Origin: Fructobacillus broussonetiae
GTDB lineage: Bacteria; Bacillota; Bacilli; Lactobacillales; Lactobacillaceae
Direction: 5' to 3'
NCBI RefSeq assembly: GCF_018437275.1
Contig: NZ_JAAMFK010000001.1
Location: forward strand, 1-64,000
Length of the DNA stretch: 64,000 nucleotides
Of this stretch, positions 1 through 64,000 are shown one piece after another. Made by a program: the position numbers and the translations under genes. The notes below the pieces were generated by a model, which was not told the DNA's origin, ran no database searches, and saw only the letters and a program-made list of their open reading frames with translations. Within the stretch, counting starts at the first letter, position 1, and the number at the start of each line of letters is the position of its first letter.

Positions 1-104
1 TCTTGGGATAATTATACAGTGGACGATGCATAAAATCTGTCCATTTTATCAGCATACGAGCACAGTGTCGGGCTTTTTGTTTTGCAGTTATTGCTTGAGG
101 ATAA

Positions 105-140
105 TAAAAAAGTCAAACCCGGTCCGGGTCTGACTTTTAA
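105..140. terminator. Bidirectional terminator, copy A of the GTCAGACCCG repeat family
   Basis: Near-perfect inverted repeat: left arm AAAAGTCAAACCCGG at 108-122 and right arm CCGGGTCTGACTTTT at 124-138, with one internal mismatch. A-tract on the left and T-tract on the right let it terminate transcription from both sides. It lies just past the 3' end of the minus-strand lactonase gene. The 104 bases to its left hold no gene I can support. Confidence 0.8.
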
Positions 141-170
141 AGTTTCTATATTTTAAAAATGGTGGGGCGC

Positions 171-1202
171 TTAGTCTTCAAAGGCTACGCGAACACCTTC
201 AGGGATTTCGAAATCCTTTTGGACAAGCGTCAATTCACCGGATTCTTCGTCACGGGCAAAGACCGTCACGTTGTCCGTTTCCTGGTTAGGCACAACCAAG
301 AACTTTTCTTCTGGATCGAAAGTCATGTCGCGAGGGAATGAACCTTCAACCGAGATGTTTTGGATGAGTTCGATTTCAGCGCCCATGTTTGAAACCTGGA
401 ACACGGCGATTGTATCGTGCCCTCGGTTAGAGGTGTAAATGAAACGGTTGTCTGATGAGACGCGGATAGCGGCGGCACCGTTGTGAGCATCCCAGTCTGA
501 TGGAATCGTTGAGGCCGTCATCAAGTGATCGAAGGTTCCGTCTTCGCGGTTGTACTTCAACACAGAGAGAAGAGATGACAACTCACCGAGCAAGTAGGCG
601 TAGTGGCCGTCCTTTGAGAAGCGAATGTGACGTGGACCAAAGCCAGTCGTGGCGCTGTAACGGGCAACTTCTGTGAGCTTTCCATCTTCAGCGACGTCGA
701 ATGTGACAATTTCGTCTGTTCCCAAGTCGACAACAACCAAACGGTTGTCTGGCGTCAAGTTGGCGAAGTGAACGTGGGATGATTGCTGTTCCGGACGTGG
801 GCCAGAACCTTCGTTCTGCCAAGTGTCTACGAGCTTTAATGAACCGTCTGCTTGAATTTTGTATGATTCAACCGTACCGCGGTGGTAGTAGCCCGCAAAG
901 ACCAACTGACGTTCTTCATCAACACCGATGTAAGCAGGCGTTGATCCGTCAGACATGTTGGCGCCGATTTCAGCCATTGGACGCTTGCTGTTGTCCAATG
1001 CCGCAACACCACCTTGGTCGCCGCGCTTGTCGACGGCGTATACCTTGTTTTCCTTTGAAAGGGCGAGGTAAGTGGGGTTGGTAGCAGAGAATACAAGCTT
1101 TGCGTTTGACAATTGACCGCTTTGGTCGTCAAATTCCGCTTCGTAAATTCCCTTTGAGGTCTTTTTAGTGTATGTACCGAAAAGTACGTGGTGAACAGTC
1201 AT
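171..1202 (-). CDS. Lactonase family protein, 6-phosphogluconolactonase-like beta-propeller
   Basis: 343 aa, the usual length of the seven-bladed propeller lactonase family (PF10282; the E. coli Pgl/YbhE type). The family hydrolyses 6-phosphogluconolactone to 6-phosphogluconate in the cytosolic pentose phosphate pathway. The N-terminus has the family's opening strand (LFGTYTKKTSKGIY), followed by repeated blade motifs such as NPTYLALS, YIGVDEERQLVFAGYY, GPRHIRFSKDGHYAYLLGE and the closing blade SFPRDMTFDPEEKFLVVPNQETDNVTVF split over two strands. The start has a good RBS (AAGGAG on the minus strand near 1215). The substrate is assigned by family only; some members act on other lactones. Monocistronic, with an extended -10 promoter at 1243-1251 and terminator 105-140. 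Confidence 0.82.
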   Translation of the reverse strand: MTVHHVLFGTYTKKTSKGIYEAEFDDQSGQLSNAKLVFSATNPTYLALSKENKVYAVDKRGDQGGVAALDNSKRPMAEIGANMSDGSTPAYIGVDEERQLVFAGYYHRGTVESYKIQADGSLKLVDTWQNEGSGPRPEQQSSHVHFANLTPDNRLVVVDLGTDEIVTFDVAEDGKLTEVARYSATTGFGPRHIRFSKDGHYAYLLGELSSLLSVLKYNREDGTFDHLMTASTIPSDWDAHNGAAAIRVSSDNRFIYTSNRGHDTIAVFQVSNMGAEIELIQNISVEGSFPRDMTFDPEEKFLVVPNQETDNVTVFARDEESGELTLVQKDFEIPEGVRVAFED

Positions 1203-1242
1203 GTTCAGAAAAACTCCTTTTTGTCTTTATTTATTGCTTACT

Positions 1243-1251
1243 ATTATAACA
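1243..1251 (-). promoter_or_regulatory. Extended -10 promoter for the lactonase gene
   Basis: On the minus strand the sequence TGTTATAAT is a TGn extended -10 about 40 bases upstream of the lactonase start. No good -35 is visible, which is common for extended -10 promoters. Confidence 0.45.
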
Positions 1252-1305
1252 TAGGAACGGCGGGAGTTTTGAGGCTCAGTGGAAGTGATTTTGGATTTAT
1301 TGGTC

Positions 1306-1330
1306 AAAGTCAGACCCGGACCATCTGACT
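1306..1330. repeat. Repeat family copy B
   Basis: AGTCAGA at 1308-1314 is inverted as TCTGACT at 1324-1330 around CCCGGACCA. It shares the AAAGTCAGACCCGG core with the other copies. It sits between the divergent lactonase and metal-transport genes, so it is not needed there as a gene-end terminator. Confidence 0.6.
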
Positions 1331-1365
1331 GATTTTGTCTATTTATTCAAAAAGAAATGGACACC

Positions 1366-1415
1366 TTGTTAAACATATTGTATTCTCTTCATATGAATAA
1401 TAGTGAATATGAATA
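1366..1415 (+). promoter_or_regulatory. Promoter/operator region of the metal-transport pair
   Basis: A possible -35 TTGTTA (1366-1371) is followed by the palindrome TTCATATGAA (1388-1397). The direct repeat ATATGAATA occurs at 1391-1399 and 1407-1415. AT-rich TGAA/TTCA half-sites are typical of ArsR/SmtB-family operators, and a sensor of that family is the second gene of the operon. Autoregulation is inferred; exact promoter boxes are uncertain. Confidence 0.5.
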
Positions 1416-1427
1416 GGAAGGATAAAG

Positions 1428-2009
1428 ATGACGATTTCGCTTTTAACACTGACCTTTTTGGCGGTAAACTTGGACTTCTTTATTATGTTGTTATTCTTAT
1501 TGAAGAAGTACGCCTTTAAGTCCGTGCTCTTTGCCTATGTGATTGGAAACATGCTGCTAATGGTGGCAAGCTTCCTCGCCGGGCAAGTACTCGAGGCCTT
1601 GTTACCCGAATGGCTACTCGGTATCTTGGGCTTCATCCCAATCTACTTAGCTTTTAAAGGTGACGATGATGAAACTAGTGCAAGCATGAAGACCAAATCA
1701 CCGTTTTGGATTGTTTTGGGCACTTACCTGTCGGTCTGCGCCGGCTGTAACCTCGCCATTTTCTTACCTGTTTTGATGGGGGAGAGCTGGACAACATTTG
1801 GCCTAACCTTGCTTTATATTTCCGTACTGACAGCTTTGATGGCCTTGTTGATTAAAGCCGTCGTCAATGTTCAGCAAGTTGCTACGATTATCGATCGTTA
1901 CGGTGAGAAGCTGATGAAGGCCTGCTACGTTTTGATCGGGTTGTTCGTCCTCTTTGATAGCGGATTTATCGCTCATGTAATACAATTGGTAGAAGGCCTA
2001 CTGAAGTAA
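1428..2009 (+). CDS. CadD-family metal cation transporter
   Basis: 193 aa hydrophobic protein with about five to six membrane segments, matching the cadmium resistance transporter family CadD (PF03596, LysE-like fold) in length and in the opening VNLDFFIMLLFLL segment (family: a D-rich first helix). The family exports Cd(II) and probably other divalent ions across the cytoplasmic membrane. The segment that is normally GGDNxxxYxPLF reads CAGCNLAIFLPVL here, so the conserved acidic residue is replaced within a Cys-x-x-Cys. RBS AGGAAGG precedes the ATG. It forms a two-gene operon with the ArsR-type sensor 15 bases downstream. Substrate cannot be fixed from sequence; the sensor suggests Zn/Co. 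Confidence 0.72.
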   Translation: MTISLLTLTFLAVNLDFFIMLLFLLKKYAFKSVLFAYVIGNMLLMVASFLAGQVLEALLPEWLLGILGFIPIYLAFKGDDDETSASMKTKSPFWIVLGTYLSVCAGCNLAIFLPVLMGESWTTFGLTLLYISVLTALMALLIKAVVNVQQVATIIDRYGEKLMKACYVLIGLFVLFDSGFIAHVIQLVEGLLK

Positions 2010-2024
2010 AGGATTATTAGACAC

Positions 2025-2345
2025 GTGCGTGAAGATTATCTAATTGAAACGAATACATTATTTAAGATACTGTCTAACCCAACGCGGTTGCGGATCTTAT
2101 TTTTATTAGAGAATAAGGAACTGAGTGTCTCTGAAATTGTGGCTGCTTTGCAGTTGGAACAATCCACCGTTTCCCACCAGCTGTTGAAGCTGAAGGAGCA
2201 CATGCTGGTTACGACTGAGCGCGATGGGAAGAGTATCCGCTACCAGTTACGCGATCCGCACATCTTAAAGATTGTGGACATGGCCTATGCGCACTCCGCT
2301 CACGTCTTGAAAAACGAACCGCACGATTATACGAAGAACGTTTAA
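2025..2345 (+). CDS. ArsR/SmtB-family metal sensor, CzrA-like (alpha5 site)
   Basis: 106 aa winged-helix repressor. The recognition region is SVSEIVAALQLEQSTVSHQLLKL written as SVSEIVAAL and STVSHQLLKL; the wing is TTERDGKSIRYQL. The C-terminal helix carries D-P-H followed by H-S-A-H with spacing D-x-H-x10-H-x2-H. That is exactly the alpha5 Zn(II)/Co(II) ligand set known from S. aureus CzrA (D84, H86, H97, H100). The Cys ligands of CadC-type Cd/Pb sensors (CxC in the recognition helix, N-terminal Cys) are absent. GTG start with AAAGGA upstream. It most likely represses this operon and is released by zinc or cobalt. Confidence 0.85.
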   Translation: MREDYLIETNTLFKILSNPTRLRILFLLENKELSVSEIVAALQLEQSTVSHQLLKLKEHMLVTTERDGKSIRYQLRDPHILKIVDMAYAHSAHVLKNEPHDYTKNV

Positions 2346-2351
2346 TAAATA

Positions 2352-2376
2352 GGACGCCTGTGAGGGGCGTTCTTTT
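2352..2376 (+). terminator. Intrinsic terminator after the metal-sensor gene
   Basis: Stem GGACGCC / GGCGTTC around a short loop, followed by TTTTGCTTTTT. Confidence 0.7.
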
Positions 2377-2507
2377 GCTTTTTCACTGGATTTTGTGCCA
2401 TTAGAATTCAAAATTGCAACGGTGGAATATGCTAGAATAGACAGGTAGAAAGTCGGCCTGGAACGGGTTGGACTTTATCATTATTAATCAGAAAAATGGG
2501 GACAACC

Positions 2508-3026
2508 ATGACGAATCACATTGTTTTATTTGAACCAGTAATGCCCGCTAACACGGGAAACATTGCGCGTACGGCCGCCGGAACAAACGCTGTCTTACAC
2601 TTGATCGAACCACTCGGTTTCGACATCTCCGACAAGGCCGTGAAGCGTGCTGGCTTAGATTACTGGGACCACGTTAACCTGGTGACGCACCCATCTTTGC
2701 CTGACTTCTTGGAGACGATGAAAGAAGACGATAAGCTCTACCTTGTCTCAAAGTTTGCCAACCAAGACTATACAGATCCCGACTATTCATCTAAGAGTGG
2801 AGCGGGGGATAACTACTTCTTATTCGGTAAGGAAACCACAGGGTTGCCCGAAGTCTTCATGCGCCAGAATCCTGAAAAGGCCATCCGAATTCCACAAAAC
2901 GACAGCCACATCCGTTCGTTGAACCTTTCAAACACGGTGGCCATCGTGTTGTTCGAAGCATTACGTCAACAAGATTTTGCCGAATTGGACAAGGTTTTCA
3001 CCTACGAACAAGATAAATTGAAATAA
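2508..3026 (+). CDS. trmL: tRNA (cytidine(34)-2'-O)-methyltransferase TrmL
   Basis: 172 aa SPOUT-class methyltransferase that 2'-O-methylates wobble position 34 of certain leucine tRNAs using S-adenosylmethionine. Family motifs seen: HIVLFEPVMPANTGNIART at the N-terminus, FGKETTGLP (the E-x-x-G-L-P loop of the knot) and the C-terminal IPQNDSHIRSLNLSNTVAI. Short length with no RNA-binding extension fits TrmL rather than TrmH. The ATG at 2508 is preferred over the in-frame ATG at 2496: GGGGA lies 5 bases upstream of it, while nothing RBS-like precedes 2496. An extended -10 (TGCTAGAAT, 2431-2438) lies upstream. Confidence 0.88.
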   Translation: MTNHIVLFEPVMPANTGNIARTAAGTNAVLHLIEPLGFDISDKAVKRAGLDYWDHVNLVTHPSLPDFLETMKEDDKLYLVSKFANQDYTDPDYSSKSGAGDNYFLFGKETTGLPEVFMRQNPEKAIRIPQNDSHIRSLNLSNTVAIVLFEALRQQDFAELDKVFTYEQDKLK

Positions 3027-3050
3027 AGTTGAAAAAATGTCAGAAAAAGG

Positions 3051-3079
3051 TTGCGTGGGGTAATGATCCTTGCTATACT
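3051..3079 (+). promoter_or_regulatory. Promoter of tRNA-Glu
   Basis: TTGCGT (3051-3056), 17-base spacer, TATACT (3074-3079); the tRNA begins about 43 bases downstream. Confidence 0.75.
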
Positions 3080-3121
3080 AACATAGTTGTTTGATAGAGA
3101 TATGAAACAACAACTGACCAT

Positions 3122-3193
3122 GGCCCGTTGGTCAAGTGGCTAAGACGCTGCCCTTTCACGGCGGAATCGAGAGTTCGATTCTCTCACGGGCTA
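3122..3193 (+). tRNA. tRNA-Glu(TTC)
   Basis: 72-base cloverleaf. Acceptor GGCCCGT pairs with ACGGGCT (first pair G-U) before discriminator A. The anticodon stem CTGCC/GGCGG encloses CTTTCAC, with anticodon TTC. The T arm GAGAG-TTCGATT-CTCTC is perfect. CCA is not encoded. Single-gene unit with its own promoter and terminator. Confidence 0.95.
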
Positions 3194-3200
3194 CTAAAAA

Positions 3201-3228
3201 GTCGCAAGCATTTGCTTGCGGCTTTTTT
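3201..3228 (+). terminator. Terminator of tRNA-Glu
   Basis: CGCAAGCA / TGCTTGCG stem with closing G-U pairs and a TTTTTT tract, directly after the tRNA. Confidence 0.85.
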
Positions 3229-3347
3229 GTTTTCAAAAAACGACGTAGACCTGTAATTGTAAGGGTAGAGCGACGTTTTACCTTGTGCTAATATAGGAAG
3301 AGTAGTTATCACTTTAGAAGCGCTTGCTTCTATTATAGGAGAGTTTT

Positions 3348-5762
3348 ATGGCGAACAAGAGAAAGACAAAGAGCCAGTCAGCAAAAAAGATGACCCGTTC
3401 TGGAGCAGCTACTCAGGTGCTTTCTTTAGTAACGGTTATTATTTTGTCGATTTTTGCCATTTTTAAGATTGGCCTTTTTGGTGTTTACTTGGCAGACATC
3501 GTTCGTTTCTTCATCGGAAACCTCTACCAAATTTCATTGCTTGCCGTCATCTTCTTAGCCGGTTACTACCTGATTATGGATAAGCCATACCCAATTCCGG
3601 GTCGCATTTACGCTGGTCTGTCGATGCTTTACATTTCAGCAACCATGTTCTTGTCCATGCTTTTCTTCACGCAGGCCTCACTTCCTGATGGCTCAGCGAT
3701 GGAACAGGTCATGCGCATCATTGGCCAGGATTTCCAAAACCAAGTGGCCACCACGCCAGTTGGGGCTGGAATGCTCGGTGCCATTCTTTACCAATTAACC
3801 TATACTTTCCTTTCAAACGTGGGAACGGTTATCATCATCGTCGTCCTTTTCATCGCCGGTGCCATCGTGACTTTCAAGTTACCGGCCCGTGACATGGCGC
3901 AGAAGTCCGTTCAAAAGGCACAGGAAAAGGCCGTTGAAATTCGGGAGAAGCAGGCTGACCGTCGTGATCAGCGCGCCTTGCTCGGTAAAAAAGACAAGCA
4001 GGATTTGACGGACTTCGGTGACAATCCGTTCGGTTCATCAAACAAGACGGAACCATCAGTCGATGATGATCCGTTTGCACCGAAAAACCCTGCTTTGACG
4101 GGTGAAGATGCACCGGCTGATCCTGTTGAACCAACGATTAACTGGCAGGCGCCTACCCAAACTGGAAACGCTGCCGGATCAAACGGGGCCGCTGGCCATG
4201 AAGAAGCAATCGTTGACGGCACGAAGGGGGTTGAACACCCAGCAGCCGTTAGCGAGCACGAACGCGCCAACTCGGGCGGGGACGACTTTGACATGAGCCA
4301 AAACGGTACGGATGACGACGACTACGAGCTGCCAAAGACGACGCTTTTGACCAAGACGACGCCAACCGATCAGTCCGCCGAAGCCAAGAGTTTGAATGCC
4401 AAGTCTCGCTTGGTGCACGACACGCTCGAATCCTTCGGGGTTGAGGCGACGGTCTCATCCGTCTCGCTTGGACCGACGGTTACGCAGTACGAACTGAAGC
4501 CAGGGCAAGGGGTGAAGGTTAACCGTATCGCCAACCTGGCCGATGATTTGGCCTTGGCCTTGGCTGCCAAATCCATCCGTATCGAGGCGCCAATTCCTGG
4601 TAAGCCATACGTCGGGATTGAAGTGCCAAACGACACGCAAGCCGTCGTTGGCTTCCGTGACATGATTGAGCAGTCCAACACGCTAAAAGACGATTTGCTC
4701 ACCGTTCCTTTGGGACGTGACGTCACGGGGAACATCGTGTCCGTCGACCTTGCTGCGATGCCGCACTTGCTGATTGCGGGTTCAACTGGTTCTGGTAAGT
4801 CCGTTGGTTTGAACGGTATCATCGTGTCACTTCTGTTGAAGGCTAAGCCATCCGAAGTGAAGTTGATGATGGTCGATCCAAAGGTCGTTGAATTGTCCAT
4901 TTACAACGGCATTCCGCACTTGCTGACGCCAGTTGTCTCCGATCCTAAGAAGGCGGCGAAGTCTTTGAACAAGTTGGTCGAGGAGATGGAAAACCGCTAC
5001 GACTTGCTGGCTCAGTTCGGCAAGCGAAACATCGGCGAGTACAACGCGGCTGTTGAAGAAAACAACAAGCACGCTAAGGAAACCGGCAACGCCATCATGA
5101 CCAAGCTGCCATACATCGTGGCTGTGGTTGATGAGTTTGCCGATTTGATGTCGACCGTCGGTTCTGAAATCGAAGTGTCCATCGCTCGACTCGGAGCAAA
5201 GGCGCGTGCCGCCGGAATCCACATGATTTTGGCCACGCAGCGTCCGGACGTAAAGGTCATCAATGGTACGATTAAGTCCAACATTCCTGGACGAATCGCC
5301 TTCCGTACAGCATCTGGAATCGATTCCCGCACCATCTTGGACGGGAACGGAGCCGAGAAGTTGCTCGGACGTGGGGACATGATCTTTGCGCCACCAGGAA
5401 AGGCCCACAAGCGTTTGCAGGGGGCCTTCATCTCAAACGACGACGTGACAGCCGTTGTGGACTTCGTGAAGGATGAGCAGGACGCTTCCTACGACGACAA
5501 GATGACGGTGACCGACGAAGAAATCGCCCAGGATGAGGCCGGTGTTGGCGGCGATTCCGACGACGAGCTCTTCGACGAAGCACTCGAATTCGTGATCGAC
5601 CAGCAGAAGGCCTCAACGTCTCTCTTGCAGCGTCGCTTCCGAATCGGATATAACCGGGCTGCCCGCCTGATTGATGATTTGGAAAACGCCGGCTACATCG
5701 GACCGGCCGACGGGGCACGCCCTCGTCAGGTCAACGTCACGAAGAAGGCCGATGCTGAATAA
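3348..5762 (+). CDS. ftsK: DNA translocase FtsK/SpoIIIE
   Basis: 804 aa membrane-anchored motor that pumps chromosome termini through the closing septum. About four N-terminal membrane helices (residues ~20-170) are followed by a charged, Pro/Asp-rich linker (~180-340). The alpha/beta motor has Walker A AGSTGSGKSVG near residue 476, Walker B-like YIVAVVDEFADL, and ATQRPDVKVINGTIKSNIP. The C-terminal gamma winged-helix (SLLQRRFRIGYNRAARLID) reads oriented DNA motifs. Length is usual for the SpoIIIE/FtsK family of Firmicutes. RBS AGGAGAG precedes the ATG, with a small hairpin AGAAGC/GCTTCT just upstream. Confidence 0.93.
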   Translation: MANKRKTKSQSAKKMTRSGAATQVLSLVTVIILSIFAIFKIGLFGVYLADIVRFFIGNLYQISLLAVIFLAGYYLIMDKPYPIPGRIYAGLSMLYISATMFLSMLFFTQASLPDGSAMEQVMRIIGQDFQNQVATTPVGAGMLGAILYQLTYTFLSNVGTVIIIVVLFIAGAIVTFKLPARDMAQKSVQKAQEKAVEIREKQADRRDQRALLGKKDKQDLTDFGDNPFGSSNKTEPSVDDDPFAPKNPALTGEDAPADPVEPTINWQAPTQTGNAAGSNGAAGHEEAIVDGTKGVEHPAAVSEHERANSGGDDFDMSQNGTDDDDYELPKTTLLTKTTPTDQSAEAKSLNAKSRLVHDTLESFGVEATVSSVSLGPTVTQYELKPGQGVKVNRIANLADDLALALAAKSIRIEAPIPGKPYVGIEVPNDTQAVVGFRDMIEQSNTLKDDLLTVPLGRDVTGNIVSVDLAAMPHLLIAGSTGSGKSVGLNGIIVSLLLKAKPSEVKLMMVDPKVVELSIYNGIPHLLTPVVSDPKKAAKSLNKLVEEMENRYDLLAQFGKRNIGEYNAAVEENNKHAKETGNAIMTKLPYIVAVVDEFADLMSTVGSEIEVSIARLGAKARAAGIHMILATQRPDVKVINGTIKSNIPGRIAFRTASGIDSRTILDGNGAEKLLGRGDMIFAPPGKAHKRLQGAFISNDDVTAVVDFVKDEQDASYDDKMTVTDEEIAQDEAGVGGDSDDELFDEALEFVIDQQKASTSLLQRRFRIGYNRAARLIDDLENAGYIGPADGARPRQVNVTKKADAE

Positions 5763-5779
5763 TTAATGATTTTAGATGT

Positions 5780-5822
5780 AAAAGTCTGACCCGAACCCAC
5801 CCGGTTTTGGTCCGGCTTTTTT
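5780..5822 (+). terminator. Terminator of ftsK, degenerate repeat copy C
   Basis: AAGTCTGACC (5782-5791) pairs with GGTCCGGCTT around an inner AACC/GGTT hairpin, followed by TTTTTTG. The left arm resembles the AAAGTCAGACCCG repeat core. Bases 5823-5924 after it show nothing else I can name. Confidence 0.65.
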
Positions 5823-5924
5823 GTTTTGTTTTCAATTTTGTTAAACATCTAAAGGCAGTTTGTAGCACATCCAGGGCTGCAAATCATTCGGTTACGCCAA
5901 CTGAGGTAAGTTAGGCCAACGCTG

Positions 5925-5953
5925 TTGTTTTCCTCCATAAGCGGTGCTATATT
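5925..5953 (+). promoter_or_regulatory. Promoter of the small peptide gene
   Basis: TTGTTT (5925-5930), 17-base spacer ending in TGC (extended -10), TATATT (5948-5953). Confidence 0.65.
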
Positions 5954-5976
5954 CCAGGCAGATGGGAGGTGGTCGG

Positions 5977-6090
5977 GTGCAGTGTAAAAAGGATAAACCA
6001 CCGCTTGAACTCTTCATCAGTTCAATAACGAAACTTCGCAACCGATTAATCCGCTACCTGGTAGTCGGCTGGTATCCAATTCTCTGGTAG
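5977..6090 (+). CDS. Predicted small basic peptide, 37 aa, unknown function
   Basis: GTG-started ORF with a strong RBS (GGGAGG, 5964-5969) 7 bases upstream and a good promoter before it. An in-frame ATG at 5962 would add five residues but lies inside the RBS. Translation: a basic head MQCKKDKPP, then an amphipathic basic helix LELFISSITKLRNRLIRYLV and an aromatic tail VGWYPILW. The combination of promoter, RBS and a coherent peptide makes it more than a chance ORF. GGTGGT over the RBS can pair with ACCACC near 5997, so translation may be controlled. It could be a free peptide, a regulator, or a leader peptide for the protease gene 48 bases downstream. I do not recognise the family. Confidence 0.5.
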   Translation: MQCKKDKPPLELFISSITKLRNRLIRYLVVGWYPILW

Positions 6091-6138
6091 GGCCTTTTCA
6101 AGACGAGTTTGAAAGGAAAATCCGAAGGAGAATTGAGT

Positions 6139-7155
6139 ATGAAGAAATTGAGAATGTTACAAGTGGGCCTCGCGGCTTTGACTTTTACAGGGAGCGCAGT
6201 GACGGTTGTGAACCCGGCCTCCGCCTTTGTTTTTGACCCCGTTAAGTTTCAGAAGGGTCGGGTACCTAATACGCGCATGGCGCCGTTTTCATCCATCGTC
6301 TTTATCGTTGATGAGGAAACGGGCGAAACGGGTTCCGGTGTGCTCATCGCACCTGACACTGTGTTGACCGCCGCGCACGTCGTCATGCGAAACCGCGCAC
6401 CTTCAGCGCGAAGTGGAGGCTCGTCGCTGTGGCCACGCCAGTTAATTAACCCGAGCTCGTTGCATATCCGCCCGGCCTACGGGGGAAATACAGGATCTGA
6501 TTTCGAACGTTATCCATTCGGTTGGAACCACCACGGCGAATCGGTGTCAATCCGGGCTGATTACTTCCAGGAGGCACTGCGGCCTGGCGGCGATTCGGGG
6601 GATAACGACATTGCCTTAATTCACTTGAACGCGCCAATCGAGGGTGCGCCGGTTTTGCCGCTTGGCGAATTCCGCCGACAAGACCTCGACCGGCGTGAAT
6701 TGGTAACGGCCATCGGCTTCCCGGCCTTTCTGGGAGGTGGTAACCAGGGAATGCCTTTTAATCATAACGACAGCATGTACGTTGATTCTGGAACAATCGA
6801 TGCCATGACGGGGCGCCAGTTACTGTCTCGTAACTTGAATTGGACGAACGGTGACAGTGGTGGCCCAATTATTAATTCTAGAAACCAGGTCGTGGGCATT
6901 ATGTCGGCTTCCAATTCCTACGGAAGCTTTGCAACGCGCATTGATTCGGAGTTGACCTGCTGGATTCGACAGCAGATGGCCAGCCGTTCTGAAGCTCTGG
7001 CACCACACCTCGTTAGTCACCGCTGGCGCCAGTTGGGCAACCGTCGCGTATACTTCGATGAATACGGTGTAGCCACAATGATAACTGCACAGGGGAGCGC
7101 GGACGAACCGATGGATTTGTCTCTGCCAAAGAAGAATAATCATACGGAACTGTAA
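6139..7155 (+). CDS. Secreted trypsin-like (S1/V8-type) serine protease with C-terminal wall-binding-like repeat
   Basis: 338 aa. The signal peptide (~1-29) has a basic head MKKLRM, a hydrophobic core and the site ASA-F. The catalytic triad is visible in order: LTAAHVV (His ~79), DNDIALIHL (Asp ~157) and NGDSGGP (Ser ~240). The fold resembles the glutamyl endopeptidase/trypsin-like family secreted by Gram-positives. Residues ~290-320 (WRQLGNRRVYFDEYG) look like one copy of the choline/glucan-binding repeat (PF01473 style: aromatic, YFD, G). The ATG at 6139 with AAGGAG at 6125-6130 is chosen over the in-frame ATG at 6109, which has no RBS and would delay the signal peptide. Specificity is not deducible. 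Confidence 0.82.
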   Translation: MKKLRMLQVGLAALTFTGSAVTVVNPASAFVFDPVKFQKGRVPNTRMAPFSSIVFIVDEETGETGSGVLIAPDTVLTAAHVVMRNRAPSARSGGSSLWPRQLINPSSLHIRPAYGGNTGSDFERYPFGWNHHGESVSIRADYFQEALRPGGDSGDNDIALIHLNAPIEGAPVLPLGEFRRQDLDRRELVTAIGFPAFLGGGNQGMPFNHNDSMYVDSGTIDAMTGRQLLSRNLNWTNGDSGGPIINSRNQVVGIMSASNSYGSFATRIDSELTCWIRQQMASRSEALAPHLVSHRWRQLGNRRVYFDEYGVATMITAQGSADEPMDLSLPKKNNHTEL

Positions 7156-7165
7156 TTTTTCAAAA

Positions 7166-7202
7166 CAAAAAGCAGGTGAGTGTCTTACTCATCTGCTTTT
7201 TT
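7166..7202. terminator. Bidirectional terminator between protease and convergent gene
   Basis: AAAGCAGgTGAGT / ACTCAtCTGCTTT stem with A-tract and T-tract on either side; it serves both convergent genes. Confidence 0.85.
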
Positions 7203-7203
7203 C

Positions 7204-7704
7204 TTATTCTGAAAAGAATGGTTTGAATTGCTCTGACAGAGTCCCATCCGGATCATTCACGAATTTCTTGTAGCTTGCCCAGTAGGCGTCTTCCTGCAAG
7301 AGTGGCTTCGCCAGGTCGTCAGGAAAGGCGTCTCTTGGAATGCGCCCTTGGTCGTCACGTGTGCCTTCGTACTCCTTTTGGAAGTCTTCAAAGCGTTTCT
7401 CGATGACAATGGCCTCTGGGCCAAACCAGTTGTGTGCTTCTGCTGAAAAGAAGCTTTCGTCCACTTCGTATGGTTGCCAGTCGGGTTGGTCGACTGCGAT
7501 GTTCAACGGATGGACAAGTTTTTGTAATTGAACCTGACCCAGGGCAATGTCGGCCACACAGGCTGCCATGCCGGAAGGAAGACCGGGTTGCTTGTTTTCT
7601 TTTGCCACCAAGAGAAAAACGCCCTTGATGTTTTCGTTTACTTTGACCTCTTGGCCGACGAGGACCTTCATGAGGGTTTCAGCTGGAATATTAATTGCTT
7701 TCAT
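7204..7704 (-). CDS. Hypothetical protein, possibly ASCH/PUA-like
   Basis: 166 aa from the Met at 7704 (MKAINIPAETLMKVLVGQ). An in-frame start at 7740 would lie inside the upstream adenine deaminase gene. Neither has a clear RBS, so translation may be coupled to ade, whose stop is at 7715. No membrane or signal segment. The first ~60 residues (IPAE..KVLVGQEVKVNENIKGVFLLVA..GMAACVADIALG) loosely recall the small beta-barrel ASCH fold, but the match is weak. I do not assign a function. The start could also be 7740. Confidence 0.6.
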   Translation of the reverse strand: MKAINIPAETLMKVLVGQEVKVNENIKGVFLLVAKENKQPGLPSGMAACVADIALGQVQLQKLVHPLNIAVDQPDWQPYEVDESFFSAEAHNWFGPEAIVIEKRFEDFQKEYEGTRDDQGRIPRDAFPDDLAKPLLQEDAYWASYKKFVNDPDGTLSEQFKPFFSE

Positions 7705-7714
7705 AGGCACTATT

Positions 7715-9373
7715 TTAATCTTGAATATTAATGAATTCAAACTTTTCGACGTCGAAGAGCCCTTGGTCGGTAATCTTCAGGCTTGGGATGACTGGTAGGG
7801 CCATGAAGGACAATGTCAGGAACGGATCAAAGGCCAAATCGGAAATTTGAGCGAAAGCTTCGTTCAAATCATCTTGCATGGCGGTCAATTCCTCGTAGGA
7901 CTTATCAGACATGAGCCCACCGATTGGGAGCGGAAGGGCGGTGATGTCACCGTTGTTCACGACGACCTGACCACCACCGATTTCCTTCAAGGTTGAAACA
8001 GCAAGCAGCATGTCATCGTCGTTTACACCGGCAACGATCACGTTGTGGGAGTCGTGCGCGATGGTTGAAGCAATGGCCCCGGCCTTCAAATCCAAGCCCT
8101 TGATGATACCGAGTCCAGAACCGAGGTCGTGATAGCGTTCCGCGACGGCGACTTTGGCATAGGTAGTATCTGGAATGAAGTTTCCGGCTGAATCCGTTTG
8201 CACCTCTTCGACCACGTGCTTTGTCGTGATGTGGTGGGGTTCGATTTCAATGACGTGGGCTTTCTTTGTCCCGTCCAACTTCAATTCCAAGTCTTTTTGA
8301 TCGAAGGTGAGGTTAATTTGTTGACCTGGCAACCAGAGAACCGGCTCCTTCTGGTCTTCGAAGAATTCACCGGCAATCATCGTTTGGTCAATGGCGACCG
8401 TCTCCAAATCGTTCAAAACCAACAGGTCGGCTTCAAAACCAGGAGCGACGGCTCCAACGTTGTCTAAGTGGTGGGCCTTGGCCGCGTTAAATGAGGCCAT
8501 CGTGTAGGCGATTTCAGGTGCGATGCCTTCTTCAATGGCCAGTGCCACGTTGAAGTTGATGGACCCTTCTTTTTGAATGTCTGCTGCGGACTTATCATCC
8601 GTTGCAAAGGAGAAGTGGGACTGGTTTAGAGGCGTTACTGCCTTAAGTAAGGCCTTCTCGTCACGTTCCACTGTTCCTTCACGAACGAAGATGTTCATTC
8701 CGGCTGAGATACGGTCGAGGGCTTCCTCACGGGTGCTGGCCTCGTGATCCGTATCAATGCCATAGGCACGGTAGACCGCCAACTCAGCAGACGTTAAGCC
8801 GGCTCCGTGACCATCAACGTGCTTGCCGGCTTCCTGAGCATCCTTAATTTTTTGAAGCATGTCTGGATTCTGCCCAGCAACGGCCGGGTAATCCATGACT
8901 TCAGCCAGACCAGCAATTTCCTTGTGCTGGTAGAAGGGCTTCAAGGCATCGGCGTCTAAGGTCGCTCCCGCGTGCTCAAAGTTGGTTGCTGGAACGGATG
9001 AGGGGAGCATGTAGTGGATGTGCAAAGGCGTTTTCTTTGCGGAATCAATCATGTATTGGATACCAGAAACACCTGCAACTGACGCGATTTCGTGGGGGTC
9101 GGCGAAGATTCGTGTCACTCCTTGCTTCAAGGAAAGACGACCGAATTCAGACGGCGTCAAAAGGGAAGACTCGATGTGCAGGTGGCCGTCAATCAAGCCG
9201 GGGACAACGTACTTGTCCTCGCAGTTCACCACGACGTTTGCTTCGTAGGCGTCAGATTCACCAACGAAGATAATCTTGCCATCCTTAATGTAGACGGGCT
9301 TGTTTTCAAATTCCTTTGTAAAAACGTTTAAAACGGCTGCGCCTTTTAAACAATAATCAACGGACGTCGTCAT
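7715..9373 (-). CDS. ade: Adenine deaminase
   Basis: 552 aa amidohydrolase-superfamily enzyme converting adenine to hypoxanthine and ammonia for purine salvage. Family motifs: VVPGLIDGHLHIESS (metal-binding HxH), QGVTRIFADPHEIASVAG, LDADALKPFYQHKEIAGLAEVMDYPAV, the HGAGL region, and the C-terminal GGQVVVNNGDITALPLPIGGLMSD. Slightly shorter than the usual ~570-600 aa. RBS AGAGGAG precedes the ATG. The adjacent unknown gene overlaps its 3' end or is separated by only 10 bases, suggesting one transcript. The product hypoxanthine links functionally with the purine permease at 20.9 kb. Confidence 0.92.
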   Translation of the reverse strand: MTTSVDYCLKGAAVLNVFTKEFENKPVYIKDGKIIFVGESDAYEANVVVNCEDKYVVPGLIDGHLHIESSLLTPSEFGRLSLKQGVTRIFADPHEIASVAGVSGIQYMIDSAKKTPLHIHYMLPSSVPATNFEHAGATLDADALKPFYQHKEIAGLAEVMDYPAVAGQNPDMLQKIKDAQEAGKHVDGHGAGLTSAELAVYRAYGIDTDHEASTREEALDRISAGMNIFVREGTVERDEKALLKAVTPLNQSHFSFATDDKSAADIQKEGSINFNVALAIEEGIAPEIAYTMASFNAAKAHHLDNVGAVAPGFEADLLVLNDLETVAIDQTMIAGEFFEDQKEPVLWLPGQQINLTFDQKDLELKLDGTKKAHVIEIEPHHITTKHVVEEVQTDSAGNFIPDTTYAKVAVAERYHDLGSGLGIIKGLDLKAGAIASTIAHDSHNVIVAGVNDDDMLLAVSTLKEIGGGQVVVNNGDITALPLPIGGLMSDKSYEELTAMQDDLNEAFAQISDLAFDPFLTLSFMALPVIPSLKITDQGLFDVEKFEFINIQD

Positions 9374-9527
9374 TTGGTCTCCTCTATCTCTCTCGTAAAT
9401 TTTATTTATTTTAGCATATATCGGATTTGATTGTTCGTCTTTATCGGTTAAATTAGAAAGAATATGGCTTTTTTAAAAGTTGGTCACAAAAGTCAAATAA
9501 AAGTCTATACCAATTTAAAAATCGGTC

Positions 9528-9557
9528 TTGTTATTGCGCTTGAATGCTTGATAAAAT
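9528..9557 (+). promoter_or_regulatory. Probable glmS promoter
   Basis: TTGTTA (9528-9533), 18-base spacer, TAAAAT (9552-9557), leaving a leader of about 55 bases. The rest of the 243-base gap shows no ribozyme core. Confidence 0.5.
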
Positions 9558-9616
9558 AGGAGTTGTTAAAAAATATGATTTACAAACCAATTAAAGGTTG
9601 AAAGCGAGATATCGAT

Positions 9617-11419
9617 ATGTGTGGAATTGTTGGAGTTACAGGGGTAGGAGACGCACTCCCATACCTTTTGCAAGGACTACAAAAATTGGAATACCGTGGT
9701 TATGATTCTGCCGGTGTATTCTTGACGGATGCGTCTGGTAAGAACGAACTCATTAAGGAAAAGGGACGCGTGTCTAAGTTGGCTGAAAAGGCCAAGAAGG
9801 CCGGCTTCAATGGAACGGCTGGAATCGCCCACACTCGTTGGGCCACCCACGGAAACGTGACGGTTGAAAACGCTCACCCCCAGAAGTCAGCAAACGACCG
9901 TTTCTTCTTGGTACACAACGGTGTGATCGAAAACTATAAGGAATTGAAGGACACGTACTTGAAGGACGTGCACTTTATTTCAGAGACGGACACGGAAGTT
10001 GCCGTTCAATTGGTAAACCACTTCGCCGAAGAGGGCATGTCAACCGAAGACGCCTTCCGAAAGATGATTTCAATGCTTGAAGGAAACTCCGCTTACGGTT
10101 TCCTCTTGGTTGATGCGAAAGATCCTGAAACGCTTTACGTGGCAAAGAAGAAATCACCACTTTTGATTGGTGTTTCTGACCACGGTTACGCCGTGACGTC
10201 TGACGCCGCTGCCATGATTGATTTGACGAAGGACTTCGTTGAACTCCGCGACGGCGACTTGGCCATTGTTAAGCCAGATTCACTCACGATTTTTGATGCA
10301 AATGGGGATGCTGTTAACCGCGAACCATTCACGCTTGAAATCGATCCTGAAGACACGGACAAGGGTGCTTACCCTTACTACATGTTGAAGGAAGTGGACG
10401 AACAAGCCATCGTTGCCCGCAACATCGCTTCGCACTACTACGACGAAGATGGTAACTTGCAGGGAATCGGCTGTGCCATCACCGACAAGATGAAGGAAGC
10501 AGACCGCCTCTACATCGTTGCTGCTGGTACGTCATACCACGCCGGATTGGTTGGAAAGCGCTACTTCGAACAGTGGGCAAAGATTCCAACGGCAGTACAC
10601 ATTTCTTCTGAATTTGCCTATGACCAACCCATGTTGTCAGAAAAGCCATTCTTCATCTTCTTGTCACAGTCTGGTGAAACGGCCGACTCACGAGAAGTGT
10701 TGGACAACGTGAAAAAGCAAGGATTCCCGGCTTTGACTTTGGCAAACGTCATGAACTCAACCTTGACGCGTGAAGCGGACTTCGCTTTGCCTTTGCTCGC
10801 CGGTCCTGAAATCGCCGTTGCTTCAACGAAGGCCTACACGGCCCAAGTGATTGTGCAAGCCATCTTGGCTTCTGCCCTTGGTAACCCCGGCTTTGATTTG
10901 AAGGCTGAGTTGGCCAAGGTTGCCGTTGAAATCCAAGCCATCACGGATGACAAGGAAAAGTTCAAGGCCATCGCGGAAGACGCATTGGCTGACCAACACT
11001 CCGCCTTCTACATCGGACGTGGCTTGGACGCCTGCGTTGCTTTGGAAGCAGCCTTGAAATTGAAGGAAATCTCTTACATCCAAACCGAAGGATTCGCCGC
11101 TGGTGAATTGAAGCACGGAACGATTTCCTTGATTGAAGACGGTACGCCAGTCTTTGCCTTGCTCACGCAAAAGAAGACCGAAGGTTTGCTCCGCGGAGAA
11201 GTGGCACAGGTTGCTGCCCGTGGTGCCAACACGATTGTTTTTGCTTCAAAGAGCGTGGCAAAGGAAGGCGACGCCTTCGTCTTGCCTGAAGTCAACGAAT
11301 TGTTGATGCCGTTGTTGGCCGTTATTCCAACGCAGTTGATTGCCTACTACGCAACGTTGGCTCGTGGCTTGGACGTTGATCGCCCACGTAACTTGGCGAA
11401 GTCCGTAACGGTTCAATAA
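9617..11419 (+). CDS. glmS: Glutamine-fructose-6-phosphate aminotransferase (isomerizing)
   Basis: 600 aa, standard length. Makes glucosamine-6-phosphate from fructose-6-phosphate and glutamine, the entry step to peptidoglycan and teichoic acid amino sugars. The N-terminal class II glutaminase starts MCGIVG with the catalytic Cys2, followed by HTRWATHG and HNGVIENY. Two SIS sugar-isomerase domains follow (AAGTSYHAGLVGKR, SQSGETADS; GRGLDACVALEAALKLKEISY), ending in DRPRNLAKSVTV(Q). No glmS ribozyme motif was seen upstream. Confidence 0.96.
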   Translation: MCGIVGVTGVGDALPYLLQGLQKLEYRGYDSAGVFLTDASGKNELIKEKGRVSKLAEKAKKAGFNGTAGIAHTRWATHGNVTVENAHPQKSANDRFFLVHNGVIENYKELKDTYLKDVHFISETDTEVAVQLVNHFAEEGMSTEDAFRKMISMLEGNSAYGFLLVDAKDPETLYVAKKKSPLLIGVSDHGYAVTSDAAAMIDLTKDFVELRDGDLAIVKPDSLTIFDANGDAVNREPFTLEIDPEDTDKGAYPYYMLKEVDEQAIVARNIASHYYDEDGNLQGIGCAITDKMKEADRLYIVAAGTSYHAGLVGKRYFEQWAKIPTAVHISSEFAYDQPMLSEKPFFIFLSQSGETADSREVLDNVKKQGFPALTLANVMNSTLTREADFALPLLAGPEIAVASTKAYTAQVIVQAILASALGNPGFDLKAELAKVAVEIQAITDDKEKFKAIAEDALADQHSAFYIGRGLDACVALEAALKLKEISYIQTEGFAAGELKHGTISLIEDGTPVFALLTQKKTEGLLRGEVAQVAARGANTIVFASKSVAKEGDAFVLPEVNELLMPLLAVIPTQLIAYYATLARGLDVDRPRNLAKSVTVQ

Positions 11420-11429
11420 AGTAAAAAAG

Positions 11430-11454
11430 CATAACGATTAAAGCACTCGTTATG
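11430..11454. repeat. Inverted repeat after glmS
   Basis: CATAACGA (11430-11437) and TCGTTATG (11447-11454) form an 8-bp stem. No T-tract follows, so it is a poor terminator; it overlaps where the -35 of the next promoter would lie and could be an operator or 3'-end stabiliser. Confidence 0.45.
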
Positions 11455-11460
11455 AGGGTT

Positions 11461-11573
11461 TGCTATATAATAAAGTCGGTGTCGCGCCGGGTTCAAGTAG
11501 CCGCGCGAAACCGGTCTGAAATGGCGGCTTCAGTCCGTCTTTAAAAGTCGACGAAATAACGTCGGCTTTTTTT
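11461..11573 (+). ncRNA. Possible small RNA or leader with its own promoter and terminator
   Basis: An extended -10 (TGCTATATAAT, 11461-11471) would start RNA near 11476. The next ~95 bases fold readily: CGCGCCGG/CCGCGCG hairpin (11483-11507), GGTCTGAA/TTCAGTCC hairpin (11513-11536), then the terminator AGTCGACG/CGTCGGCT (11546-11567) with seven Ts. No ORF. Parts (AAAGTCGG, CCGGTCTGA) recall the dispersed GTCAGACCCG repeat, so it may be a decayed copy. It matches no RNA family I can name. Confidence 0.4.
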
Positions 11574-11600
11574 GTTTACCGGGCCTAATTCTGGTAAACT
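11572..11600 (+). promoter_or_regulatory. uppS promoter
   Basis: TTGTTT (11572-11577), 17-base spacer, TAAACT (11595-11600) with TGG before it. The -35 overlaps the T-tract of the preceding terminator. Confidence 0.7.
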
Positions 11601-11635
11601 ATGGAAGAGTATTTTACATTTTTAGGGGTGTTGCG

Positions 11636-12433
11636 ATGTCTTTTATGAAGGACTTGTTTGGTAAGAAAAACCAAGCCAAAAACAACGAATTAACCGGCCT
11701 TGATTTGACCGATGGAAACTACAAAATTCCAAAGCACTTGGCCATCATCATGGACGGAAACGGGCGCTGGGCACAGAAGCGTCACTTACCGCGTGTTGCT
11801 GGACACAAGGAGGGGATGGAAACCGTTAAGCGCGTAACCAAACTGGCTAACGCCGCTGGGGTTAAAGTGCTAACGGTTTACGCCTTTTCCACAGAAAACT
11901 GGTCCCGTCCGTCTGACGAGGTTAAGTTCTTAATGAAGTTGCCCGTCACTTTCTTTGACACCTTTGTTCCTGAACTTCAGGCACAAAACGTGAAGGTTGA
12001 AACCATTGGTGACATCGACAAGTTGCCCGACAGCACGAAGAAGGCCGTCGATGACGCTAAAGAAGCAACGAAAGAAAACACAGGTTTGATCCTGAACTTC
12101 GCCTTGAACTACGGTGGTCAGGCAGAAATCGTCGAAGCGGCCCAGTCATTGGCCGAAGACGTGAAGGCTGGCAAATTGGATGCGGATCAAATCGACAAAG
12201 ACCTCTTAGCTTCTCGATTGACCACTGGTTTCTTGGGCGACCTCGCTAACCCAGACTTGATTGTGCGTACTTCTGGTGAAGAACGCCTCTCAAACTTCTT
12301 GCCTTGGCAGGCTGCCTATTCGGAGTTCTACTTCACAAATGTGTTCTGGCCCGACTTTGTCGAGGCCGACTTTAACGAAGCCATCAAGGCTTACACCAAG
12401 CGCGATCGTCGTTTTGGTAAAGTAAAAGCTTAA
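11636..12433 (+). CDS. uppS: Isoprenyl transferase (undecaprenyl diphosphate synthase)
   Basis: 265 aa. Condenses isopentenyl-PP units onto farnesyl-PP to build C55-PP, the lipid carrier for peptidoglycan and teichoic acids. Signature motifs: HLAIIMDGNGRWAQKR (catalytic Asp of DGNGRWA), TVYAFSTENWSRP, LNFALNYGGQAEIV and DLIVRTSGEERLSNFLPWQAAYSEFYF given in parts as RTSGEERLSNF. An N-terminal basic extension of about 25 residues precedes the core. First gene of a transcript with cdsA (21-base gap) and rseP, a conserved Firmicutes order. Confidence 0.96.
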   Translation: MSFMKDLFGKKNQAKNNELTGLDLTDGNYKIPKHLAIIMDGNGRWAQKRHLPRVAGHKEGMETVKRVTKLANAAGVKVLTVYAFSTENWSRPSDEVKFLMKLPVTFFDTFVPELQAQNVKVETIGDIDKLPDSTKKAVDDAKEATKENTGLILNFALNYGGQAEIVEAAQSLAEDVKAGKLDADQIDKDLLASRLTTGFLGDLANPDLIVRTSGEERLSNFLPWQAAYSEFYFTNVFWPDFVEADFNEAIKAYTKRDRRFGKVKA

Positions 12434-12454
12434 TTTGAAAGTGAGATTTTTCTG

Positions 12455-13258
12455 ATGCAAACTCGCATTATTACTGCCATCGTGGCACTTTTAGTTTTCG
12501 TTCCTTTAGTTATCATTGGTAAGTTGCCCTTGCTGATTTTGACGCTTGCCCTCGGTTGGGTGGCCATGAACGAAATGTTGCGTATGACCAAGACACTCTT
12601 GGTATCGTTTGAAGCCATCATTTCACTTCTTGGTGTGACGGCTTTGATTTTGCCAAACAACTTTTGGGTCTGGGCGACTGACAACTGGCCAATGACGATT
12701 TCTTCTCAATCCGTTGTTGGCATCATTGCCTTCTTGTTCCTCTTGCGGACGGTTTTGTCAAAGAAGTCCTTTAACATCAACGATGCTGGTGTGCTCTTCT
12801 TGTCCATGGTATACATCGGAACTGGTTTCCACTACTTCTACTTGGCTGACCAGAAGGGCCTTGCCATCTTGTTCTTTGGTATGCTCACGGTTTGGATTAC
12901 GGATTCATTCGCCTACTTCTGCGGCAGCGCCTTCGGTAAGACGAAGTTGGCCCCAAGCATTTCACCAAACAAGACCTGGGAAGGATCTATTGGTGGCTCA
13001 CTCATTGCCGTTGTTTTCATGACGGCTTTCTATGCTTACACGGGATGGTTGCACAAGCCTGTTTTGGAAATCTTGATTTGCGCGGTTGTCTTGTCAATTG
13101 GTGGCCAGTTAGGTGACCTGGTTGAATCATCATTTAAGCGCCACTTCGGTGTGAAGGATTCCGGTAACATCTTGCCAGGGCACGGTGGTATCTTGGACCG
13201 CTTCGATTCCATGTTGATTGTGATGCCATTGCTTTCAATCTTGGGCTTGTTGCAGTAA
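12455..13258 (+). CDS. cdsA: Phosphatidate cytidylyltransferase
   Basis: 267 aa integral membrane enzyme making CDP-diacylglycerol from phosphatidate and CTP, the branch point of phospholipid synthesis. About seven to eight hydrophobic segments; the C-terminal signature is intact (LGDLVESSFKRHFGVKDSG, then LPGHGGILDRFDS). SPNKTWEGSIGG is also family-typical. RBS is modest (AAAGTGAG). Lies between uppS and rseP. Confidence 0.94.
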   Translation: MQTRIITAIVALLVFVPLVIIGKLPLLILTLALGWVAMNEMLRMTKTLLVSFEAIISLLGVTALILPNNFWVWATDNWPMTISSQSVVGIIAFLFLLRTVLSKKSFNINDAGVLFLSMVYIGTGFHYFYLADQKGLAILFFGMLTVWITDSFAYFCGSAFGKTKLAPSISPNKTWEGSIGGSLIAVVFMTAFYAYTGWLHKPVLEILICAVVLSIGGQLGDLVESSFKRHFGVKDSGNILPGHGGILDRFDSMLIVMPLLSILGLLQ

Positions 13259-13322
13259 TTCTGGTGGATAACGCGCTTAATTTTAAGCACTTGTCCACAA
13301 ACTTTCTTGATAGGAGGGCGCC

Positions 13323-14579
13323 ATGTCTTTGACCGCCATCATTTCATTTTTAATCGTCTTCGGATTACTCGTGGCCTTTCACGAATTCGGACACTTCATC
13401 GTCGCTAAAAAGACGGGGGTCCTTGTTCGCGAATTTGCCATTGGAATGGGACCAAAGATTTTTTCTTGGTACCAGAACCACACGGCTTACACGATTCGCT
13501 TGCTCCCCGTTGGGGGTTACGTGCGGATGGCTTCTGAAGATGACCACGATGAATTGGAAGCGGGGCAGCGCCTTTACTTGAAACAGGATGACAAGGGACT
13601 GGTTACTTCTTTAGACACGCGTGTCGAACAAGAAGAAGCTGGCTTCCTCTTCACGGTTGATCAAGCTGACCTCGTCGATGACATGGTTTTGAAGGGCTTC
13701 CGCGATGGCTCGGAAGAGCTGGAAACGCTTTCTGTTTCACCAGTTGCCGTGATGATCGGTGAGGATGGCCAGCCAAACCGCGTGGCACCACGTGCTGTTT
13801 GGTTGGAATCAGCGAAGCCGTTGAAACGTTTGGCCATTAACTTGGCCGGACCGTTCATGAACTTTGTGCTGGCCTTTATCGCCGCCTTCGGATTAGCCTT
13901 CTCTCTCCACCAAGTTTCCGTTGACCAACCGGTCTTAGGACAGGTGGTGAAGGAGCAACCGGCTGCTAAAGCAGGCTTGAAGGTGAACGACCGCATCACT
14001 TCGGTAAACGGTCACAAGGTGACAACCTTTACCGGGTTGGCTAACGAATTAGCTGGTCAAGCTGACAAGGACTTGCCGGTCACTTACGAGCGTAACGGTC
14101 ACAAGCAGACGACCACGGTTCGTCCGGAAGCCGTTGAGGTTTCTGGTAAGAAGGTCGCTAAGGTCGGTATCGTTGCAAAGGGTGAGACTTCCATTGGCGC
14201 TCGCATGGACTTTGGTTGGAACATGACGTCATCCTGGTTCACCCAGGTTGGTCGCGGTATCGTCGACCTCTTCACCTCAACTTTCAGCTTGAACAAGCTT
14301 GGCGGTCCGGTGATGTTGGCCAAGGCCACGTCGACGGCATCGAACCAAGGTTTCCTAACGGTATTAGCCTTGCTCGGTATGCTTTCCGTTAACCTGGGCT
14401 TGCTAAACCTGTTACCGATTCCACCGCTCGATGGGGGAAAGGTCTTCTTGGACCTTTACGAATCGATCTTCAAGCGACCATTCCCGGCAGTCGTGGCAAA
14501 CGCCTTGATGATGGCGGGAACGATCCTGCTCGTTATCTTGATGATTCTGGTGACGGCAAAGGATTTGATTCAGTTTTAG
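13323..14579 (+). CDS. rseP: Site-2 zinc metalloprotease RseP/RasP
   Basis: 418 aa membrane protease that cleaves transmembrane substrates such as anti-sigma factors and leftover signal peptides. The zinc site HEFGH is in the first membrane helix (residues ~21-25). One PDZ domain (~200-280; AAKAGLKVNDRITSVNGH) follows, then the third-ligand segment NLLPIPPLDGGKV. RBS GGAGGG is strong. Follows cdsA as in most Firmicutes. Confidence 0.94.
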   Translation: MSLTAIISFLIVFGLLVAFHEFGHFIVAKKTGVLVREFAIGMGPKIFSWYQNHTAYTIRLLPVGGYVRMASEDDHDELEAGQRLYLKQDDKGLVTSLDTRVEQEEAGFLFTVDQADLVDDMVLKGFRDGSEELETLSVSPVAVMIGEDGQPNRVAPRAVWLESAKPLKRLAINLAGPFMNFVLAFIAAFGLAFSLHQVSVDQPVLGQVVKEQPAAKAGLKVNDRITSVNGHKVTTFTGLANELAGQADKDLPVTYERNGHKQTTTVRPEAVEVSGKKVAKVGIVAKGETSIGARMDFGWNMTSSWFTQVGRGIVDLFTSTFSLNKLGGPVMLAKATSTASNQGFLTVLALLGMLSVNLGLLNLLPIPPLDGGKVFLDLYESIFKRPFPAVVANALMMAGTILLVILMILVTAKDLIQF

Positions 14580-14586
14580 ATGGTAT

Positions 14587-14677
14587 AAGTCAGAGGCGGA
14601 CGTGTTTCATTTGCTTCCGCTTCTGGCCAAGCTGTTGGACACCGGCGCCATGTTTGTATCGCGCACGGGTCTGACTT
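14587..14677. repeat. Long inverted-repeat element, copy D of the GTCAGACCCG family
   Basis: Termini AAGTCAGA (14587-14594) and TCTGACTT (14670-14677) face each other 75 bases apart. The right end, read in reverse, is AAAGTCAGACCCGTGCGCGA, the same extended core as the single arms at 49446 and 50496. The inside folds further (GCGGA/TCCGC). It fills most of the rseP-proS gap and ends in TTTTATAAAAG, so it may also terminate rseP. Confidence 0.6.
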
Positions 14678-14743
14678 TTATAAAAGATATTAAACAAAGG
14701 GCATTTGCCCTGTACATAACGATTAAATAGAAAGAAGGATGTT

Positions 14744-16459
14744 ATGAAACAATCACAGCTCTTTATGCCTACTTTGCGTGAGGTACCAGCCGACGCCGAA
14801 GTGAAGTCCCACCAACTCTTGTTGAAGGCCGGATACATCCGTCCGGTATCTGCCGGTGCCTTCGCTTACTTGCCTTTGGCTAAGCGCGTATTGAACAAAA
14901 TCGAAGCCATTGTCCGCGAGGAAATGGACGCTGTGAACGCCAACGAAATGTTGGTTCCTGAAATTTTGCCTGCCGAACTCTGGCAGAAGTCAGGCCGTTA
15001 CCAGACATACGGTCAAGATTTGTATAAGTTTAAGAACCGTCAAGACCGCGACTTCATCCTGGGTCCAACCCACGAAGAAACGTTTACGGAATTGCTCGGA
15101 GGCGACATCAAGTCTTACAAGAAGTTGCCACTCTTGGTTTACCAAATCCAATCAAAGTTCCGTGACGAAGGACGTCCTCGTTTCGGCTTGCTCCGTACCC
15201 GTGAATTCTTGATGCAAGACGCCTACTCATTTACGGCCGACAACGAAGGCTTAGACACCATCTTTGACCAGATGGAAGTTGCTTACACCAACATCTTTAA
15301 CCGCGTTGGCTTGGACTACCGCATCATCGACGGTGACGCCGGTGCCATGGGTGGCTCAACGTCAAAGGAATTCTCAGCACCAGCTGCTGCCGGGGAAGAC
15401 ACGATTGTGTACACGGAAGGTTCCGACTACGCCGCCAACTTGGAAATGGCCAAGGATTTCTACGAACGCGTTGACCGTTCTGACGAAGAACAAGACGAAA
15501 TGACGACGATTGATACGCCAAACGCCAAGACGATTGAAGACTTGTCCGAACTCTTGGACGAACCCGCTTCATCATTGGCCAAGACGGTCGTTGTTGCCGG
15601 ACCTGAAGGCGAACTCTGTGCCGTTGTCACGACCGGTGACTTCGAAGTGAACTTGGTTAAGGTTCAAAACGCTCTCGGATTGCCTGAAGTGGACATGGCC
15701 GACGAAGCCGTTGTGAAGGAAAAGTTGGGTGCTGGATTCGGATCACTTGGACCCGTTAACTTGCCTGAAGACGTGAAGCTTTTGGTCGATGAACGCGCGG
15801 CCGACCTCGTGAACTTCACGGCCGGTGCAAATGAAGACGGCAAGCACTTCACTGGCATCAACTGGGGTCGCGACGTGGCCTTGGAAGATGAACAAATCGG
15901 TGATTTCCGTACCGCTAAGGAAGGCGAATTAGCAGTCGATGGGAAGGGCAAGTTGGCCTTCACCAAGGGAATCGAAATCGCCCACATCTTCAAGCTTGGA
16001 ACGAAGTACTCAAAGGCTTTGGGTGCCCAAGTGCTTGACTCAAATGGTCGCAACGTCGACATGGTGATGGGATGTTACGGAATCGGAATTTCTCGTTTGC
16101 TTTCCGCCATCACGGAACAAAAGGCAGACGACAAGGGATTGGTATGGCCAGCAGCCATTGCACCGTTCGACGTACACATCGTCCCAATCAACTTGAAGGA
16201 CGAAGACCAAGCAGCGCTCGCCGCTGATTTGGAAGCCACTGTTAAATCAGCTGGTTACGACAGCCTCGTGGATGACCGGAAGGAGCGTGCCGGTGTGAAG
16301 TTCGCCGACGCCGAACTCATTGGTTTGCCAGTTCGAATCACGGTTGGTAAGAAGGCCTCTGAAGGAATCGTTGAAGTTTCTGTTCGTGCCACGGACGAAA
16401 GCTTCGAAATGACGGTTGCTGAAGCGGTTGAAAACTTGCCTAAGTGGTTGTCAAAGTAA
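14744..16459 (+). CDS. proS: Prolyl-tRNA synthetase
   Basis: 571 aa, bacterial-type class II synthetase charging tRNA-Pro. Motif 2 FRDEGRPRFGLLRTREF (~140) and motif 3 GCYGIGISR (~443) are present. Between them is the ~180-residue YbaK-like insertion (about 230-400) that edits Ala-tRNA-Pro, then the anticodon-binding domain (DVHIVPIN..GYDSLVDDRKERAGVKFADAE). RBS GAAGGA. No T-box leader is visible. Confidence 0.96.
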   Translation: MKQSQLFMPTLREVPADAEVKSHQLLLKAGYIRPVSAGAFAYLPLAKRVLNKIEAIVREEMDAVNANEMLVPEILPAELWQKSGRYQTYGQDLYKFKNRQDRDFILGPTHEETFTELLGGDIKSYKKLPLLVYQIQSKFRDEGRPRFGLLRTREFLMQDAYSFTADNEGLDTIFDQMEVAYTNIFNRVGLDYRIIDGDAGAMGGSTSKEFSAPAAAGEDTIVYTEGSDYAANLEMAKDFYERVDRSDEEQDEMTTIDTPNAKTIEDLSELLDEPASSLAKTVVVAGPEGELCAVVTTGDFEVNLVKVQNALGLPEVDMADEAVVKEKLGAGFGSLGPVNLPEDVKLLVDERAADLVNFTAGANEDGKHFTGINWGRDVALEDEQIGDFRTAKEGELAVDGKGKLAFTKGIEIAHIFKLGTKYSKALGAQVLDSNGRNVDMVMGCYGIGISRLLSAITEQKADDKGLVWPAAIAPFDVHIVPINLKDEDQAALAADLEATVKSAGYDSLVDDRKERAGVKFADAELIGLPVRITVGKKASEGIVEVSVRATDESFEMTVAEAVENLPKWLSK

Positions 16460-16474
16460 TTATTTTTCTCATAC

Positions 16475-16505
16475 AAAAGTCGACTCCGGACCGTCGACTT
16501 TTTTG
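16475..16505 (+). terminator. Terminator of proS, repeat-like copy E
   Basis: Perfect arms AAAAGTCGAC (16475-16484) and GTCGACTTTT (16493-16502) around TCCGGACC, then Ts. Layout matches the repeat family with GTCGAC in place of GTCAGAC. Confidence 0.85.
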
Positions 16506-16528
16506 TGCTTATTATTGAAGGATGACAA

Positions 16529-19500
16529 ATGGCTTTAAGTCGTAAAGAACAACTTGAAAAATTAATGGAGCAAGCAAAGCTCCCAGATGACTTCAAACCC
16601 GCTTTTAAAGACGCTTTTTTGTCCTACGTTGTCGTTGATCCCAAAGAGAAGACCTGGCGCTTCATCCTCGGGATGGATAACGTGCTGCCCTTTAACGCGT
16701 ACCTAGCCTTTTATCAGGGAATCAAGAAGAACTTTCAGCAGTTAGAAGACGTCTATCTGACAATCCAACCGGAAAAGGGCGGATTTGGCGAAGACGACGT
16801 GCGCGATTACTTTCATTTTGCGTTAAGCAAGACCTCTCTTAATTATGCCCTCACTCAGCAGTTGGCATCGTCGTCCGCTATAACGTTGGACGGTGGGAAC
16901 AAGGTGACGGTGGCGACAGCCGCGACATCACTTGCAGAGGCGTTAACGCCACGGGTGCTCACTGAATTAGCAGGGGTGTATGAAACGTTCGGGCTGTCGG
17001 GGCTGACTTTTGAGGCGAAGGTCGATGACAAGCAGGCAGAAGCTTTGCTTGCGCATTACGGCGTTCACCAGCAGACCATGCAAAACGATATTAATCAGGC
17101 AATCGAGCGAGCCGATAAGGCCGCACCAAAGAAGTCCAAAGAAGGTGTCGCCCTCCGCTTAGGACGCGCCATCAATCCCGATGCTGAAATCACGCGTTTG
17201 GACCAAATCGATGGGGAAGAATCTCGGGTCGTCATCGAAGGATACATCTTCGCCGATGAAGTGCGGACACTCCGTTCAAAGCGTCAACTTTTGACGTTGA
17301 AAATTACGGATTACTCATCATCCATCTCCGCTAAGAAGTTCTCCAACAACGAACAAGACGAAGCTGTTTTCGAGCAGTTGAAGTCCGGTTGCTGGATCAA
17401 GGCACGGGGTAACGTCCAAGAAGACACCTACGCCCGTGAGCTTGTTTTGAACATTTACGATCTTCAAGTCATCGACCACGAAGATCGACAGGAACCTTAC
17501 GAAGGTGAAGAAAAGCGAATTGAGCTCCACGCGCACACGAACATGACGGCCATGGACGCCGTCACGGACTTCGGGCAGGTGGCGAAGCTCGCTAAGAAGT
17601 GGGGCGCTGAAGCGCTCGGTGTCATGGACACTGGAAACGTGCAGGGGTACCCGCAGGCGGTCGCTGCTGGTCAGAAGAATGATCTGAAAATCATTTATGG
17701 AATGGAAGCCAACGTCGTTTCGGACGGGGACCCCATTGCCTTCAACACCACCGACCAAGAAGTCCAAGATAAAGACCTAACCTACGTCGCATTCGATTTG
17801 GAAACGACTGGATTGTCAGCGGTTTCTGACCGAATCATCGAACTTTCTGCCGTAAAGATGCAGATGGGAAACGTCATTGATAAGTATTCGGAATACATCA
17901 ATCCTGGGTTCCCACTTTCCGAATTTACGACGAACCTGACGTCCATTACGGACGCCATGGTCGCAGATGCCAAGCCAGAACAGGTTGTCATCGACAAATT
18001 CCGTGAGTGGATTAAGGGATCCGTTTTGATCGGTCACAACGTGACGTTCGATGTGGACTTCTTGAATGCTACTTACGCTCGTTATGATGAGGGGCCAATC
18101 GAGGAACCAGTCATCGATACCTTGCCACTGACACGTTGGTTGCACCCGGATTTCAAGTCCTATCGTTTGGGAACGTTGGCCAAGAAGTTTGGTATTGAGC
18201 TCGAACAAGCTCACCGTGCCATTTACGATGCCGAGACGACTGGTCACCTGGGTTGGAAGCTGTTGAAGGAAGCCAAGAAGGAATACGACTTGGACAACAT
18301 CAACCAGCTAAACGACCACATCTTAGACGGTGAGGCCTGGCGTCACGGAAGACCATTCCACGCTTCCATCCTTGTTCAAACCGCAGAAGGGTTGAAGAAC
18401 CTTTACCGTCTGGTTTCTGAATCAAACGTTTCTTATTTCAACAAGGTGCCTCGTATTCCACGTTCCGTTTTGCAAAAGTACCGCGATGGCTTGATTGTCG
18501 GATCTGGTGATACCAGTGGTGACTTGATTGTGACTCTGATTGAAAAGGGATACGACAAAGCGAAGAAGAAGGCTGATTTCTACGACTTTATCGAAATCAA
18601 CCCACTTCCTAACTATCAGCCAATGCTCGATACAGAGTTGATTGCAAACCCAACGAAGCTTCAGGAAATCATGAAGCAAATGGTTCAAATCGGTGATGAA
18701 CTCGGTAAGCCGGTTGTTGTGACGGGGGACGTGAAGTATACGAACCCCGAAGATCATATTTACCGTGACATCCTGATTGGCTCGCAACCAGGTAATCCGC
18801 TGAACAAGACGGCACTGCCACACGTTTACTTCAGAACAACGGAAGAGTTGCTTGAAGAATTCAATTTCTTGGGTGAGGATAAGGCCAAGGAAATCGTCAT
18901 CGACAACACGCACAAAGTGGCCGACATGTTGGATGACATTGTGCCACTGAAGTCCGGTTCGTACCCACCACAGATTCCAGAGGCCGGAGACGAACTTCGT
19001 GAGAAGACATTGACGGCCGCTAAGAAGGCGTACGGAGATCCAATCCCTGACTTGATTCAAGAACGAATTGACAAGGAATTGAAGTCAATTATCGGAAACG
19101 GTTTCGCGCCTCACTATATGATTTCGCAACGCTTGGTTGCGAAATCGAATAAGGACGGCTACCTGGTTGGTTCCCGTGGTTCCGTTGGTTCTTCCTTCGT
19201 TGCCACGATGTCTGGAATCACGGAAGTTAACCCGCTGCCACCGCACTACCGGTCAGCACACGGGGATTACTTTGAATTGGCTGATCCAAAAAAGTACGGT
19301 TCTGGTTACGATTTGCCTGATAAGGAAGATCCAAATCACCCGGGTGAAATGCTCATTGGTGACGGACACAACATTCCCTTTGAAACCTTCATGGGATTCT
19401 CAGGAACAAAGGTGCCCGATATCGATTTGAATTTCTCTGGTGACTACCAGGCCATCGCCCACGATTACATGAAAGTCATGTTCGGGGTAAAAAAGGTTTT

Positions 19501-20842
19501 CCGTGCCGGAACGATTGCCACTGTCGCTGAAAAGACGGCCTTTGGTTATGTGAAAGGTTACGAACGTGACCACGATAAGCAGTTCCGAGGTGCGGAAGTA
19601 GAACGCTTGGCTCAGGGTGTTACCGGAGTTAAGCGAACGACCGGACAGCACCCAGGTGGTATCCTGATTGTCCCTGGCGATTATGACATCTATGATTTCA
19701 CGCCGGTTCAGTACCCGGCCGATGATCAAAATGCCCTCTGGCAAACGACCCACATGGATTATCACTCGATTCACGATAATTTGCTGAAAATGGATATTCT
19801 GGGTCACGATGACCCAACCATGGTTCGTACGCTTAAGGATTTGTCCGGAATTGATCCAACGACCATTCCGGCTAATGATCCAGGGGTCTTGAAGCTCTTT
19901 ACTTCAACGGAACCGCTTGGTGTAACGTCCGACCAGATTTATTCCAACACCGGAACGCTTGGACTACCAGAATTTGGTACCGGATTCGTTCGAAACATGT
20001 TGGAAGATACGCAACCAAAGACGTATTCCGATTTGCTCCAGATTTCTGGTCTTTCCCACGGAACTGATGTTTGGTTGGGAAACGCGCACGATTTGGTTGA
20101 AAACGGGACCGCTACCATCGCGACCGTTATTGGAACCCGTGATAAAATCATGACTGATTTGATTAACTGGGGACTGCCAGCCGACGATTCCTTTAACATT
20201 ATGGAAAAGGTTCGTAAGGGTAAGGGGATCACGGACGAGTATCAGAAGCTCATGCGTGACCACGACGTGCCAGAATGGTACATCGAATCATGTTTGAAGA
20301 TTCAATACATGTTCCCCCGTGCCCACGCGGCGGCTTACGTGTTGATGGCACTTCGAATTGCTTACTTCAAGGTATACTTCCCAGCTACTTACTACGCTAC
20401 TTACTTCTCAATCCGTGCCAACACCTTTGATATTGTTGCCATGGCCCGAGGTAAGGAAGCTGTCAAAGTCGCGATCGCGAAATTGCGCGATTTGGGGAAC
20501 GATGCCACGAAGGGAGACCAGGACCTCCTGACCGTTTTGGAAATGGCCAACGAGGCTTTGGAACGAGGCATCAACTTTGAGATGGTGAACTTGGAACGTT
20601 CGGAAGCAACGGAATGGGTGATCGATGGCAACACATTGATTCCACCGTTCTCTGTTATTCCAGGACTGGGTGACAACGTTGCTAAGCAAATTGTTGCCGC
20701 TCGTGCGGAAAAGCCATTCATCTCAAAGGAAGATTTGAAAAAGCGTGGTAAGGTGTCACAGACCATCATTGAATTCTTGACACTCCACTCCGTGATTTCG
20801 GATCTGCCTGATGAAAATCAATTGTCGCTCTTTGACTTCTAA
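16529..20842 (+). CDS. polC: DNA polymerase III alpha subunit, PolC type
   Basis: 1437 aa, the main replicative polymerase of low-GC Gram-positives with built-in proofreading. Order of domains: N-terminal region, OB fold (~230-310, VVIEGYIFADEVRTLRSKRQ), PHP domain starting HAHTNMTAMDA (~334), 3'-5' exonuclease (FDLETTGLS ~421 to HRAIYDAETTGHL), rest of PHP, palm with PDIDLNFSG (~963), and a C-terminal tail ending in the clamp-binding-like QLSLFDF. Start ATG has AGGATG upstream. Follows proS, as in B. subtilis. Confidence 0.97.
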   Translation: MALSRKEQLEKLMEQAKLPDDFKPAFKDAFLSYVVVDPKEKTWRFILGMDNVLPFNAYLAFYQGIKKNFQQLEDVYLTIQPEKGGFGEDDVRDYFHFALSKTSLNYALTQQLASSSAITLDGGNKVTVATAATSLAEALTPRVLTELAGVYETFGLSGLTFEAKVDDKQAEALLAHYGVHQQTMQNDINQAIERADKAAPKKSKEGVALRLGRAINPDAEITRLDQIDGEESRVVIEGYIFADEVRTLRSKRQLLTLKITDYSSSISAKKFSNNEQDEAVFEQLKSGCWIKARGNVQEDTYARELVLNIYDLQVIDHEDRQEPYEGEEKRIELHAHTNMTAMDAVTDFGQVAKLAKKWGAEALGVMDTGNVQGYPQAVAAGQKNDLKIIYGMEANVVSDGDPIAFNTTDQEVQDKDLTYVAFDLETTGLSAVSDRIIELSAVKMQMGNVIDKYSEYINPGFPLSEFTTNLTSITDAMVADAKPEQVVIDKFREWIKGSVLIGHNVTFDVDFLNATYARYDEGPIEEPVIDTLPLTRWLHPDFKSYRLGTLAKKFGIELEQAHRAIYDAETTGHLGWKLLKEAKKEYDLDNINQLNDHILDGEAWRHGRPFHASILVQTAEGLKNLYRLVSESNVSYFNKVPRIPRSVLQKYRDGLIVGSGDTSGDLIVTLIEKGYDKAKKKADFYDFIEINPLPNYQPMLDTELIANPTKLQEIMKQMVQIGDELGKPVVVTGDVKYTNPEDHIYRDILIGSQPGNPLNKTALPHVYFRTTEELLEEFNFLGEDKAKEIVIDNTHKVADMLDDIVPLKSGSYPPQIPEAGDELREKTLTAAKKAYGDPIPDLIQERIDKELKSIIGNGFAPHYMISQRLVAKSNKDGYLVGSRGSVGSSFVATMSGITEVNPLPPHYRSAHGDYFELADPKKYGSGYDLPDKEDPNHPGEMLIGDGHNIPFETFMGFSGTKVPDIDLNFSGDYQAIAHDYMKVMFGVKKVFRAGTIATVAEKTAFGYVKGYERDHDKQFRGAEVERLAQGVTGVKRTTGQHPGGILIVPGDYDIYDFTPVQYPADDQNALWQTTHMDYHSIHDNLLKMDILGHDDPTMVRTLKDLSGIDPTTIPANDPGVLKLFTSTEPLGVTSDQIYSNTGTLGLPEFGTGFVRNMLEDTQPKTYSDLLQISGLSHGTDVWLGNAHDLVENGTATIATVIGTRDKIMTDLINWGLPADDSFNIMEKVRKGKGITDEYQKLMRDHDVPEWYIESCLKIQYMFPRAHAAAYVLMALRIAYFKVYFPATYYATYFSIRANTFDIVAMARGKEAVKVAIAKLRDLGNDATKGDQDLLTVLEMANEALERGINFEMVNLERSEATEWVIDGNTLIPPFSVIPGLGDNVAKQIVAARAEKPFISKEDLKKRGKVSQTIIEFLTLHSVISDLPDENQLSLFDF

Positions 20843-20855
20843 CGAGGAACGAGAG

Positions 20856-20940
20856 ACTTGCTGTTTTAGCGTGACCGGAGGAATTCCGATTGTCGACCAG
20901 CAAGTAAAACTTAAAAACTAAAGGAGGGGGCTTTGACCCC
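20856..20940 (+). promoter_or_regulatory. Structured leader / candidate cis-regulatory RNA before the purine permease
   Basis: ACTTGCTG (20856-20863) pairs perfectly with CAGCAAGT (20898-20905), enclosing a second stem (GAC-CGGA / TCCG-ATT-GTC, with a bulge). Downstream, AAGGAGG (20921-20927) is followed by a GGGG/CCCC hairpin (20927-20940) that separates it by 19 bases from the ATG. It is not the known purine riboswitch by sequence. Confidence 0.45.
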
Positions 20941-20946
20941 AGCATT

Positions 20947-22398
20947 ATGGATAAATTTTTCAAATTAAAGGAAAACCAAACCAGCGTTAAGCAAGAAGTG
21001 ATTGCCGGATTGACGACCTTTGTCTCAATGGCTTACATCTTTTTCTTGAACCCACAGATTTTGTCAGAAGCGGGGATGTCACAGTTAGCTGTGTTCATCG
21101 CGGCCATCTTTGTTGCAACGTTTGGAACGTTGCTCATGGGATTGTATGCAAACGTTCCGTTTGCTTTGGCACCCGGTATCGGAATGCAGGCTTACTTCAC
21201 TTACACCATCGTCTTCGGATTTGGTTTCAAGTGGCAACAAGCTTTGGCCCTTGTTTTCATGGTTGGTCTTTTGGATATCGTGATTACGTTGACGCACGGT
21301 CGTCAAGCCATTGTTAAGGCCATTCCTGAAGAATTGAAGGCCGCTATCGGTGGTGGTTTAGGTATCTTTGTTACCTACATCGGTTTGAAAAACGCCGGTT
21401 TCATTAACTTCGTTGTTTCCGCTAAGAGCATCGTTTCAGTGAACGACAAGCCATATGATGGTGGTGCCGTTAAGGACGGAATCGCTTCCATCATGGCAAA
21501 TGGTTCCGTTACACCTGAACTTTCAAAGTTCACGCAATCATCTGCGTTGTTGGCCTTGATCGGTTTGTTGATTTTGACTTTCTTGGTTATCAAGAAGGTT
21601 CCAGCTTCATTCTTGATCACGTTGGTTGCAACGACTTTGATTGGTATTCCAATGGGTGTAACGAGCACCCACTTGTCAGCTGCAACGTCATTGCCAAATG
21701 CCTTTTCTGAATTTTCAAACACTTTTGGTGCTGCCTTTGGTGCCAACGGATTTGGTTCCCTCTGGACAACTGCTGCGAAGTCTTCATTGGCTATTGTGAC
21801 AGTCTTTGCCATGGGACTCACTGGGTTGTTCGATGCTATCGGAACGTTGATTGGAATTGGAAACCAAACGGGTATCTTCTCAAAGAAGGACCAAGAAGCA
21901 TTCGTTGCTGATAACTCATTTAACTCAAAGATGGACCGTGCCTTGGTTGTTGATACGTTTACAACCACGTTGGCCGGTGCTGTTGGAACGTCGAACACGA
22001 CGACTTTGATTGAATCAGCCACTGGTGTTGCATCAGGTGGACGTACTGGTTTGACGAACGTTGTGACGGCAATTGGATTCTTGGCTATGTTGGTCTTGTC
22101 TCCATTGGTATCCATTGTGCCTACTGCCGCAACTGCTCCAATCTTGATTATGGTTGGAATTATGATGATGGCAGAATTCAAGAAGATTGACTGGTCTGAT
22201 TTGGCCGTTGCCATCCCAGCATTCTTTACTTCAATCTTCATGGGATTCTCATTCTCAATCTCCTACGGAATCGCCGCAGGATTCATCTTCTACATCTTGG
22301 TTAAGGTTGCCCAAGGAAAGGGAAAGGAATTGTCAAAGATCTTGCTTGTTATCACAGCACTCTTCTTGGCAAACTTCATTTTGTTGGCCTTTATCTAA
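20947..22398 (+). CDS. NCS2 (AzgA/PbuG-type) purine permease
   Basis: 483 aa with about 12-14 membrane segments. The opening TSVKQEVIAGLTTFVSMAYI and the LAPGIGMQAYFTYT segment are signatures of the hypoxanthine/guanine/adenine branch (PbuG, PbuO, AzgA) of NCS2 proton symporters; TTTLIESATGVASGGRTGLT further supports this. It imports nucleobases for salvage, matching ade in this window. Exact base preference cannot be read. The RBS is unusually far from the ATG (see the leader feature). Confidence 0.88.
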   Translation: MDKFFKLKENQTSVKQEVIAGLTTFVSMAYIFFLNPQILSEAGMSQLAVFIAAIFVATFGTLLMGLYANVPFALAPGIGMQAYFTYTIVFGFGFKWQQALALVFMVGLLDIVITLTHGRQAIVKAIPEELKAAIGGGLGIFVTYIGLKNAGFINFVVSAKSIVSVNDKPYDGGAVKDGIASIMANGSVTPELSKFTQSSALLALIGLLILTFLVIKKVPASFLITLVATTLIGIPMGVTSTHLSAATSLPNAFSEFSNTFGAAFGANGFGSLWTTAAKSSLAIVTVFAMGLTGLFDAIGTLIGIGNQTGIFSKKDQEAFVADNSFNSKMDRALVVDTFTTTLAGAVGTSNTTTLIESATGVASGGRTGLTNVVTAIGFLAMLVLSPLVSIVPTAATAPILIMVGIMMMAEFKKIDWSDLAVAIPAFFTSIFMGFSFSISYGIAAGFIFYILVKVAQGKGKELSKILLVITALFLANFILLAFI

Positions 22399-22426
22399 GC
22401 CGTGTCCTAAATGACATTTTAAATTT

Positions 22427-22453
22427 GCGCCCTGATATCAGGGCGCTTTTTTA
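22427..22453 (+). terminator. Terminator of the purine permease gene
   Basis: GCGCCCTG/CAGGGCGC perfect stem, ATAT loop, TTTTTTA tail. Confidence 0.92.
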
Positions 22454-22534
22454 TTTTCACAAAGTATGGGGAAATCCTTTCTAAAAAGGCTGCTATAATG
22501 ATGGCGCCCAAAGAGATAGAAAGGAGAAGACAGA

Positions 22535-22762
22535 ATGGATAACGTTATGAATGAACATGACTACTTGGAACAAAAGCAGATGCATCGAGGAATGTGGTCT
22601 GCAAAACATTTTAAAGAAGTGTATGGTGAAGAACCTTTGCCACCAGTCAACAGTAAGGAAGAAGCGGCCGAACGATTAATGGGTGATTTAAATCGGATTT
22701 TGGCAACAACGAAAGAGTGGCTTTCATTCGATGAATTCCGTCGACGTAATCCTAGGCATTAG
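22535..22762 (+). CDS. Small hypothetical protein, possible antitoxin
   Basis: 75 aa, charged, soluble, with a C-terminal basic segment WLSFDEFRRRNPRH. An extended -10 TGCTATAAT ends at 22499 and RBS AAAGGAG precedes the ATG. The sequence is more AT-rich than neighbouring housekeeping genes. No known domain recognised. Its place 52 bases ahead of a RelE-like small protein suggests an antitoxin role, but this rests on context only. Confidence 0.6.
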   Translation: MDNVMNEHDYLEQKQMHRGMWSAKHFKEVYGEEPLPPVNSKEEAAERLMGDLNRILATTKEWLSFDEFRRRNPRH

Positions 22763-22814
22763 CATGTAATTTCAAAATGAGAGGGAAATTAACAACGTTA
22801 GAAAGCAGGTTTCA

Positions 22815-23144
22815 ATGCATGAAATCAATTTTTCAAAAGAGTACGAACTTAAGTATCGAACAATTGAACTTGATTTGATTCGCTCGGGATATCCAAATAA
22901 AACGATTCAAAAGATTTTAAAGCACATGGATGATCAACAACATGCCTTGTTGATTCATCCTGAGTTGGGCGCAAAAATGGAAATCAAAACTGGCGTGCCC
23001 AGTCGAATGAGGTATTTAATCACTAAACCGTACATTCAGTTATATGCAGCTATTCCCACTGCAGAAGAAGCCAACGACTTTGATTCGGTTTTTATGGTTA
23101 CAATGTATTATTTAAAAAGTAATTATTTAGCTAAATTATATTGA
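22815..23144 (+). CDS. Small hypothetical protein, possibly RelE/ParE-superfamily toxin
   Basis: 109 aa. The N-terminal FSKEYELKYRTIELDL helix, central HPELGAKMEIKTGVPSRMRYLI and C-terminal PYIQLYAAI with VFMVTMYYLKSNYLAKL follow the general RelE/ParE pattern: helix, then G.R.L.....Y...Y, a hydrophobic strand and a final basic/aromatic stretch. The classic catalytic set of RelE is not fully clear. Weak RBS (AGCAGG). AT-rich. Expressed with the 75-aa gene upstream. It could equally be an unrelated small protein. Confidence 0.55.
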   Translation: MHEINFSKEYELKYRTIELDLIRSGYPNKTIQKILKHMDDQQHALLIHPELGAKMEIKTGVPSRMRYLITKPYIQLYAAIPTAEEANDFDSVFMVTMYYLKSNYLAKLY

Positions 23145-23162
23145 TTGGTAATTTAAACAAAT

Positions 23163-23190
23163 AAAAAAGAACGGTTTCCCGTTCTTTTTT
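23163..23190 (+). terminator. Terminator after the small-protein pair
   Basis: AAAAAGAACGG / CCGTTCTTTTTT with TTTC loop; symmetrical A/T tracts. Confidence 0.88.
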
Positions 23191-23214
23191 ATTTCCCTGA
23201 CTTTACCAAATTCC

Positions 23215-23235
23215 GCCTAGAATAGGCCTTTTTTT
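23215..23235 (+). terminator. Short terminator-like hairpin before the cold-shock gene
   Basis: GCCTA/TAGGC 5-bp stem with GAA loop, then seven Ts. It stands directly before an extended -10 (TGGTATACT). Confidence 0.5.
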
Positions 23236-23249
23236 GGTATACTGGAGGT

Positions 23250-23465
23250 ATGAAAAAAGGTACAGTAAAAATTTGGCAACAAGACCGTGGATACGGTTAT
23301 ATCGAACCCGATGAAAAGGGTGATGACATCTACGTTCACTTTAACGGAATCGCTGGGGATGGCTTCAAGAAGCTTATTCCAGGACAGCGCGTGGAGTACG
23401 TTTTGGTACAGGGAAAGGATGCCTTTCAGGCAGCCCAGGTTTCTGTAATCAAGGAGGATGACTAG
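23250..23465 (+). CDS. Cold-shock domain protein
   Basis: 71 aa single cold-shock domain, a nucleic-acid chaperone. MKKGTVKIWQQDRGYGYIEPD replaces the usual GTVKWFNxxKGFGFI; RNP1 appears as RGYGYI and RNP2 as IYVHF. It is more divergent than major CspA-type proteins (Trp shifted, Phe to Tyr). RBS GGAGG is 1 base from the ATG and directly follows an extended -10, so this promoter would give a nearly leaderless mRNA. The 3' end carries the RBS of the Nudix gene. Confidence 0.85.
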   Translation: MKKGTVKIWQQDRGYGYIEPDEKGDDIYVHFNGIAGDGFKKLIPGQRVEYVLVQGKDAFQAAQVSVIKEDD

Positions 23466-23466
23466 C

Positions 23467-24042
23467 ATGGTTCAAAAAGAAGAGTTTTACTCCAACGAAG
23501 TCATGTACGACGGACCAATCTTTAAGATTGATTCACGACGGGTCAAACTTTTTGATGGAACGATTGCACAACGTGATGTTGTCACTCGTGGCCCCGCCGT
23601 TGGAATTCTACCGCTCGTGGATGAAGACCACGCAGTCTTTGTTAAGCAATGGCGTGAACCTGTTCAAGACTTTGTCTTGGAAATTCCCGCCGGTAAAGTA
23701 GATGCTCGTGATCACGGGGATGTTAAGACAGCTTGTCACGAAGCAGCTATTCGTGAACTAAACGAAGAAATTCGCGTTCACCCAGGTAAGTTGGAAGAAT
23801 TTGCTGACGGATTTGAGGCTGTTGGTTTCACGGATTCTAAGATTGCTTTGTACGTCGCAACGGAGTTGGAACACCTCGATGGTTCTGATCAATTACCACG
23901 TGACGAAGGGGAGTTCCTCGACATCATCACTGTCTCATACGATGAGATGACAAAGATGTATGAAGCTGGTGAATTAAACGACTTAAAGACTTTGGCCGCT
24001 TACTTCCACTGGACGATTCGGAGGTTGAAGAATGGTCGCTAA
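23467..24042 (+). CDS. Nudix hydrolase, ADP-ribose pyrophosphatase type
   Basis: 191 aa. Opening EEFYSNEVMYDGPIFKIDSRRVKLFDG and FVKQWREPVQDFVLEIPAGKVD are typical of NudF/ADP-ribose pyrophosphatase, which yields AMP and ribose-5-phosphate. Nudix box: G at AGKVD, AAIRELNEE with the REUxEE core intact; the final G of the box is replaced. ATG 23467 is chosen because AAGGAGG (23450-23456) gives 10-base spacing, while the ATG at 23458 is one base after it. Followed by a small membrane protein and mtnN, a common LAB order. Confidence 0.85.
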   Translation: MVQKEEFYSNEVMYDGPIFKIDSRRVKLFDGTIAQRDVVTRGPAVGILPLVDEDHAVFVKQWREPVQDFVLEIPAGKVDARDHGDVKTACHEAAIRELNEEIRVHPGKLEEFADGFEAVGFTDSKIALYVATELEHLDGSDQLPRDEGEFLDIITVSYDEMTKMYEAGELNDLKTLAAYFHWTIRRLKNGR

Positions 24043-24331
24043 TTTTTTTACAAAAAATAAGAAGACCCGTGAACAAAAAGAACGGGCTAAGCAACGTCGT
24101 CAAGTTGAAAAACAGTACGCAAAGGCAAACGAAGACAAGATTACAGTTGTTGAACCTGCCAACCGTGCGGAGATGCGTCTGACAAAAAAAGGACGCTTTC
24201 AACTTGGCTCAAACGGTGAGTTGACTGAGAAGGGAAAGACCGACCGCTTATCATATCGCTACAACACGCTGATGATTGTACTCGGTATCGTTATTGTGGT
24301 GACTTACGTGACCTTTTTTGTCCTCCCATAA
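24032..24331 (+). CDS. Small tail-anchored membrane protein, unknown
   Basis: 99 aa. Strongly basic N-terminal half (KNKKTREQKERAKQRRQVEKQ) and one C-terminal membrane segment (LMIVLGIVIVVTYVTFFVL). It overlaps the Nudix stop by 11 bases, so it is translationally coupled. No function is known to me; it is a small conserved companion in this cluster. Confidence 0.75.
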   Translation: MVANFFTKNKKTREQKERAKQRRQVEKQYAKANEDKITVVEPANRAEMRLTKKGRFQLGSNGELTEKGKTDRLSYRYNTLMIVLGIVIVVTYVTFFVLP

Positions 24332-24346
24332 TCAGAAAGGATAACG

Positions 24347-25024
24347 ATGAAAGTTGGAATTATTACCCCAATGGCCGAAGAAAAAAAGGCCCTTACGCAA
24401 GCGTTAGGCGATGCGGAAACGGTATCATTTTCTGATCTGGAAGTTCTCGTTGGAACATACGCTGGTCAGGAAGTTTTCTTGGCTGAATCTGGGATTGGAA
24501 AGGTTGCAGCAGCCACTGCTACGACAATCTTGACCCAGGTCTTTGACGTTGATGTTGTGATTAACACCGGATCAGCTGGTGCTTTGAAGCAGGAACTTGA
24601 GATTGGTGACTTGGTCATCGGTGAAGAAATGGCCTACTTCGATGCTGATGTAACCGCCTTTGGTTATGAATATGGTCAATTGCCCGCACAGCCAGCACGC
24701 TTTACTGCGGATGAAAAGATGGTTGCTGCTTTTAAGGAATTGACGGATGCTAAGACCGGTTTGATTGTGACGGGGGACACCTTCGTTCAACAATCAAAGA
24801 AAGACGCCATTGCAAAGAACTTCCCTGATGCTTACTTAGCTGAGATGGAAGGGGCTGCCGTTGCTCAAGTGGCAACGCGCTTTGAAAAGCCATTTATCGT
24901 TTTGCGTGGTGTTTCTGATAAGGCCGATGGTTCATCAGATGTTGACTTTGAAGACTACGTGATTCAAGCGGGTCAAAAGTCCGCAGAACTCTTACTTAGC
25001 TACTTAAACCGTTTATCAAAGTAA
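24347..25024 (+). CDS. mtnN: 5'-methylthioadenosine/S-adenosylhomocysteine nucleosidase
   Basis: 225 aa. Cleaves MTA and S-adenosylhomocysteine to adenine plus the thioribose or ribosylhomocysteine; the adenine can feed Ade. Motifs: MKVGIITPMAEEKKAL, ESGIGKVAAATATTIL, NTGSAGALKQELEIGDLVI, EMEGAAVAQV (catalytic Glu region) and RGVSDKAD (catalytic Asp). RBS AGAAAGGA. Confidence 0.95.
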   Translation: MKVGIITPMAEEKKALTQALGDAETVSFSDLEVLVGTYAGQEVFLAESGIGKVAAATATTILTQVFDVDVVINTGSAGALKQELEIGDLVIGEEMAYFDADVTAFGYEYGQLPAQPARFTADEKMVAAFKELTDAKTGLIVTGDTFVQQSKKDAIAKNFPDAYLAEMEGAAVAQVATRFEKPFIVLRGVSDKADGSSDVDFEDYVIQAGQKSAELLLSYLNRLSK

Positions 25025-25043
25025 TTAGAAAAGGATAGAAGCG

Positions 25044-25700
25044 ATGATTTCAGTATATAACCAAGAAGCATCAGGCGACATCCTGATGCTGACTTTTGCC
25101 CCTGGAAACACGAAGCAAAAGATTGAAACAAAGAAGAACGTGACACGCGTCTCAGATTCCGAAAACGGCGACCTCTTTGCCATTAACATCGAAGGCATGG
25201 GCGAAAAGCTCGGTTTGCAAGGCCAAGCTGGGCAGGTGTTCTTGGACGATAAGCAAGCGGCAATGGTAAACGATGCCATCGAAGCCGCCGGCTTTTCTGA
25301 CAAGATTGAGGCTAACCCTTCAAAATTGGTTATCGGTGTTGTCGAAGAAATGGAAGAACACCCTGACTCCGACCACCTTCACGTTACGAAGGTTGATACG
25401 GGAGCGGCTGAGCGTTTGCAAATTGTGTCTGGTTCACCAAACATGACGACTGGAATTAAGGTCGTTGTTGCGCAACCAGGTTCTATGATGCCATCTGGTG
25501 AAATCATTTGGCCTGGTGCTTTACGTGGGGTTCCTTCAGCAGGAATGATCGTCTCAGGACGTGAGTTGAAGTTGCAAGGTGCACCTGATAAACCAGGGGC
25601 TTTGGTCTTACCAGATGACTTCGGTCAGGTCGGGGACGTCTTTGACTTTGACAAGGCAAAGAACCTTTACGTCGACGGAAAAATCGATACGAATTACTAA
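25044..25700 (+). CDS. ytpR: YtpR-family tRNA-binding protein
   Basis: 218 aa. A ~95-residue N-terminal domain is followed by a tRNA-binding OB fold (from ~95: LVIGVVEEMEEHPDSDHLHVTKVD, split motif; QIVSGSPNM; GVPSAGMIVSGREL) like the N-terminus of PheT. The family binds tRNA or structured RNA; its exact job is unclear. RBS AAAGGA. Placed between mtnN and murC, as in other lactobacilli. Confidence 0.88.
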   Translation: MISVYNQEASGDILMLTFAPGNTKQKIETKKNVTRVSDSENGDLFAINIEGMGEKLGLQGQAGQVFLDDKQAAMVNDAIEAAGFSDKIEANPSKLVIGVVEEMEEHPDSDHLHVTKVDTGAAERLQIVSGSPNMTTGIKVVVAQPGSMMPSGEIIWPGALRGVPSAGMIVSGRELKLQGAPDKPGALVLPDDFGQVGDVFDFDKAKNLYVDGKIDTNY

Positions 25701-25714
25701 AAGAGGGCAGATTC

Positions 25715-27049
25715 ATGCCAAAGAAATACTATTTTATCGGAATTAAAGGGACGGGAATGGGACCATTGGCCCAAATCCTACACGACCAAGGAAACGAAGT
25801 CGTGGGTTCTGATATCGACAAATTCACATATACCCAGGCACCATTGGAAAAGGCGGGCATTAAGCTCTTGCCCTTTGATGCCAAGAACATCGAAGACTAC
25901 AAGGACTACACCTTTATTCGAGGAAACGCCTTTACCGATGATCATGTTGAAGTGAAAGCAGCCCTTGAGGCTGGTGTCGACATGATGACTTTCCCAGAAG
26001 CCGTTGCTGAACAAGTGGACCAAAATACGACCATTGCAGTTGCCGGTGCGCACGGAAAGACATCAACGACTGGTCTTTTGGCCCATGTCATGAAGAACGT
26101 CGAAAAGACGTCTTACTTGATTGGGGATGGAACCGGGAAGGGAACGCCGAACTCCGACTTCTTTGTTTTGGAAGCCGATGAGTACCGTCGTCACTTTGCG
26201 CCATACCATCCAGACTACGCCATTCTGACCAACATCGATTTTGATCACCCGGACTACTTTAAAGACATTAACGATGTCTTTTCTGCCTTTGAGGATTTTG
26301 CAAAGGGTGTCAAGAAGGGAATCGTTGCCTGGGGTGACGATGCTAACTTGCAAAAGTTATCCGTTGACGTACCACTTTATTACTACGGTGATAAGGAGGG
26401 GCGTGATGATTTCTTAATCGACCGCATTGATAAGGAAACAACGGGATCATCCTTCCACGTCACTTTCAGCGGTAAGGATTTGGGCGATTTCTTCATCCCA
26501 ATCTTTGGTCAACACAACATTTACAACGCCACGGCGGTTGTTGCTGTTGCCTACTTGGAAGGTTTGGATTTGGAAGGAGTTCGCGAACACTTGAAGACGT
26601 ATCCAGGTGTTAAAAGACGTTTCTCTGAAAAGAAAATTGAAGACATCGCCATTATCGATGATTATGCTCATCACCCAACTGAAATTCAAGCAACCATTGA
26701 CGCCGCTCGTCAGAAGTATCCGGATAAGGAAGTGGTTGCGGTCTTCCAGCCACACACTTTTTCACGAGTGATTGCCTACAAGGACGACTACGCCCGTGTG
26801 CTTTCAGAAGCGGACACGGTTTACTTGACGCCAATCTTTGGTTCAGCTCGTGAAGCAACCGGAACGGTGACTGCAGAAGACATCGCAAAGGAAATCAAGG
26901 GTGGCGCAACGGTTATCACCGAAGATACGGTGTCAGAACTTCTGAAGCACAAAAACGCTGTTTTCGTCTTCATGGGTGCTGGTGACATTCAAAAGTACGA
27001 GTTTGCTTATGAAAAGCTACTCGGAGAAATGCAGTCTGATCGCAGTTAA
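25715..27049 (+). CDS. murC: UDP-N-acetylmuramate-L-alanine ligase
   Basis: 444 aa Mur ligase that adds L-Ala to UDP-MurNAc with ATP, the first stem-peptide step. Rossmann-like N-domain YFIGIKGTGMGPLAQ, ATP loop AGAHGKTSTTGLL (~110), EADEYRRHF, HNIYNATAVVAVA, and C-domain IDDYAHHPTEIQATI and FQPHTFSRVIAYKD. The C-terminal domain is complete. RBS AGAGGG. Confidence 0.95.
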   Translation: MPKKYYFIGIKGTGMGPLAQILHDQGNEVVGSDIDKFTYTQAPLEKAGIKLLPFDAKNIEDYKDYTFIRGNAFTDDHVEVKAALEAGVDMMTFPEAVAEQVDQNTTIAVAGAHGKTSTTGLLAHVMKNVEKTSYLIGDGTGKGTPNSDFFVLEADEYRRHFAPYHPDYAILTNIDFDHPDYFKDINDVFSAFEDFAKGVKKGIVAWGDDANLQKLSVDVPLYYYGDKEGRDDFLIDRIDKETTGSSFHVTFSGKDLGDFFIPIFGQHNIYNATAVVAVAYLEGLDLEGVREHLKTYPGVKRRFSEKKIEDIAIIDDYAHHPTEIQATIDAARQKYPDKEVVAVFQPHTFSRVIAYKDDYARVLSEADTVYLTPIFGSAREATGTVTAEDIAKEIKGGATVITEDTVSELLKHKNAVFVFMGAGDIQKYEFAYEKLLGEMQSDRS

Positions 27050-27140
27050 ATCAACGAAGTGAAAAGTTCTTTTTAATTTTGGTTTAAGCTCTTGTAATTA
27101 GAATAGATGCAACAATTCGATAATATCGAGGAGGTATTTA

Positions 27141-27866
27141 ATGAATAATTTTGATATGAACGAACGACGCGACGTGACCGGTGCTGACTCCGGCATGAAG
27201 CAGTTCTTCCAAAAGGTCTACAGCTACATGGCCATTGCCATGGCCGTGACCGCTGTTACTGGTTTCATTGCGCAAAGCTTCTTCTTGCCCCAATTGGTAA
27301 CGTTCTTTGCTGGTTCATGGATTGGAACCATTGCTATCTTTGCCGTGGAATTGATTTTGGTTTACATGATTCGTAACGCCGCAGTTAACTTGAACCCTGC
27401 CAAGGCCTTCGGGCTCTTGATGACCTTTGCCGTTGCGCAAGGTTTGTTCTTGGGCCTTCTGTTGGCTGTTTACACAGGGGCTTCCGTATTGGCTGCCTTT
27501 GGTTCAACCGTTGGTTTGTTCGGTGGAATGGCTTTGTACGGTGTCTTCACTAAGAAGTCATTGGCCGGCATGGGTCCAATCTTAAATGGACTTTTGATTG
27601 GTGTCATCATTGCCATGGTAATCAACATCTTCATGGGATCATCTGCTTTCCAAACGTTGATTTCAATTGCTGTGTTAATTGTGTTTGCTTTGTTTACGGC
27701 ATACGATAACAACAACTTGAAAGCTTCATATAACCAGATGATGGCCCAGGGCGCTAACGAAGCGCAAACATCTGGAATTGCCGTTTGGGGTGCTTTGAAC
27801 CTCTACTTGGATTTCTTGAACATTTTCTACTCACTCTTGCAAATCTTCGGAGACCAAAGAGACTAA
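27141..27866 (+). CDS. Bax inhibitor-1 family membrane protein
   Basis: 241 aa with seven hydrophobic helices, BI-1/YccA/YetJ family (PF01027). YetJ of B. subtilis is a pH-sensitive calcium leak channel; here the function is inferred by family only. Soluble N-terminus (~25 residues), then MAIAMAVTAVTGFIAQSF, and C-terminal ALNLYLDFLNIFYSLLQIF typical of the family. RBS GAGGAGG is strong. Confidence 0.88.
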   Translation: MNNFDMNERRDVTGADSGMKQFFQKVYSYMAIAMAVTAVTGFIAQSFFLPQLVTFFAGSWIGTIAIFAVELILVYMIRNAAVNLNPAKAFGLLMTFAVAQGLFLGLLLAVYTGASVLAAFGSTVGLFGGMALYGVFTKKSLAGMGPILNGLLIGVIIAMVINIFMGSSAFQTLISIAVLIVFALFTAYDNNNLKASYNQMMAQGANEAQTSGIAVWGALNLYLDFLNIFYSLLQIFGDQRD

Positions 27867-27877
27867 GAAATCCCTTA

Positions 27878-27904
27878 AAAGCTCGCTTAAGCGGGCTTTT
27901 TTTT
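27878..27904 (+). terminator. Terminator of the BI-1 gene
   Basis: AGCTCGCTT/AAGCGGGCT stem (one G-U) with eight Ts; the next promoter (TGGTAAACT) overlaps its tail. Confidence 0.8.
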
Positions 27905-27939
27905 ATGGTAAACTGACACTAGTAATTAAAGAGGTGTTT

Positions 27940-30627
27940 ATGAGTAAAAAAATACTATTAATCGATGGAAACTCGCTGGCCTTTCGTGCCTTTTACGCGA
28001 TGTACCAACAGCTTGACCGAATGGTCACCCCAGAGGGCCTGCACACCAACGCCCTTGTTGCCTTTAACAACTTCTTGGAGTCCATCGTTTTACCAATGCA
28101 ACCCGACATGGCTTTAGTCGCCTGGGATGCGCGTTCCGGTAAGGAGACTTTCCGTGGCGACTTGTACGAAGAATACAAATCTGGCCGTGATAAGGCACCA
28201 GCGGAATTTAAGGAACAATTCCCTTACATGCGAGAAATGGTGGCGGCCCACGGGCTTCACAATTACGAACAAATTGGCTTGGAAGCAGACGACATCATTG
28301 GAACACTTTCCCGTGTTGGAATGGCTGCCGGAGATAAGGTAATCATCATTACCGGTGACCAAGATTTGACGCAATTGGCAACCGACGACGTGACCGTTAA
28401 GATCACGAAGAAGGGGGTTACCCAAGTTGAGGTTTATACGCCGGACTTCATCATGGAAAAGTTCGGTATTACTCCGGCTCAAATCATTGATAAGAAAGCC
28501 TTGACCGGCGATACTTCTGATAACTATCCTGGTGTTACCAAAATCGGTGAAAAGACGGCTTTGAAGCTCTTGAAGGAATACCATGACTTGGATAACCTTT
28601 ACGCTCATGTCGATGAGATGAAGCAGTCCAAGATGAAGGAAAACCTGATTAACGATAAGGAAGTGGCATACCGTGCTCAAAAGCTTGCCACGATTATCAC
28701 CGATGCCAAGCTTGAAATCGGATTGGATGACATTGAGTATCACGGACCAAAGACGGCTGGATTAGTTGATCTCTTCGAAAAGTTGCACTTTAAGCAGGCG
28801 TTAACAAAGGTTCGGGCTCACCAGCTGATTGACCAAGACGATGACAGCGCCGACACGTCAATGGAGCAGGCCCACTTTAAGCCTGTTTCCGAGTTAACGA
28901 AAGATGCTTTAAATAAGCTGGTTAAGGAAGACACATTGGCCTTCCAAATCGAAACGACAGGCGATAACTACCACACGGCTGACCTCATTGGTTTTGCGCT
29001 TGGAAACGATAAGGTTGGCTACTTTGCTTCCCGCGATTTCTCACTCTTTGAAGAAGACGGGATGAAGCAAATTGTGGAAGATGAAAACATCAAGCTCCAA
29101 CTCTTTAACGCTAAAGAGCACTGGGTTTTGGCTCACCGTCTGGGTCTGACTTTGGCAGGGGTAGATTTTGACTTCTTATTAGTTGCTTACTTGTTGGACA
29201 CGGTCGGAAACGACAACGTGCTGTCCACTTTGGCCGGTCGCTTCGACCACTACTTGCCAGACGATGAATCCGTTTATGGAAAGGGTGCTAAGTTTGCCAT
29301 TCCAGAGGAAAAGACGGTTGTCTTAGACCACATCGGGCAAAAGGCACAAACGGTCTTTGCACTGCGCGACCAAGCTTTCTCAGATTTGGACGAGCATAAG
29401 CAAACCCACCTCTACCACGACATTGAATTACCATTGTCCTTCGTCTTAGCCAAGATGGAAGCACAGGGATTCAAGGTGAACGAAGAACGCTTGGCCAAGA
29501 TGGGTCAGGAGATGGAAGAACAAATTGCCTCCCTCAAGGAAGAAATCTTTGCGATGGCAGGCGAGGAGTTCAACATCAACTCAACCAAGCAGTTGGGAAC
29601 GTTGCTCTTTGAAAAGATGGGCTTGCCTGTCATCAAGAAGACGAAGACGGGCTATTCAACGGCCGTTGAAGTGCTCGAAAAGTTGGCGCCTCAGGCACCA
29701 ATTGTCGACCACATCTTGCAGTACCGTCAGTTGGCAAAACTTAAGTCCACTTATGTGGATGGGCTGCTTGCCGTTGTTGACCAGCAAGATCAGAAGGTTC
29801 ACACGCGCTTCTTGCAGACGCTGACGCAGACTGGTCGTCTGTCATCCGTTGATCCAAACTTGCAAAACATCCCAATGCGAACGGAAGCCGGTCGAAAGAT
29901 TCGCCACGCCTTTGTGCCATCACACGAAGATTGGGAAATCTTTGGTGCTGATTACTCCCAGATTGAATTGCGCGTCTTGGCCTCTATTACGGAAGACCCA
30001 GCCATGGAACACGCTTTCGTGGAAGACCATGACATTCACGCGGAAACCGCGCGAAAGGTCTTCGGACTGGGTGACGATGCAGAGGTTTCTTCTGACCAAC
30101 GTCGAACAGCAAAGGCGGTTAACTTTGGAATTGTTTATGGGATTTCAGATTACGGTTTGTCAAAGAACCTGAACATTGCACGCAAGGATGCCAAGTCCTT
30201 CATCGATACGTACTTCCAGGAGTTCCCGAAGATTCACGACTGGATGAACGCCATCAAGGAAAAGGCACACAAGGATGGCTTCGTTGAAACGATTGAACAC
30301 CGTCGTCGCTACTTGCCTGATATTAACGCCAAAAACTTTAACACGCGTTCCTTTGCGGAACGGACGGCCATGAACTCACCAATTCAGGGTTCAGCCGCTG
30401 ATATTATTAAGATTGCGATGATCAAGGTTGATCGCGCACTGAAAGAAAAGAATCTGGAAGCCAAGATGCTCGTGCAGGTGCACGATGAATTGGTCTTCGA
30501 ATGTCCGAAGGAGGAATTAGAAACGCTCCGTGAAACGGTGACCCAGGTCATGGACTCTGCCGTTAAGCTTGCGATTCCTTTGAAGGTTGAATCTCACTCA
30601 GGTCCAACCTGGTACGAGGCAAAGTAA
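27940..30627 (+). CDS. polA: DNA polymerase I
   Basis: 895 aa. 5'-3' exonuclease domain (LLIDGNSLAFRAFYAM .. GEKTALKLLKEY), an exonuclease-like middle domain, and a family A polymerase (PNLQNIPMRTEAGRKIRHAF; DYSQIELRVLASI; RRTAKAVNFGIVYGIS; VQVHDELVFE). The middle domain lacks the metal-binding acids of a proofreading site: the DxE motif is FQIETTG and the second acid is in NAKEHWVL, so 3'-5' activity is probably lost, as in B. subtilis PolI. ATG 27940 preferred over GTG 27934, which lies within the RBS AAAGAGGTG. Confidence 0.95.
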   Translation: MSKKILLIDGNSLAFRAFYAMYQQLDRMVTPEGLHTNALVAFNNFLESIVLPMQPDMALVAWDARSGKETFRGDLYEEYKSGRDKAPAEFKEQFPYMREMVAAHGLHNYEQIGLEADDIIGTLSRVGMAAGDKVIIITGDQDLTQLATDDVTVKITKKGVTQVEVYTPDFIMEKFGITPAQIIDKKALTGDTSDNYPGVTKIGEKTALKLLKEYHDLDNLYAHVDEMKQSKMKENLINDKEVAYRAQKLATIITDAKLEIGLDDIEYHGPKTAGLVDLFEKLHFKQALTKVRAHQLIDQDDDSADTSMEQAHFKPVSELTKDALNKLVKEDTLAFQIETTGDNYHTADLIGFALGNDKVGYFASRDFSLFEEDGMKQIVEDENIKLQLFNAKEHWVLAHRLGLTLAGVDFDFLLVAYLLDTVGNDNVLSTLAGRFDHYLPDDESVYGKGAKFAIPEEKTVVLDHIGQKAQTVFALRDQAFSDLDEHKQTHLYHDIELPLSFVLAKMEAQGFKVNEERLAKMGQEMEEQIASLKEEIFAMAGEEFNINSTKQLGTLLFEKMGLPVIKKTKTGYSTAVEVLEKLAPQAPIVDHILQYRQLAKLKSTYVDGLLAVVDQQDQKVHTRFLQTLTQTGRLSSVDPNLQNIPMRTEAGRKIRHAFVPSHEDWEIFGADYSQIELRVLASITEDPAMEHAFVEDHDIHAETARKVFGLGDDAEVSSDQRRTAKAVNFGIVYGISDYGLSKNLNIARKDAKSFIDTYFQEFPKIHDWMNAIKEKAHKDGFVETIEHRRRYLPDINAKNFNTRSFAERTAMNSPIQGSAADIIKIAMIKVDRALKEKNLEAKMLVQVHDELVFECPKEELETLRETVTQVMDSAVKLAIPLKVESHSGPTWYEAK

Positions 30628-30630
30628 GAA

Positions 30631-30658
30631 AAAGAGTCGCTTTTAGCGACTCTTTTTT
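30631..30658 (+). terminator. Terminator of polA
   Basis: AAAGAGTCGC / GCGACTCTTTTTT, TTTTA loop. Confidence 0.92.
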
Positions 30659-30769
30659 ACTAGACAGATTTGTAGGGGTAAGATAGAGACAGGCGTGCTT
30701 TAAAGATAGGAAGAAAGTTCTAAAACTAGACCAATTTCCTTACCAATTTAGAATTAAGGTCAAGAAAGC

Positions 30770-30809
30770 TGACAATTTATTAAACATCTTTAGGTCTTTC
30801 GTATATATT
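30770..30809 (+). promoter_or_regulatory. glnRA promoter with a GlnR-box-like site
   Basis: TGACA-N7-AAACA (30770-30786) matches the GlnR consensus TGTNA-N7-TNACA with two mismatches. It overlaps a -35 (TAAACA, 30781-30786) that is 17 bases from TATATT (30804-30809). Repression by GlnR when glutamine is plentiful is inferred. Confidence 0.5.
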
Positions 30810-30834
30810 TTTTAGTAAGGGGGGATAGTTCATC

Positions 30835-31200
30835 GTGAAGAATTCAGAATTACAACGAAATAAAGCTGTCCTGCCGATGTCGGTGGTACGGGAACTGACT
30901 TTGCTAACGGATCGACAGATTCGTTACTACGAAGAACATGGACTCGTGAAACCAGAAAGAGGAAAGGGTGGTCAGCGCCGTTTCTCTTTGAATGACATCG
31001 ACCAACTCTTACGTATCAAGGACCACCTGGACGCGGGCGATTCAACGAAGGATATCCGAGAACTCTTCGATAAGTCCGAGCGAAAGAAGCGGCAGCAAAA
31101 AGAAGAGCAGGACGCCAAGTTGCGCCGTGCTTTGCAAGATGAGTTTGCTCAAATTGCCCGTTTCAATCAATCGACGAATCGAAATAATCGGATGCAGTAG
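30835..31200 (+). CDS. glnR: GlnR, MerR-family regulator of nitrogen metabolism
   Basis: 121 aa. The MerR-type winged helix (MSVVRELTLLTDRQIRYYEEHGLV; RRFSLNDIDQLLRIK) is followed by a charged C-terminal tail (ERKKRQQKEEQDAKLRRAL) that in this family senses feedback-inhibited glutamine synthetase. GTG start with a strong AAGGGGGG RBS. It sits 46 bases before glnA in the standard glnRA operon. Confidence 0.94.
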   Translation: MKNSELQRNKAVLPMSVVRELTLLTDRQIRYYEEHGLVKPERGKGGQRRFSLNDIDQLLRIKDHLDAGDSTKDIRELFDKSERKKRQQKEEQDAKLRRALQDEFAQIARFNQSTNRNNRMQ

Positions 31201-31246
31201 CAGAAGTTTCAGTGCGTTGCAGTAAGCAGCAGAAAGTAGGAGAGAC

Positions 31247-32596
31247 ATGACGCAAAAGACAATGACCAAAGATGAAATCAGAGCTAAGGTGAAGGCGGAA
31301 CACGTTGAATTTATCCGCGTGACCTTTACCGATGTGATGGGAACAATCAAGAATGTTGAAATTCCAGTGAGTCAATTGGATACGTTGTTGGACAACGACG
31401 TCATGTTCGATGGCTCTTCAATTGAAGGCTTTGTTCGAATCAATGAATCGGATATGTACCTCTATCCTGATCTCTCAACCTTCATGGTCTTCCCATGGTC
31501 GGAAGATGCCCATGGTGGCAAAGTCGCTCGCTTGATTGCTGATGTTTACACGGCCGACCGCAAGCCTTTTCCTGGTGACCCACGTCACGCGTTGAAGGAA
31601 GCGGTCAAGCACGCCCAAAAGGATGGCTTTACTGAATTCAACGTTGGAACGGAACCTGAATTTTTCTTGTTCAAGTTGGACGAAAACGGCAAGCCAACGA
31701 TGGAGTTAAACGACCACGGATCATACTTTGATTTGGCGCCTTTGGATGGGGCCGAAGACGTCCGTCGCGAAATCGTGTTGACCCTTGAACAGATGGATTT
31801 CGAAGTGGAAGCCGCCCACCACGAAGTGGCCGACGGGCAGCACGAAGTGGACTTCAAGTATGCCAATGCCTTGGAAGCTGCTGATAAGATTCAAACCTTT
31901 AAGTTGGTGGTAAAGACGATTGCCCGCAAGAATGGCTATTACGCAACCTTCATGCCGAAGCCAATCTCTGGAATTAACGGTTCTGGAATGCACGTGAACA
32001 TGTCACTCTTTAACGAAGACGGCAACGCCTTTGCGGGTGGTGAAGACGAGTTCTACGGCCTTTCTGAAACCGCTTTGCACTTCTTGGGTGGTCTCTTGAA
32101 GCACGCCCCAGCCATCACCGCCTTTGCTAACCCAACGGTTAACTCTTACAAGCGTTTGACACCTGGCTTTGAAGCGCCGGTTTACATTGCCTGGTCTGCT
32201 TCGAACCGTTCACCAATGGTTCGTGTGCCATCTTCCCGCGGGATTGGAACTCGTTTGGAACTCCGAACGGTGGATCCAACGGCGAACCCTTACTTGACGC
32301 TTGCGGCCATTTTGACGGCCGGCCTCGATGGCATCGATAACCACTTGGAACCAAGCTCATCCGTTGATAAAAACATCTACTTGATGGATGAGAGCGAACG
32401 TAAGAAGGCGGGTATTAAGGACTTGCCTGACACGCTTTTGGACGCTTTGGAAGAACTGGAAAACGATCCAATTGTGATTGACTCGGTTGGTCAGCACATC
32501 ACGGGTAAGTTCATCGAAGCAAAGCGCATCGAGTACTCTTCATACCGTCAGTTCGTGACGCAGTGGGAAATCGACAACTATTTCATGAACTACTAA
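31247..32596 (+). CDS. glnA: Glutamine synthetase, type I-alpha
   Basis: 449 aa, the short GSI-alpha length without adenylylation insert. Makes glutamine from glutamate, ammonia and ATP. Motifs: [39 protein letters not shown] (ATP/Glu loop), the [13 protein letters not shown] segment and [10 protein letters not shown]. In Firmicutes this form is feedback-regulated and bound by GlnR. RBS AGGAGA. Confidence 0.97.
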
Positions 32597-32620
32597 TTGG
32601 CAAATTATAATAAAGACACT

Positions 32621-32655
32621 AAAAAAGTCAGGCCCGGACCGGGTCTGACTTTTTC
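32621..32655. terminator. Bidirectional terminator, copy F of the GTCAGACCCG repeat
   Basis: AAAAAGTCAGGCCCGG (left arm, to 32637) and CCGGGTCTGACTTTTT (from 32639), one mismatch. Lies between the convergent glnA and MFS genes and serves both. Confidence 0.9.
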
Positions 32656-32667
32656 ATTTCTCTTAAC

Positions 32668-33885
32668 TTAAGTATTAATCTTCTTACGGTTCACGTTAAA
32701 GTAGAAGAGCGTTCCGTTAATGACCATCATCAAAGCCGTGAAGATGAAGATGGCGCGGTAGTCAAAACTAGAGGCAATCACGGTTCCAAACAGGGGACCG
32801 AGCACGGAACCAGCCGACTGGAAGGACTGGTTGTAGGAGAAGACTCGAGACACGAGTTTCTCTGGCGTGTTTCGTGACAGCAACGTCTGGATGGCTGGCA
32901 ACAACGTCGCGTCCGCAATTCCGATGGCAAAGCGGAAGAAGATGAGCCAAAAGACCGTTGTGACAAAGGCAGTCGGGAAGAAGGCCAAGACGGCGATGAC
33001 AAAGCCGGCCTGAATCATGTACTTCGTTCCAATCCTGTCACCGAGACGCCCAAACCATGGGGCGAAGAGGAAGGTTGCACAACCCGGCATGGCCGCAACC
33101 ACACCCGTAATGAAGGTGACGTTTCCTTGTCCTTGAAGCACTTCACGAACGAACAGGGCGACGATTGGGTTGATGGCCATGTTCACGATTTGCACCAGCA
33201 TCGTCGTCACAAAGAGGGCAATCAAGACATTTTTGTTTGGCAGCTTGGAGAACTTGAGGTCTTCTTCCTCCGTATCCTCGGTCGGAAGCTTTGCCTCCGG
33301 TTTCTTTTCTTCAACAAAGAACCAGATGAAGAAGAAAATAACCACAAAAATCGTCGCGGTGATAAAGAAGATGTTTCGGTAGGACATGAAGGTTGCTAAC
33401 GTTCCACCGATGAGTGGTCCGGTGAGCGTTCCACCGGTAAATCCGGTTACTACAATCCCAAGGGCACGGCCCACTTCTTCACGAGGCGTTTGCGTCGCAA
33501 TTAAGGCGTTTGAGTTGGAAACGAATCCACCGAGCGCCCCTTGAATGGCCCGGAGGGCAATCAACTGCCAGACGTTTTGGCAAAGACCGGTTAGTCCCAT
33601 GGCAAAGGCAAGCCCGAGGGCGGCGCGCATCATCATGAGTTTGCGCCCCTTCTTATCAGCCAGGCGTCCCCAGAGTGGGGAAACAATCGTTGACGTGATA
33701 AAGGTTGCCGCAAAGGCGAAACCAGAATAGAAGTTCAATTCGGTTTTGGTGAAGTTTCCCATTGTATCGATGTAGAGGGAAAGGAAGGGGACGATTTCGG
33801 AAAAAGCAATTCCTGACATCATCACTGCCAGCCAGATGATCCACATGTTACGTTTCCAGTCGACGGGCTTTGTTTTTGCTTGCAT
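32668..33885 (-). CDS. MFS multidrug-type efflux transporter
   Basis: 405 aa with 12 predicted membrane helices, DHA1-like (drug:H+ antiporter-1) family. Motif A between helices 2 and 3 is GRLADKKGRKLMMM; motif C-like GIVVTGFTGGTLTGPLIGG marks exporters in helix 5. A charged central loop (KKPEAKLPTEDTEEEDL) splits the halves. Similar in layout to PmrA/NorA-type pumps; substrate unknown. RBS AAGGAGG on the minus strand near 33893. Monocistronic. Confidence 0.85.
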   Translation of the reverse strand: MQAKTKPVDWKRNMWIIWLAVMMSGIAFSEIVPFLSLYIDTMGNFTKTELNFYSGFAFAATFITSTIVSPLWGRLADKKGRKLMMMRAALGLAFAMGLTGLCQNVWQLIALRAIQGALGGFVSNSNALIATQTPREEVGRALGIVVTGFTGGTLTGPLIGGTLATFMSYRNIFFITATIFVVIFFFIWFFVEEKKPEAKLPTEDTEEEDLKFSKLPNKNVLIALFVTTMLVQIVNMAINPIVALFVREVLQGQGNVTFITGVVAAMPGCATFLFAPWFGRLGDRIGTKYMIQAGFVIAVLAFFPTAFVTTVFWLIFFRFAIGIADATLLPAIQTLLSRNTPEKLVSRVFSYNQSFQSAGSVLGPLFGTVIASSFDYRAIFIFTALMMVINGTLFYFNVNRKKINT

Positions 33886-34035
33886 GGGGGCCTCCTTCGT
33901 TGTGTTATCTAATGAATAATCTTACTCTTTTTTTCTAAAAAATGCAGGAGATCCACGAATTAGGTCTTGCTCATTCAAAACAAAACTGTTCATATTCTAA
34001 TCTATTTGAAAGGGGCTTGAAGGTCCGTCTTTTCC

Positions 34036-34064
34036 TTGTTCAGAGGGTCAGAATACTCTATAAT
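34036..34064 (+). promoter_or_regulatory. relA promoter
   Basis: TTGTTC (34036-34041), 17-base spacer, TATAAT (34059-34064). Confidence 0.78.
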
Positions 34065-34113
34065 GTGTCTAAGACTTATTTCAATTTAACGTTCATTTAA
34101 AGGAGGGGTTACC

Positions 34114-36345
34114 ATGACACAATACAAAGAATATCAGGCAAAAGACGTATTGGACATGGTCAACGCCTACCTCGACAAAGAACAGCAAAAAGCAGTGAAG
34201 GATGCCTTTGACTGGGCAAACGAACTGCACAAAGACCAGAAGCGCCAGTCTGGTGAGGCTTACATTGCCCACCCAATTCAGGTGGCGGGCATCCTCGCAG
34301 AATTGAAGATGGATGGTCCAACCATTGTCGCTGGTTTCTTGCACGACATCGTGGAAGATACACCGGTAACTGGTGAAGAGGTTGTCGAACGCTTTGGTGA
34401 AACCGTTGGTCGAATCGTCGACGGTGTCACGAAAATCTCTAAGATTAAGTATCAGGATTCAAAGGTCCAATTGGCCGAAAATCACCGAAAGCTTCTTTTG
34501 GCGATGGCAAAGGATATTCGCGTCATCATCGTGAAACTGGCCGATCGCCTGCACAACATGCGCACGCTGGACGCTCTTCGACCTGAAAAGCAGCGCCGGA
34601 TTTCGCAGGAAACGATTTCCATTTATGCACCGCTTGCTGACCGTCTCGGAATTTCTGCCATCAAGTGGGAACTGGAAGATTTGTCCCTTTCGTACTTGGA
34701 ACCAGACGCTTACCACAAGATTGCCAAGATGATGTCCATGAAGCGCACGGAGCGCATCGAAGTCATCCAAGAGGCTGTGGAAGAGATTGAACAAAGCATT
34801 GAGGACTTAAAACTGGAAGACGTTTCCGTTTATGGTCGTCCAAAGCACATCTATTCGATTTACCGAAAGCTGGTTGACCAGCACAAGTCCTTTGAAGAAA
34901 TCTACGATTTGTCCGCCATTCGTATCCTCACTGAAAACGTAACGGATACCTATGCTGTCTTGGGTGCCATTCACGCGCACTGGAAGCCATTGCCTGGTCG
35001 GTTTAAGGACTACATTGCCCTGCCTAAGCCAAACGGTTACCAATCATTGCACACCACGGTTATCGGACCCGGTGGACGACCACTCGAAGTGCAGATTCGA
35101 ACGTACGAGATGCACCAAGTGGCCGAGTATGGAGTTGCGGCCCACTGGGCTTACAAGCAAAATCATGGTTCTGATAGGGAAGCAAACGTTGAAGACCAGT
35201 CTGAACAAGTGCTGAACATGATTCAGGGAATCTTGGAATTCCAGGAATCAGCAACCGACGCCCAAGACTTCATGGAATCCGTTCAAACGGATCTCTTTGT
35301 CGACCGGGTTTATGCCTTCTCACCAGCTGGGGATGTATACGAACTTGCTCAGGGCGCTGGACCTTTGGACATGGCCTTTGCCATTCACTCAAAGGTAGGT
35401 GAAAAGACCACTGGAGCAAAGGCTAACGGTCGCATCGTGCCGCTGGATTATCAAATCCAAAACGGGGACATCATGGAGATTTTGACGAGCCCCAATGCGC
35501 AGCCATCCCGTGATTGGTTGGATTTGGTGAAGACCCGGAAGGCCCGTCACAAGATTAAGCAATTCTTGAAGAAACGTGACCGAGCAGACAATATTCAGTC
35601 TGGTTTGGACGCTGTGGTTAAAGAACTGACTGATAAGGGTTATGATAGCGCAAAGTTTGCGGACGAAGAACACCTGAATGACGCGGCGCAGGCTTTGAAC
35701 AGTGGAACCCGTGAAGATTTGCTTTCAGCTGTCGGTTACGGCGATTTGTCCCGCTTGACGGTCGTTAAGGAATTGACGAAGTCAATCCGTGAGGAAAAGG
35801 CAGCGGCTGAGGCAGCCGCCTTGCAAAAGAAGCTTTTGGAAGACGGTGAAGCCCTTAAGAAAGACGCCAAGCCCGCACCGAAGAAAAAGCAAGAATCCGA
35901 GGTGGTTATCGCAGGAATTGATAACCTCCTTGTTCGCTTGGCCGGATGTTGTACACCAGTTCCTGGGGATGCCGTTTCCGGTTACATTTCACAGGGACGC
36001 GGAGTTGCGGTTCACCGCTTTGATTGTCCAAACATCCACGCCGCACAACAGCAAGGGGAGCGCTTGGTCGATGTTGTCTGGGCTGACCCGAACGGTTTGC
36101 GTCAGGACTACACGGCGGACTTAACGATTCACGCTGAAAACGAACCAGGAATCTTAAACGACCTGCTTCGCGCTTTAAACGCCAAGACCCGTTTCATTAA
36201 AGAAATTAACGGGCACGTCACGAAGGGGGGCATGGTACTTGTCCAAGCTTCCCTTGGTGTTGCAAACGTTGCCCAATTAAACGGCATCATCGATTCACTT
36301 TCTTCACAACGTTCTGTGTACGATGTTAAACGAACGATTCACTAA
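34114..36345 (+). CDS. relA: Bifunctional (p)ppGpp synthase/hydrolase Rel
   Basis: 743 aa, full-length RelA/SpoT homologue for the stringent response. HD hydrolase domain with intact FLHDIVEDT (~74-82) and RSxxxR-type contacts; synthetase domain with GRPKHIYSIYRKL and ALPKPNGYQSLHTTV; then TGS (VYAFSPAGDVYELAQG), a zinc-finger-like CC (RLAGCCTPVPGD) and C-terminal ACT domain (LTIHAENEPGILNDLLRAL). Both activities look intact, as expected for the single long Rel of Firmicutes. RBS AAAGGAGG. A membrane-protein gene follows after 29 bases. Confidence 0.96.
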   Translation: MTQYKEYQAKDVLDMVNAYLDKEQQKAVKDAFDWANELHKDQKRQSGEAYIAHPIQVAGILAELKMDGPTIVAGFLHDIVEDTPVTGEEVVERFGETVGRIVDGVTKISKIKYQDSKVQLAENHRKLLLAMAKDIRVIIVKLADRLHNMRTLDALRPEKQRRISQETISIYAPLADRLGISAIKWELEDLSLSYLEPDAYHKIAKMMSMKRTERIEVIQEAVEEIEQSIEDLKLEDVSVYGRPKHIYSIYRKLVDQHKSFEEIYDLSAIRILTENVTDTYAVLGAIHAHWKPLPGRFKDYIALPKPNGYQSLHTTVIGPGGRPLEVQIRTYEMHQVAEYGVAAHWAYKQNHGSDREANVEDQSEQVLNMIQGILEFQESATDAQDFMESVQTDLFVDRVYAFSPAGDVYELAQGAGPLDMAFAIHSKVGEKTTGAKANGRIVPLDYQIQNGDIMEILTSPNAQPSRDWLDLVKTRKARHKIKQFLKKRDRADNIQSGLDAVVKELTDKGYDSAKFADEEHLNDAAQALNSGTREDLLSAVGYGDLSRLTVVKELTKSIREEKAAAEAAALQKKLLEDGEALKKDAKPAPKKKQESEVVIAGIDNLLVRLAGCCTPVPGDAVSGYISQGRGVAVHRFDCPNIHAAQQQGERLVDVVWADPNGLRQDYTADLTIHAENEPGILNDLLRALNAKTRFIKEINGHVTKGGMVLVQASLGVANVAQLNGIIDSLSSQRSVYDVKRTIH

Positions 36346-36374
36346 CAATAAAACGAAACAAGAGGAAACTACCC

Positions 36375-36950
36375 GTGTCAACGAGTCCCATCCGCCTGGT
36401 TCCGCTTAAAATTGCTGGGCATAAGCAAGAAGTATATTACGATTTAGAAAGTCACACGTACTTTCAAGCAAAGGAAAAGAAGAAGCTTGAAGGATTTGAT
36501 TTAGCGCTGTTTATCACCTTTATCATTTCAGCCGTATGGGCAACACCATACTGGATTTTGCGTTTTCTTCCATTACCAAAGATGCACATTACAAGCCCGG
36601 TTGTTTGGTGGTTGGGACTTTTTGTCTCCGCTATCTTGCCTTTCTTTTTCTGGGTGATGACTTTTCGAAAGCAAGCAAAGGAACCGGTTAATTTCTTTGA
36701 TCTTGCGAAGTTTAACCCAAACGATCAAGAGCGTCGCTACCTAAAAGCGAAGTGGGCCTTTGAACGGGGATGGATTATCTTTGTCTTGGTGCTTTTGCCA
36801 CCAACGACTGTGCTATTTTTCTTTTTGTACCTCGTGAAGGCAAACTTTCTAGACGCCTTACTGTTGACCTTGCACGGCACGCTTTTCCTGCGTCGCCTGC
36901 AGCCGGACGTCTTCTCTCGCTTGAAGCTATCAGCACGAAGCTTAAGCTAA
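36375..36950 (+). CDS. Hypothetical four-helix membrane protein
   Basis: 191 aa, GTG start with AGAGGAA upstream. A short soluble N-terminus with a Tyr-rich patch (EVYYDLESHTYFQAKEKKKLEG) precedes four hydrophobic segments in two pairs (~45-65, 72-95; ~130-150, 155-172). No family recognised. It probably shares the relA transcript and a bidirectional terminator with plsY. Confidence 0.75.
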   Translation: MSTSPIRLVPLKIAGHKQEVYYDLESHTYFQAKEKKKLEGFDLALFITFIISAVWATPYWILRFLPLPKMHITSPVVWWLGLFVSAILPFFFWVMTFRKQAKEPVNFFDLAKFNPNDQERRYLKAKWAFERGWIIFVLVLLPPTTVLFFFLYLVKANFLDALLLTLHGTLFLRRLQPDVFSRLKLSARSLS

Positions 36951-36951
36951 C

Positions 36952-36988
36952 AAAAAAAGAGCTGAACCATTTGGTTCAGCTCTTTTTT
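36952..36988. terminator. Bidirectional terminator between membrane protein gene and plsY
   Basis: AAAAGAGCTGAACC / GGTTCAGCTCTTTT with ATTT loop; perfect stem, tracts both sides. Confidence 0.95.
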
Positions 36989-36994
36989 GTTTTG

Positions 36995-37606
36995 TTATTT
37001 TTTCTTTAACCAGTAGACTAGCCCGAAAGGAATCGTGGATTCCTGTCCCTTCATGATTCGTCCAAGGTTTTGACGGTGACGGTAGAAGACGAAAACGGTC
37101 AAAACAATCGCTACAATCGACAAGATAATGTCGTGGTAGTAGAAGACGGACATGAATGACGCGAAGGTGAAACCAACCATCGAAGCAACGGATACCATTG
37201 AAAAGAGTACCAAGCACAAGATGAAAGTGGCCACAACCATCCAGAAGAGGGCGGGGTTGTAGACCGAAAGCACACCTGCTGAAGTAGCAACAGCCTTACC
37301 ACCCTTGAATCCAATCCAGATGGAGAAGGTGTGACCTAAGATAGCGGCCAAACCAACGTACATCACGTTGATATCAACGTGGAAGATGAAGGGGAGTAAC
37401 CCGGCAAGGACACCCTTTAGCATGTCGAGAACCAAAACCGTTGTTCCGGCGACGGGACCAAGGCTTCGAAAAGCGTTGGTCGTTCCGATGTTTCCAGAAC
37501 CCTCCGTTCGAATGTCTTTGTGGTAAAAGAGTTTACCAATCCAAGAGCCAGGAACAAGTGATCCAAGCAAGTAGGCCAGTAAAAAGACCAAAATTGTTTT
37601 TTCCAT
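36995..37606 (-). CDS. plsY: Glycerol-3-phosphate acyltransferase PlsY
   Basis: 203 aa, five-helix membrane enzyme that transfers acyl from acyl-phosphate to glycerol-3-phosphate, making lysophosphatidate. Its three conserved loops are visible: GSGNIGTTNAFRSLG, GHTFSIWIGFKGGKAVATSAG (phosphate-binding), and the last R..N.GRI.KGQE region. Divergent from parE, the standard Firmicutes arrangement. RBS AAGGAG upstream of the ATG. Confidence 0.95.
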   Translation of the reverse strand: MEKTILVFLLAYLLGSLVPGSWIGKLFYHKDIRTEGSGNIGTTNAFRSLGPVAGTTVLVLDMLKGVLAGLLPFIFHVDINVMYVGLAAILGHTFSIWIGFKGGKAVATSAGVLSVYNPALFWMVVATFILCLVLFSMVSVASMVGFTFASFMSVFYYHDIILSIVAIVLTVFVFYRHRQNLGRIMKGQESTIPFGLVYWLKKK

Positions 37607-37700
37607 TTGATGAACTCCTTAAATGAAACGCAGATAATATTTTACCACAGCAGATAGACTTTGGCTGATTCTAATGCAGATTTAAGTTCTTTTTCGATGG

Positions 37701-37727
37701 AAAAGTCAAAACCGGTCCGGATTTTTT
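37701..37727. repeat. Degenerate repeat copy G
   Basis: AAAAGTCAAAACCGG then TCCGGATTTTTTC; the CCGG/CCGG centre and flanking A/T tracts match the family, but the GTC arm is not paired. It sits directly before the parE promoter between divergent genes. Confidence 0.5.
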
Positions 37728-37728
37728 C

Positions 37729-37757
37729 TTGTCACTTTTTCATTTTTAATCTATGAT
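37729..37757 (+). promoter_or_regulatory. parE promoter
   Basis: TTGTCA (37729-37734), 17-base spacer, TATGAT (37752-37757). Confidence 0.7.
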
Positions 37758-37826
37758 AAGGTAGATTGCCAAAAGAAGGCCTACCCATGGCACTTTTGGA
37801 AAAAACGATATTAAAGGATGATCACT

Positions 37827-40100
37827 GTGCCAAAACAAACACACTACGATGCAGATTCGATTAAAATCCTAGAGGGATTGGAAGCCGTTCGAAAGCGACC
37901 AGGAATGTACATTGGTTCGACTGACGGACGTGGTCTCCACCACTTGGTATACGAAATTGTCGACAACGCGGTCGATGAAGCTTTGGTTGGTTATGGAAAC
38001 CACATTGAAGTGACAATTGAAGAAAACAACGCCATCACGGTTTCTGATTCTGGTCGTGGAATGCCCGTTGGTATGCACTCATCCGGTAAGCCAACACCAG
38101 AAGTTATCTTGACGGTGCTTCACGCCGGTGGAAAGTTTGGACAGGGTGGTTACGCCACTTCCGGAGGGTTGCACGGTGTTGGTTCATCGGTTGTTAACGC
38201 GCTTTCCGAATACTTGAAGGTAACCATTGTCCGCGATGGCCACCGTTTCGAAGAAACCTTTGAAAACGGCGGAAAGCCAATCGGTACTTTGGTTGACCTT
38301 GGGGCAACAAAGGACCACACGGGAACGACCGTGACCTTTAAGCCCGATGCTTCCATCTTCTCGACGACGGTCTTCAAGTTTGATACCTTGGCCGAACGCT
38401 TGCGCGAAGCCGCATTCTTGATGTCAGGGGTGAAGTTTACCTTAACTGATAAGCGCGTTTCACCAGCGCGCCAAGAAGTTTACCACTATGAAAAGGGACT
38501 CCACGCCTTCGTTGATTTCTTGAACGAAGAAAAGGAAGGGCTTGGGCCCGTTATGTCCTTTGAAGGTGAAAACGACGGCATCGTCGTGGATGTTGCTGCC
38601 CAGTATAACGATGGTTACTCTGAAACGCTTTTGTCCTTTGTTAACAACGTTCGGACGCAGGATGGTGGAACTCACGAAGCTGGATTCCGCGCTGCTTGGA
38701 CGAAAGCCTTTAACGAGTATGCCCGTCGCGTGAACCTGTTGAAGGATAAGGATAAGAACCTGGAAGGTTCAGACGTCCGTGAAGGGCTTTCAGCCGTTGT
38801 TTCTTTGCGTGTGCCTGAAGAACTCCTGCAGTTTGAAGGTCAGACGAAGGATAAGCTTGGAACCACGGAAGCCCGTGGTGCGGTTGACGCTGTTGTGAAT
38901 GACACGTTGGCCCGTTTCTTGCTTGAAAACGGTGACTTTGGACAAAAGATTGTCCGAAAGGCCCTTCGTGCCCGTGAAGCCCGCGAGGCCGCTCGCAAGG
39001 CCCGTGAAGAGTCCCGTACTGGTAAGTCCAAGGGAAAGAAGGAACGTCTTCTTTCCGGTAAGTTGGCACCAGCCCAGTCAAAGAACGCTGACAAGAACGA
39101 ATTGTTCTTGGTCGAGGGTGATTCTGCCGGTGGTTCCGCTAAGCAGGGACGTGACCGTAAGTTCCAAGCCATCTTGCCTCTCCGTGGTAAGGTTTTGAAC
39201 ACGCAGAAGGCTAAGTTGGCTGACATCCTTAAGAATGAAGAAATCTCAACCTTGATCTACGCGATCGGGGCCGGGGTCGGGCCCGACTTTAACATTAAAA
39301 ACGCCGCCTTCGACAAGGTCATCATCATGACCGACGCCGACGACGACGGGGCGCACATCCAGACCTTGCTTTTGACCTTCTTCTACAAGTACATGCGACC
39401 TCTGATTGAAGCTGGGAAGGTCTACATTGCCTTGCCACCGCTTTACCGTATTAAGTACCGTGGTAAGCAGGACGATTCCTTTGCTTGGACCAACGACGAA
39501 TTGGCCGACATCACAGCAAAGGCAAAGACTAAGTACGAACTGACTCGTTTCAAGGGTCTTGGTGAAATGAATGCGACCCTTCTTTGGGAAACAACCATGG
39601 ATCCAGAATCCCGTACGTTGATTCGCGTGAAGATCGACGATGCCATGCTCGCTGAGAAGCGTGTGACGACTCTGATGGGTGACAAAGTCGACCCTCGCCG
39701 TCAATGGATTGAAAACAACGTGCAATTCACGTTGGAAGAAGAGGGATCCATCTTGGATAACGTCGCCGGTGGTGCCGATTCCAGCCAGGTCTTCGACCAG
39801 GTGATGGCTGGAAAAGACCCACACGCCGAAACGGAAGCCGAAGAAGTTGCCCGCGTCGCTGAAAACAGCCCGGCAGCTAAGGCTGAAAAGGCCGTTGCTG
39901 CTAAAGTAGCGGCATCTGCGGCTAAGGCTGCAGAGGAAACACCAGCTGAAGCAAAGAAGGAAGAGGCTGCAAAGGCTGAAGAAAAACCTGCACCAAAGAA
40001 GGCCGCTTCTAAAAAGGAAGCGCCTGAAACACCTTCAAAGAAGGACGATGAATCTTCATCAAAGGGTTCGGGAAACTTCGAGAACCTTGATTTGTTTTAA
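37827..40100 (+). CDS. parE: DNA topoisomerase IV subunit B
   Basis: 757 aa. GHKL ATPase (EGLEAVRKRPGMYIGST, DSGRGMPVGM, GGLHGVGSSVVNALS), transducer domain, and Toprim (LVEGDSAGGSAKQGRD; DADDDGAHI). Its neighbours plsY and parC identify it as ParE rather than GyrB. The core ends near residue 660. A further ~95 residues form a low-complexity Ala/Lys/Glu/Pro tail ending NFENLDLF; typical ParE is ~640-680 aa. GTG 37827 is preferred because AAAGGA is 8 bases upstream; the in-frame ATG 37818 is too close to it. Confidence 0.94.
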   Translation: MPKQTHYDADSIKILEGLEAVRKRPGMYIGSTDGRGLHHLVYEIVDNAVDEALVGYGNHIEVTIEENNAITVSDSGRGMPVGMHSSGKPTPEVILTVLHAGGKFGQGGYATSGGLHGVGSSVVNALSEYLKVTIVRDGHRFEETFENGGKPIGTLVDLGATKDHTGTTVTFKPDASIFSTTVFKFDTLAERLREAAFLMSGVKFTLTDKRVSPARQEVYHYEKGLHAFVDFLNEEKEGLGPVMSFEGENDGIVVDVAAQYNDGYSETLLSFVNNVRTQDGGTHEAGFRAAWTKAFNEYARRVNLLKDKDKNLEGSDVREGLSAVVSLRVPEELLQFEGQTKDKLGTTEARGAVDAVVNDTLARFLLENGDFGQKIVRKALRAREAREAARKAREESRTGKSKGKKERLLSGKLAPAQSKNADKNELFLVEGDSAGGSAKQGRDRKFQAILPLRGKVLNTQKAKLADILKNEEISTLIYAIGAGVGPDFNIKNAAFDKVIIMTDADDDGAHIQTLLLTFFYKYMRPLIEAGKVYIALPPLYRIKYRGKQDDSFAWTNDELADITAKAKTKYELTRFKGLGEMNATLLWETTMDPESRTLIRVKIDDAMLAEKRVTTLMGDKVDPRRQWIENNVQFTLEEEGSILDNVAGGADSSQVFDQVMAGKDPHAETEAEEVARVAENSPAAKAEKAVAAKVAASAAKAAEETPAEAKKEEAAKAEEKPAPKKAASKKEAPETPSKKDDESSSKGSGNFENLDLF

Positions 40101-40133
40101 GCACTGATTACGAAAGGATAGGGGATTGTCCAT

Positions 40134-42566
40134 ATGGCAGACCGCATTACCGAGCTTTCACTAGAAGCCGTCATGGGCGAGCGCTTCGGTCGCTATTCCA
40201 AATACATCATTCAAGAACGAGCCCTGCCCGACATTCGTGACGGACTCAAGCCTGTTCAGCGTCGTATTTTGTACGCGATGGACCAGGATTCAAACACATA
40301 CGATCACCCATACCGTAAGTCTGCAAAGGCCGTCGGTAACATCATGGGTAACTATCACCCCCACGGTGATTCCTCAATCTATGAGGCCATGGTTCGACTC
40401 TCCCAGGATTGGAAGGTCAGAGAACCGCTCATTGATATGAACGGAAACAACGGTTCGGTCGATAACGATCCGGCCGCTGCCATGCGTTATACGGAATCAC
40501 GGTTGGCAAAGATTTCAGGCGAGATTCTGAAGGACTTGGCCCAAGACACCGTTGAAATGGTCTTGAACTTCGATGACACGACCTACGAACCAACGGTTTT
40601 GCCATCTCGCTTGCCAAACCTCTTTATCAACGGAGCAACGGGAATTTCAGCTGGTTATGCGACGGATATGCCACCGCACAACTTGAAGGAAATTAACGAA
40701 GCCTTGATTTACCTTTTGGACCATCCAGAAGCCACTTTGGCTGACTTGATGAAGTTCGTTAAGGGACCTGACTTCCCAACAGGTGGTATCATCCAGGGAT
40801 TGGATGGTATTAAGCAAGCTTACGAAACTGGTCGTGGCCGCGTCGTTGTTCGTGCCAAGACCGAAGTAAGTCCACTTAAGGGTGGTAAGCAAAAGATTGA
40901 AATCACGGAAATTCCATACGAAGTCGTGAAGTCATCATTGGTCGCAAAGATTGATGCCATTCGCCTGAACAAGGAAGTGGCTGGTATCTCTGAAGTTCGT
41001 GATGAATCCGACCGTGAAGGAATGTCCATTGTCATTGAACTCTCAAAGGATGCTTCCGCCGATGGTATCTTAACTTACCTGTTTAAGAAGACGGACTTGC
41101 AGATTTCATACAACTTCAACATGGTGGCCATTCACGATCAACGACCTGTTTTGGTTACGTTGCAAAATGGTTTGCAGGCCTTCTTGGACTTCCGTAAGGA
41201 CGTCGTTTTGAAGCGTTCTGCCTACGACTTGAAGAAGGCTGAAGCCCGCCAACACATCGTAGAAGGTTTGATCCGCATGTTGTCCATCCTGGATGAAGTG
41301 GTTTCAACCATTCGTTCTTCTAAGAACCGTAAGGACGCTACCCAAAACCTGATGGACGGGTTTGACTTTACCAAGGCCCAAGCGGAAGCCATCGTAACTT
41401 TGCAACTGTACCGTTTGACAAACACCGATGTCACTCAGTTGCAAGACGAGCACGACGCTTTGGCAAAGAAGATTGCCGAACTGCAAAAAATCTTGAACGA
41501 GACGTCTGCTCTGCACGACGTTATCCGCAAGGAATTGCAAGAGGTGATTGATGAATACGCAACGCCTCGTATGACCGAAATTGAAAATGAAATCGAATCA
41601 CTCGTCATCGATACGGCCGTGACCGTGCCAGACGAAAATGTTCGTTTGCTGCTTTCTAAGAACGGTTACGTAAAGCGTTCATCCCTTCGATCATTCAAGG
41701 CTTCCGCCGAAGAAAACGGTTTGGCCGATGATGATCCAATCATCATGGAAAAGACGGTTAACACGACGGAACACTTGTTGGCCTTCACCAACATGGGAAA
41801 CTTGATTTACCGTCCGATTTACGAGATTTCGGAATTCAAGTGGAAGGAACCAGGAGAGCACTTCTCTCAGAGCCTTTCGAACTGGGATCCTGAAGAAGCC
41901 ATTATCTCTGCGATGGTTATCAAGAATCCAGAATCAAAGGACACTGTACTTCTTGCTTCAACAGACGGTTACATTAAGCGTTCAGAAATCGCTGACAAGG
42001 TGCCAAAGTCATACAAGAAGAAGTCCGCAACCGTTATGAAGTTGAAGTCAGACGAAGCACGCGTTGCCGCTGTTTCACTCGTGACGGATTCAAACGACGT
42101 CTTGGTATTGGCCAAGGCTGGATTAGCCCTTCGCTTTAAGGCGGATGAAGTGCCAACTGTTGGTGCTCGTACCGCTGGTGTTAAGGCCATTAAGTTGGGG
42201 GATGGTGATTCTGTTGCCGATGTATTGGCCTTGTCTGACAAGGACACGTACTTGGCCTTGGTAACGAACCAGGGAACCTTTAAGTACTCACGCCTGGATG
42301 AAATTTCTGAATCACACCGTGCCAATAAGGGATTGCAAGTCTTGTCACCACGCAAGACGGTTGATTATGCGATTGCAGCTGCCACTGTTGTGGAAGACGA
42401 TCAAGCGGCCCTTCGAATTGTTACGGACCGGATGAAGACCTTTGATATTCAGTTGCAGGACCACTCGTTGTCAAACCGAACGGCAAATGGTTCAGCGCTC
42501 TTGGATCCATCTTCGGATGGCCAAGCGTCAGTAATGGAAGTCTTAGAATTAAACACCGAGGACTAG
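40134..42566 (+). CDS. parC: DNA topoisomerase IV subunit A
   Basis: 810 aa. Breaks and rejoins DNA with ParE to decatenate daughter chromosomes. QRDR segment HPHGDSSIYEAMVRLSQDW has the usual quinolone-sensitive Ser/Glu pair. The active Tyr is in AMRYTESRL. The C-terminal beta-pinwheel (from ~500) has blade motifs such as GYVKRSSLRSF and GYIKRSEIADK. Cotranscribed with parE (33-base gap). Confidence 0.96.
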   Translation: MADRITELSLEAVMGERFGRYSKYIIQERALPDIRDGLKPVQRRILYAMDQDSNTYDHPYRKSAKAVGNIMGNYHPHGDSSIYEAMVRLSQDWKVREPLIDMNGNNGSVDNDPAAAMRYTESRLAKISGEILKDLAQDTVEMVLNFDDTTYEPTVLPSRLPNLFINGATGISAGYATDMPPHNLKEINEALIYLLDHPEATLADLMKFVKGPDFPTGGIIQGLDGIKQAYETGRGRVVVRAKTEVSPLKGGKQKIEITEIPYEVVKSSLVAKIDAIRLNKEVAGISEVRDESDREGMSIVIELSKDASADGILTYLFKKTDLQISYNFNMVAIHDQRPVLVTLQNGLQAFLDFRKDVVLKRSAYDLKKAEARQHIVEGLIRMLSILDEVVSTIRSSKNRKDATQNLMDGFDFTKAQAEAIVTLQLYRLTNTDVTQLQDEHDALAKKIAELQKILNETSALHDVIRKELQEVIDEYATPRMTEIENEIESLVIDTAVTVPDENVRLLLSKNGYVKRSSLRSFKASAEENGLADDDPIIMEKTVNTTEHLLAFTNMGNLIYRPIYEISEFKWKEPGEHFSQSLSNWDPEEAIISAMVIKNPESKDTVLLASTDGYIKRSEIADKVPKSYKKKSATVMKLKSDEARVAAVSLVTDSNDVLVLAKAGLALRFKADEVPTVGARTAGVKAIKLGDGDSVADVLALSDKDTYLALVTNQGTFKYSRLDEISESHRANKGLQVLSPRKTVDYAIAAATVVEDDQAALRIVTDRMKTFDIQLQDHSLSNRTANGSALLDPSSDGQASVMEVLELNTED

Positions 42567-42638
42567 TCATCAGGGCTTGGTTTCGGTTACAATAGATATG
42601 AATTGATGCGGGTTACCGCAAATGAGGAGTTGAAAAAC

Positions 42639-43544
42639 ATGGCAAAGATTCAAGTTTTTGGACACAAGAGTCCAGATACGGACACAGTTGCCTCAGCAAT
42701 GGCCGCGGCCGATTTGCTGGCACAACAAGGATTGGATACTGAAGCGCTTGCGCAAGGTAAGCCAAACCAAGAAACACAATACGCATTGGACCACTTTGGT
42801 TTGAAGCCATTGCCAATTAGCGAAAAGGTCACGACTGAAGAAGTTGTTTTGGTTGACCACAACGAAGCGGCACAGTCAGTTGATAACTTGGCTGACGTGA
42901 CGGTTTACGGTATTTACGACCACCACAAGTTCAACTTCCAAAACGCAACGCCACTTTACATTACGGCAAAGCCTTGGGGTTCTGTCTCAACGATCTTGTA
43001 CTACGAGTACAAGGAAGCTGGTTTGACGATTCCTGCTAAGATTGCTGGTATGTTGGCTTCAGGTTTGATCTCTGATACGTTGTTGTTGAAGAGCCCAACC
43101 ACGACTGATGTTGACCGTAAGGCTTTGCCAGAATTGGCAAAGATTGCTGGTATCGATGATATCGAAGCTTATGGTTTGGAAATGTTGAAGGCAGGAACTG
43201 ACCTTTCATCACGTTCTGACGAAGAATTGTTGGAAGGGGATGCCAAGTCATTTACCATGGGTTCACACGACTTCCGCATTGGACAAGTGAACACGGTTGA
43301 CATCGCCGATGTATTGAAGCGTCAAGACGATTTGGAAAAGGCCATGAAGGCTTCTGGTTACGAAGACTTCTTGTTGGTTATCACGGACATCTTGAACTCA
43401 AACTCAAAGGCTATTTACTTGGGTGACGCTGCCGATAACATCGAAAAGGCTTTCGATGCCAAGTTAGAAAACAACGTCATTGACCTTCCTGGTGTTGTTT
43501 CACGTAAGAAGCAAGTGGTTCCACCATTGCAAAAGCAATTCTAA
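42639..43544 (+). CDS. ppaC: Manganese-dependent inorganic pyrophosphatase
   Basis: 301 aa, DHH-family (family II) enzyme that hydrolyses PPi, cytosolic and Mn/Co-dependent. Ligand motifs: FGHKSPDTDTVASA, VLVDHNEAAQS, YDHHKFNF and the C-terminal SRKKQVVPPL substrate loop (R/K for phosphate). Start ATG 42639 has GAGGAG 9 bases upstream; the longer frame starting at 42603 has none. A GCGG/CCGC mini-hairpin lies in the leader. Confidence 0.95.
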   Translation: MAKIQVFGHKSPDTDTVASAMAAADLLAQQGLDTEALAQGKPNQETQYALDHFGLKPLPISEKVTTEEVVLVDHNEAAQSVDNLADVTVYGIYDHHKFNFQNATPLYITAKPWGSVSTILYYEYKEAGLTIPAKIAGMLASGLISDTLLLKSPTTTDVDRKALPELAKIAGIDDIEAYGLEMLKAGTDLSSRSDEELLEGDAKSFTMGSHDFRIGQVNTVDIADVLKRQDDLEKAMKASGYEDFLLVITDILNSNSKAIYLGDAADNIEKAFDAKLENNVIDLPGVVSRKKQVVPPLQKQF

Positions 43545-43590
43545 GGCAAAAAGGTTTGCGGATTTTTTTAAGAAAAGTTAAAAGAACCCC

Positions 43591-43619
43591 TTTACAGTCT
43601 AGAAACTAGCCTGTATAAT
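43591..43619 (+). promoter_or_regulatory. rpmG-rpsN promoter
   Basis: TTTACA (43591-43596), 17-base spacer, TATAAT (43614-43619). No Zur-box palindrome (TCGTAA..TTACGA) was seen between it and rpmG. Confidence 0.75.
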
Positions 43620-43682
43620 ACTATTTTGTATTGACAAGCAAATAAATTTTTATCAAAAAACTAACACTGAGGAGCTATAGCT

Positions 43683-43832
43683 ATGCGTATTCATGTCGTA
43701 TTAGGCAATGACGAAACTGGGGAACGTATTTACTTGACGTCAAAGAACCGTCGTAACACCCCCGATCGTTTGGAGTTGAAGAAGTACTCACCAAAACTTC
43801 GTAAAGTTGTAACGTTTAAGGAGATCAAGTAA
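43683..43832 (+). CDS. rpmG: 50S ribosomal protein L33, zinc-independent form
   Basis: 49 aa: [19 protein letters not shown].., ending VVTFKEIK. It has no cysteine, so it is the C-minus paralogue that needs no zinc. RBS GAGGAG. The stop TAA overlaps the rpsN start (TAATG), so the two are translationally coupled. Too short for many ORF callers but clearly real. Confidence 0.95.
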
Positions 43833-44101
43833 TGGCTAAGAAATCAAAGATTGCAAAGGCAAAGCAACGTGAAGCAATGGTTGCCAAGTACGCTGACAAG
43901 CGTGCTGCTTTGAAGGCTGCCGGTGATTACATCGGTTTGGCAGCTTTGCCAAAGGACTCATCACCTGTACGTGTTCACAACCGTGACCGCATTGATGGTC
44001 GTCCACACGGTTACATGCGTGAATTCGGAATGTCACGTTTGAACTTCCGCCAATTAGCACACAAGGGTCAGATTCCTGGTGTTCGTAAGGCTTCTTGGTA
44101 A
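43832..44101 (+). CDS. rpsN: 30S ribosomal protein S14, zinc-independent long form
   Basis: 89 aa, the long S14 (YhzA-like) without the CxxC zinc ribbon of the 61-aa form. [21 protein letters not shown] and the C-terminal [23 protein letters not shown] are family-typical. With the Cys-free L33 next to it, the pair would keep ribosomes working when zinc is scarce. RBS AAGGAG lies inside rpmG. Confidence 0.95.
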
Positions 44102-44113
44102 AAAGAATCAACA

Positions 44114-44139
44114 AACCACAGCCTTCGCTGTGGTTTTTT
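44114..44139 (+). terminator. Terminator of rpmG-rpsN
   Basis: AACCACAGC/GCTGTGGTT with TTCG-type loop and TTTTTT. Confidence 0.92.
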
Positions 44140-44150
44140 CTTTGTCTACC

Positions 44151-44179
44151 TTGCTTTTTTGACGGAATTCAACTACTAT
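44151..44179 (+). promoter_or_regulatory. Promoter of the rimP-nusA-infB operon
   Basis: TTGCTT (44151-44156), 17-base spacer, TACTAT (44174-44179); RNA would start near 44186. Confidence 0.6.
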
Positions 44180-44203
44180 AGAAGTAAGTTAATTTACAGT
44201 CGT

Positions 44204-44243
44204 AAATGAGCGGGTCAGGGGGATTTGACCGGCTCATTTTTTA
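44204..44243 (+). terminator. Leader terminator/attenuator before rimP
   Basis: AATGAGC-GGTCA (44205-44217) pairs with TGACC-GCTCATT (44226-44238), followed by TTTTTTA: a full intrinsic terminator between the promoter and rimP, with no ORF in between. TTTAC/GTAAA just upstream overlaps its left arm and could compete. Confidence 0.7.
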
Positions 44244-44268
44244 TGGCTTTGATAGATAAGGAGCGGCG

Positions 44269-44745
44269 ATGGTACAAGCAAAGAATCAAGCGCTACTAGA
44301 CATTGTCCAACCGATCATTGAGGATCAAAACCTTCTATTGTGGGATTTGATCATCAAGAAGGTTGCTGGCAAAAAGACGGTAGAAATCTTAGTTGATTTA
44401 CCAAATCATGACAACATCTCAATGACTCAAATTACCACCTTTACACAGGCGGTAAACGAAGCTTTGGATGAAGCAGAAGTTGACCCAGTTCCAGGTGAGT
44501 ACATGCTAGACATTGCATCACCAGGTTGGGATCGTTCACTTTCTGAACCCTGGCACTTTGAATGGGCAAAGGAAGCTGACGAACAAATCGCAATTGCTTT
44601 GTTTGCGGCTAAGGACGGTCAGAAGAAGTGGACGGGTTCCATTTCTTCATTAGATGATGCGGGTCTGACTTTGGATGTTGACGGCGAAGAAAAGCGCTTT
44701 AACTTTGACGAAATTGCCAAAGCCGTTGTTTCAATCCAATTTTGA
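44269..44745 (+). CDS. rimP: Ribosome maturation factor RimP
   Basis: 158 aa. Assists 30S assembly. Two-domain fold: N-terminal alpha/beta (LLWDLIIKKVAGKKTVEILVD; PGEYMLDIASPGWDRSL with the SPG signature) and C-terminal SH3-like barrel (KWTGSISSLDDAGLTLDV). First gene of the nusA-infB operon. RBS AAGGAG. Confidence 0.93.
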   Translation: MVQAKNQALLDIVQPIIEDQNLLLWDLIIKKVAGKKTVEILVDLPNHDNISMTQITTFTQAVNEALDEAEVDPVPGEYMLDIASPGWDRSLSEPWHFEWAKEADEQIAIALFAAKDGQKKWTGSISSLDDAGLTLDVDGEEKRFNFDEIAKAVVSIQF

Positions 44746-44769
44746 TGGTTTAAAAGTGGAGTTTAAGAT

Positions 44770-45945
44770 ATGAGTAAAGAATTAGTAATGGCCTTGGATG
44801 CCTTGGAACAAGAACGAGGCATCGACCGCGACGTTGTTGTGGAAGCTTTGGAAAACGCCTTGAAGGCGGCTTACAAGAAGCAATACAACGCGAACCAAAA
44901 CGTTGAAGCAACATTTGACGACAAGAAGGGTAAGATGACCATCAAGCAGGTCAAGACAGTTGTCTTGGACGAAGACTTGTTGGACCCTGACACTGAAATC
45001 TCTTTGACTGATGCTTTGGAAATTAACAAGGCATACGAACCAGGTGACGAAATTCGCTTTGACGTTACGCCAAAGGACTTCGGTCGTATGGCTGCTCAAG
45101 CTGCTAAGCAAGTCATCGTACAAAAGATGCGTGAAGCAACGCGTCAAGCTGTCTACGAACGTTACAAGGACTATGAAGGTGAAATCGTCACTGGAGAAGT
45201 TGAACGTCAAGACACGCGTTTCTTGTACGTGATGCTTCCTGGTAAGCAAGAAGCTGTTATGACTGCTGGGGACCAAATGCCTTCTGAACACTACAAGATG
45301 CGTGACCGCATTAAGGTATTGGTTTCAAAGGTTGATGATTCCTTGAAGGGACCACAAATTTTCGTTTCACGTACGGCTCCAGGCTTGGTTAAGCGTTTGT
45401 TTGAACAAGAAGTGCCTGAAGTATACGACGGAACGGTGGAAATTGTTTCTGTCTCACGTGAAGCCGGTGATCGTTCAAAGATTGCGGTTTACACGCACGA
45501 CGAAGACTTGGATCCAGTTGGTGCCTTGGTTGGTCAACGTGGAGCACGTGTTCAAGCTGTTGTCACTGAATTGGGTGGCGAACACATGGACATTGTGGAA
45601 TGGGTTGAAGATGAAGCGCAATACATTGCAAACGCTTTGAACCCAGCCGAAGTAACGGATGTTATCTTTGATCCTGAAAACGACCAAGCGGTAACGGTGA
45701 TTGTTCCTGACGACCAATTGTCACTTGCCATTGGTAAGAAGGGACAAAACGCCCGCTTGGCTGCTCGTTTGACGGGTGTAAAGATTGACATTAAGCCAGA
45801 ATCTGAAGCAGCCGACTTGGCCGTTTCAATGGATGAAGCAGCTGACGACGCTTTTGACGACGCAGCTGATGAAGGTGTTGACACGGATATTGATGCTGGT
45901 GTTGATGCCTTGGCAGATGACGATAGCGAAAATCCTGAAATTTAA
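44770..45945 (+). CDS. nusA: Transcription termination/antitermination factor NusA
   Basis: 391 aa, Firmicutes length (no C-terminal AR repeats). N-terminal RNAP-binding domain (ALDALEQERGIDRDVVVEALENAL), S1 domain (EGEIVTGEVERQDTRFLYVML), KH1/KH2 (VGALVGQRGARVQAVVTELGGE; LAIGKKGQNARLAARLTG). An acidic ~35-residue tail ends the protein. As it acts at RNA hairpins, it could also act on the leader terminator of its own operon (inference). Confidence 0.96.
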   Translation: MSKELVMALDALEQERGIDRDVVVEALENALKAAYKKQYNANQNVEATFDDKKGKMTIKQVKTVVLDEDLLDPDTEISLTDALEINKAYEPGDEIRFDVTPKDFGRMAAQAAKQVIVQKMREATRQAVYERYKDYEGEIVTGEVERQDTRFLYVMLPGKQEAVMTAGDQMPSEHYKMRDRIKVLVSKVDDSLKGPQIFVSRTAPGLVKRLFEQEVPEVYDGTVEIVSVSREAGDRSKIAVYTHDEDLDPVGALVGQRGARVQAVVTELGGEHMDIVEWVEDEAQYIANALNPAEVTDVIFDPENDQAVTVIVPDDQLSLAIGKKGQNARLAARLTGVKIDIKPESEAADLAVSMDEAADDAFDDAADEGVDTDIDAGVDALADDDSENPEI

Positions 45946-45963
45946 TTTCGAGGAGGTTCTTCG

Positions 45964-46266
45964 ATGAAAACACGGAAGATTCCGTTAAGAAAAGACATTG
46001 TTTCGGGCGAAATGTTTCCGAAGCAAGACCTTGTCCGGGTTGTGAAAAACAAAGAAGGCGAAGTCTTCTTAGACCCAACCGGTAAGAAAAACGGTCGTGG
46101 TGCTTACATTGCGCTAGACCGCAAGACGGCTGAAGCGGCCAAAGAAAAGAAAGTCTTTGAACGTGCCTTTTCACAGGCAATCGAACCGGCTTTCTATGAT
46201 GAACTTTACGCTTACGTCGATCATCAACAGGCCCGAAAAGAGCTCTTTGCAAATGACGATGAATAA
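45964..46266 (+). CDS. ylxR: YlxR (RnpM) RNA-binding protein
   Basis: 100 aa DUF448 protein. RKIPLRKDIVSGEMFPKQDLVRVVKNKEG and PTGKKNGRGAYIALD match the family. B. subtilis YlxR is reported to bind the RNase P RNA. RBS GAGGAGG. The 3' end overlaps ylxQ. Confidence 0.92.
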   Translation: MKTRKIPLRKDIVSGEMFPKQDLVRVVKNKEGEVFLDPTGKKNGRGAYIALDRKTAEAAKEKKVFERAFSQAIEPAFYDELYAYVDHQQARKELFANDDE

Positions 46267-46567
46267 GTTAATGCAGACATTGGGCCTTGCCCGACGAGCT
46301 AACAAAGTCGTCTTAGGATCAGGTCCTACATTGAAGGCCATCCAAAATCAAAGTGCTCGTATCGTCTTTTTCCCAAAGGATGGTGGGGCCAGCCAGTATA
46401 AGAAGTTTTCAGATAAGTGTGCTTTTTACAAAGTGACCTTCTCGGATGCTTTGACCAGAGATGAACTGATTTCATCCATCGGGATGAACCGTTCGGTCCT
46501 AGCAATTGAAGACGCTGGCTTTTCAAAGAAAATCAAAGAAATACTTGAAGAAAAGGAGCGGAACTAA
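46253..46567 (+). CDS. ylxQ: YlxQ, L7Ae-family ribosome-associated protein
   Basis: 104 aa from ATG 46253 (MTMNKLMQTLGLARRANKVV); AAAAGAG lies 10 bases upstream. The alternative ATG at 46259 gives the more usual MNKL start. K-turn-binding L7Ae fold: GLARRANKVVLGSGPTLKAI, IVFFPKDGGASQYKKF, AIEDAGFSKKIKEIL. Overlaps the end of ylxR by 14 bases and abuts infB by zero bases, so coupled. Confidence 0.9.
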   Translation: MTMNKLMQTLGLARRANKVVLGSGPTLKAIQNQSARIVFFPKDGGASQYKKFSDKCAFYKVTFSDALTRDELISSIGMNRSVLAIEDAGFSKKIKEILEEKERN

Positions 46568-49021
46568 ATGGCAGAAGAAAAGAAATTCTCCGGCTCAAAC
46601 CGAAAGACCCGCAAGATGGCAGTGCCAGAACGTAAGGAGCTTCCAGCTTCACAACGTCGTCACGCCGCTAAGTTGGCGGAAGGAGCAGCTAAGCCAGCTG
46701 GTCCAGCACGCCACAAGTCAAACGGACAACGCAACGAAGGCAACGGACAACGTCCAGCTGCTCGAAACGGTCAAAATGGACACAACGGTGGACCACGCAA
46801 CGGCCAAGGTGGTTCACGCCGTCCACAAAACAACCGTTCAAACCAATCTTCTGGACGTCCAATGGTACGCGAAAAGAAGTCTTGGTCAACAAAGCCTCGT
46901 GAAGGGCAAGTTAACTATTCAGCAAAGAAGGATGATTCTTTGAAGGAATACGTTGCTCAAAACAACAAGGCAAAAGAACAAGCCAAAAAGCAAGCTGAGA
47001 AGAAGGCGGCTAAGCCAGCTTCAAAGCCAGCAGCAAAGCCTTCAGAAGCAACAAAGCCATCAAATGGCGGTGGACGCTTCGGTGGTTCACTTGCCTCTGG
47101 AAACAATTCTGCTCGTAACAACACGCGTAAGCGCAACACGAATGGAACTGGACAGCAAACGCCACGTCGTAACGACAAGCCACACGGTTCAAAGAAGGCC
47201 CGTCGTATTGCAGCAAAGCAAGCACCAAAGAAGCAACCTACTGTTCGTAAGGAACAGCCATTGCCAGAAGTTCTTGAATACAAGGTCGGCATGAACGTGC
47301 AAGACTTGGCAAAGCTCTTGCACCGTGACGCTTCTGAAATCATTAAGAAGTTGTTCTTGCTTGGAATCGTGACGAACCAAAACCAGTCATTGGATGAAGA
47401 TACCATCGAAATCCTCGCGGCTGATTACGGTATCGACGCTAAGCAAAAGGAAGAAGAAGACTTGGCCGACATCGACCGCTTCTTCGACGACGAAACGGTT
47501 AACGAAGACGCCCTTGAACCACGTGCACCTGTTGTGACAATCATGGGACACGTTGATCACGGTAAGACCACATTGTTGGATTACTTGCGTAAGACAAACG
47601 TTACCGAAGGCGAAGCTGGTGGAATCACGCAGCACATCGGTGCCTACCAAGCTCGCTTGGACGGTCGCTTGATTACCTTCTTGGATACCCCAGGTCACGC
47701 GGCCTTTTCTGAAATGCGTGCCCGTGGTGCCAACGTAACGGACATCACTGTTTTGGTTGTCGCCGCTGATGACGGTGTTCAACCACAAACGATTGAAGCC
47801 ATTAACCACGCAAAGGCAGCTGGTACGCCAGTTATCGTTGCTGTGAACAAGATTGATAAGGAAGGGGCTAACCCTGACCAAGTCATGAACCAATTGATGG
47901 CTTACGACCTTGTTCCTGAAGAATACGGTGGATCAACGATCTTCGTTAAGATTTCAGCTAAGCAAGGACAAAACATCGACCAATTGCTTGAAATGATCTT
48001 GCTTGAAGCCGACGTTTTGGAATTGAAGGCAGACCCAACGCAACCAGGTCGTGGTTCAGTTATCGAAGCACGTTTGGATAAGGGACGCGGTCCTGTCTCA
48101 ACTGTTTTGGTTCAACAAGGAACGCTCCACATTGGAGACCCTGTCGTTGTTGGAAACACGTATGGACGTATCCGTACCATGCAAAACGAAAAGGGTGAAG
48201 ACTTGAAGGAAGCCAAGCCAGCAACGCCTGTTCAAATCACTGGTTTGAACGCGGTACCATCAGCTGGTGACCGCTTCGTTGTCATGGCAGATGAGAAGTC
48301 CGCCCGTGCAGCTGGTGAAGAACGTGAAAAGCGTGCCCGCGAAGAAGTTCGCAACGCCGGTTCAGTTGTTACCTTGGATACGTTGTTTAACACGATGGCT
48401 GAAAAGGCAATGAAGACTGTTCCAGTTATCGTTAAGGCCGATGTTCAAGGTTCAGTTGAAGCCTTGGCTGGTGCTTTGAAGAAGATCGAAGTTGAAGGTG
48501 TTAAGGTTGACGTTGTTCACGCAGCCGTTGGTGCCATCAACGAATCTGACGTTTCATTGGCCGGTGCATCTGGTGCCATCATCATCGGATTCAACGTTCG
48601 CCCTACGCCATTTGCGAAGAACCAAGCACAAACTGACAAGATTGACATGCGCTTCTACAACGTTATCTATGACGCCATTGATGACGTGACTGACGCCATG
48701 AAGGGTCAACTTGAACCAGTTTACGAAGAAAAGGTTATCGGTCAAATCGTCGTTAAGGAACTCTTTAAGTTCTCTAAGGTTGGAACGATTGCCGGTGCCA
48801 CTGTTGAAGAAGGAAAGATTACGAAGGATTCTAAGGTTCGTATCGTCCGTAACGGAACGGTTATCTTTGATGGTCCTCTTGCATCACTTCAACGTGGTAA
48901 GGACGCCGTTAACGAAGTTAAGTTTGGTTACGACTTTGGATTCACGGTTAACAAGTTTAACGATATTCAACCTGGTGATGAAGTGGAAGCTTACATCATG
49001 GAAGAAGTTAAGCGTAAGTAA
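46568..49021 (+). CDS. infB: Translation initiation factor IF-2
   Basis: 817 aa GTPase that brings fMet-tRNA to the 30S subunit. About 230 residues of disordered, Asn/Gly/Arg/Lys-rich N-terminus, then the N2-like domain ([22 protein letters not shown]), G domain ([28 protein letters not shown]), domain II and C-terminal C1/C2 ([19 protein letters not shown]). Starts right after the ylxQ stop. Confidence 0.97.
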
Positions 49022-49039
49022 GCTTTTTAGGAGGCGGAT

Positions 49040-49399
49040 ATGGCAAATGCACAACGCGCTGGGCGTTTAGCTCAGGAAATCCAAAAAGACGTGACTGATT
49101 TGATCTTGAAGCGAGTGAACGATCCCCGTGTCCAAGACGTGACGGTAACGTCCGTTGATGTGACTGGTGATCTTCAAATCGCCACGATTTACTACTCAAT
49201 TCTTTCAGACCTCGCGTCTGATCGAAAGAAGGCCCAAGCAGGGCTCGAAGCAGCGACTGGCTTAATCCGTCGCGAACTTGGTTCCCGCTTGACCGTCTAC
49301 AAGATTCCAGAATTGCACTTTTCATTGGATAATTCCATCCAATACGGTGATCACATCGAAGCATTGATTCGTGAACTTCACCAAAAAGAAGGCAAGTAA
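49040..49399 (+). CDS. rbfA: Ribosome-binding factor A
   Basis: 119 aa KH-like factor for 16S 5'-end maturation and cold adaptation. Motifs: RAGRLAQEIQKDVTDLI, DPRVQDVTVTSVDVTGDLQ, and PELHFSLDNSIQYGDHIEALI. RBS TAGGAGG. Last gene before the operon terminator. Confidence 0.95.
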   Translation: MANAQRAGRLAQEIQKDVTDLILKRVNDPRVQDVTVTSVDVTGDLQIATIYYSILSDLASDRKKAQAGLEAATGLIRRELGSRLTVYKIPELHFSLDNSIQYGDHIEALIRELHQKEGK

Positions 49400-49404
49400 G
49401 AATT

Positions 49405-49431
49405 AAAAGAGCCCTTCGGGGCTCTTTTTTA
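49405..49431 (+). terminator. Terminator after rbfA
   Basis: AAAAGAGCCC/GGGCTCTTTT with TTCG loop and T-tract. Confidence 0.93.
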
Positions 49432-49445
49432 TGTGGAAAATGATA

Positions 49446-49467
49446 AAGTCAGACCCGTGCGCAATTG
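49446..49467 (+). repeat. Single repeat arm H, upstream of truB
   Basis: AAAGTCAGACCCGTGCGCAATTG without the opposite arm (core 49448-49457). Same extended sequence as the right end of copy D (reverse strand) and close to arm I on the other side of truB. Confidence 0.6.
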
Positions 49468-49493
49468 AAAAGACAGCCCTAAACCGGTAAAAT
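49465..49493 (+). promoter_or_regulatory. truB promoter
   Basis: TTGAAA (49465-49470), 17-base spacer, TAAAAT (49488-49493); start site expected near 49500. Confidence 0.7.
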
Positions 49494-49495
49494 AA

Positions 49496-49531
49496 AAGCC
49501 GATGAAATCACTTTAAATGACCGGCTTTTTT
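49496..49531 (+). terminator. Terminator hairpin overlapping the truB start site
   Basis: AAGCCG (49496-49501) / CGGCTT (49522-49527) with an inner ATTTAAAGTGAT-like loop and TTTTTTG tail. Transcripts from the promoter at 49465 would start inside the left arm and so lack it. Confidence 0.6.
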
Positions 49532-49549
49532 GCTGGAACGGAGAATAGC

Positions 49550-50464
49550 ATGGCCAAACAGACAAGCAATTTAACGGGACTTCTTGTGGTAAACAAGCCC
49601 AAGGGCATGACGTCATTTGGCGTTGTGGCCCGTCTGCGCCGAATTTCAGGACAGAAGAAAATCGGCCACGCCGGAACGCTTGATCCAAACGTAGATGGAG
49701 TATTGGTCGTGGCACTGGGTAAAGCGACAAAGTTAATCGATTTGCTTCAGACTGTGCCAAAGACTTATCAGGGAACCGTGACCTTTGGATACTCAACCGA
49801 GAGCCAGGATTCAGATGGTGCGGTGGTAGAAGATCAGCCGCTTTCTGAAGGAATCAACGAAGACGAACTCAAGGCAGCTTTCAAGAGCCTCGAAGGCGAT
49901 ATCATTCAGATTCCGCCAATTTACTCCGCTGTCAAAGTCCACGGCAAACGCCTCTACGAATACGCCCGTGCCAACGAGCCAGTTGAGCTCCCACAACGCC
50001 AGGCCACGATCTACGAGTTTGCGCCCACCTCTGCCCTTAAGTGGGTCGAAAACCAACCATACCAACAGATTGACTTCGACGCGGTGGTGTCCAAGGGAAC
50101 GTACGTGCGCACACTTTCCTATGACCTCGGTCAAAAGCTCGGCTTGCCGGCTACCATGACGTCTCTGACGCGCGTGGGCGGGTCCGGCTTCTCTATCGAA
50201 GAAGCAACAACCTTAGAGGAACTGATGGAATTGGACGAAGAGGGGATTAAGGCGAAGTTGAAGCCAATTTCTGACGTCCTGCCATACGAGCGCAAGGACC
50301 TCACGGAAGTGGAGTTTACTTGGGTGAAAAACGGCCGTAAGATTAGCTCATGGCCAAAGACGGACGAGGGCTTCTACCAGCTCTATTACGAGGATCAACT
50401 CGTTGCAGTCTACCGCTACAGCGACGAGGAAGAGCTCTGGCGCTCCCGTTACTACTTTCTATAA
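49550..50464 (+). CDS. truB: tRNA pseudouridine(55) synthase
   Basis: 304 aa. Makes pseudouridine 55 in the T-loop of tRNAs. LLVVNKPKGMTSFGVVARLR, GHAGTLDPNVDGVLVVALG (catalytic Asp of GTLDP), PPIYSAVKVHGKRLYEYAR and KGTYVRTLSYDLGQKLG are all present; a C-terminal PUA-like tail follows. ATG 49550 has GGAGA 6 bases upstream; the longer frame from 49517 runs into the terminator hairpin. Confidence 0.95.
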   Translation: MAKQTSNLTGLLVVNKPKGMTSFGVVARLRRISGQKKIGHAGTLDPNVDGVLVVALGKATKLIDLLQTVPKTYQGTVTFGYSTESQDSDGAVVEDQPLSEGINEDELKAAFKSLEGDIIQIPPIYSAVKVHGKRLYEYARANEPVELPQRQATIYEFAPTSALKWVENQPYQQIDFDAVVSKGTYVRTLSYDLGQKLGLPATMTSLTRVGGSGFSIEEATTLEELMELDEEGIKAKLKPISDVLPYERKDLTEVEFTWVKNGRKISSWPKTDEGFYQLYYEDQLVAVYRYSDEEELWRSRYYFL

Positions 50465-50495
50465 ACAGTCCGTGGTTTAGGTGCTTTCCTTAAAA

Positions 50496-50517
50496 AAGTC
50501 AGACCCGTACGTGATTG
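50496..50517 (+). repeat. Single repeat arm I, downstream of truB
   Basis: AAAGTCAGACCCGTACGTGATTG (core 50498-50507), in the same orientation as arm H and matching it at about 19 of 23 bases. No opposing arm nearby. Confidence 0.6.
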
Positions 50518-50551
50518 CTTATCTGGAAGTTACGATACAAAATAAATGGTT

Positions 50552-50588
50552 AAAGAAACATAGGACTCGCTTTCTATGTTTCTTTTTA
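50552..50588 (+). terminator. Terminator of truB
   Basis: AAAGAAACATAG / CTATGTTTCTTT perfect 12-bp stem, GACTCGCTTT loop, T-tract. Confidence 0.9.
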
Positions 50589-50690
50589 TTTACAATAAGT
50601 TAAAAAGAATAGAAATATTGAAATTTTTGTTCTAAACTGGAGTGGCATTCTCTTTGTGAATGAATCATTTAATCAAGGGAGAAGGATAAA

Positions 50691-53600
50691 ATGAATTCGA
50701 AAGTTAATCCATACTTAAGCCGAGTAGAAAAGAAAAAGCTCAAGAAAGTGAAGAAAAACTGGGTGGTCGCTTCAGTGCTCAGTTTCGGTGTGTTGGCGGT
50801 CGCTACACCCGGTTCTGTTGGAGCAAACCCAGTAGGTGATAGTGGGACGTACGGTCACACTCCAAGTTCCAACAAGGACGATGAAGCCGATGATACGAAT
50901 AGTGGGGAATTACATGCACTGCCTGAACATTTGGACGCCGGTACCTATACATATAAGAATCCAGGAAATATTGACAAACGTTGGTTCACGTTGACGATGC
51001 AACAAAAAGTAACGATTAACGTCGATGGAAGCGAATATAAGACATTGACCACGCAGCCCACGATTACAAAAACGTTGACTGTTGATAGTGACAATCATCG
51101 TACTTGGACATTTGATGAAGCGAGTCAAGATCCTGATTTACCACAGCGTTATGGCAATCATGCAGGATGGGTACCAGCTGAAAACAATGGTATCCGTTTC
51201 TTGATGTCATCCGTAAACTACAATGGTGGAGCCACTGATTCTACTTATCCAGACGTTACTTCGATTCCAGAGTTAACCGAAGAAAACGTTAAATTTGACT
51301 CCTATACTGCAACCGAGGATGATCAGAATATTCAGTCATTTTATGACGTTCATGAACCTAATGGTTTGTACGGTATTTATAATAATCAATCAGCAGACGG
51401 AGATAACGGTTACTTCCGTCTCGCTGCCGGTAACAACAAGACCTACACACCAGACGAAGCGGGTGAGCACAAGATTCAATTGACGTTGAATCTAAAGTCA
51501 CAGCATACGCACGACGAATCTGACGGCACCCGCAATGTCACCCGCACTCTCCAATACGTGGGACCGGATGACAAACCGCTTGCAAACATGCAAGACAGTA
51601 AGCAGACGGCCACTATCAATAAGACCAAGACAATTTCTGATTTCACCCATAAGCAAATCGGGGATGATAAAGTCAGTGTCGAACAAGGCACATGGGATAA
51701 GCTTCAACCAAAGTCAATAACCGATGATGGCAAGTATGAACTGGATCATATTGAGGGACCTAACGGACAAACATTGAGTGCCGCTGAATTTGCAGCCGTG
51801 GCCGGTTCTGACTTTAACGACCAGAGCCAAGACCAAACCTACACTGCCGTTTACAAGGACCGCGTGAAGACCTTTGGTGCTAATGATAGCAATTTGCCGG
51901 ATAATGTCTCAAAGGCAGACCTCGATAAAACGGTCACGCGCAAAGTGCAAGCGGTCGACCAAGATAATCATGACCAAAACATCGGCGACCCACAGACCCA
52001 AACGCTCCACTTCCAACGCGAGGCGACCTACGACTATGCAACGGGTAGTGTGACCTACGGTCAATGGAAGCCGGTTGACGGTAGTGCGGATAAGTTTGGA
52101 TCAGTCACGAATAATACGACAATTGACGGCAAATATAACTTAGCAGATGATAGCCAAAAGACGGTTGCTGAACAAACACTGAGTCAAGATGAAATCAACG
52201 CCTGGAATAAAGATGATGTTGTCCCAGTTAAGTACGTTCATGCACACGGGCAAGCTGATCAAAATGATTTGACGCGTACCGTTAAACGTGTTGTTCACTT
52301 GAAGGATGCAAAAACGGATGAAGAGTTTGATAACAGCGAAAGCATGTTGCAGAGTCGAACGGATACCCAAGAGTATGTTCGTGATGGTTACCAGGATTTG
52401 GCAACTGGAAAATTTGTACCAGCTTCTGACTGGAAGCTTCCAAATGGGGCACAGGGAATTCAGCAACGTACTGCGCCTGACATGAGTGCTCAGGGTTACG
52501 TTGATGCTCAACCAGGACAGACGGATTCGATTAATCCTTCTCAAGACCAGATTAACGATAACCAAGTCTTCGACCAATGGATTACCTATCAGGAAAAGAC
52601 GGAAAAGTTCGACTCGAATAGTCAAAACTTGCCCGCTGAAATCAAGAAGTCTGACCTCGATAAGACCATCACGCGTACCATTCACTATTACGACGCTGAC
52701 TCAAAGAAGGATATTAACACTGACGTTCAAACCATCCACTTCACGCGTTCTGCAACCTATAACGATGTGACGCATGGGGTCGTCTATGGTGCATGGCAAC
52801 AGGAAGGGGCCTTTAACGGGTTCGATACGCCTACTAACTATGGTGACAATCGTCAATACACCTTAGCGAAGGGCCAACCTCAAACGATTGATTCTGAGAC
52901 ACCCGATGCCAACAATGTCCAAGATGGTCACAACGAGGCCGTGACGATTCAATACAATCACCGCCACGATACCATCACAGATCAGTCACAGTTAAAGCAC
53001 ACTGTTAAGCGAATTGTTCACTTTGAGAATGCTAAGGGTGAACAGGTTGAACCAGATCGTACAGAAACACTAACGTATTCACGCACTGGATACACGGATG
53101 CTGCTGACAATAACAGTGCCCACTTCACTGAATGGAAGGCTGAGGGACAGACTAAGTTTGATTCCTTCACAGCCCCTGATAAAAGCGGTGACGGTTACGT
53201 CATTAACGGGGATAGCAAGGTAGCCGAGTGGACGCCATCCACGCAAGATATCGACAACTCTAGTGTCGACAATCAAACGGTGACGTACAACGATAAAGTC
53301 GGCTCCGTATCCGGCACCGACACCACGCTTCCAACCGCCATCCGCCAAGCCCTGCAGAAGGAAATGGTAAGGACGATTCATTTTAAGTCCGCCACAGATA
53401 GCGAGAAAACGCTGATGAACGACGTGATTGAACGTGTGGACTTCGTGGGACAAGCTGAATACGACTACCACACGAAGCAACTGGTTAACCCTAGCCAAAT
53501 CACCTGGACGCTGGCACATGGCTCAACGTCTAAGTGGGATGACTTCAGCTCCCTTGACTTAAAGGACATTCAACACGATGGAAAGCACTATTCATCTCCT

Positions 53601-54446
53601 AAGCTGACGGCGGGTGATTTGTCAGAGAAGACCTTTAACGCCAATGACGCTGCGACAACCGAAGAAGCCACGGTCACATACGACCCAATGACAGTCGTTG
53701 ATGTGAAGAATCCGGGTAAGGTTGATACGAAGGACCTGCAAAAGACAGTTAGCCGTACGATTGTCTTCCAAGATAAGAAGACGAAGCAGAACATCCAAGA
53801 CCCGATCGTTCAAGAAGTACACTTCCAACGCACGGCGGAAGTAGACGATGTGAACGGAAATGTCATGAACTACGGCGATTGGACAGTCATCGGGGATGAT
53901 GATTTCGCGGCCTTTAATATGCCAAGCCAAGATGGCTATGAAGCACCTAGCCAAGCCAAAGTTAGTGAACAAAAGGGTGTAAAGGGTGATGATAGTAATG
54001 AAACAATCACTATCACTTATGTCAAAAAGGCGGACGAACCAAACACACCAGACACCCCAAACAAACCTGACACACCAAATTCACCAAACTCACCAGACAC
54101 GCCAAATCATCCGGAGGAACCAGTGAACCCTGATCAGCCAAACAATCCAGCTACGCCTGAAAATCCATTCCACAAGTTCTTTACCAATAATAAGAAGAAC
54201 AACAATGTGGAGGAACAGGCCGGCCAGCAAAAACAACAGGCCGAAGAATCAAAGCGTACTGATAAGAAGCAAGACGTTCAGTCAAAGCCTTCTGAGGATA
54301 AGCGCACTGATAAGAAAGCGGACGATTCAGAAAAGACGTCAGCCAACGAAGCTGGCTTTAAACTTGGTCGTACCATCGGGATTACGGCAGCGATTACTCT
54401 TCCTGTAGCGGCGGTTGGTTATTTATTGTTTAAGAAATTCCGGTAA
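50691..54446 (+). CDS. Large MucBP-like repeat surface adhesin, no LPXTG
   Basis: 1251 aa. The signal peptide (~1-46) has KKLKKVKKNWVVASVLSFG, a degenerate KxYKxGKxW-type signal (accessory Sec in many LAB adhesins), and ends SVGA-NP. A ~230-residue unique domain follows. Then come seven modules of 110-135 residues, each opening with a related motif: VTRTLQY (~279), LDKTVTRKV (~410), LTRTVKRVV (~525), LDKTITRTI (~655), LKHTVKRIV (~766), LQKEMVRTI (~887), LQKTVSRTI (~1016). This layout fits mucus-binding (MucBP/Mub B2-like) proteins. A Pro-Asn-Thr-rich stalk (~1113-1160), a Lys/Gln-rich stretch and a C-terminal membrane helix with KKFR tail close it. No LPXTG precedes the helix. RBS GGGAGAAGG. 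It lies between truB and ribF, which are usually neighbours. Confidence 0.85.
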   Translation: MNSKVNPYLSRVEKKKLKKVKKNWVVASVLSFGVLAVATPGSVGANPVGDSGTYGHTPSSNKDDEADDTNSGELHALPEHLDAGTYTYKNPGNIDKRWFTLTMQQKVTINVDGSEYKTLTTQPTITKTLTVDSDNHRTWTFDEASQDPDLPQRYGNHAGWVPAENNGIRFLMSSVNYNGGATDSTYPDVTSIPELTEENVKFDSYTATEDDQNIQSFYDVHEPNGLYGIYNNQSADGDNGYFRLAAGNNKTYTPDEAGEHKIQLTLNLKSQHTHDESDGTRNVTRTLQYVGPDDKPLANMQDSKQTATINKTKTISDFTHKQIGDDKVSVEQGTWDKLQPKSITDDGKYELDHIEGPNGQTLSAAEFAAVAGSDFNDQSQDQTYTAVYKDRVKTFGANDSNLPDNVSKADLDKTVTRKVQAVDQDNHDQNIGDPQTQTLHFQREATYDYATGSVTYGQWKPVDGSADKFGSVTNNTTIDGKYNLADDSQKTVAEQTLSQDEINAWNKDDVVPVKYVHAHGQADQNDLTRTVKRVVHLKDAKTDEEFDNSESMLQSRTDTQEYVRDGYQDLATGKFVPASDWKLPNGAQGIQQRTAPDMSAQGYVDAQPGQTDSINPSQDQINDNQVFDQWITYQEKTEKFDSNSQNLPAEIKKSDLDKTITRTIHYYDADSKKDINTDVQTIHFTRSATYNDVTHGVVYGAWQQEGAFNGFDTPTNYGDNRQYTLAKGQPQTIDSETPDANNVQDGHNEAVTIQYNHRHDTITDQSQLKHTVKRIVHFENAKGEQVEPDRTETLTYSRTGYTDAADNNSAHFTEWKAEGQTKFDSFTAPDKSGDGYVINGDSKVAEWTPSTQDIDNSSVDNQTVTYNDKVGSVSGTDTTLPTAIRQALQKEMVRTIHFKSATDSEKTLMNDVIERVDFVGQAEYDYHTKQLVNPSQITWTLAHGSTSKWDDFSSLDLKDIQHDGKHYSSPKLTAGDLSEKTFNANDAATTEEATVTYDPMTVVDVKNPGKVDTKDLQKTVSRTIVFQDKKTKQNIQDPIVQEVHFQRTAEVDDVNGNVMNYGDWTVIGDDDFAAFNMPSQDGYEAPSQAKVSEQKGVKGDDSNETITITYVKKADEPNTPDTPNKPDTPNSPNSPDTPNHPEEPVNPDQPNNPATPENPFHKFFTNNKKNNNVEEQAGQQKQQAEESKRTDKKQDVQSKPSEDKRTDKKADDSEKTSANEAGFKLGRTIGITAAITLPVAAVGYLLFKKFR

Positions 54447-54487
54447 AATCTGTTAATCAAACGAATAAACCGACACGATTTGTATCG

Positions 54488-54518
54488 AAAACGAGTGCAC
54501 AAACGCGCTCGTTTTTTG
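54488..54518 (+). terminator. Terminator of the adhesin gene
   Basis: AAAACGAG (54488-54495) / CTCGTTTT (54508-54515) plus inner GTGC/GCGC-type pairing, then Ts. Confidence 0.82.
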
Positions 54519-54536
54519 CTAAATCCGTGAAAAATA

Positions 54537-54554
54537 TATAAAACACGATATAAT
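54537..54554 (+). promoter_or_regulatory. ribF promoter region, little or no leader
   Basis: TATAAT at 54549-54554 ends 7 bases before the ribF ATG; an alternative -10 TATAAA starts at 54537 with TTTGCT 16 bases before it. No RBS lies between either box and the ATG. Confidence 0.45.
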
Positions 54555-54561
54555 AAAAAAT

Positions 54562-55515
54562 ATGACAGAACTGTATGATATTCACTATCCATTGGATGAA
54601 AACAATTTCATAGCAACGGACCAGGTCATCGCGATGGGGTACTTCGACGGGGTGCACAGGGGCCACCAGGCGGTGATTGCTGAAGCGAAGAAGAAGGCGG
54701 AGGAAATGGGATTGCCGCTTTCGGTGCTGACGTACACGCCGTACCCGGGATTGGTGTTTGAAAAAAAGGAATTGCCATGGCATGACTTGACGCCAATCGC
54801 GGAAAAAGTCGCCCTCCTAAGCTCTCTCGGTGTCGATCGCGTCTACCGACTCAATCTCACCTCGAAGCTTGCCGGGCTCCAACCGACAGCTTTCGTGCAA
54901 AACGTCCTCTTGCCCCTAAAAGCAAAGGCGGTCGTAGCTGGATTTGACCACTACTATGGCGCAAAGGACCTGCAGGCGGACATGGCCCACCTGCAAAAGT
55001 TTGCAAACGGCGCATTCGACGTGATTGCTGTGCAGAAGCAAACGCTCGGGCAAAACGATAGCCAAAAAATTGCGTCAAGAACAATCCGGAAGCAACTGAC
55101 AGAAGGCGACCTTGAACAAGTGACAGCAGCCCTTGGCCGCACCCACCACACAACGGGAACGGTGGTGCACGGAGATGCACGTGGTTGCACGCTTGGGTAT
55201 CCGACGATTAATATCTGGACGCCGGAGACAGAGTTTCTTCCAGGCATAGGTGTGTACGTGGTTCGCGTTGAGGTCGATGGTCAGGAAGTGATGGGGATGG
55301 CCTCCATCGGTCGCAACGTGACCTTTGGAGAAGGACGCCCTGTCACGGTTGAGATTAACTTACTCGACTGGAGTGAGATGATCTATGGTGAACCGGTAAA
55401 GGTTCACTGGGAGCACCGGCTTCGTGGTGAAGTGGCCTTTGAATCCGTGGACGGACTAATCGCGCAATTAGAAAATGACGAAGCAAACACTAGAAAATAC
55501 TTCGGAAAAAGCTGA
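54562..55515 (+). CDS. ribF: Bifunctional riboflavin kinase / FMN adenylyltransferase
   Basis: 317 aa. Converts riboflavin to FMN and FAD. N-terminal nucleotidyltransferase AMGYFDGVHRGHQAVI; C-terminal flavokinase VVHGDARGCTLGYPTINI and NVTFGEGRPVTVEINLLDW. The ATG has no Shine-Dalgarno: the upstream bases are GATATAATAAAAAAT. Normal length, both domains complete. Normally follows truB; here separated by the adhesin gene. Confidence 0.94.
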   Translation: MTELYDIHYPLDENNFIATDQVIAMGYFDGVHRGHQAVIAEAKKKAEEMGLPLSVLTYTPYPGLVFEKKELPWHDLTPIAEKVALLSSLGVDRVYRLNLTSKLAGLQPTAFVQNVLLPLKAKAVVAGFDHYYGAKDLQADMAHLQKFANGAFDVIAVQKQTLGQNDSQKIASRTIRKQLTEGDLEQVTAALGRTHHTTGTVVHGDARGCTLGYPTINIWTPETEFLPGIGVYVVRVEVDGQEVMGMASIGRNVTFGEGRPVTVEINLLDWSEMIYGEPVKVHWEHRLRGEVAFESVDGLIAQLENDEANTRKYFGKS

Positions 55516-55533
55516 GGAAACTCAGCTTTTTTT
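55506..55533 (+). terminator. Terminator of ribF
   Basis: AAAAAGCTGAG/CTCAGCTTTTTTT with GAAA loop; the left arm overlaps the ribF stop codon. Confidence 0.93.
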
Positions 55534-55649
55534 ATTTTGTCTGCTAATTGAACAACAAAAAGGCGACATTAATAAATCAGTAAAAGCAGTTGAAAACTTT
55601 GATTTATCAACCTTTTCGATGCGGGCGAAGAAAAGTCTCAAAAGCAAAA

Positions 55650-55676
55650 TTAGCACTCGAATAAAAAGAGTGCTAA
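55650..55676 (+). promoter_or_regulatory. CIRCE element 1 (HrcA operator)
   Basis: TTAGCACTC-N9-GAGTGCTAA, perfect match to the CIRCE consensus, upstream of the -35. Confidence 0.97.
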
Positions 55677-55682
55677 AAAGGG

Positions 55683-55710
55683 TTGCATTCTATATAATGG
55701 CGTGTATAAT
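55683..55710 (+). promoter_or_regulatory. hrcA operon promoter
   Basis: TTGCAT (55683-55688), 16-base spacer, TATAAT (55705-55710), between two CIRCE elements. A second TATAAT at 55693-55698 lacks a -35. Confidence 0.75.
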
Positions 55711-55715
55711 TTAAA

Positions 55716-55742
55716 TTAGCAGTTGAGGTAATCGAGTGCTAA
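55716..55742 (+). promoter_or_regulatory. CIRCE element 2, imperfect left arm
   Basis: TTAGCAGTT-N9-GAGTGCTAA; the left arm differs from consensus at two positions. Lies in the transcribed leader. Confidence 0.9.
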
Positions 55743-55764
55743 AGATAGAAAAGAAGGTGTTGTG

Positions 55765-56796
55765 GTGCTGACCGAACGTCAAAAGCTGATACTAGCGGCC
55801 ATCATTTACCAGTACACACAAACGGCCCACGCAGTTGGGTCGAAGACCTTACACGATCAGTTGAATATCGATGTTTCGCCAGCGACGATTCGTAACGAAA
55901 TGTCTTATTTGGAAGACGCAGACCTTCTAACGAAGCTGCACACTTCCGCTGGACGTGTACCGTCTTTGGAAGGGTACCGTTACTACCTGGACAACTTAAT
56001 GATTTCTTCCGGGGTTTCCCCAGAGGACGTTAAACGGGTTGCTAACCAGATTCACGGGAATTTCCATGAGCTGGATGATTTCTTAGATCAAACCGCAAAG
56101 TTCCTGGCGAAGGAAACAGGGTTAACGGCCTTGGTGTTGAAGCCAAAACCGATTAACCTGAAGATTTCTTCCTTCCAATTGATACCGTTAGAAAACCGGC
56201 AAGTGATTGCCGTTCTGGCGACATCGGATGGAAAGGTAACTTCCCAGACTTTCCGGTTGCCTAAGGAAGTGACGCTCGATTCGCTGGACGGGATGGTGAG
56301 CTACATTAACGCTCAGATGGTTGGGCGACCGGTGCACGAGGTGTTGTCATTGATGACATCTGAGCAGTTGCCGGTCTTGCTTTCAAGAAACATTGAAAGC
56401 CCAGCTGCCTTTCTGCAACTCTTCGGTGATGTCTTGGCCCGTTCGGTGGCTGAGACGGTGCACCTGGGTGGTCGGCTGAACCTCTTGGAGGTGGCAGATG
56501 ACGCTTACCTGGATGTGAAGACGGCCAGAAAGGTTCTGGAACTTTTCGATGCGCCGGATGCGGTTCGCCACTTGGCAAAGGCCAAGAAGGGGAAGGTAAA
56601 CATCCGCTTGGGTGATGAGTTGAAGACGCCAATCCTGCAAGACTTCGCGATGTTGTCGACGGCCTTTACGGTCGGAAACGATGACAGCGGGGTGATTGCC
56701 TTGGTTGGCCCAATTCGGTTGCCGTACGCGCAACTCGCTCGTTTGCTTTCAGCCTTTGCTTCGGCACTGGATGAGAAACTGATTGAATATGGATAA
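55765..56796 (+). CDS. hrcA: Heat-inducible transcription repressor HrcA
   Basis: 343 aa. Represses its own operon by binding CIRCE; GroEL folds it for activity. Winged helix N-terminus (LTERQKLILAAIIYQYTQTAHAVGSKTL; VSPATIRNEMSYLEDADLL; HTSAGRVPSLEGYRYYLD), then a GAF-like middle and C-terminal dimer region (VALVGPIRLPYAQLARLL). GTG 55765 (MLTERQ) is preferred over the in-frame GTG three bases earlier; AGAAGG gives 7-base spacing. First gene of the heat-shock operon. Confidence 0.95.
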   Translation: MLTERQKLILAAIIYQYTQTAHAVGSKTLHDQLNIDVSPATIRNEMSYLEDADLLTKLHTSAGRVPSLEGYRYYLDNLMISSGVSPEDVKRVANQIHGNFHELDDFLDQTAKFLAKETGLTALVLKPKPINLKISSFQLIPLENRQVIAVLATSDGKVTSQTFRLPKEVTLDSLDGMVSYINAQMVGRPVHEVLSLMTSEQLPVLLSRNIESPAAFLQLFGDVLARSVAETVHLGGRLNLLEVADDAYLDVKTARKVLELFDAPDAVRHLAKAKKGKVNIRLGDELKTPILQDFAMLSTAFTVGNDDSGVIALVGPIRLPYAQLARLLSAFASALDEKLIEYG

Positions 56797-56812
56797 CAAA
56801 AAGGAGACTTCT

Positions 56813-57376
56813 GTGTCTAAGAAAGATCAAGAAAAAGTAGAAGAACAAGAAGTGGTTGATGAAGCCGTGACTGAAGACGCTACGAAGAACGCCGACGCCA
56901 AGGCAGAAGAAGCCAAGGAAAAGGATCAGGTCGCTGAATTGAAGGAAGCCTTGGAAAAGAAGGACGACGAGTTGCTTCGTGCACAGGCTGAGATACAAAA
57001 CATTCAGACCCGAAATGCACGAGAAATCGCAAACATCCGCAAGTATGATGGCCAGAAGTTGGCGGAATCAATCTTGCCGGTGGTCGATAACTTGGAACGT
57101 GCGCTGGCCGTTGAAACGGACGGCGACGACAAGGTGGCTCAGATCCACAAGGGCGTTGAGATTACGTTGAAGACGATGAAGGCGGCGTTGACGGAACACG
57201 GTATCGAAGAAGTGGGAAAGGTCGGCGACGACTTTGATCCGAATACGATGCAGGGTGTGCAGTCGGTGCCGGCTGAAGGAGACGTGAAGGCTGACCAAGT
57301 GGCGGCGGTGTTGCAAAAGGGTTATAAGTTGCAAGACCGAGTGATCCGTCCAGCAATGGTAGCGGTTGCTCAATAA
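56813..57376 (+). CDS. grpE: Nucleotide exchange factor GrpE
   Basis: 187 aa. Releases ADP from DnaK. Acidic, charged N-terminus, long coiled coil (VAELKEALEKKDDELLRAQAEIQNIQTR split over ~45-75) and C-terminal beta domain (GVEITLKTMKAALTEHGIEEV; QGVQSVPAEGD; VLQKGYKLQDRVIRPAMVAV). GTG 56813 has AAGGAG 6 bases upstream; an upstream in-frame ATG at 56789 overlaps hrcA and lacks an RBS. Confidence 0.94.
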   Translation: MSKKDQEKVEEQEVVDEAVTEDATKNADAKAEEAKEKDQVAELKEALEKKDDELLRAQAEIQNIQTRNAREIANIRKYDGQKLAESILPVVDNLERALAVETDGDDKVAQIHKGVEITLKTMKAALTEHGIEEVGKVGDDFDPNTMQGVQSVPAEGDVKADQVAAVLQKGYKLQDRVIRPAMVAVAQ

Positions 57377-57547
57377 GCACACTTATAAAATTTGCATACC
57401 AATTATGTGAAAACGCCACTTCGTGGCTCACAAACGCGGTGGAAAGTCGCCGATCACACGCCGACTTCCCCATGGTGATTCAGCGTCTAACGCACCACAC
57501 CGAAAAAAGCTAACGATTGTTTATCAAAGAAAGAAAGGGTAGTACTT
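57377..57547 (+). other. Structured grpE-dnaK spacer
   Basis: 171 bases without an ORF. Three hairpins can form: GCCAC/GTGGC (57415-57427), AAGTCG/CGACTT (57444-57467) and GGTG/CACC (57474-57496). None has a T-tract, so it is not a plain terminator. It may be an RNA processing or stability site. RBS AAAGGG for dnaK ends it. Confidence 0.5.
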
Positions 57548-59404
57548 ATGTCAAAGATTATTGGAATTGATTTAGGAACAACGAACTCTGCTGTTGCCGT
57601 ATTGGAAGGTGGCAAGCCAAAGATTATTACTAACCCAGACGGTGCCCGCACGACACCATCTGTTGTGTCATTTAAGAACGGTGAAACCCAAGTGGGTGAC
57701 GTCGCAAAGCGTCAAGCCATCACGAACCCAGACACGATTTCATCAATCAAGTCACACATGGGAGAAGCTGGCTACAAGGTTAAGATTCAAGACAAGGAAT
57801 ACACGCCACAAGAAATCTCAGCGATGATCTTGCAATACATCAAGGGATACGCTGAAGACTACTTGGGTGAAAAGGTTGACCAGGCCGTTATCACGGTTCC
57901 TGCATACTTTAACGATGCCCAACGTCAAGCAACCAAGGATGCTGGTAAGATTGCCGGTTTGAAGGTTGAACGTATCATTAACGAACCAACGGCCGCATCA
58001 TTGGCTTACGGTTTGGATAAGTTGGACAAGGACGAAAAGATCTTGGTTTACGATTTGGGTGGAGGAACGTTTGATGTTTCTGTCCTCGAATTGGGAGACG
58101 GTGTCTTCGAAGTATTGTCAACAAACGGTGACACGCACCTCGGTGGTGACAACTTTGATCAAAAGATCATCGATTACTTGGCAGACGAATTCAAGAAGGA
58201 AAACGGTATCGACTTGACGCAAGACAAGTTGGCCTTGCAACGTTTGAAGGATGCTGCTGAAACGGCAAAGAAGACGTTGTCTTCAGCTACTGAAGCACAA
58301 ATCGACTTGCCATTTATCGCATCTGGTGACCAAGGCCCATTGCACTTGCAAACGTCACTCACGCGTGCAAAGTTCAACGAACTCACTGCTGACTTGGTTA
58401 AGAAGGCCGAACAACCAGTTATGAACGCCTTGAAGGATGCTGGTTTGTCATTCTCAGACATCGACGAAGTTATTTTGAACGGTGGATCAACTCGTATCCC
58501 AGCAGTTCAAGACTCAGTTAAGAAGATGACTGGTAAGGAACCAAACCACTCAATCAACCCTGATGAAGCCGTTGCTCTTGGAGCCGCTGTTCAAGGTGGT
58601 GTGATTACTGGTGATGTTAAGGACGTTGTCCTCTTGGATGTTACGCCATTGTCACTTGGTATCGAAACGATGGGTGGTGTCTTCACGAAGTTGATCGAAC
58701 GTAACACGACGATCCCAACTTCTAAGTCACAAGTCTTCTCAACGGCCGCTGATAACCAACCAGCCGTTGACATCCACGTCTTGCAAGGTGAACGTTCAAT
58801 GGCTGCTGATAACAAGACATTGGGTCGTTTCCAATTGGCAGACATTCCTGCCGCTCCACGTGGTGTCCCACAAATCGAAGTTACCTTCGATATTGACCGT
58901 AACGGAATCGTTAACGTTTCCGCTAAGGACTTGGGAACGCAAAAGGAACAAAAGATTACCATTCAAGCTGCCGGTGGTTTGTCAGACGAAGAAATCGAAA
59001 AGATGATGAACGACGCCAAGGCAAACGAAGAAGCCGACAACAAGAAGAAGGAAAACGTTGAAACTCGTAACAACGCCGACCAATTGATCTTCCAAACTGA
59101 AAAGACGTTGGAAGAAGTTGGTGACAAGTTGTCTGAAGACGAAGTAAAGCCAACGAAGGATGCTTTGGAAGACTTGAAGAAGGCCAAGGAAGACGCATCT
59201 GCTGAAGATGCTGACTTGACTGACTTGAAGGAAAAGTCCGACGCATTGTCAAAGGTTGCTTCAGAACTCGCAACGAAGCTTTACCAACAAGCTCAACAAG
59301 CACAAGGTGGAGCAGAAGGTGCCCAAGGTCAACAAGGCCAAGCACAAGATGACAACACCGTTGACGGAGACTTCGAAGAAGTTAACGATGACGACAAGAA
59401 GTAA
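57548..59404 (+). CDS. dnaK: Chaperone DnaK (Hsp70)
   Basis: 618 aa, normal length. ATPase domain [47 protein letters not shown]; substrate domain [22 protein letters not shown] split motif; helical lid and a Gln/Gly/Ala-rich tail ending [13 protein letters not shown], the EEVx-like end bound by partners. Firmicutes type, lacking the ~24-residue insert of Gram-negative ATPase domains. Confidence 0.97.
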
Positions 59405-59478
59405 TTCAATCCCGGCGTAAAAGCCAAAAGGATTGAACGACTTCAATTAAAACAAGGACGTTTTCAAAGGCGTCCTTG
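59405..59478 (+). other. Two hairpins in the dnaK-dnaJ spacer
   Basis: TTCAATCC (59405-59412) / GGATTGAA (59430-59437), and CAAGGACG (59453-59460) / CGTCCTTG (59471-59478) followed only by TTGTAC. The second may be a leaky terminator setting DnaJ-like output below DnaK; the first can protect the dnaK mRNA 3' end. Confidence 0.6.
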
Positions 59479-59509
59479 TTGTACATATCAAGAAATAAAG
59501 GAGTTGCTC

Positions 59510-60394
59510 GTGAATAATACAGAATTTTACGATCGCTTGGGTGTTTCAAAGACAGCCAGCCAGGACGAATTAAAAAAGACCTACCGAAAGCTTTCCAAGA
59601 AGTACCACCCCGATTTGAACCATGAACCGGGTGCTGAAGAAAAGTACAAGGAAGTACAAGAAGCTTGGGAAACGTTGGGTGACCCACAAAAGCGTCAACA
59701 ATACGACCAATTTGGTGCAGCCGGTGCCAACGGCCAGGGTGGCTTTGGCGGATTCGGTGGCGGCGGAGCACAAGGCTTCGGCGACTTCTCCGATTTGGGT
59801 GATATCTTTAGCCAGATGTTTGGTGGCGGATTCCAGCAGGATCCAAATGCCCCTCGTAAGGGACGTGACTTGCAGTACCGCATGCACTTGACTTTTGAAG
59901 AGGCCATCTTCGGAACTGAAAAGCACGTGAAGTACCAGAAGTCTCAGGGCGATTCAAAGCAACACGAAGTGAAGGTGAAGGTGCCTGCTGGTGTTGAGAC
60001 TGGTCAACAAATGCGTTTGGCTGGCCAAGGTGAACCTGGCGTTAACGGTGGACCAAGTGGAGACTTGTTCGTTGTCTTCTCAGTCGGGGCCTCAAAGGAA
60101 GGCTTCGAACGTGATGGGGCGGATATTTACTTGGCACAAGACATCGACTTTGTGACGGCGGCAATGGGTGCTGAAATCACGGTAAAGACGGTGCACGGTG
60201 ACGTGAAGATGAAGGTGCCAGCTGGTACGCAAAACGGACGTCGCTTCCGTTTGGCCGGTAAGGGTGCGCCACGTTTGCGCGGATCCGGTTACGGTAGCCA
60301 GTACGTTGTCATCAACGTGACGGTGCCAAAGAAGTTGAACAAGGACCAGAAGAATGCTTTGAAGTCCTTTGCGGAAGCTTCAGCTAAAAAGTAA
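59510..60394 (+). CDS. DnaJ-family co-chaperone lacking the zinc-finger domain (class B J-protein)
   Basis: 294 aa in the dnaJ position of the dnaK operon. J domain (~3-68) with YHPDLN (HPD) intact. A Gly/Phe-rich linker (~72-112: [17 protein letters not shown]) leads straight into the beta-sandwich C-terminal domains ([27 protein letters not shown] ...; [37 protein letters not shown]). None of the four CxxCxGxG motifs of class A DnaJ is present; the protein has no Cys at all. DnaJ is usually ~375-385 aa. Closest by layout to CbpA. GTG 59510 has AAAGGAG 6 bases upstream; a TTG at 59504 touches the RBS. Confidence 0.9.
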
Positions 60395-60400
60395 AAAACA

Positions 60401-60439
60401 AAAAGAGGCTCGGGTGTTTCACACTCGAACCTCTTTTTT
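60401..60439 (+). terminator. Terminator after the dnaJ-like gene (first of three)
   Basis: AAAAGAGG-x-TCG-x-GTG / CAC-x-C-TCGA-x-CCTCTTTT imperfect long stem, TTTTTT tail. Confidence 0.85.
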
Positions 60440-60467
60440 ATCACCGCATACCAACAATATCCCACGT

Positions 60468-60497
60468 AAAAAGGCCCGTGTTCCGACGGGCCTTTTT
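60468..60497. terminator. Second hairpin, bidirectional
   Basis: AAAAAGGCCCG / CGGGCCTTTTT perfect, TGTTCCGA loop. Confidence 0.85.
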
Positions 60498-60505
60498 AGA
60501 TAAAG

Positions 60506-60535
60506 AAAAAGCCCACCTTTTGGTGAGCTTTTTTA
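60506..60535. terminator. Third hairpin, terminator of def
   Basis: AAAAAGCCCACC / GGTGAGCTTTTTT with one mismatch; closest to the def 3' end on the minus strand. Confidence 0.85.
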
Positions 60536-60543
60536 TTAGACGT

Positions 60544-61119
60544 TTAAACGTACTTTGTATTGTCGTCGACTTCCCAAGGGTGAGCCTTGTCGATGTGATC
60601 GTAATACAACTTACCGTGCAAGTGATCGATTTCGTGTTGGAAAACGATGGCAGGGTAGTTGCGCAAAGTCTTTTCGTACGTGTCACCCGTTTCGTCTTGG
60701 TAACGAACCTTAATCTTCTTTGAACGGGGAACGAATCCTGGTACGTCTTGGTCGACGGACAAGCAACCTTCACCGGTTTCAAGGGCCGTGCGGCCGACCG
60801 TTTCAGAGATGATAACGGGGTTGAAGATCACGCCCTTGAAGTATGGTTCTTCGTCTTCTTCGGCAGGGTCTTCTGACGGGATAAGAATGGCCGCCATTTG
60901 CAATGATTCGCCGACCTGGTTGGCTGCGAGGCCAACGCCTGGGCGCAAACCGTACTTTTCGTTTTCCTCTGGGTCTTGGGAAACAACCAAGTAGGTCATC
61001 ATGTCTTCAGCCAATTGCTTGTGTTCGGCTGACAATGGGAATGGGACCTTTTCGGCCTGCTTGCGCAAGACGGGGTCGCCATCCTTTGTGATTTTGTCCA
61101 TGGTAAAACGAATGGTCAT
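60544..61119 (-). CDS. def: Peptide deformylase
   Basis: 191 aa type 2 (Gram-positive) deformylase that removes the N-formyl group from new proteins. Motif 1 GVGLAANQVG, motif 2 EGCLSV (metal Cys), motif 3 HEIDH (two metal His and catalytic Glu), all intact. A Glu/Asp-rich insert (PSEDPAEEDEEPY) is typical of type 2. RBS AGGAG upstream of ATG 61119. Monocistronic. Confidence 0.95.
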   Translation of the reverse strand: MTIRFTMDKITKDGDPVLRKQAEKVPFPLSAEHKQLAEDMMTYLVVSQDPEENEKYGLRPGVGLAANQVGESLQMAAILIPSEDPAEEDEEPYFKGVIFNPVIISETVGRTALETGEGCLSVDQDVPGFVPRSKKIKVRYQDETGDTYEKTLRNYPAIVFQHEIDHLHGKLYYDHIDKAHPWEVDDNTKYV

Positions 61120-61175
61120 GGTTAACTCCTACTTTCTTTAAGTAGGTTTATTATAGCAAAACACGGCTGTTCATG

Positions 61176-61240
61176 GCAAAGTCAAAGCCGAACAAGGCTG
61201 AAGAAAAGTGCGACAAGAACGGCTTTTTGCTGGACTTTGC
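61176..61240. repeat. Long hairpin upstream of the UPF0223 gene
   Basis: Outer stem GCAAAGTC (61176-61183) / GACTTTGC (61233-61240); inner stem AAAGCCG (61184-61190) / CGGCTTT (61220-61226). The AAAGTC ends recall the dispersed repeat, but GACCCG is absent. It lies in the divergent def/UPF0223 promoter region. Confidence 0.5.
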
Positions 61241-61303
61241 ACCTAGAAATGCCCGTCGGTCCTTGTTACACTAGACCTGTAAAACAAATAAAGGAGTTTG
61301 ACC

Positions 61304-61579
61304 ATGGCTGATAATTACCAACTACCAATTGATGGGAACTGGAATACGGAAGACATGATTGCTGTTTCAAACCTTGTGGATGCTGTTTTGCAGGTTTACG
61401 AGGGTGGTTGCGACCGCAACTACTTGATGGAGACCCACAAGCACTTCGTGCAGGTGATGCCTTCTAAGTCTGAGCAAAAAACCTTTGATCGAGACTTTGA
61501 GGAACAAACAGGTTACTCCATTTATAAGACGATGAAAATGGCAAAAGAAAGTGGATCGAAGGTGATTACTGGTGCTTGA
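61304..61579 (+). CDS. UPF0223 family protein (YktA-like)
   Basis: 91 aa, soluble. YQLPIDGNWNTEDMIAVSNLVDAVLQVYE and GCDRNYLMETHKHFVQVMPSKSEQK match the UPF0223 family by eye; function unknown. ATG 61304 has AAGGAG 7 bases upstream; a TTG four bases after the RBS is less likely. Overlaps the next gene by 8 bases. The pairing with an inositol-phosphatase gene is conserved (yktA-yktC in B. subtilis). Confidence 0.82.
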   Translation: MADNYQLPIDGNWNTEDMIAVSNLVDAVLQVYEGGCDRNYLMETHKHFVQVMPSKSEQKTFDRDFEEQTGYSIYKTMKMAKESGSKVITGA

Positions 61580-62366
61580 TCTCAGAGGAGACAAGTTAAT
61601 TGCGTTAGATCGACGAGTGAGTCAGTGGATTGACGAGCTGTCCAAAGCAACACGACAAAAGCGTGAGAAGCATGACTTGAAGGTTTGCTACAAGGATGGC
61701 GACAAGCGAAATCTCGTGACCGACATTGACCGGGAGAATCAAAAAGCACTCATTCAAAAGATCTTAACGCTGGATGAAGAGGCTGCTTTTGTTTGTGAAG
61801 AAGCAGGAGAGGCCTGTGCTGAATCAATGGACGGCCAGGTCTGGTTTGTCGATCCAATCGATGGCACGATGAACTTTGTTCAAGAGAATCGGGACTACGC
61901 AATCATGCTGGCTTTGTACGAAGACGGAAAACCCATACTTGGCTGGATTTACGATGTGCCCGAAGGGCGACTTTTCCATGGTGGGCCAACGATTGGTACA
62001 TACAAGGACGGTGAGAAGTTACCACCTGTACAAGACGAGTCCCTTTCGAATTCGGTCGTTATCGTTTCCGGTCGGCGGTTGGTGAGCGGTGAAAAGCCAT
62101 ACGCGCAGTTGGCAAAGAAAGCCCTGGCTTACCGGGTTCTTGGATCAGCTGGTATCACGTTTACCAGACTCTTAGTTGGGTCGGCAACCGCCTATCTTTC
62201 TAAATTATTACCATGGGATTTGGCGGCCGGCCGAGCGCTTGCTGAAGGGCTTGGCTACGAGGTTAAAAACCTTGACTGTTCTAGTCCTAATATGCTATTA
62301 TCAAACACAGTATTAATCGCTACAACCAAGATTCATCGCGAATTGGTCAAGATGTTGAAAGACTAG
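61572..62366 (+). CDS. Inositol monophosphatase family protein
   Basis: 264 aa Mg-dependent phosphatase of the IMPase/SuhB/YktC group. Metal motifs: EEAG (CEEAGEA), WFVDPIDGTMNFV, and C-terminal PWDLAAGRALAEGLGY. The GEE of motif 1 is CEE here. Likely acts on a small phosphate such as inositol-1-phosphate or fructose-1,6-bisphosphate; the real substrate is unknown. GTG start overlapping the end of the UPF0223 gene, with AAGGTG 7 bases upstream. Confidence 0.88.
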   Translation: MLDLRGDKLIALDRRVSQWIDELSKATRQKREKHDLKVCYKDGDKRNLVTDIDRENQKALIQKILTLDEEAAFVCEEAGEACAESMDGQVWFVDPIDGTMNFVQENRDYAIMLALYEDGKPILGWIYDVPEGRLFHGGPTIGTYKDGEKLPPVQDESLSNSVVIVSGRRLVSGEKPYAQLAKKALAYRVLGSAGITFTRLLVGSATAYLSKLLPWDLAAGRALAEGLGYEVKNLDCSSPNMLLSNTVLIATTKIHRELVKMLKD

Positions 62367-62387
62367 GGGAGAGCCCTAGTCTTTCTT
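62361..62387 (+). terminator. Terminator overlapping the IMPase-family stop
   Basis: GACTAGGG (62361-62368) / CCCTAGTC (62374-62381), then TTTCTT; the stop TAG is in the left arm. The weak T-tract suggests partial readthrough to typA. Confidence 0.65.
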
Positions 62388-62416
62388 GTGAGTAGCGCAA
62401 ATAAAGGAGCATTAAA

Positions 62417-64000
62417 TTGGCAAATCTTCGCGAAGATATTCGTAATATTGCAATCATCGCCCACGTCGATCACGGAAAGACGACGTTGGTGAACGAATTG
62501 CTTAAGCAATCTGACACAATGGACGCCCGTAAGGAAGCTGCCTTGGACGACCGTGCCATGGATACGAACGACATCGAAAAGGAACGTGGAATCACGATCC
62601 TTTCAAAGAACACGGCCGTTCGTGTTGGCGACAAGCAAATTAACATCTTGGATACCCCAGGCCACGCCGACTTCGGTGGAGAAGTTGAACGTATCATGGG
62701 AATGGTTGACGGAGTTCTCTTGGTTGTCGACGCCTTTGAAGGAACGATGCCACAGACACGTTTTGTTTTGAAGAAGGCCTTCGAACAACACTTGACGCCA
62801 ATCGTTATCGTTAACAAGGTGGACCGTCCAGGTGCCCGTCCGGCAGAAGTTGTCGACGAAGTGCTTGACTTGTTCATCGAATTGGGTGCGGACGAAGAAG
62901 ACTTGGACTTCCCAGTTATCTTTGCTTCAGCCATGAACGGAACCACTTCAATGGATCCTGAAGTTGACACGCAAGAACACACGATGGAACCTATCTTTAA
63001 GACGGTCTTCGAAACGATTCCTGCACCAGTTGACAACTCAGACGAACCATTGCAGTTCCAAGTTGCCATGCTTGACTATAACGACTTCGTTGGTCGTATC
63101 GGTATCGGACGTGTTAAGCGCGGAACAATCAAGGTCGGTGACAACGTTACGGTTATGAAGAAGGATGGAACGCAACAGAACTTCCGTGTTACGAAGTTGT
63201 CTGGTTTCATCGGTTTGGACCAAGTTGAAATCAACGAAGCCAAGGCTGGTGACTTGATTGCCGTTTCAGGTATGGAAGACATCAACGTTGGTGAAACGGT
63301 TGCTGATCCACAACACCCTGAAGCATTGCCATTGCTTCGTATCGACGAACCTACTTTGCAAATGACTTTCCGTCAAAACGACAGCCCCTTTGCTGGACGT
63401 GAAGGAAAGTACGTTACGGCCCGTCAAATCGAAGACCGTTTGCAACGTGAATTGCACACCGACGTTTCACTCCGTGTTAACGATACGGATCAAGCGGGTG
63501 TTTGGTCAGTTTCTGGACGTGGTGAATTGCACTTGTCTATCTTGATCGAAAACATGCGTCGTGAAGGCTTCGAATTGCAAGCTTCACGTCCACAGGTTAT
63601 CTACCGTGACATCGATGGTGTTACGTCAGAACCATACGAAGAAGTTCAAATCGATACGCCTGATGAATACTCATCAGCCGTTATCGATTCATTGAACCAA
63701 CGTAAGGGTGAAATGCAAAACATGGAGTCAGTTGGAAACGGCCAGACTCGTTTGACTTACATGGCTCCTTCACGTGGTTTGATCGGTTACTCAACTGAAT
63801 TCATGACTGCAACGCACGGTTACGGAATCTACAACCACACGTATGCAGAATACCGCCCAATGGTTAAGAACTGGGCTCCAGGACGTCGTAACGGTGCCTT
63901 GGTCTCAATTAACCAAGGACAAACGACGAACTACGCCATCATGGGTGTTGAAGATCGTGGACAAATGTTCGTTGGTGCCGGAATCGACGTATACGAAGGT
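62417..64000 (+). CDS. typA: Ribosome-associated GTPase TypA/BipA (3' end beyond window)
   Basis: First 528 codons of an expected ~610. Translational GTPase for 50S assembly and stress growth. G domain [58 protein letters not shown]; then domain II and the TypA-typical APSRGLIGYSTEFM and NKDQ-like ..YRPMVKNWAPGRRNGALVS in the C-terminal region. The start is TTG 62417 with AAAGGAG 7 bases upstream; no ATG or GTG fits the conserved ANLREDIRNIAII start. Reading frame is open to the last base. Confidence 0.95.
   Translation, partial: MANLREDIRNIAIIAHVDHGKTTLVNELLKQSDTMDARKEAALDDRAMDTNDIEKERGITILSKNTAVRVGDKQINILDTPGHADFGGEVERIMGMVDGVLLVVDAFEGTMPQTRFVLKKAFEQHLTPIVIVNKVDRPGARPAEVVDEVLDLFIELGADEEDLDFPVIFASAMNGTTSMDPEVDTQEHTMEPIFKTVFETIPAPVDNSDEPLQFQVAMLDYNDFVGRIGIGRVKRGTIKVGDNVTVMKKDGTQQNFRVTKLSGFIGLDQVEINEAKAGDLIAVSGMEDINVGETVADPQHPEALPLLRIDEPTLQMTFRQNDSPFAGREGKYVTARQIEDRLQRELHTDVSLRVNDTDQAGVWSVSGRGELHLSILIENMRREGFELQASRPQVIYRDIDGVTSEPYEEVQIDTPDEYSSAVIDSLNQRKGEMQNMESVGNGQTRLTYMAPSRGLIGYSTEFMTATHGYGIYNHTYAEYRPMVKNWAPGRRNGALVSINQGQTTNYAIMGVEDRGQMFVGAGIDVYEG

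Follow-up and report, generated by a model that had tools for sequence, protein, structure and literature searches.

Known uptake words occur in hundreds to thousands of copies per genome. In the portions of the literature available, they are placed in Pasteurellaceae and Neisseriaceae (PMC7811141; PMC13020248, a 2026 survey of terminators across thousands of genomes). The trait set given for DUS and USS in the accessible parts of four further sources (PMC3630211, PMC1852404, PMC1939737, PMC2346458) is a short word, present on both strands, in genes and terminators, originating by point mutation, accompanied by near-matches, with variants in related species and competence genes. By analogy, the Fructobacillus words analysed here can be described by the same trait set. 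We suggest from sequence comparison that the dispersed word AAAGTCAGACCCG of Fructobacillus broussonetiae is probably that species' own form of a DNA-uptake-sequence-like word, with dialects in this Gram-positive genus. No report of uptake words or competence experiments in Fructobacillus, and no apt report, judged by the titles listed, of a DNA uptake sequence in Lactobacill-, was found in the literature collection searched.

The F. broussonetiae genome (G000; 1,265,753 bases, 13 contigs, 91.8% complete) was compared with 12 congeners (G001-G012), giving 13 genomes. Site-by-site work was performed on 428 kb of the own genome, with our own simple gene calls. Words were searched exactly, with up to one and with up to two mismatches, the reversed word or letter-shuffled words serving as controls. 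The codon-preserving null was obtained by shuffling synonymous codons within genes (12 shuffles). ProRS of F. broussonetiae is 82-83% identical to those of F. durionis and F. parabroussonetiae. G009 and L098 (F. parabroussonetiae), and likewise G004 and L084 (F. ficulneus), are probably non-independent samples.

In the window, the whole 64-kb stretch analysed, GTCAGACCCG has 15 matches with up to one mismatch; 100 shuffles averaged 3.36 and never reached 15. The places given in the preliminary description as an inverted-repeat family do carry the word or near-matches, each read directly; its list had missed the genic copies at 44660 (exact, rimP), 29141, 41357, 51803 and 16998 (polC). Some copies had been called perfect terminators between convergent genes, which holds for 32622; 108-138 lies at the contig start, with the left neighbour out of view. 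Two single arms had been claimed, and one full arm was found at each of 1306, 49445 and 50495. The terminator at 16475-16502 has AAAGTC and CCGGAC in common with the word. The frame 50691-54446, host of the word at 51803, is open over 1251 aa and has no NCBIfam match at E 0.001.

Sites of the word and its near-matches in the 64-kb window
Position	Strand	Feature	Remark
109..137		inverted pair AAAGTCAAACCCG / AAAGTCAGACCCG, terminator-like, near-perfect	direct reading; at contig start, left neighbour not visible
1306..1330	+	exact word between divergent genes and partial second arm	
5781..5821	+	degenerate hairpin with a final T-run, its left arm a word with one mismatch	
14587..14678		rseP-proS intergenic block with two predicted hairpins; 14666-14678 (- strand) is its only exact word	
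16475..16502	+	hairpin resembling a terminator, with AAAGTCGACTCCGGAC; 16476-16491 is the gapped form AAAGTCNNNNCCGNAC	
16998..17010	-	one-mismatch word inside polC	
29141..29153	-	one-mismatch word inside gene 27940-30627 (+)	
32624..32652		near-perfect inverted pair, terminator between convergent genes	
37701..37727	+	degenerate hairpin with AAAGTCAAAACCG	
41357..41369	-	one-mismatch word inside gene 40134-42566 (+)	
44660..44672	-	exact word inside rimP, built by substitutions relative to G006, G007, G008	
49445..49457	+	exact single-arm word between genes	
50495..50510	+	intergenic single arm, exact word; gapped form extends to 50510	
51803..51815	-	one-mismatch word inside gene 50691-54446 (+)	
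61178..61193	+	gapped form AAAGTCAAAGCCGAAC between genes	

Genome-wide (1.27 Mb), AAAGTCAGACCCG has 104 matches with up to one mismatch and the reversed word none; with up to two mismatches the numbers are 229 and 26. Exact copies number 32 among the matches listed. The 12 other Fructobacillus genomes hold 1-7 matches each with up to one mismatch (control 0-5). The dispersed word is confirmed as real and as more extensive than first noted: it is one sequence family, not a set of independent terminators, as had been proposed, and it is far more abundant here than in the 12 congeners. In the 428 kb, the top over-represented 12-mer, CGGGTCTGACTT, derives from the complement of AAAGTCAGACCCG, and the top 10-mer, GGGTCTGACT, from its core.

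The 428 kb contain 48 copies with up to one mismatch, 31 intergenic and 17 genic, where letter-shuffled words give 0.08 and 0.73; copies exceed expectation both between and inside genes. Among the genic copies, 11 of 17 lie on the strand opposite to the gene. At 0, 1, 2 and 3 mismatches we counted 5, 12, 30 and 115 genic sites (0.03, 0.7, 10.84 and 107.5 expected) and 14, 17, 19 and 25 intergenic sites (0, 0.08, 1.11 and 11.7 expected), so the excess shrinks as mismatches rise, both in and between genes. The conserved stretch around the word is about 25 bases. T and G are preferred at four and three bases upstream, a feature common to the genic copies of F. broussonetiae, G007 and G008. Under the codon-preserving null, own genes hold AAAGTCNNNNNCG 91 times (21.7 expected), AAAGTCNNNNCCG 50 times (5.05) and AAAGTC in all contexts 328 times (251), and the genic AAAGTC excess sits in copies with a correctly spaced downstream CG. 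The own genome has 100 copies of the gapped form AAAGTCNNNNCCGNAC and 2 of its reverse; each of the 12 congeners has 0-10 (control 0-3).

The 14587 copy had been described as two-ended, with extra folding inside. Its right end is a full word, but its left end shares just AAGTCAGA; the folding is supported by two predicted hairpins (-42.2 kcal/mol, z -4.18). No second whole copy of the 113-bp block (14583-14695) was found in the 13 genomes searched. Partial matches occur at four places in the own genome, all around the right word arm, and in G002 as one 19-base stretch adjoining that arm. The rseP-proS gap holding the block measures 164 bp, against 52 bp in G007. Between rseP and proS, positions 14580-14700 hold a tract of some 110 bp in which two strong hairpins are predicted, and it is missing from the same gap in G007 and in the F. 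durionis / F. parabroussonetiae loci L081 and L098. The block possibly arose by insertion or is a tract that has diverged.

Orthologues in the stretches fetched were available for 7 of the 17 genic copies, the other 10 having none there. Five of the seven align without gaps and differ by substitutions; the remaining two (99365, 232193) border gaps, in stretches that are weak or repetitive. In rimP, the relatives have the ACTTT part in common in an ungapped alignment. The terminator at 32624-32652 has the same gene neighbours in G006, G007 and G008, with the outer AAAGTC retained and a different inner stem. Word-bearing gaps are longer by a median of 94.5 bp against G007 (n=6; +5 for gaps without the word), 49.5 bp against G008 (n=4; +3) and 3.5 bp against G006 (n=4; +2), and the longer gaps in two of the three comparisons are one result that fits insertion. 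The search for empty sites gave a divided answer: the 14587 gap and some others are longer than in relatives, while the 32624 terminator is present there. The REP/MITE-like spread proposed in the preliminary description was not upheld, given the single-copy block, the substitutions at five of seven comparable genic copies and a terminator in place in three congeners.

Sister words were detected in the congeners. Ranked against the codon-preserving null, AAAGTC comes first among 6-mers in G007 (693 vs 227), G008 (471 vs 175), G009 (272 vs 93), G006 (240 vs 100) and G011 (187 vs 60). AAATCAG is the top 7-mer in G001 (208 vs 73), G002 (116 vs 24) and G005 (174 vs 33). Four congeners remain, with a weaker word or none (AAAGTC: G003 105 vs 62, G012 109 vs 70, G004 71 vs 70, G010 82 vs 52); AAATCAG in G010 reaches 34 vs 14, with 32 of the 34 in one orientation. 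AAAGTC ranks 96 in F. broussonetiae by the same null, and in seven genomes of other genera neither AAAGTC nor AAATCAG ranks first. Plain AAAGTC is enriched 2.5- to 3.2-fold in the congeners; the CCG form surpasses this in G007 (29 vs 4.5) and does not in G008 (9 vs 3.35). In a tree from RimP only (161 columns, no branch starred), the AAATCAG genomes group together (85/88), as do the AAAGTC genomes with F. broussonetiae and G003 (88/95).

The named-locus test used 17 of 30 loci of 20 kb, 6 from Fructobacillus and 11 from outside the genus. AAAGTC was found at 31/10.9 in F. durionis and 50/14 in F. parabroussonetiae, and AAATCAG at 31/6.0 in F. tropaeoli and 31/5.9 in Fructobacillus sp. EFB-N1; neither word is clear in F. 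ficulneus (24/18.2) and F. pseudoficulneus (28/16.6). Among the 11 outside loci, the best AAAGTC z is 2.3, and the best AAATCAG z values are 3.9 in Convivina intestini (19/7.6) and 3.8 in Leuconostoc falkenbergense (16/5.9). TGNMAAAGTC was counted over whole genomes: the five AAAGTC genomes have 324-513, F. broussonetiae 201, G003 140, G012 126 and the remaining five congeners 69-87 (reversed control 37-68); 24 further genomes of the family have 19-110. AAAATCAGC occurs 238-352 times in G001, G002 and G005 and 21-85 times in the ten other Fructobacillus. Beyond the genus, in larger genomes, it climbs to 141 in the family and 283 in the order, so this count is telling within the genus only.

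A different set of words was observed in G015, of another genus of the family. In 100 kb (L190-L194), TTGAAGTTCA occurs 22 times and TTGAACTTCA 21 times, with 1.6 expected for each, and in its genes GAACTTCA and GAAGTTCA reach 39 vs 9 and 36 vs 11 under the codon-preserving null. These are possibly a word of its own.

Maintenance of AAAGTC was analysed at sites with identical amino acids, for this word only, with permuted words as the control. AAAGTC was kept from G007 to G009 at 164/229 sites (permuted 2202/4717), from G009 to G007 at 164/217 (2202/4934, rank 1 of 104) and from G008 to G007 at 161/231 (2580/7279). Keeping was weaker from G007 to G008 (161/336 vs 2580/6321, rank 28 of 108) and from G008 to G006 (60/78 vs 1486/2274, rank 11 of 71). 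Into F. broussonetiae the word was lost faster than the control, from G007 (70/291 vs 2143/5447), G008 (50/186 vs 2151/5687) and G006 (27/119 vs 1642/4417), so the own lineage no longer keeps plain AAAGTC. This decay, set against the keeping between genomes sharing AAAGTC, favours the extended word, and we infer that the extended form took over as the active word in the own lineage.

AAAGTC is balanced on the contig strands (390/394 in G007, 272/275 in G008). Sorted by the strand of most genes, G007 has a ratio of 308:421, and all 9 genomes tested show a mild excess on the opposite strand. In G007, enrichment over the codon-preserving null in genes common to at least two genomes is 3.23 and 3.24 for the two gene orientations, so the mild skew there is accounted for by gene composition. 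The word is enriched in all codon phases in G007 and G008, with 1.1 to 1.6 in one of six. Between genes, AAAGTC is also enriched (134 vs 52 in F. broussonetiae, 90 vs 33 in G007, 75 vs 26 in G008), as is AAATCAG in G001 (44 vs 10). Intergenic hairpins armed with AAAGTC number 11 vs 0.2, 6 vs 0.25 and 8 vs 0.05 in the same three genomes, and those armed with AAATCAG 2 vs 0.05 in G001. In genes without a match in the other fetched stretches, enrichment compared with shared genes is 2.61 vs 3.24 in G007 and 2.44 vs 2.62 in G008 for AAAGTC, and lower in G001 (1.84 vs 3.96).

A polar motif of the Chi or KOPS kind is disfavoured for AAAGTC by the strand balance, the mild skew in G007 running the opposite way. 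A separate word, GGGGATG, is over-represented mostly on the strand of most genes (86:16 in F. broussonetiae, 50:2 in G006, 54:15 in G008, 27:2 in G035). The pattern was noted in the 428 kb and in stretches of G006, G007, G008, G009, G011, G012 and G035, and GGGGATG is a candidate Chi- or KOPS-type polar motif.

The ComEA, ComGC and ComEC families match in all 13 genomes, above the curated cut-off in 12/13, 7/13 and 13/13, respectively; ComGC of F. broussonetiae falls below its cut-off (71.4 vs 75 bits). The same families also match control bacteria, E. coli included, so the presence of com homologues is no proof of competence, and we regard them as permissive evidence for it. F. broussonetiae has an open ComEC frame of 783 aa and, at G000:C8:21884-25564 (L021 1884-5564), a run of seven comG-like frames, after which come a methyltransferase-like frame and one resembling acetate kinase. 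Among the seven, the family model identified ComGC only, the rest being named by order and look. Compared with their counterparts in the 12 congeners, putative ComGD and ComGG have identities of 32-39% and 27-42%; the median identity of orthologues overall to G006, G007 and G008 is 79-84%. In G001 (G001:C1:1241552-1242649), the ComEA match is split over two frames, and that to ComEC falls in a frame of 210 aa; the comE genes are apparently broken there, though the AAATCAG word is strong.

On balance we lean towards selective natural transformation, with dialects (AAAGTC, AAATCAG) by species group and a switch of F. broussonetiae to the long bipartite AAAGTC-N4-CCG-N-AC, as an independently arisen Gram-positive counterpart of DUS and USS. 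The Com pseudopilus, ComEA and ComEC would prefer DNA bearing the species' own word, and transformation by kin DNA would accumulate the word and its near-matches via point mutation and recombination wherever tolerated, that is between genes, in terminator arms and inside genes. The nearest relatives would share a word of about TGNMAAAGTC, F. broussonetiae would favour a longer one, about AAAGTCANACCCGNACC, and the other species group would use AAATCAG. Because the longer word would be favoured, old plain AAAGTC sites would decay and extended ones would build up. We infer the role of the word in DNA uptake, the competence of the species and the identity of the reading protein.

Several features expected of uptake words were found: genome-wide over-representation, both strands in and between genes without strong skew, terminator inverted pairs, point-mutation origin with graded enrichment, and competence homologues (ComGC over the cut-off in 7/13, comE apparently broken in G001). 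Counting against the uptake reading, the 104 copies are few for an uptake word, and G001 keeps a strong AAATCAG despite its apparently broken comE. AAAGTC enrichment is nearly equal in the unshared genes of G007 and G008, and recently acquired genes need not show it. The opposite-strand excess in all nine genomes, the weaker keeping from G007 to G008 and from G008 to G006 and the longer word-bearing gaps also count against it.

The persistence of the G001 word alongside apparently broken comE genes would suit binding sites of another genome-wide protein, acting in nucleoid organisation, replication or repair, with a specificity shifted between species groups and with sites adopted secondarily by terminators. 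Such a protein would likewise yield dispersed, conserved, group-specific words without strong strand skew, and we give it an outside chance. It would have to account for some 1.8 additional genic sites per kb (G007: 693 vs 227 in 261 kb coding), and we know of no such protein with this density and a site that differs between congeners; terminator inverted pairs and accumulation by point mutation are traits described, in the available parts of the sources, for uptake words. That mutation or codon-context bias makes the words, without function, is unlikely. A general CAAAG/CTTTG context bias, which AAAGTC overlaps, is present by the same null in F. broussonetiae and its congeners, but genomes with this bias lack an AAAGTC peak (own rank 96; G004 71 vs 70), AAAGTC is enriched intergenically too, and a bipartite word of 13-16 bases in one species is hard to obtain in this way, as is enrichment in all phases in G007 and G008, though it is 1.1 to 1.6 in one of six.

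REP and MITE families are dispersed, partly palindromic, often intergenic and species-specific. A mobile family of this kind would share these features with the word, and would fit the gaps longer than in G007 and G008, the 14587 gap included; we consider it very unlikely. The element is disfavoured by its single-copy body and the substitution origin of 5/7 comparable genic copies, and likewise by the lack of a conserved body past about 25 bases, the graded mismatch series and the 32624 terminator, in place in three congeners with another inner stem. Ordinary intrinsic terminators that share a stem sequence by chance are scarcely credible: several copies are indeed terminator-like hairpins with A- and T-tracts, but 17/48 are genic, which contradicts this account, many intergenic ones are single-arm, and the sister words are enriched chiefly inside genes. 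Genic and single-arm copies thus disfavour ordinary terminators.

If the uptake reading is true, uptake words would have evolved again without an outer membrane, in a Gram-positive genus. Its small genomes, which hold two words and show what look like a switch and losses, would then be a test ground for the origins of uptake words and their receptors, and a dominant shared terminator arm in a genome could be the visible part of an uptake word.

Chi and KOPS are over-represented short genic words favouring one replication strand, whereas the strand preference of AAAGTC is mild (308:421 in G007, against 86:16 for GGGGATG in F. broussonetiae). Unlike REP and MITE families, the Fructobacillus word has no fixed unit with a conserved body among the copies compared (the 113-bp block is single, the conserved part about 25 bases), and its comparable genic copies are made by substitution. 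According to the available text on the USS of Pasteurellaceae (PMC1852404, PMC7811141, PMC1939737, PMC2346458), the Fructobacillus words resemble them in the short core with less conserved flanks, the enrichment dropping with mismatches, no general genome strand bias, terminator use and an orientation bias in genes; they differ in sequence and host phylum. They likewise resemble the DUS of Neisseriaceae, as described in the available text of PMC3630211, in being short, asymmetric, top over-represented words that follow the phylogeny by group, with terminator inverted pairs, genic copies and competence homologues. Compared with the DUS, the host is Gram-positive, the sequence is unrelated, the core, AAAGTC, has fewer bases (6) and the word of F. 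broussonetiae itself is longer and rarer.
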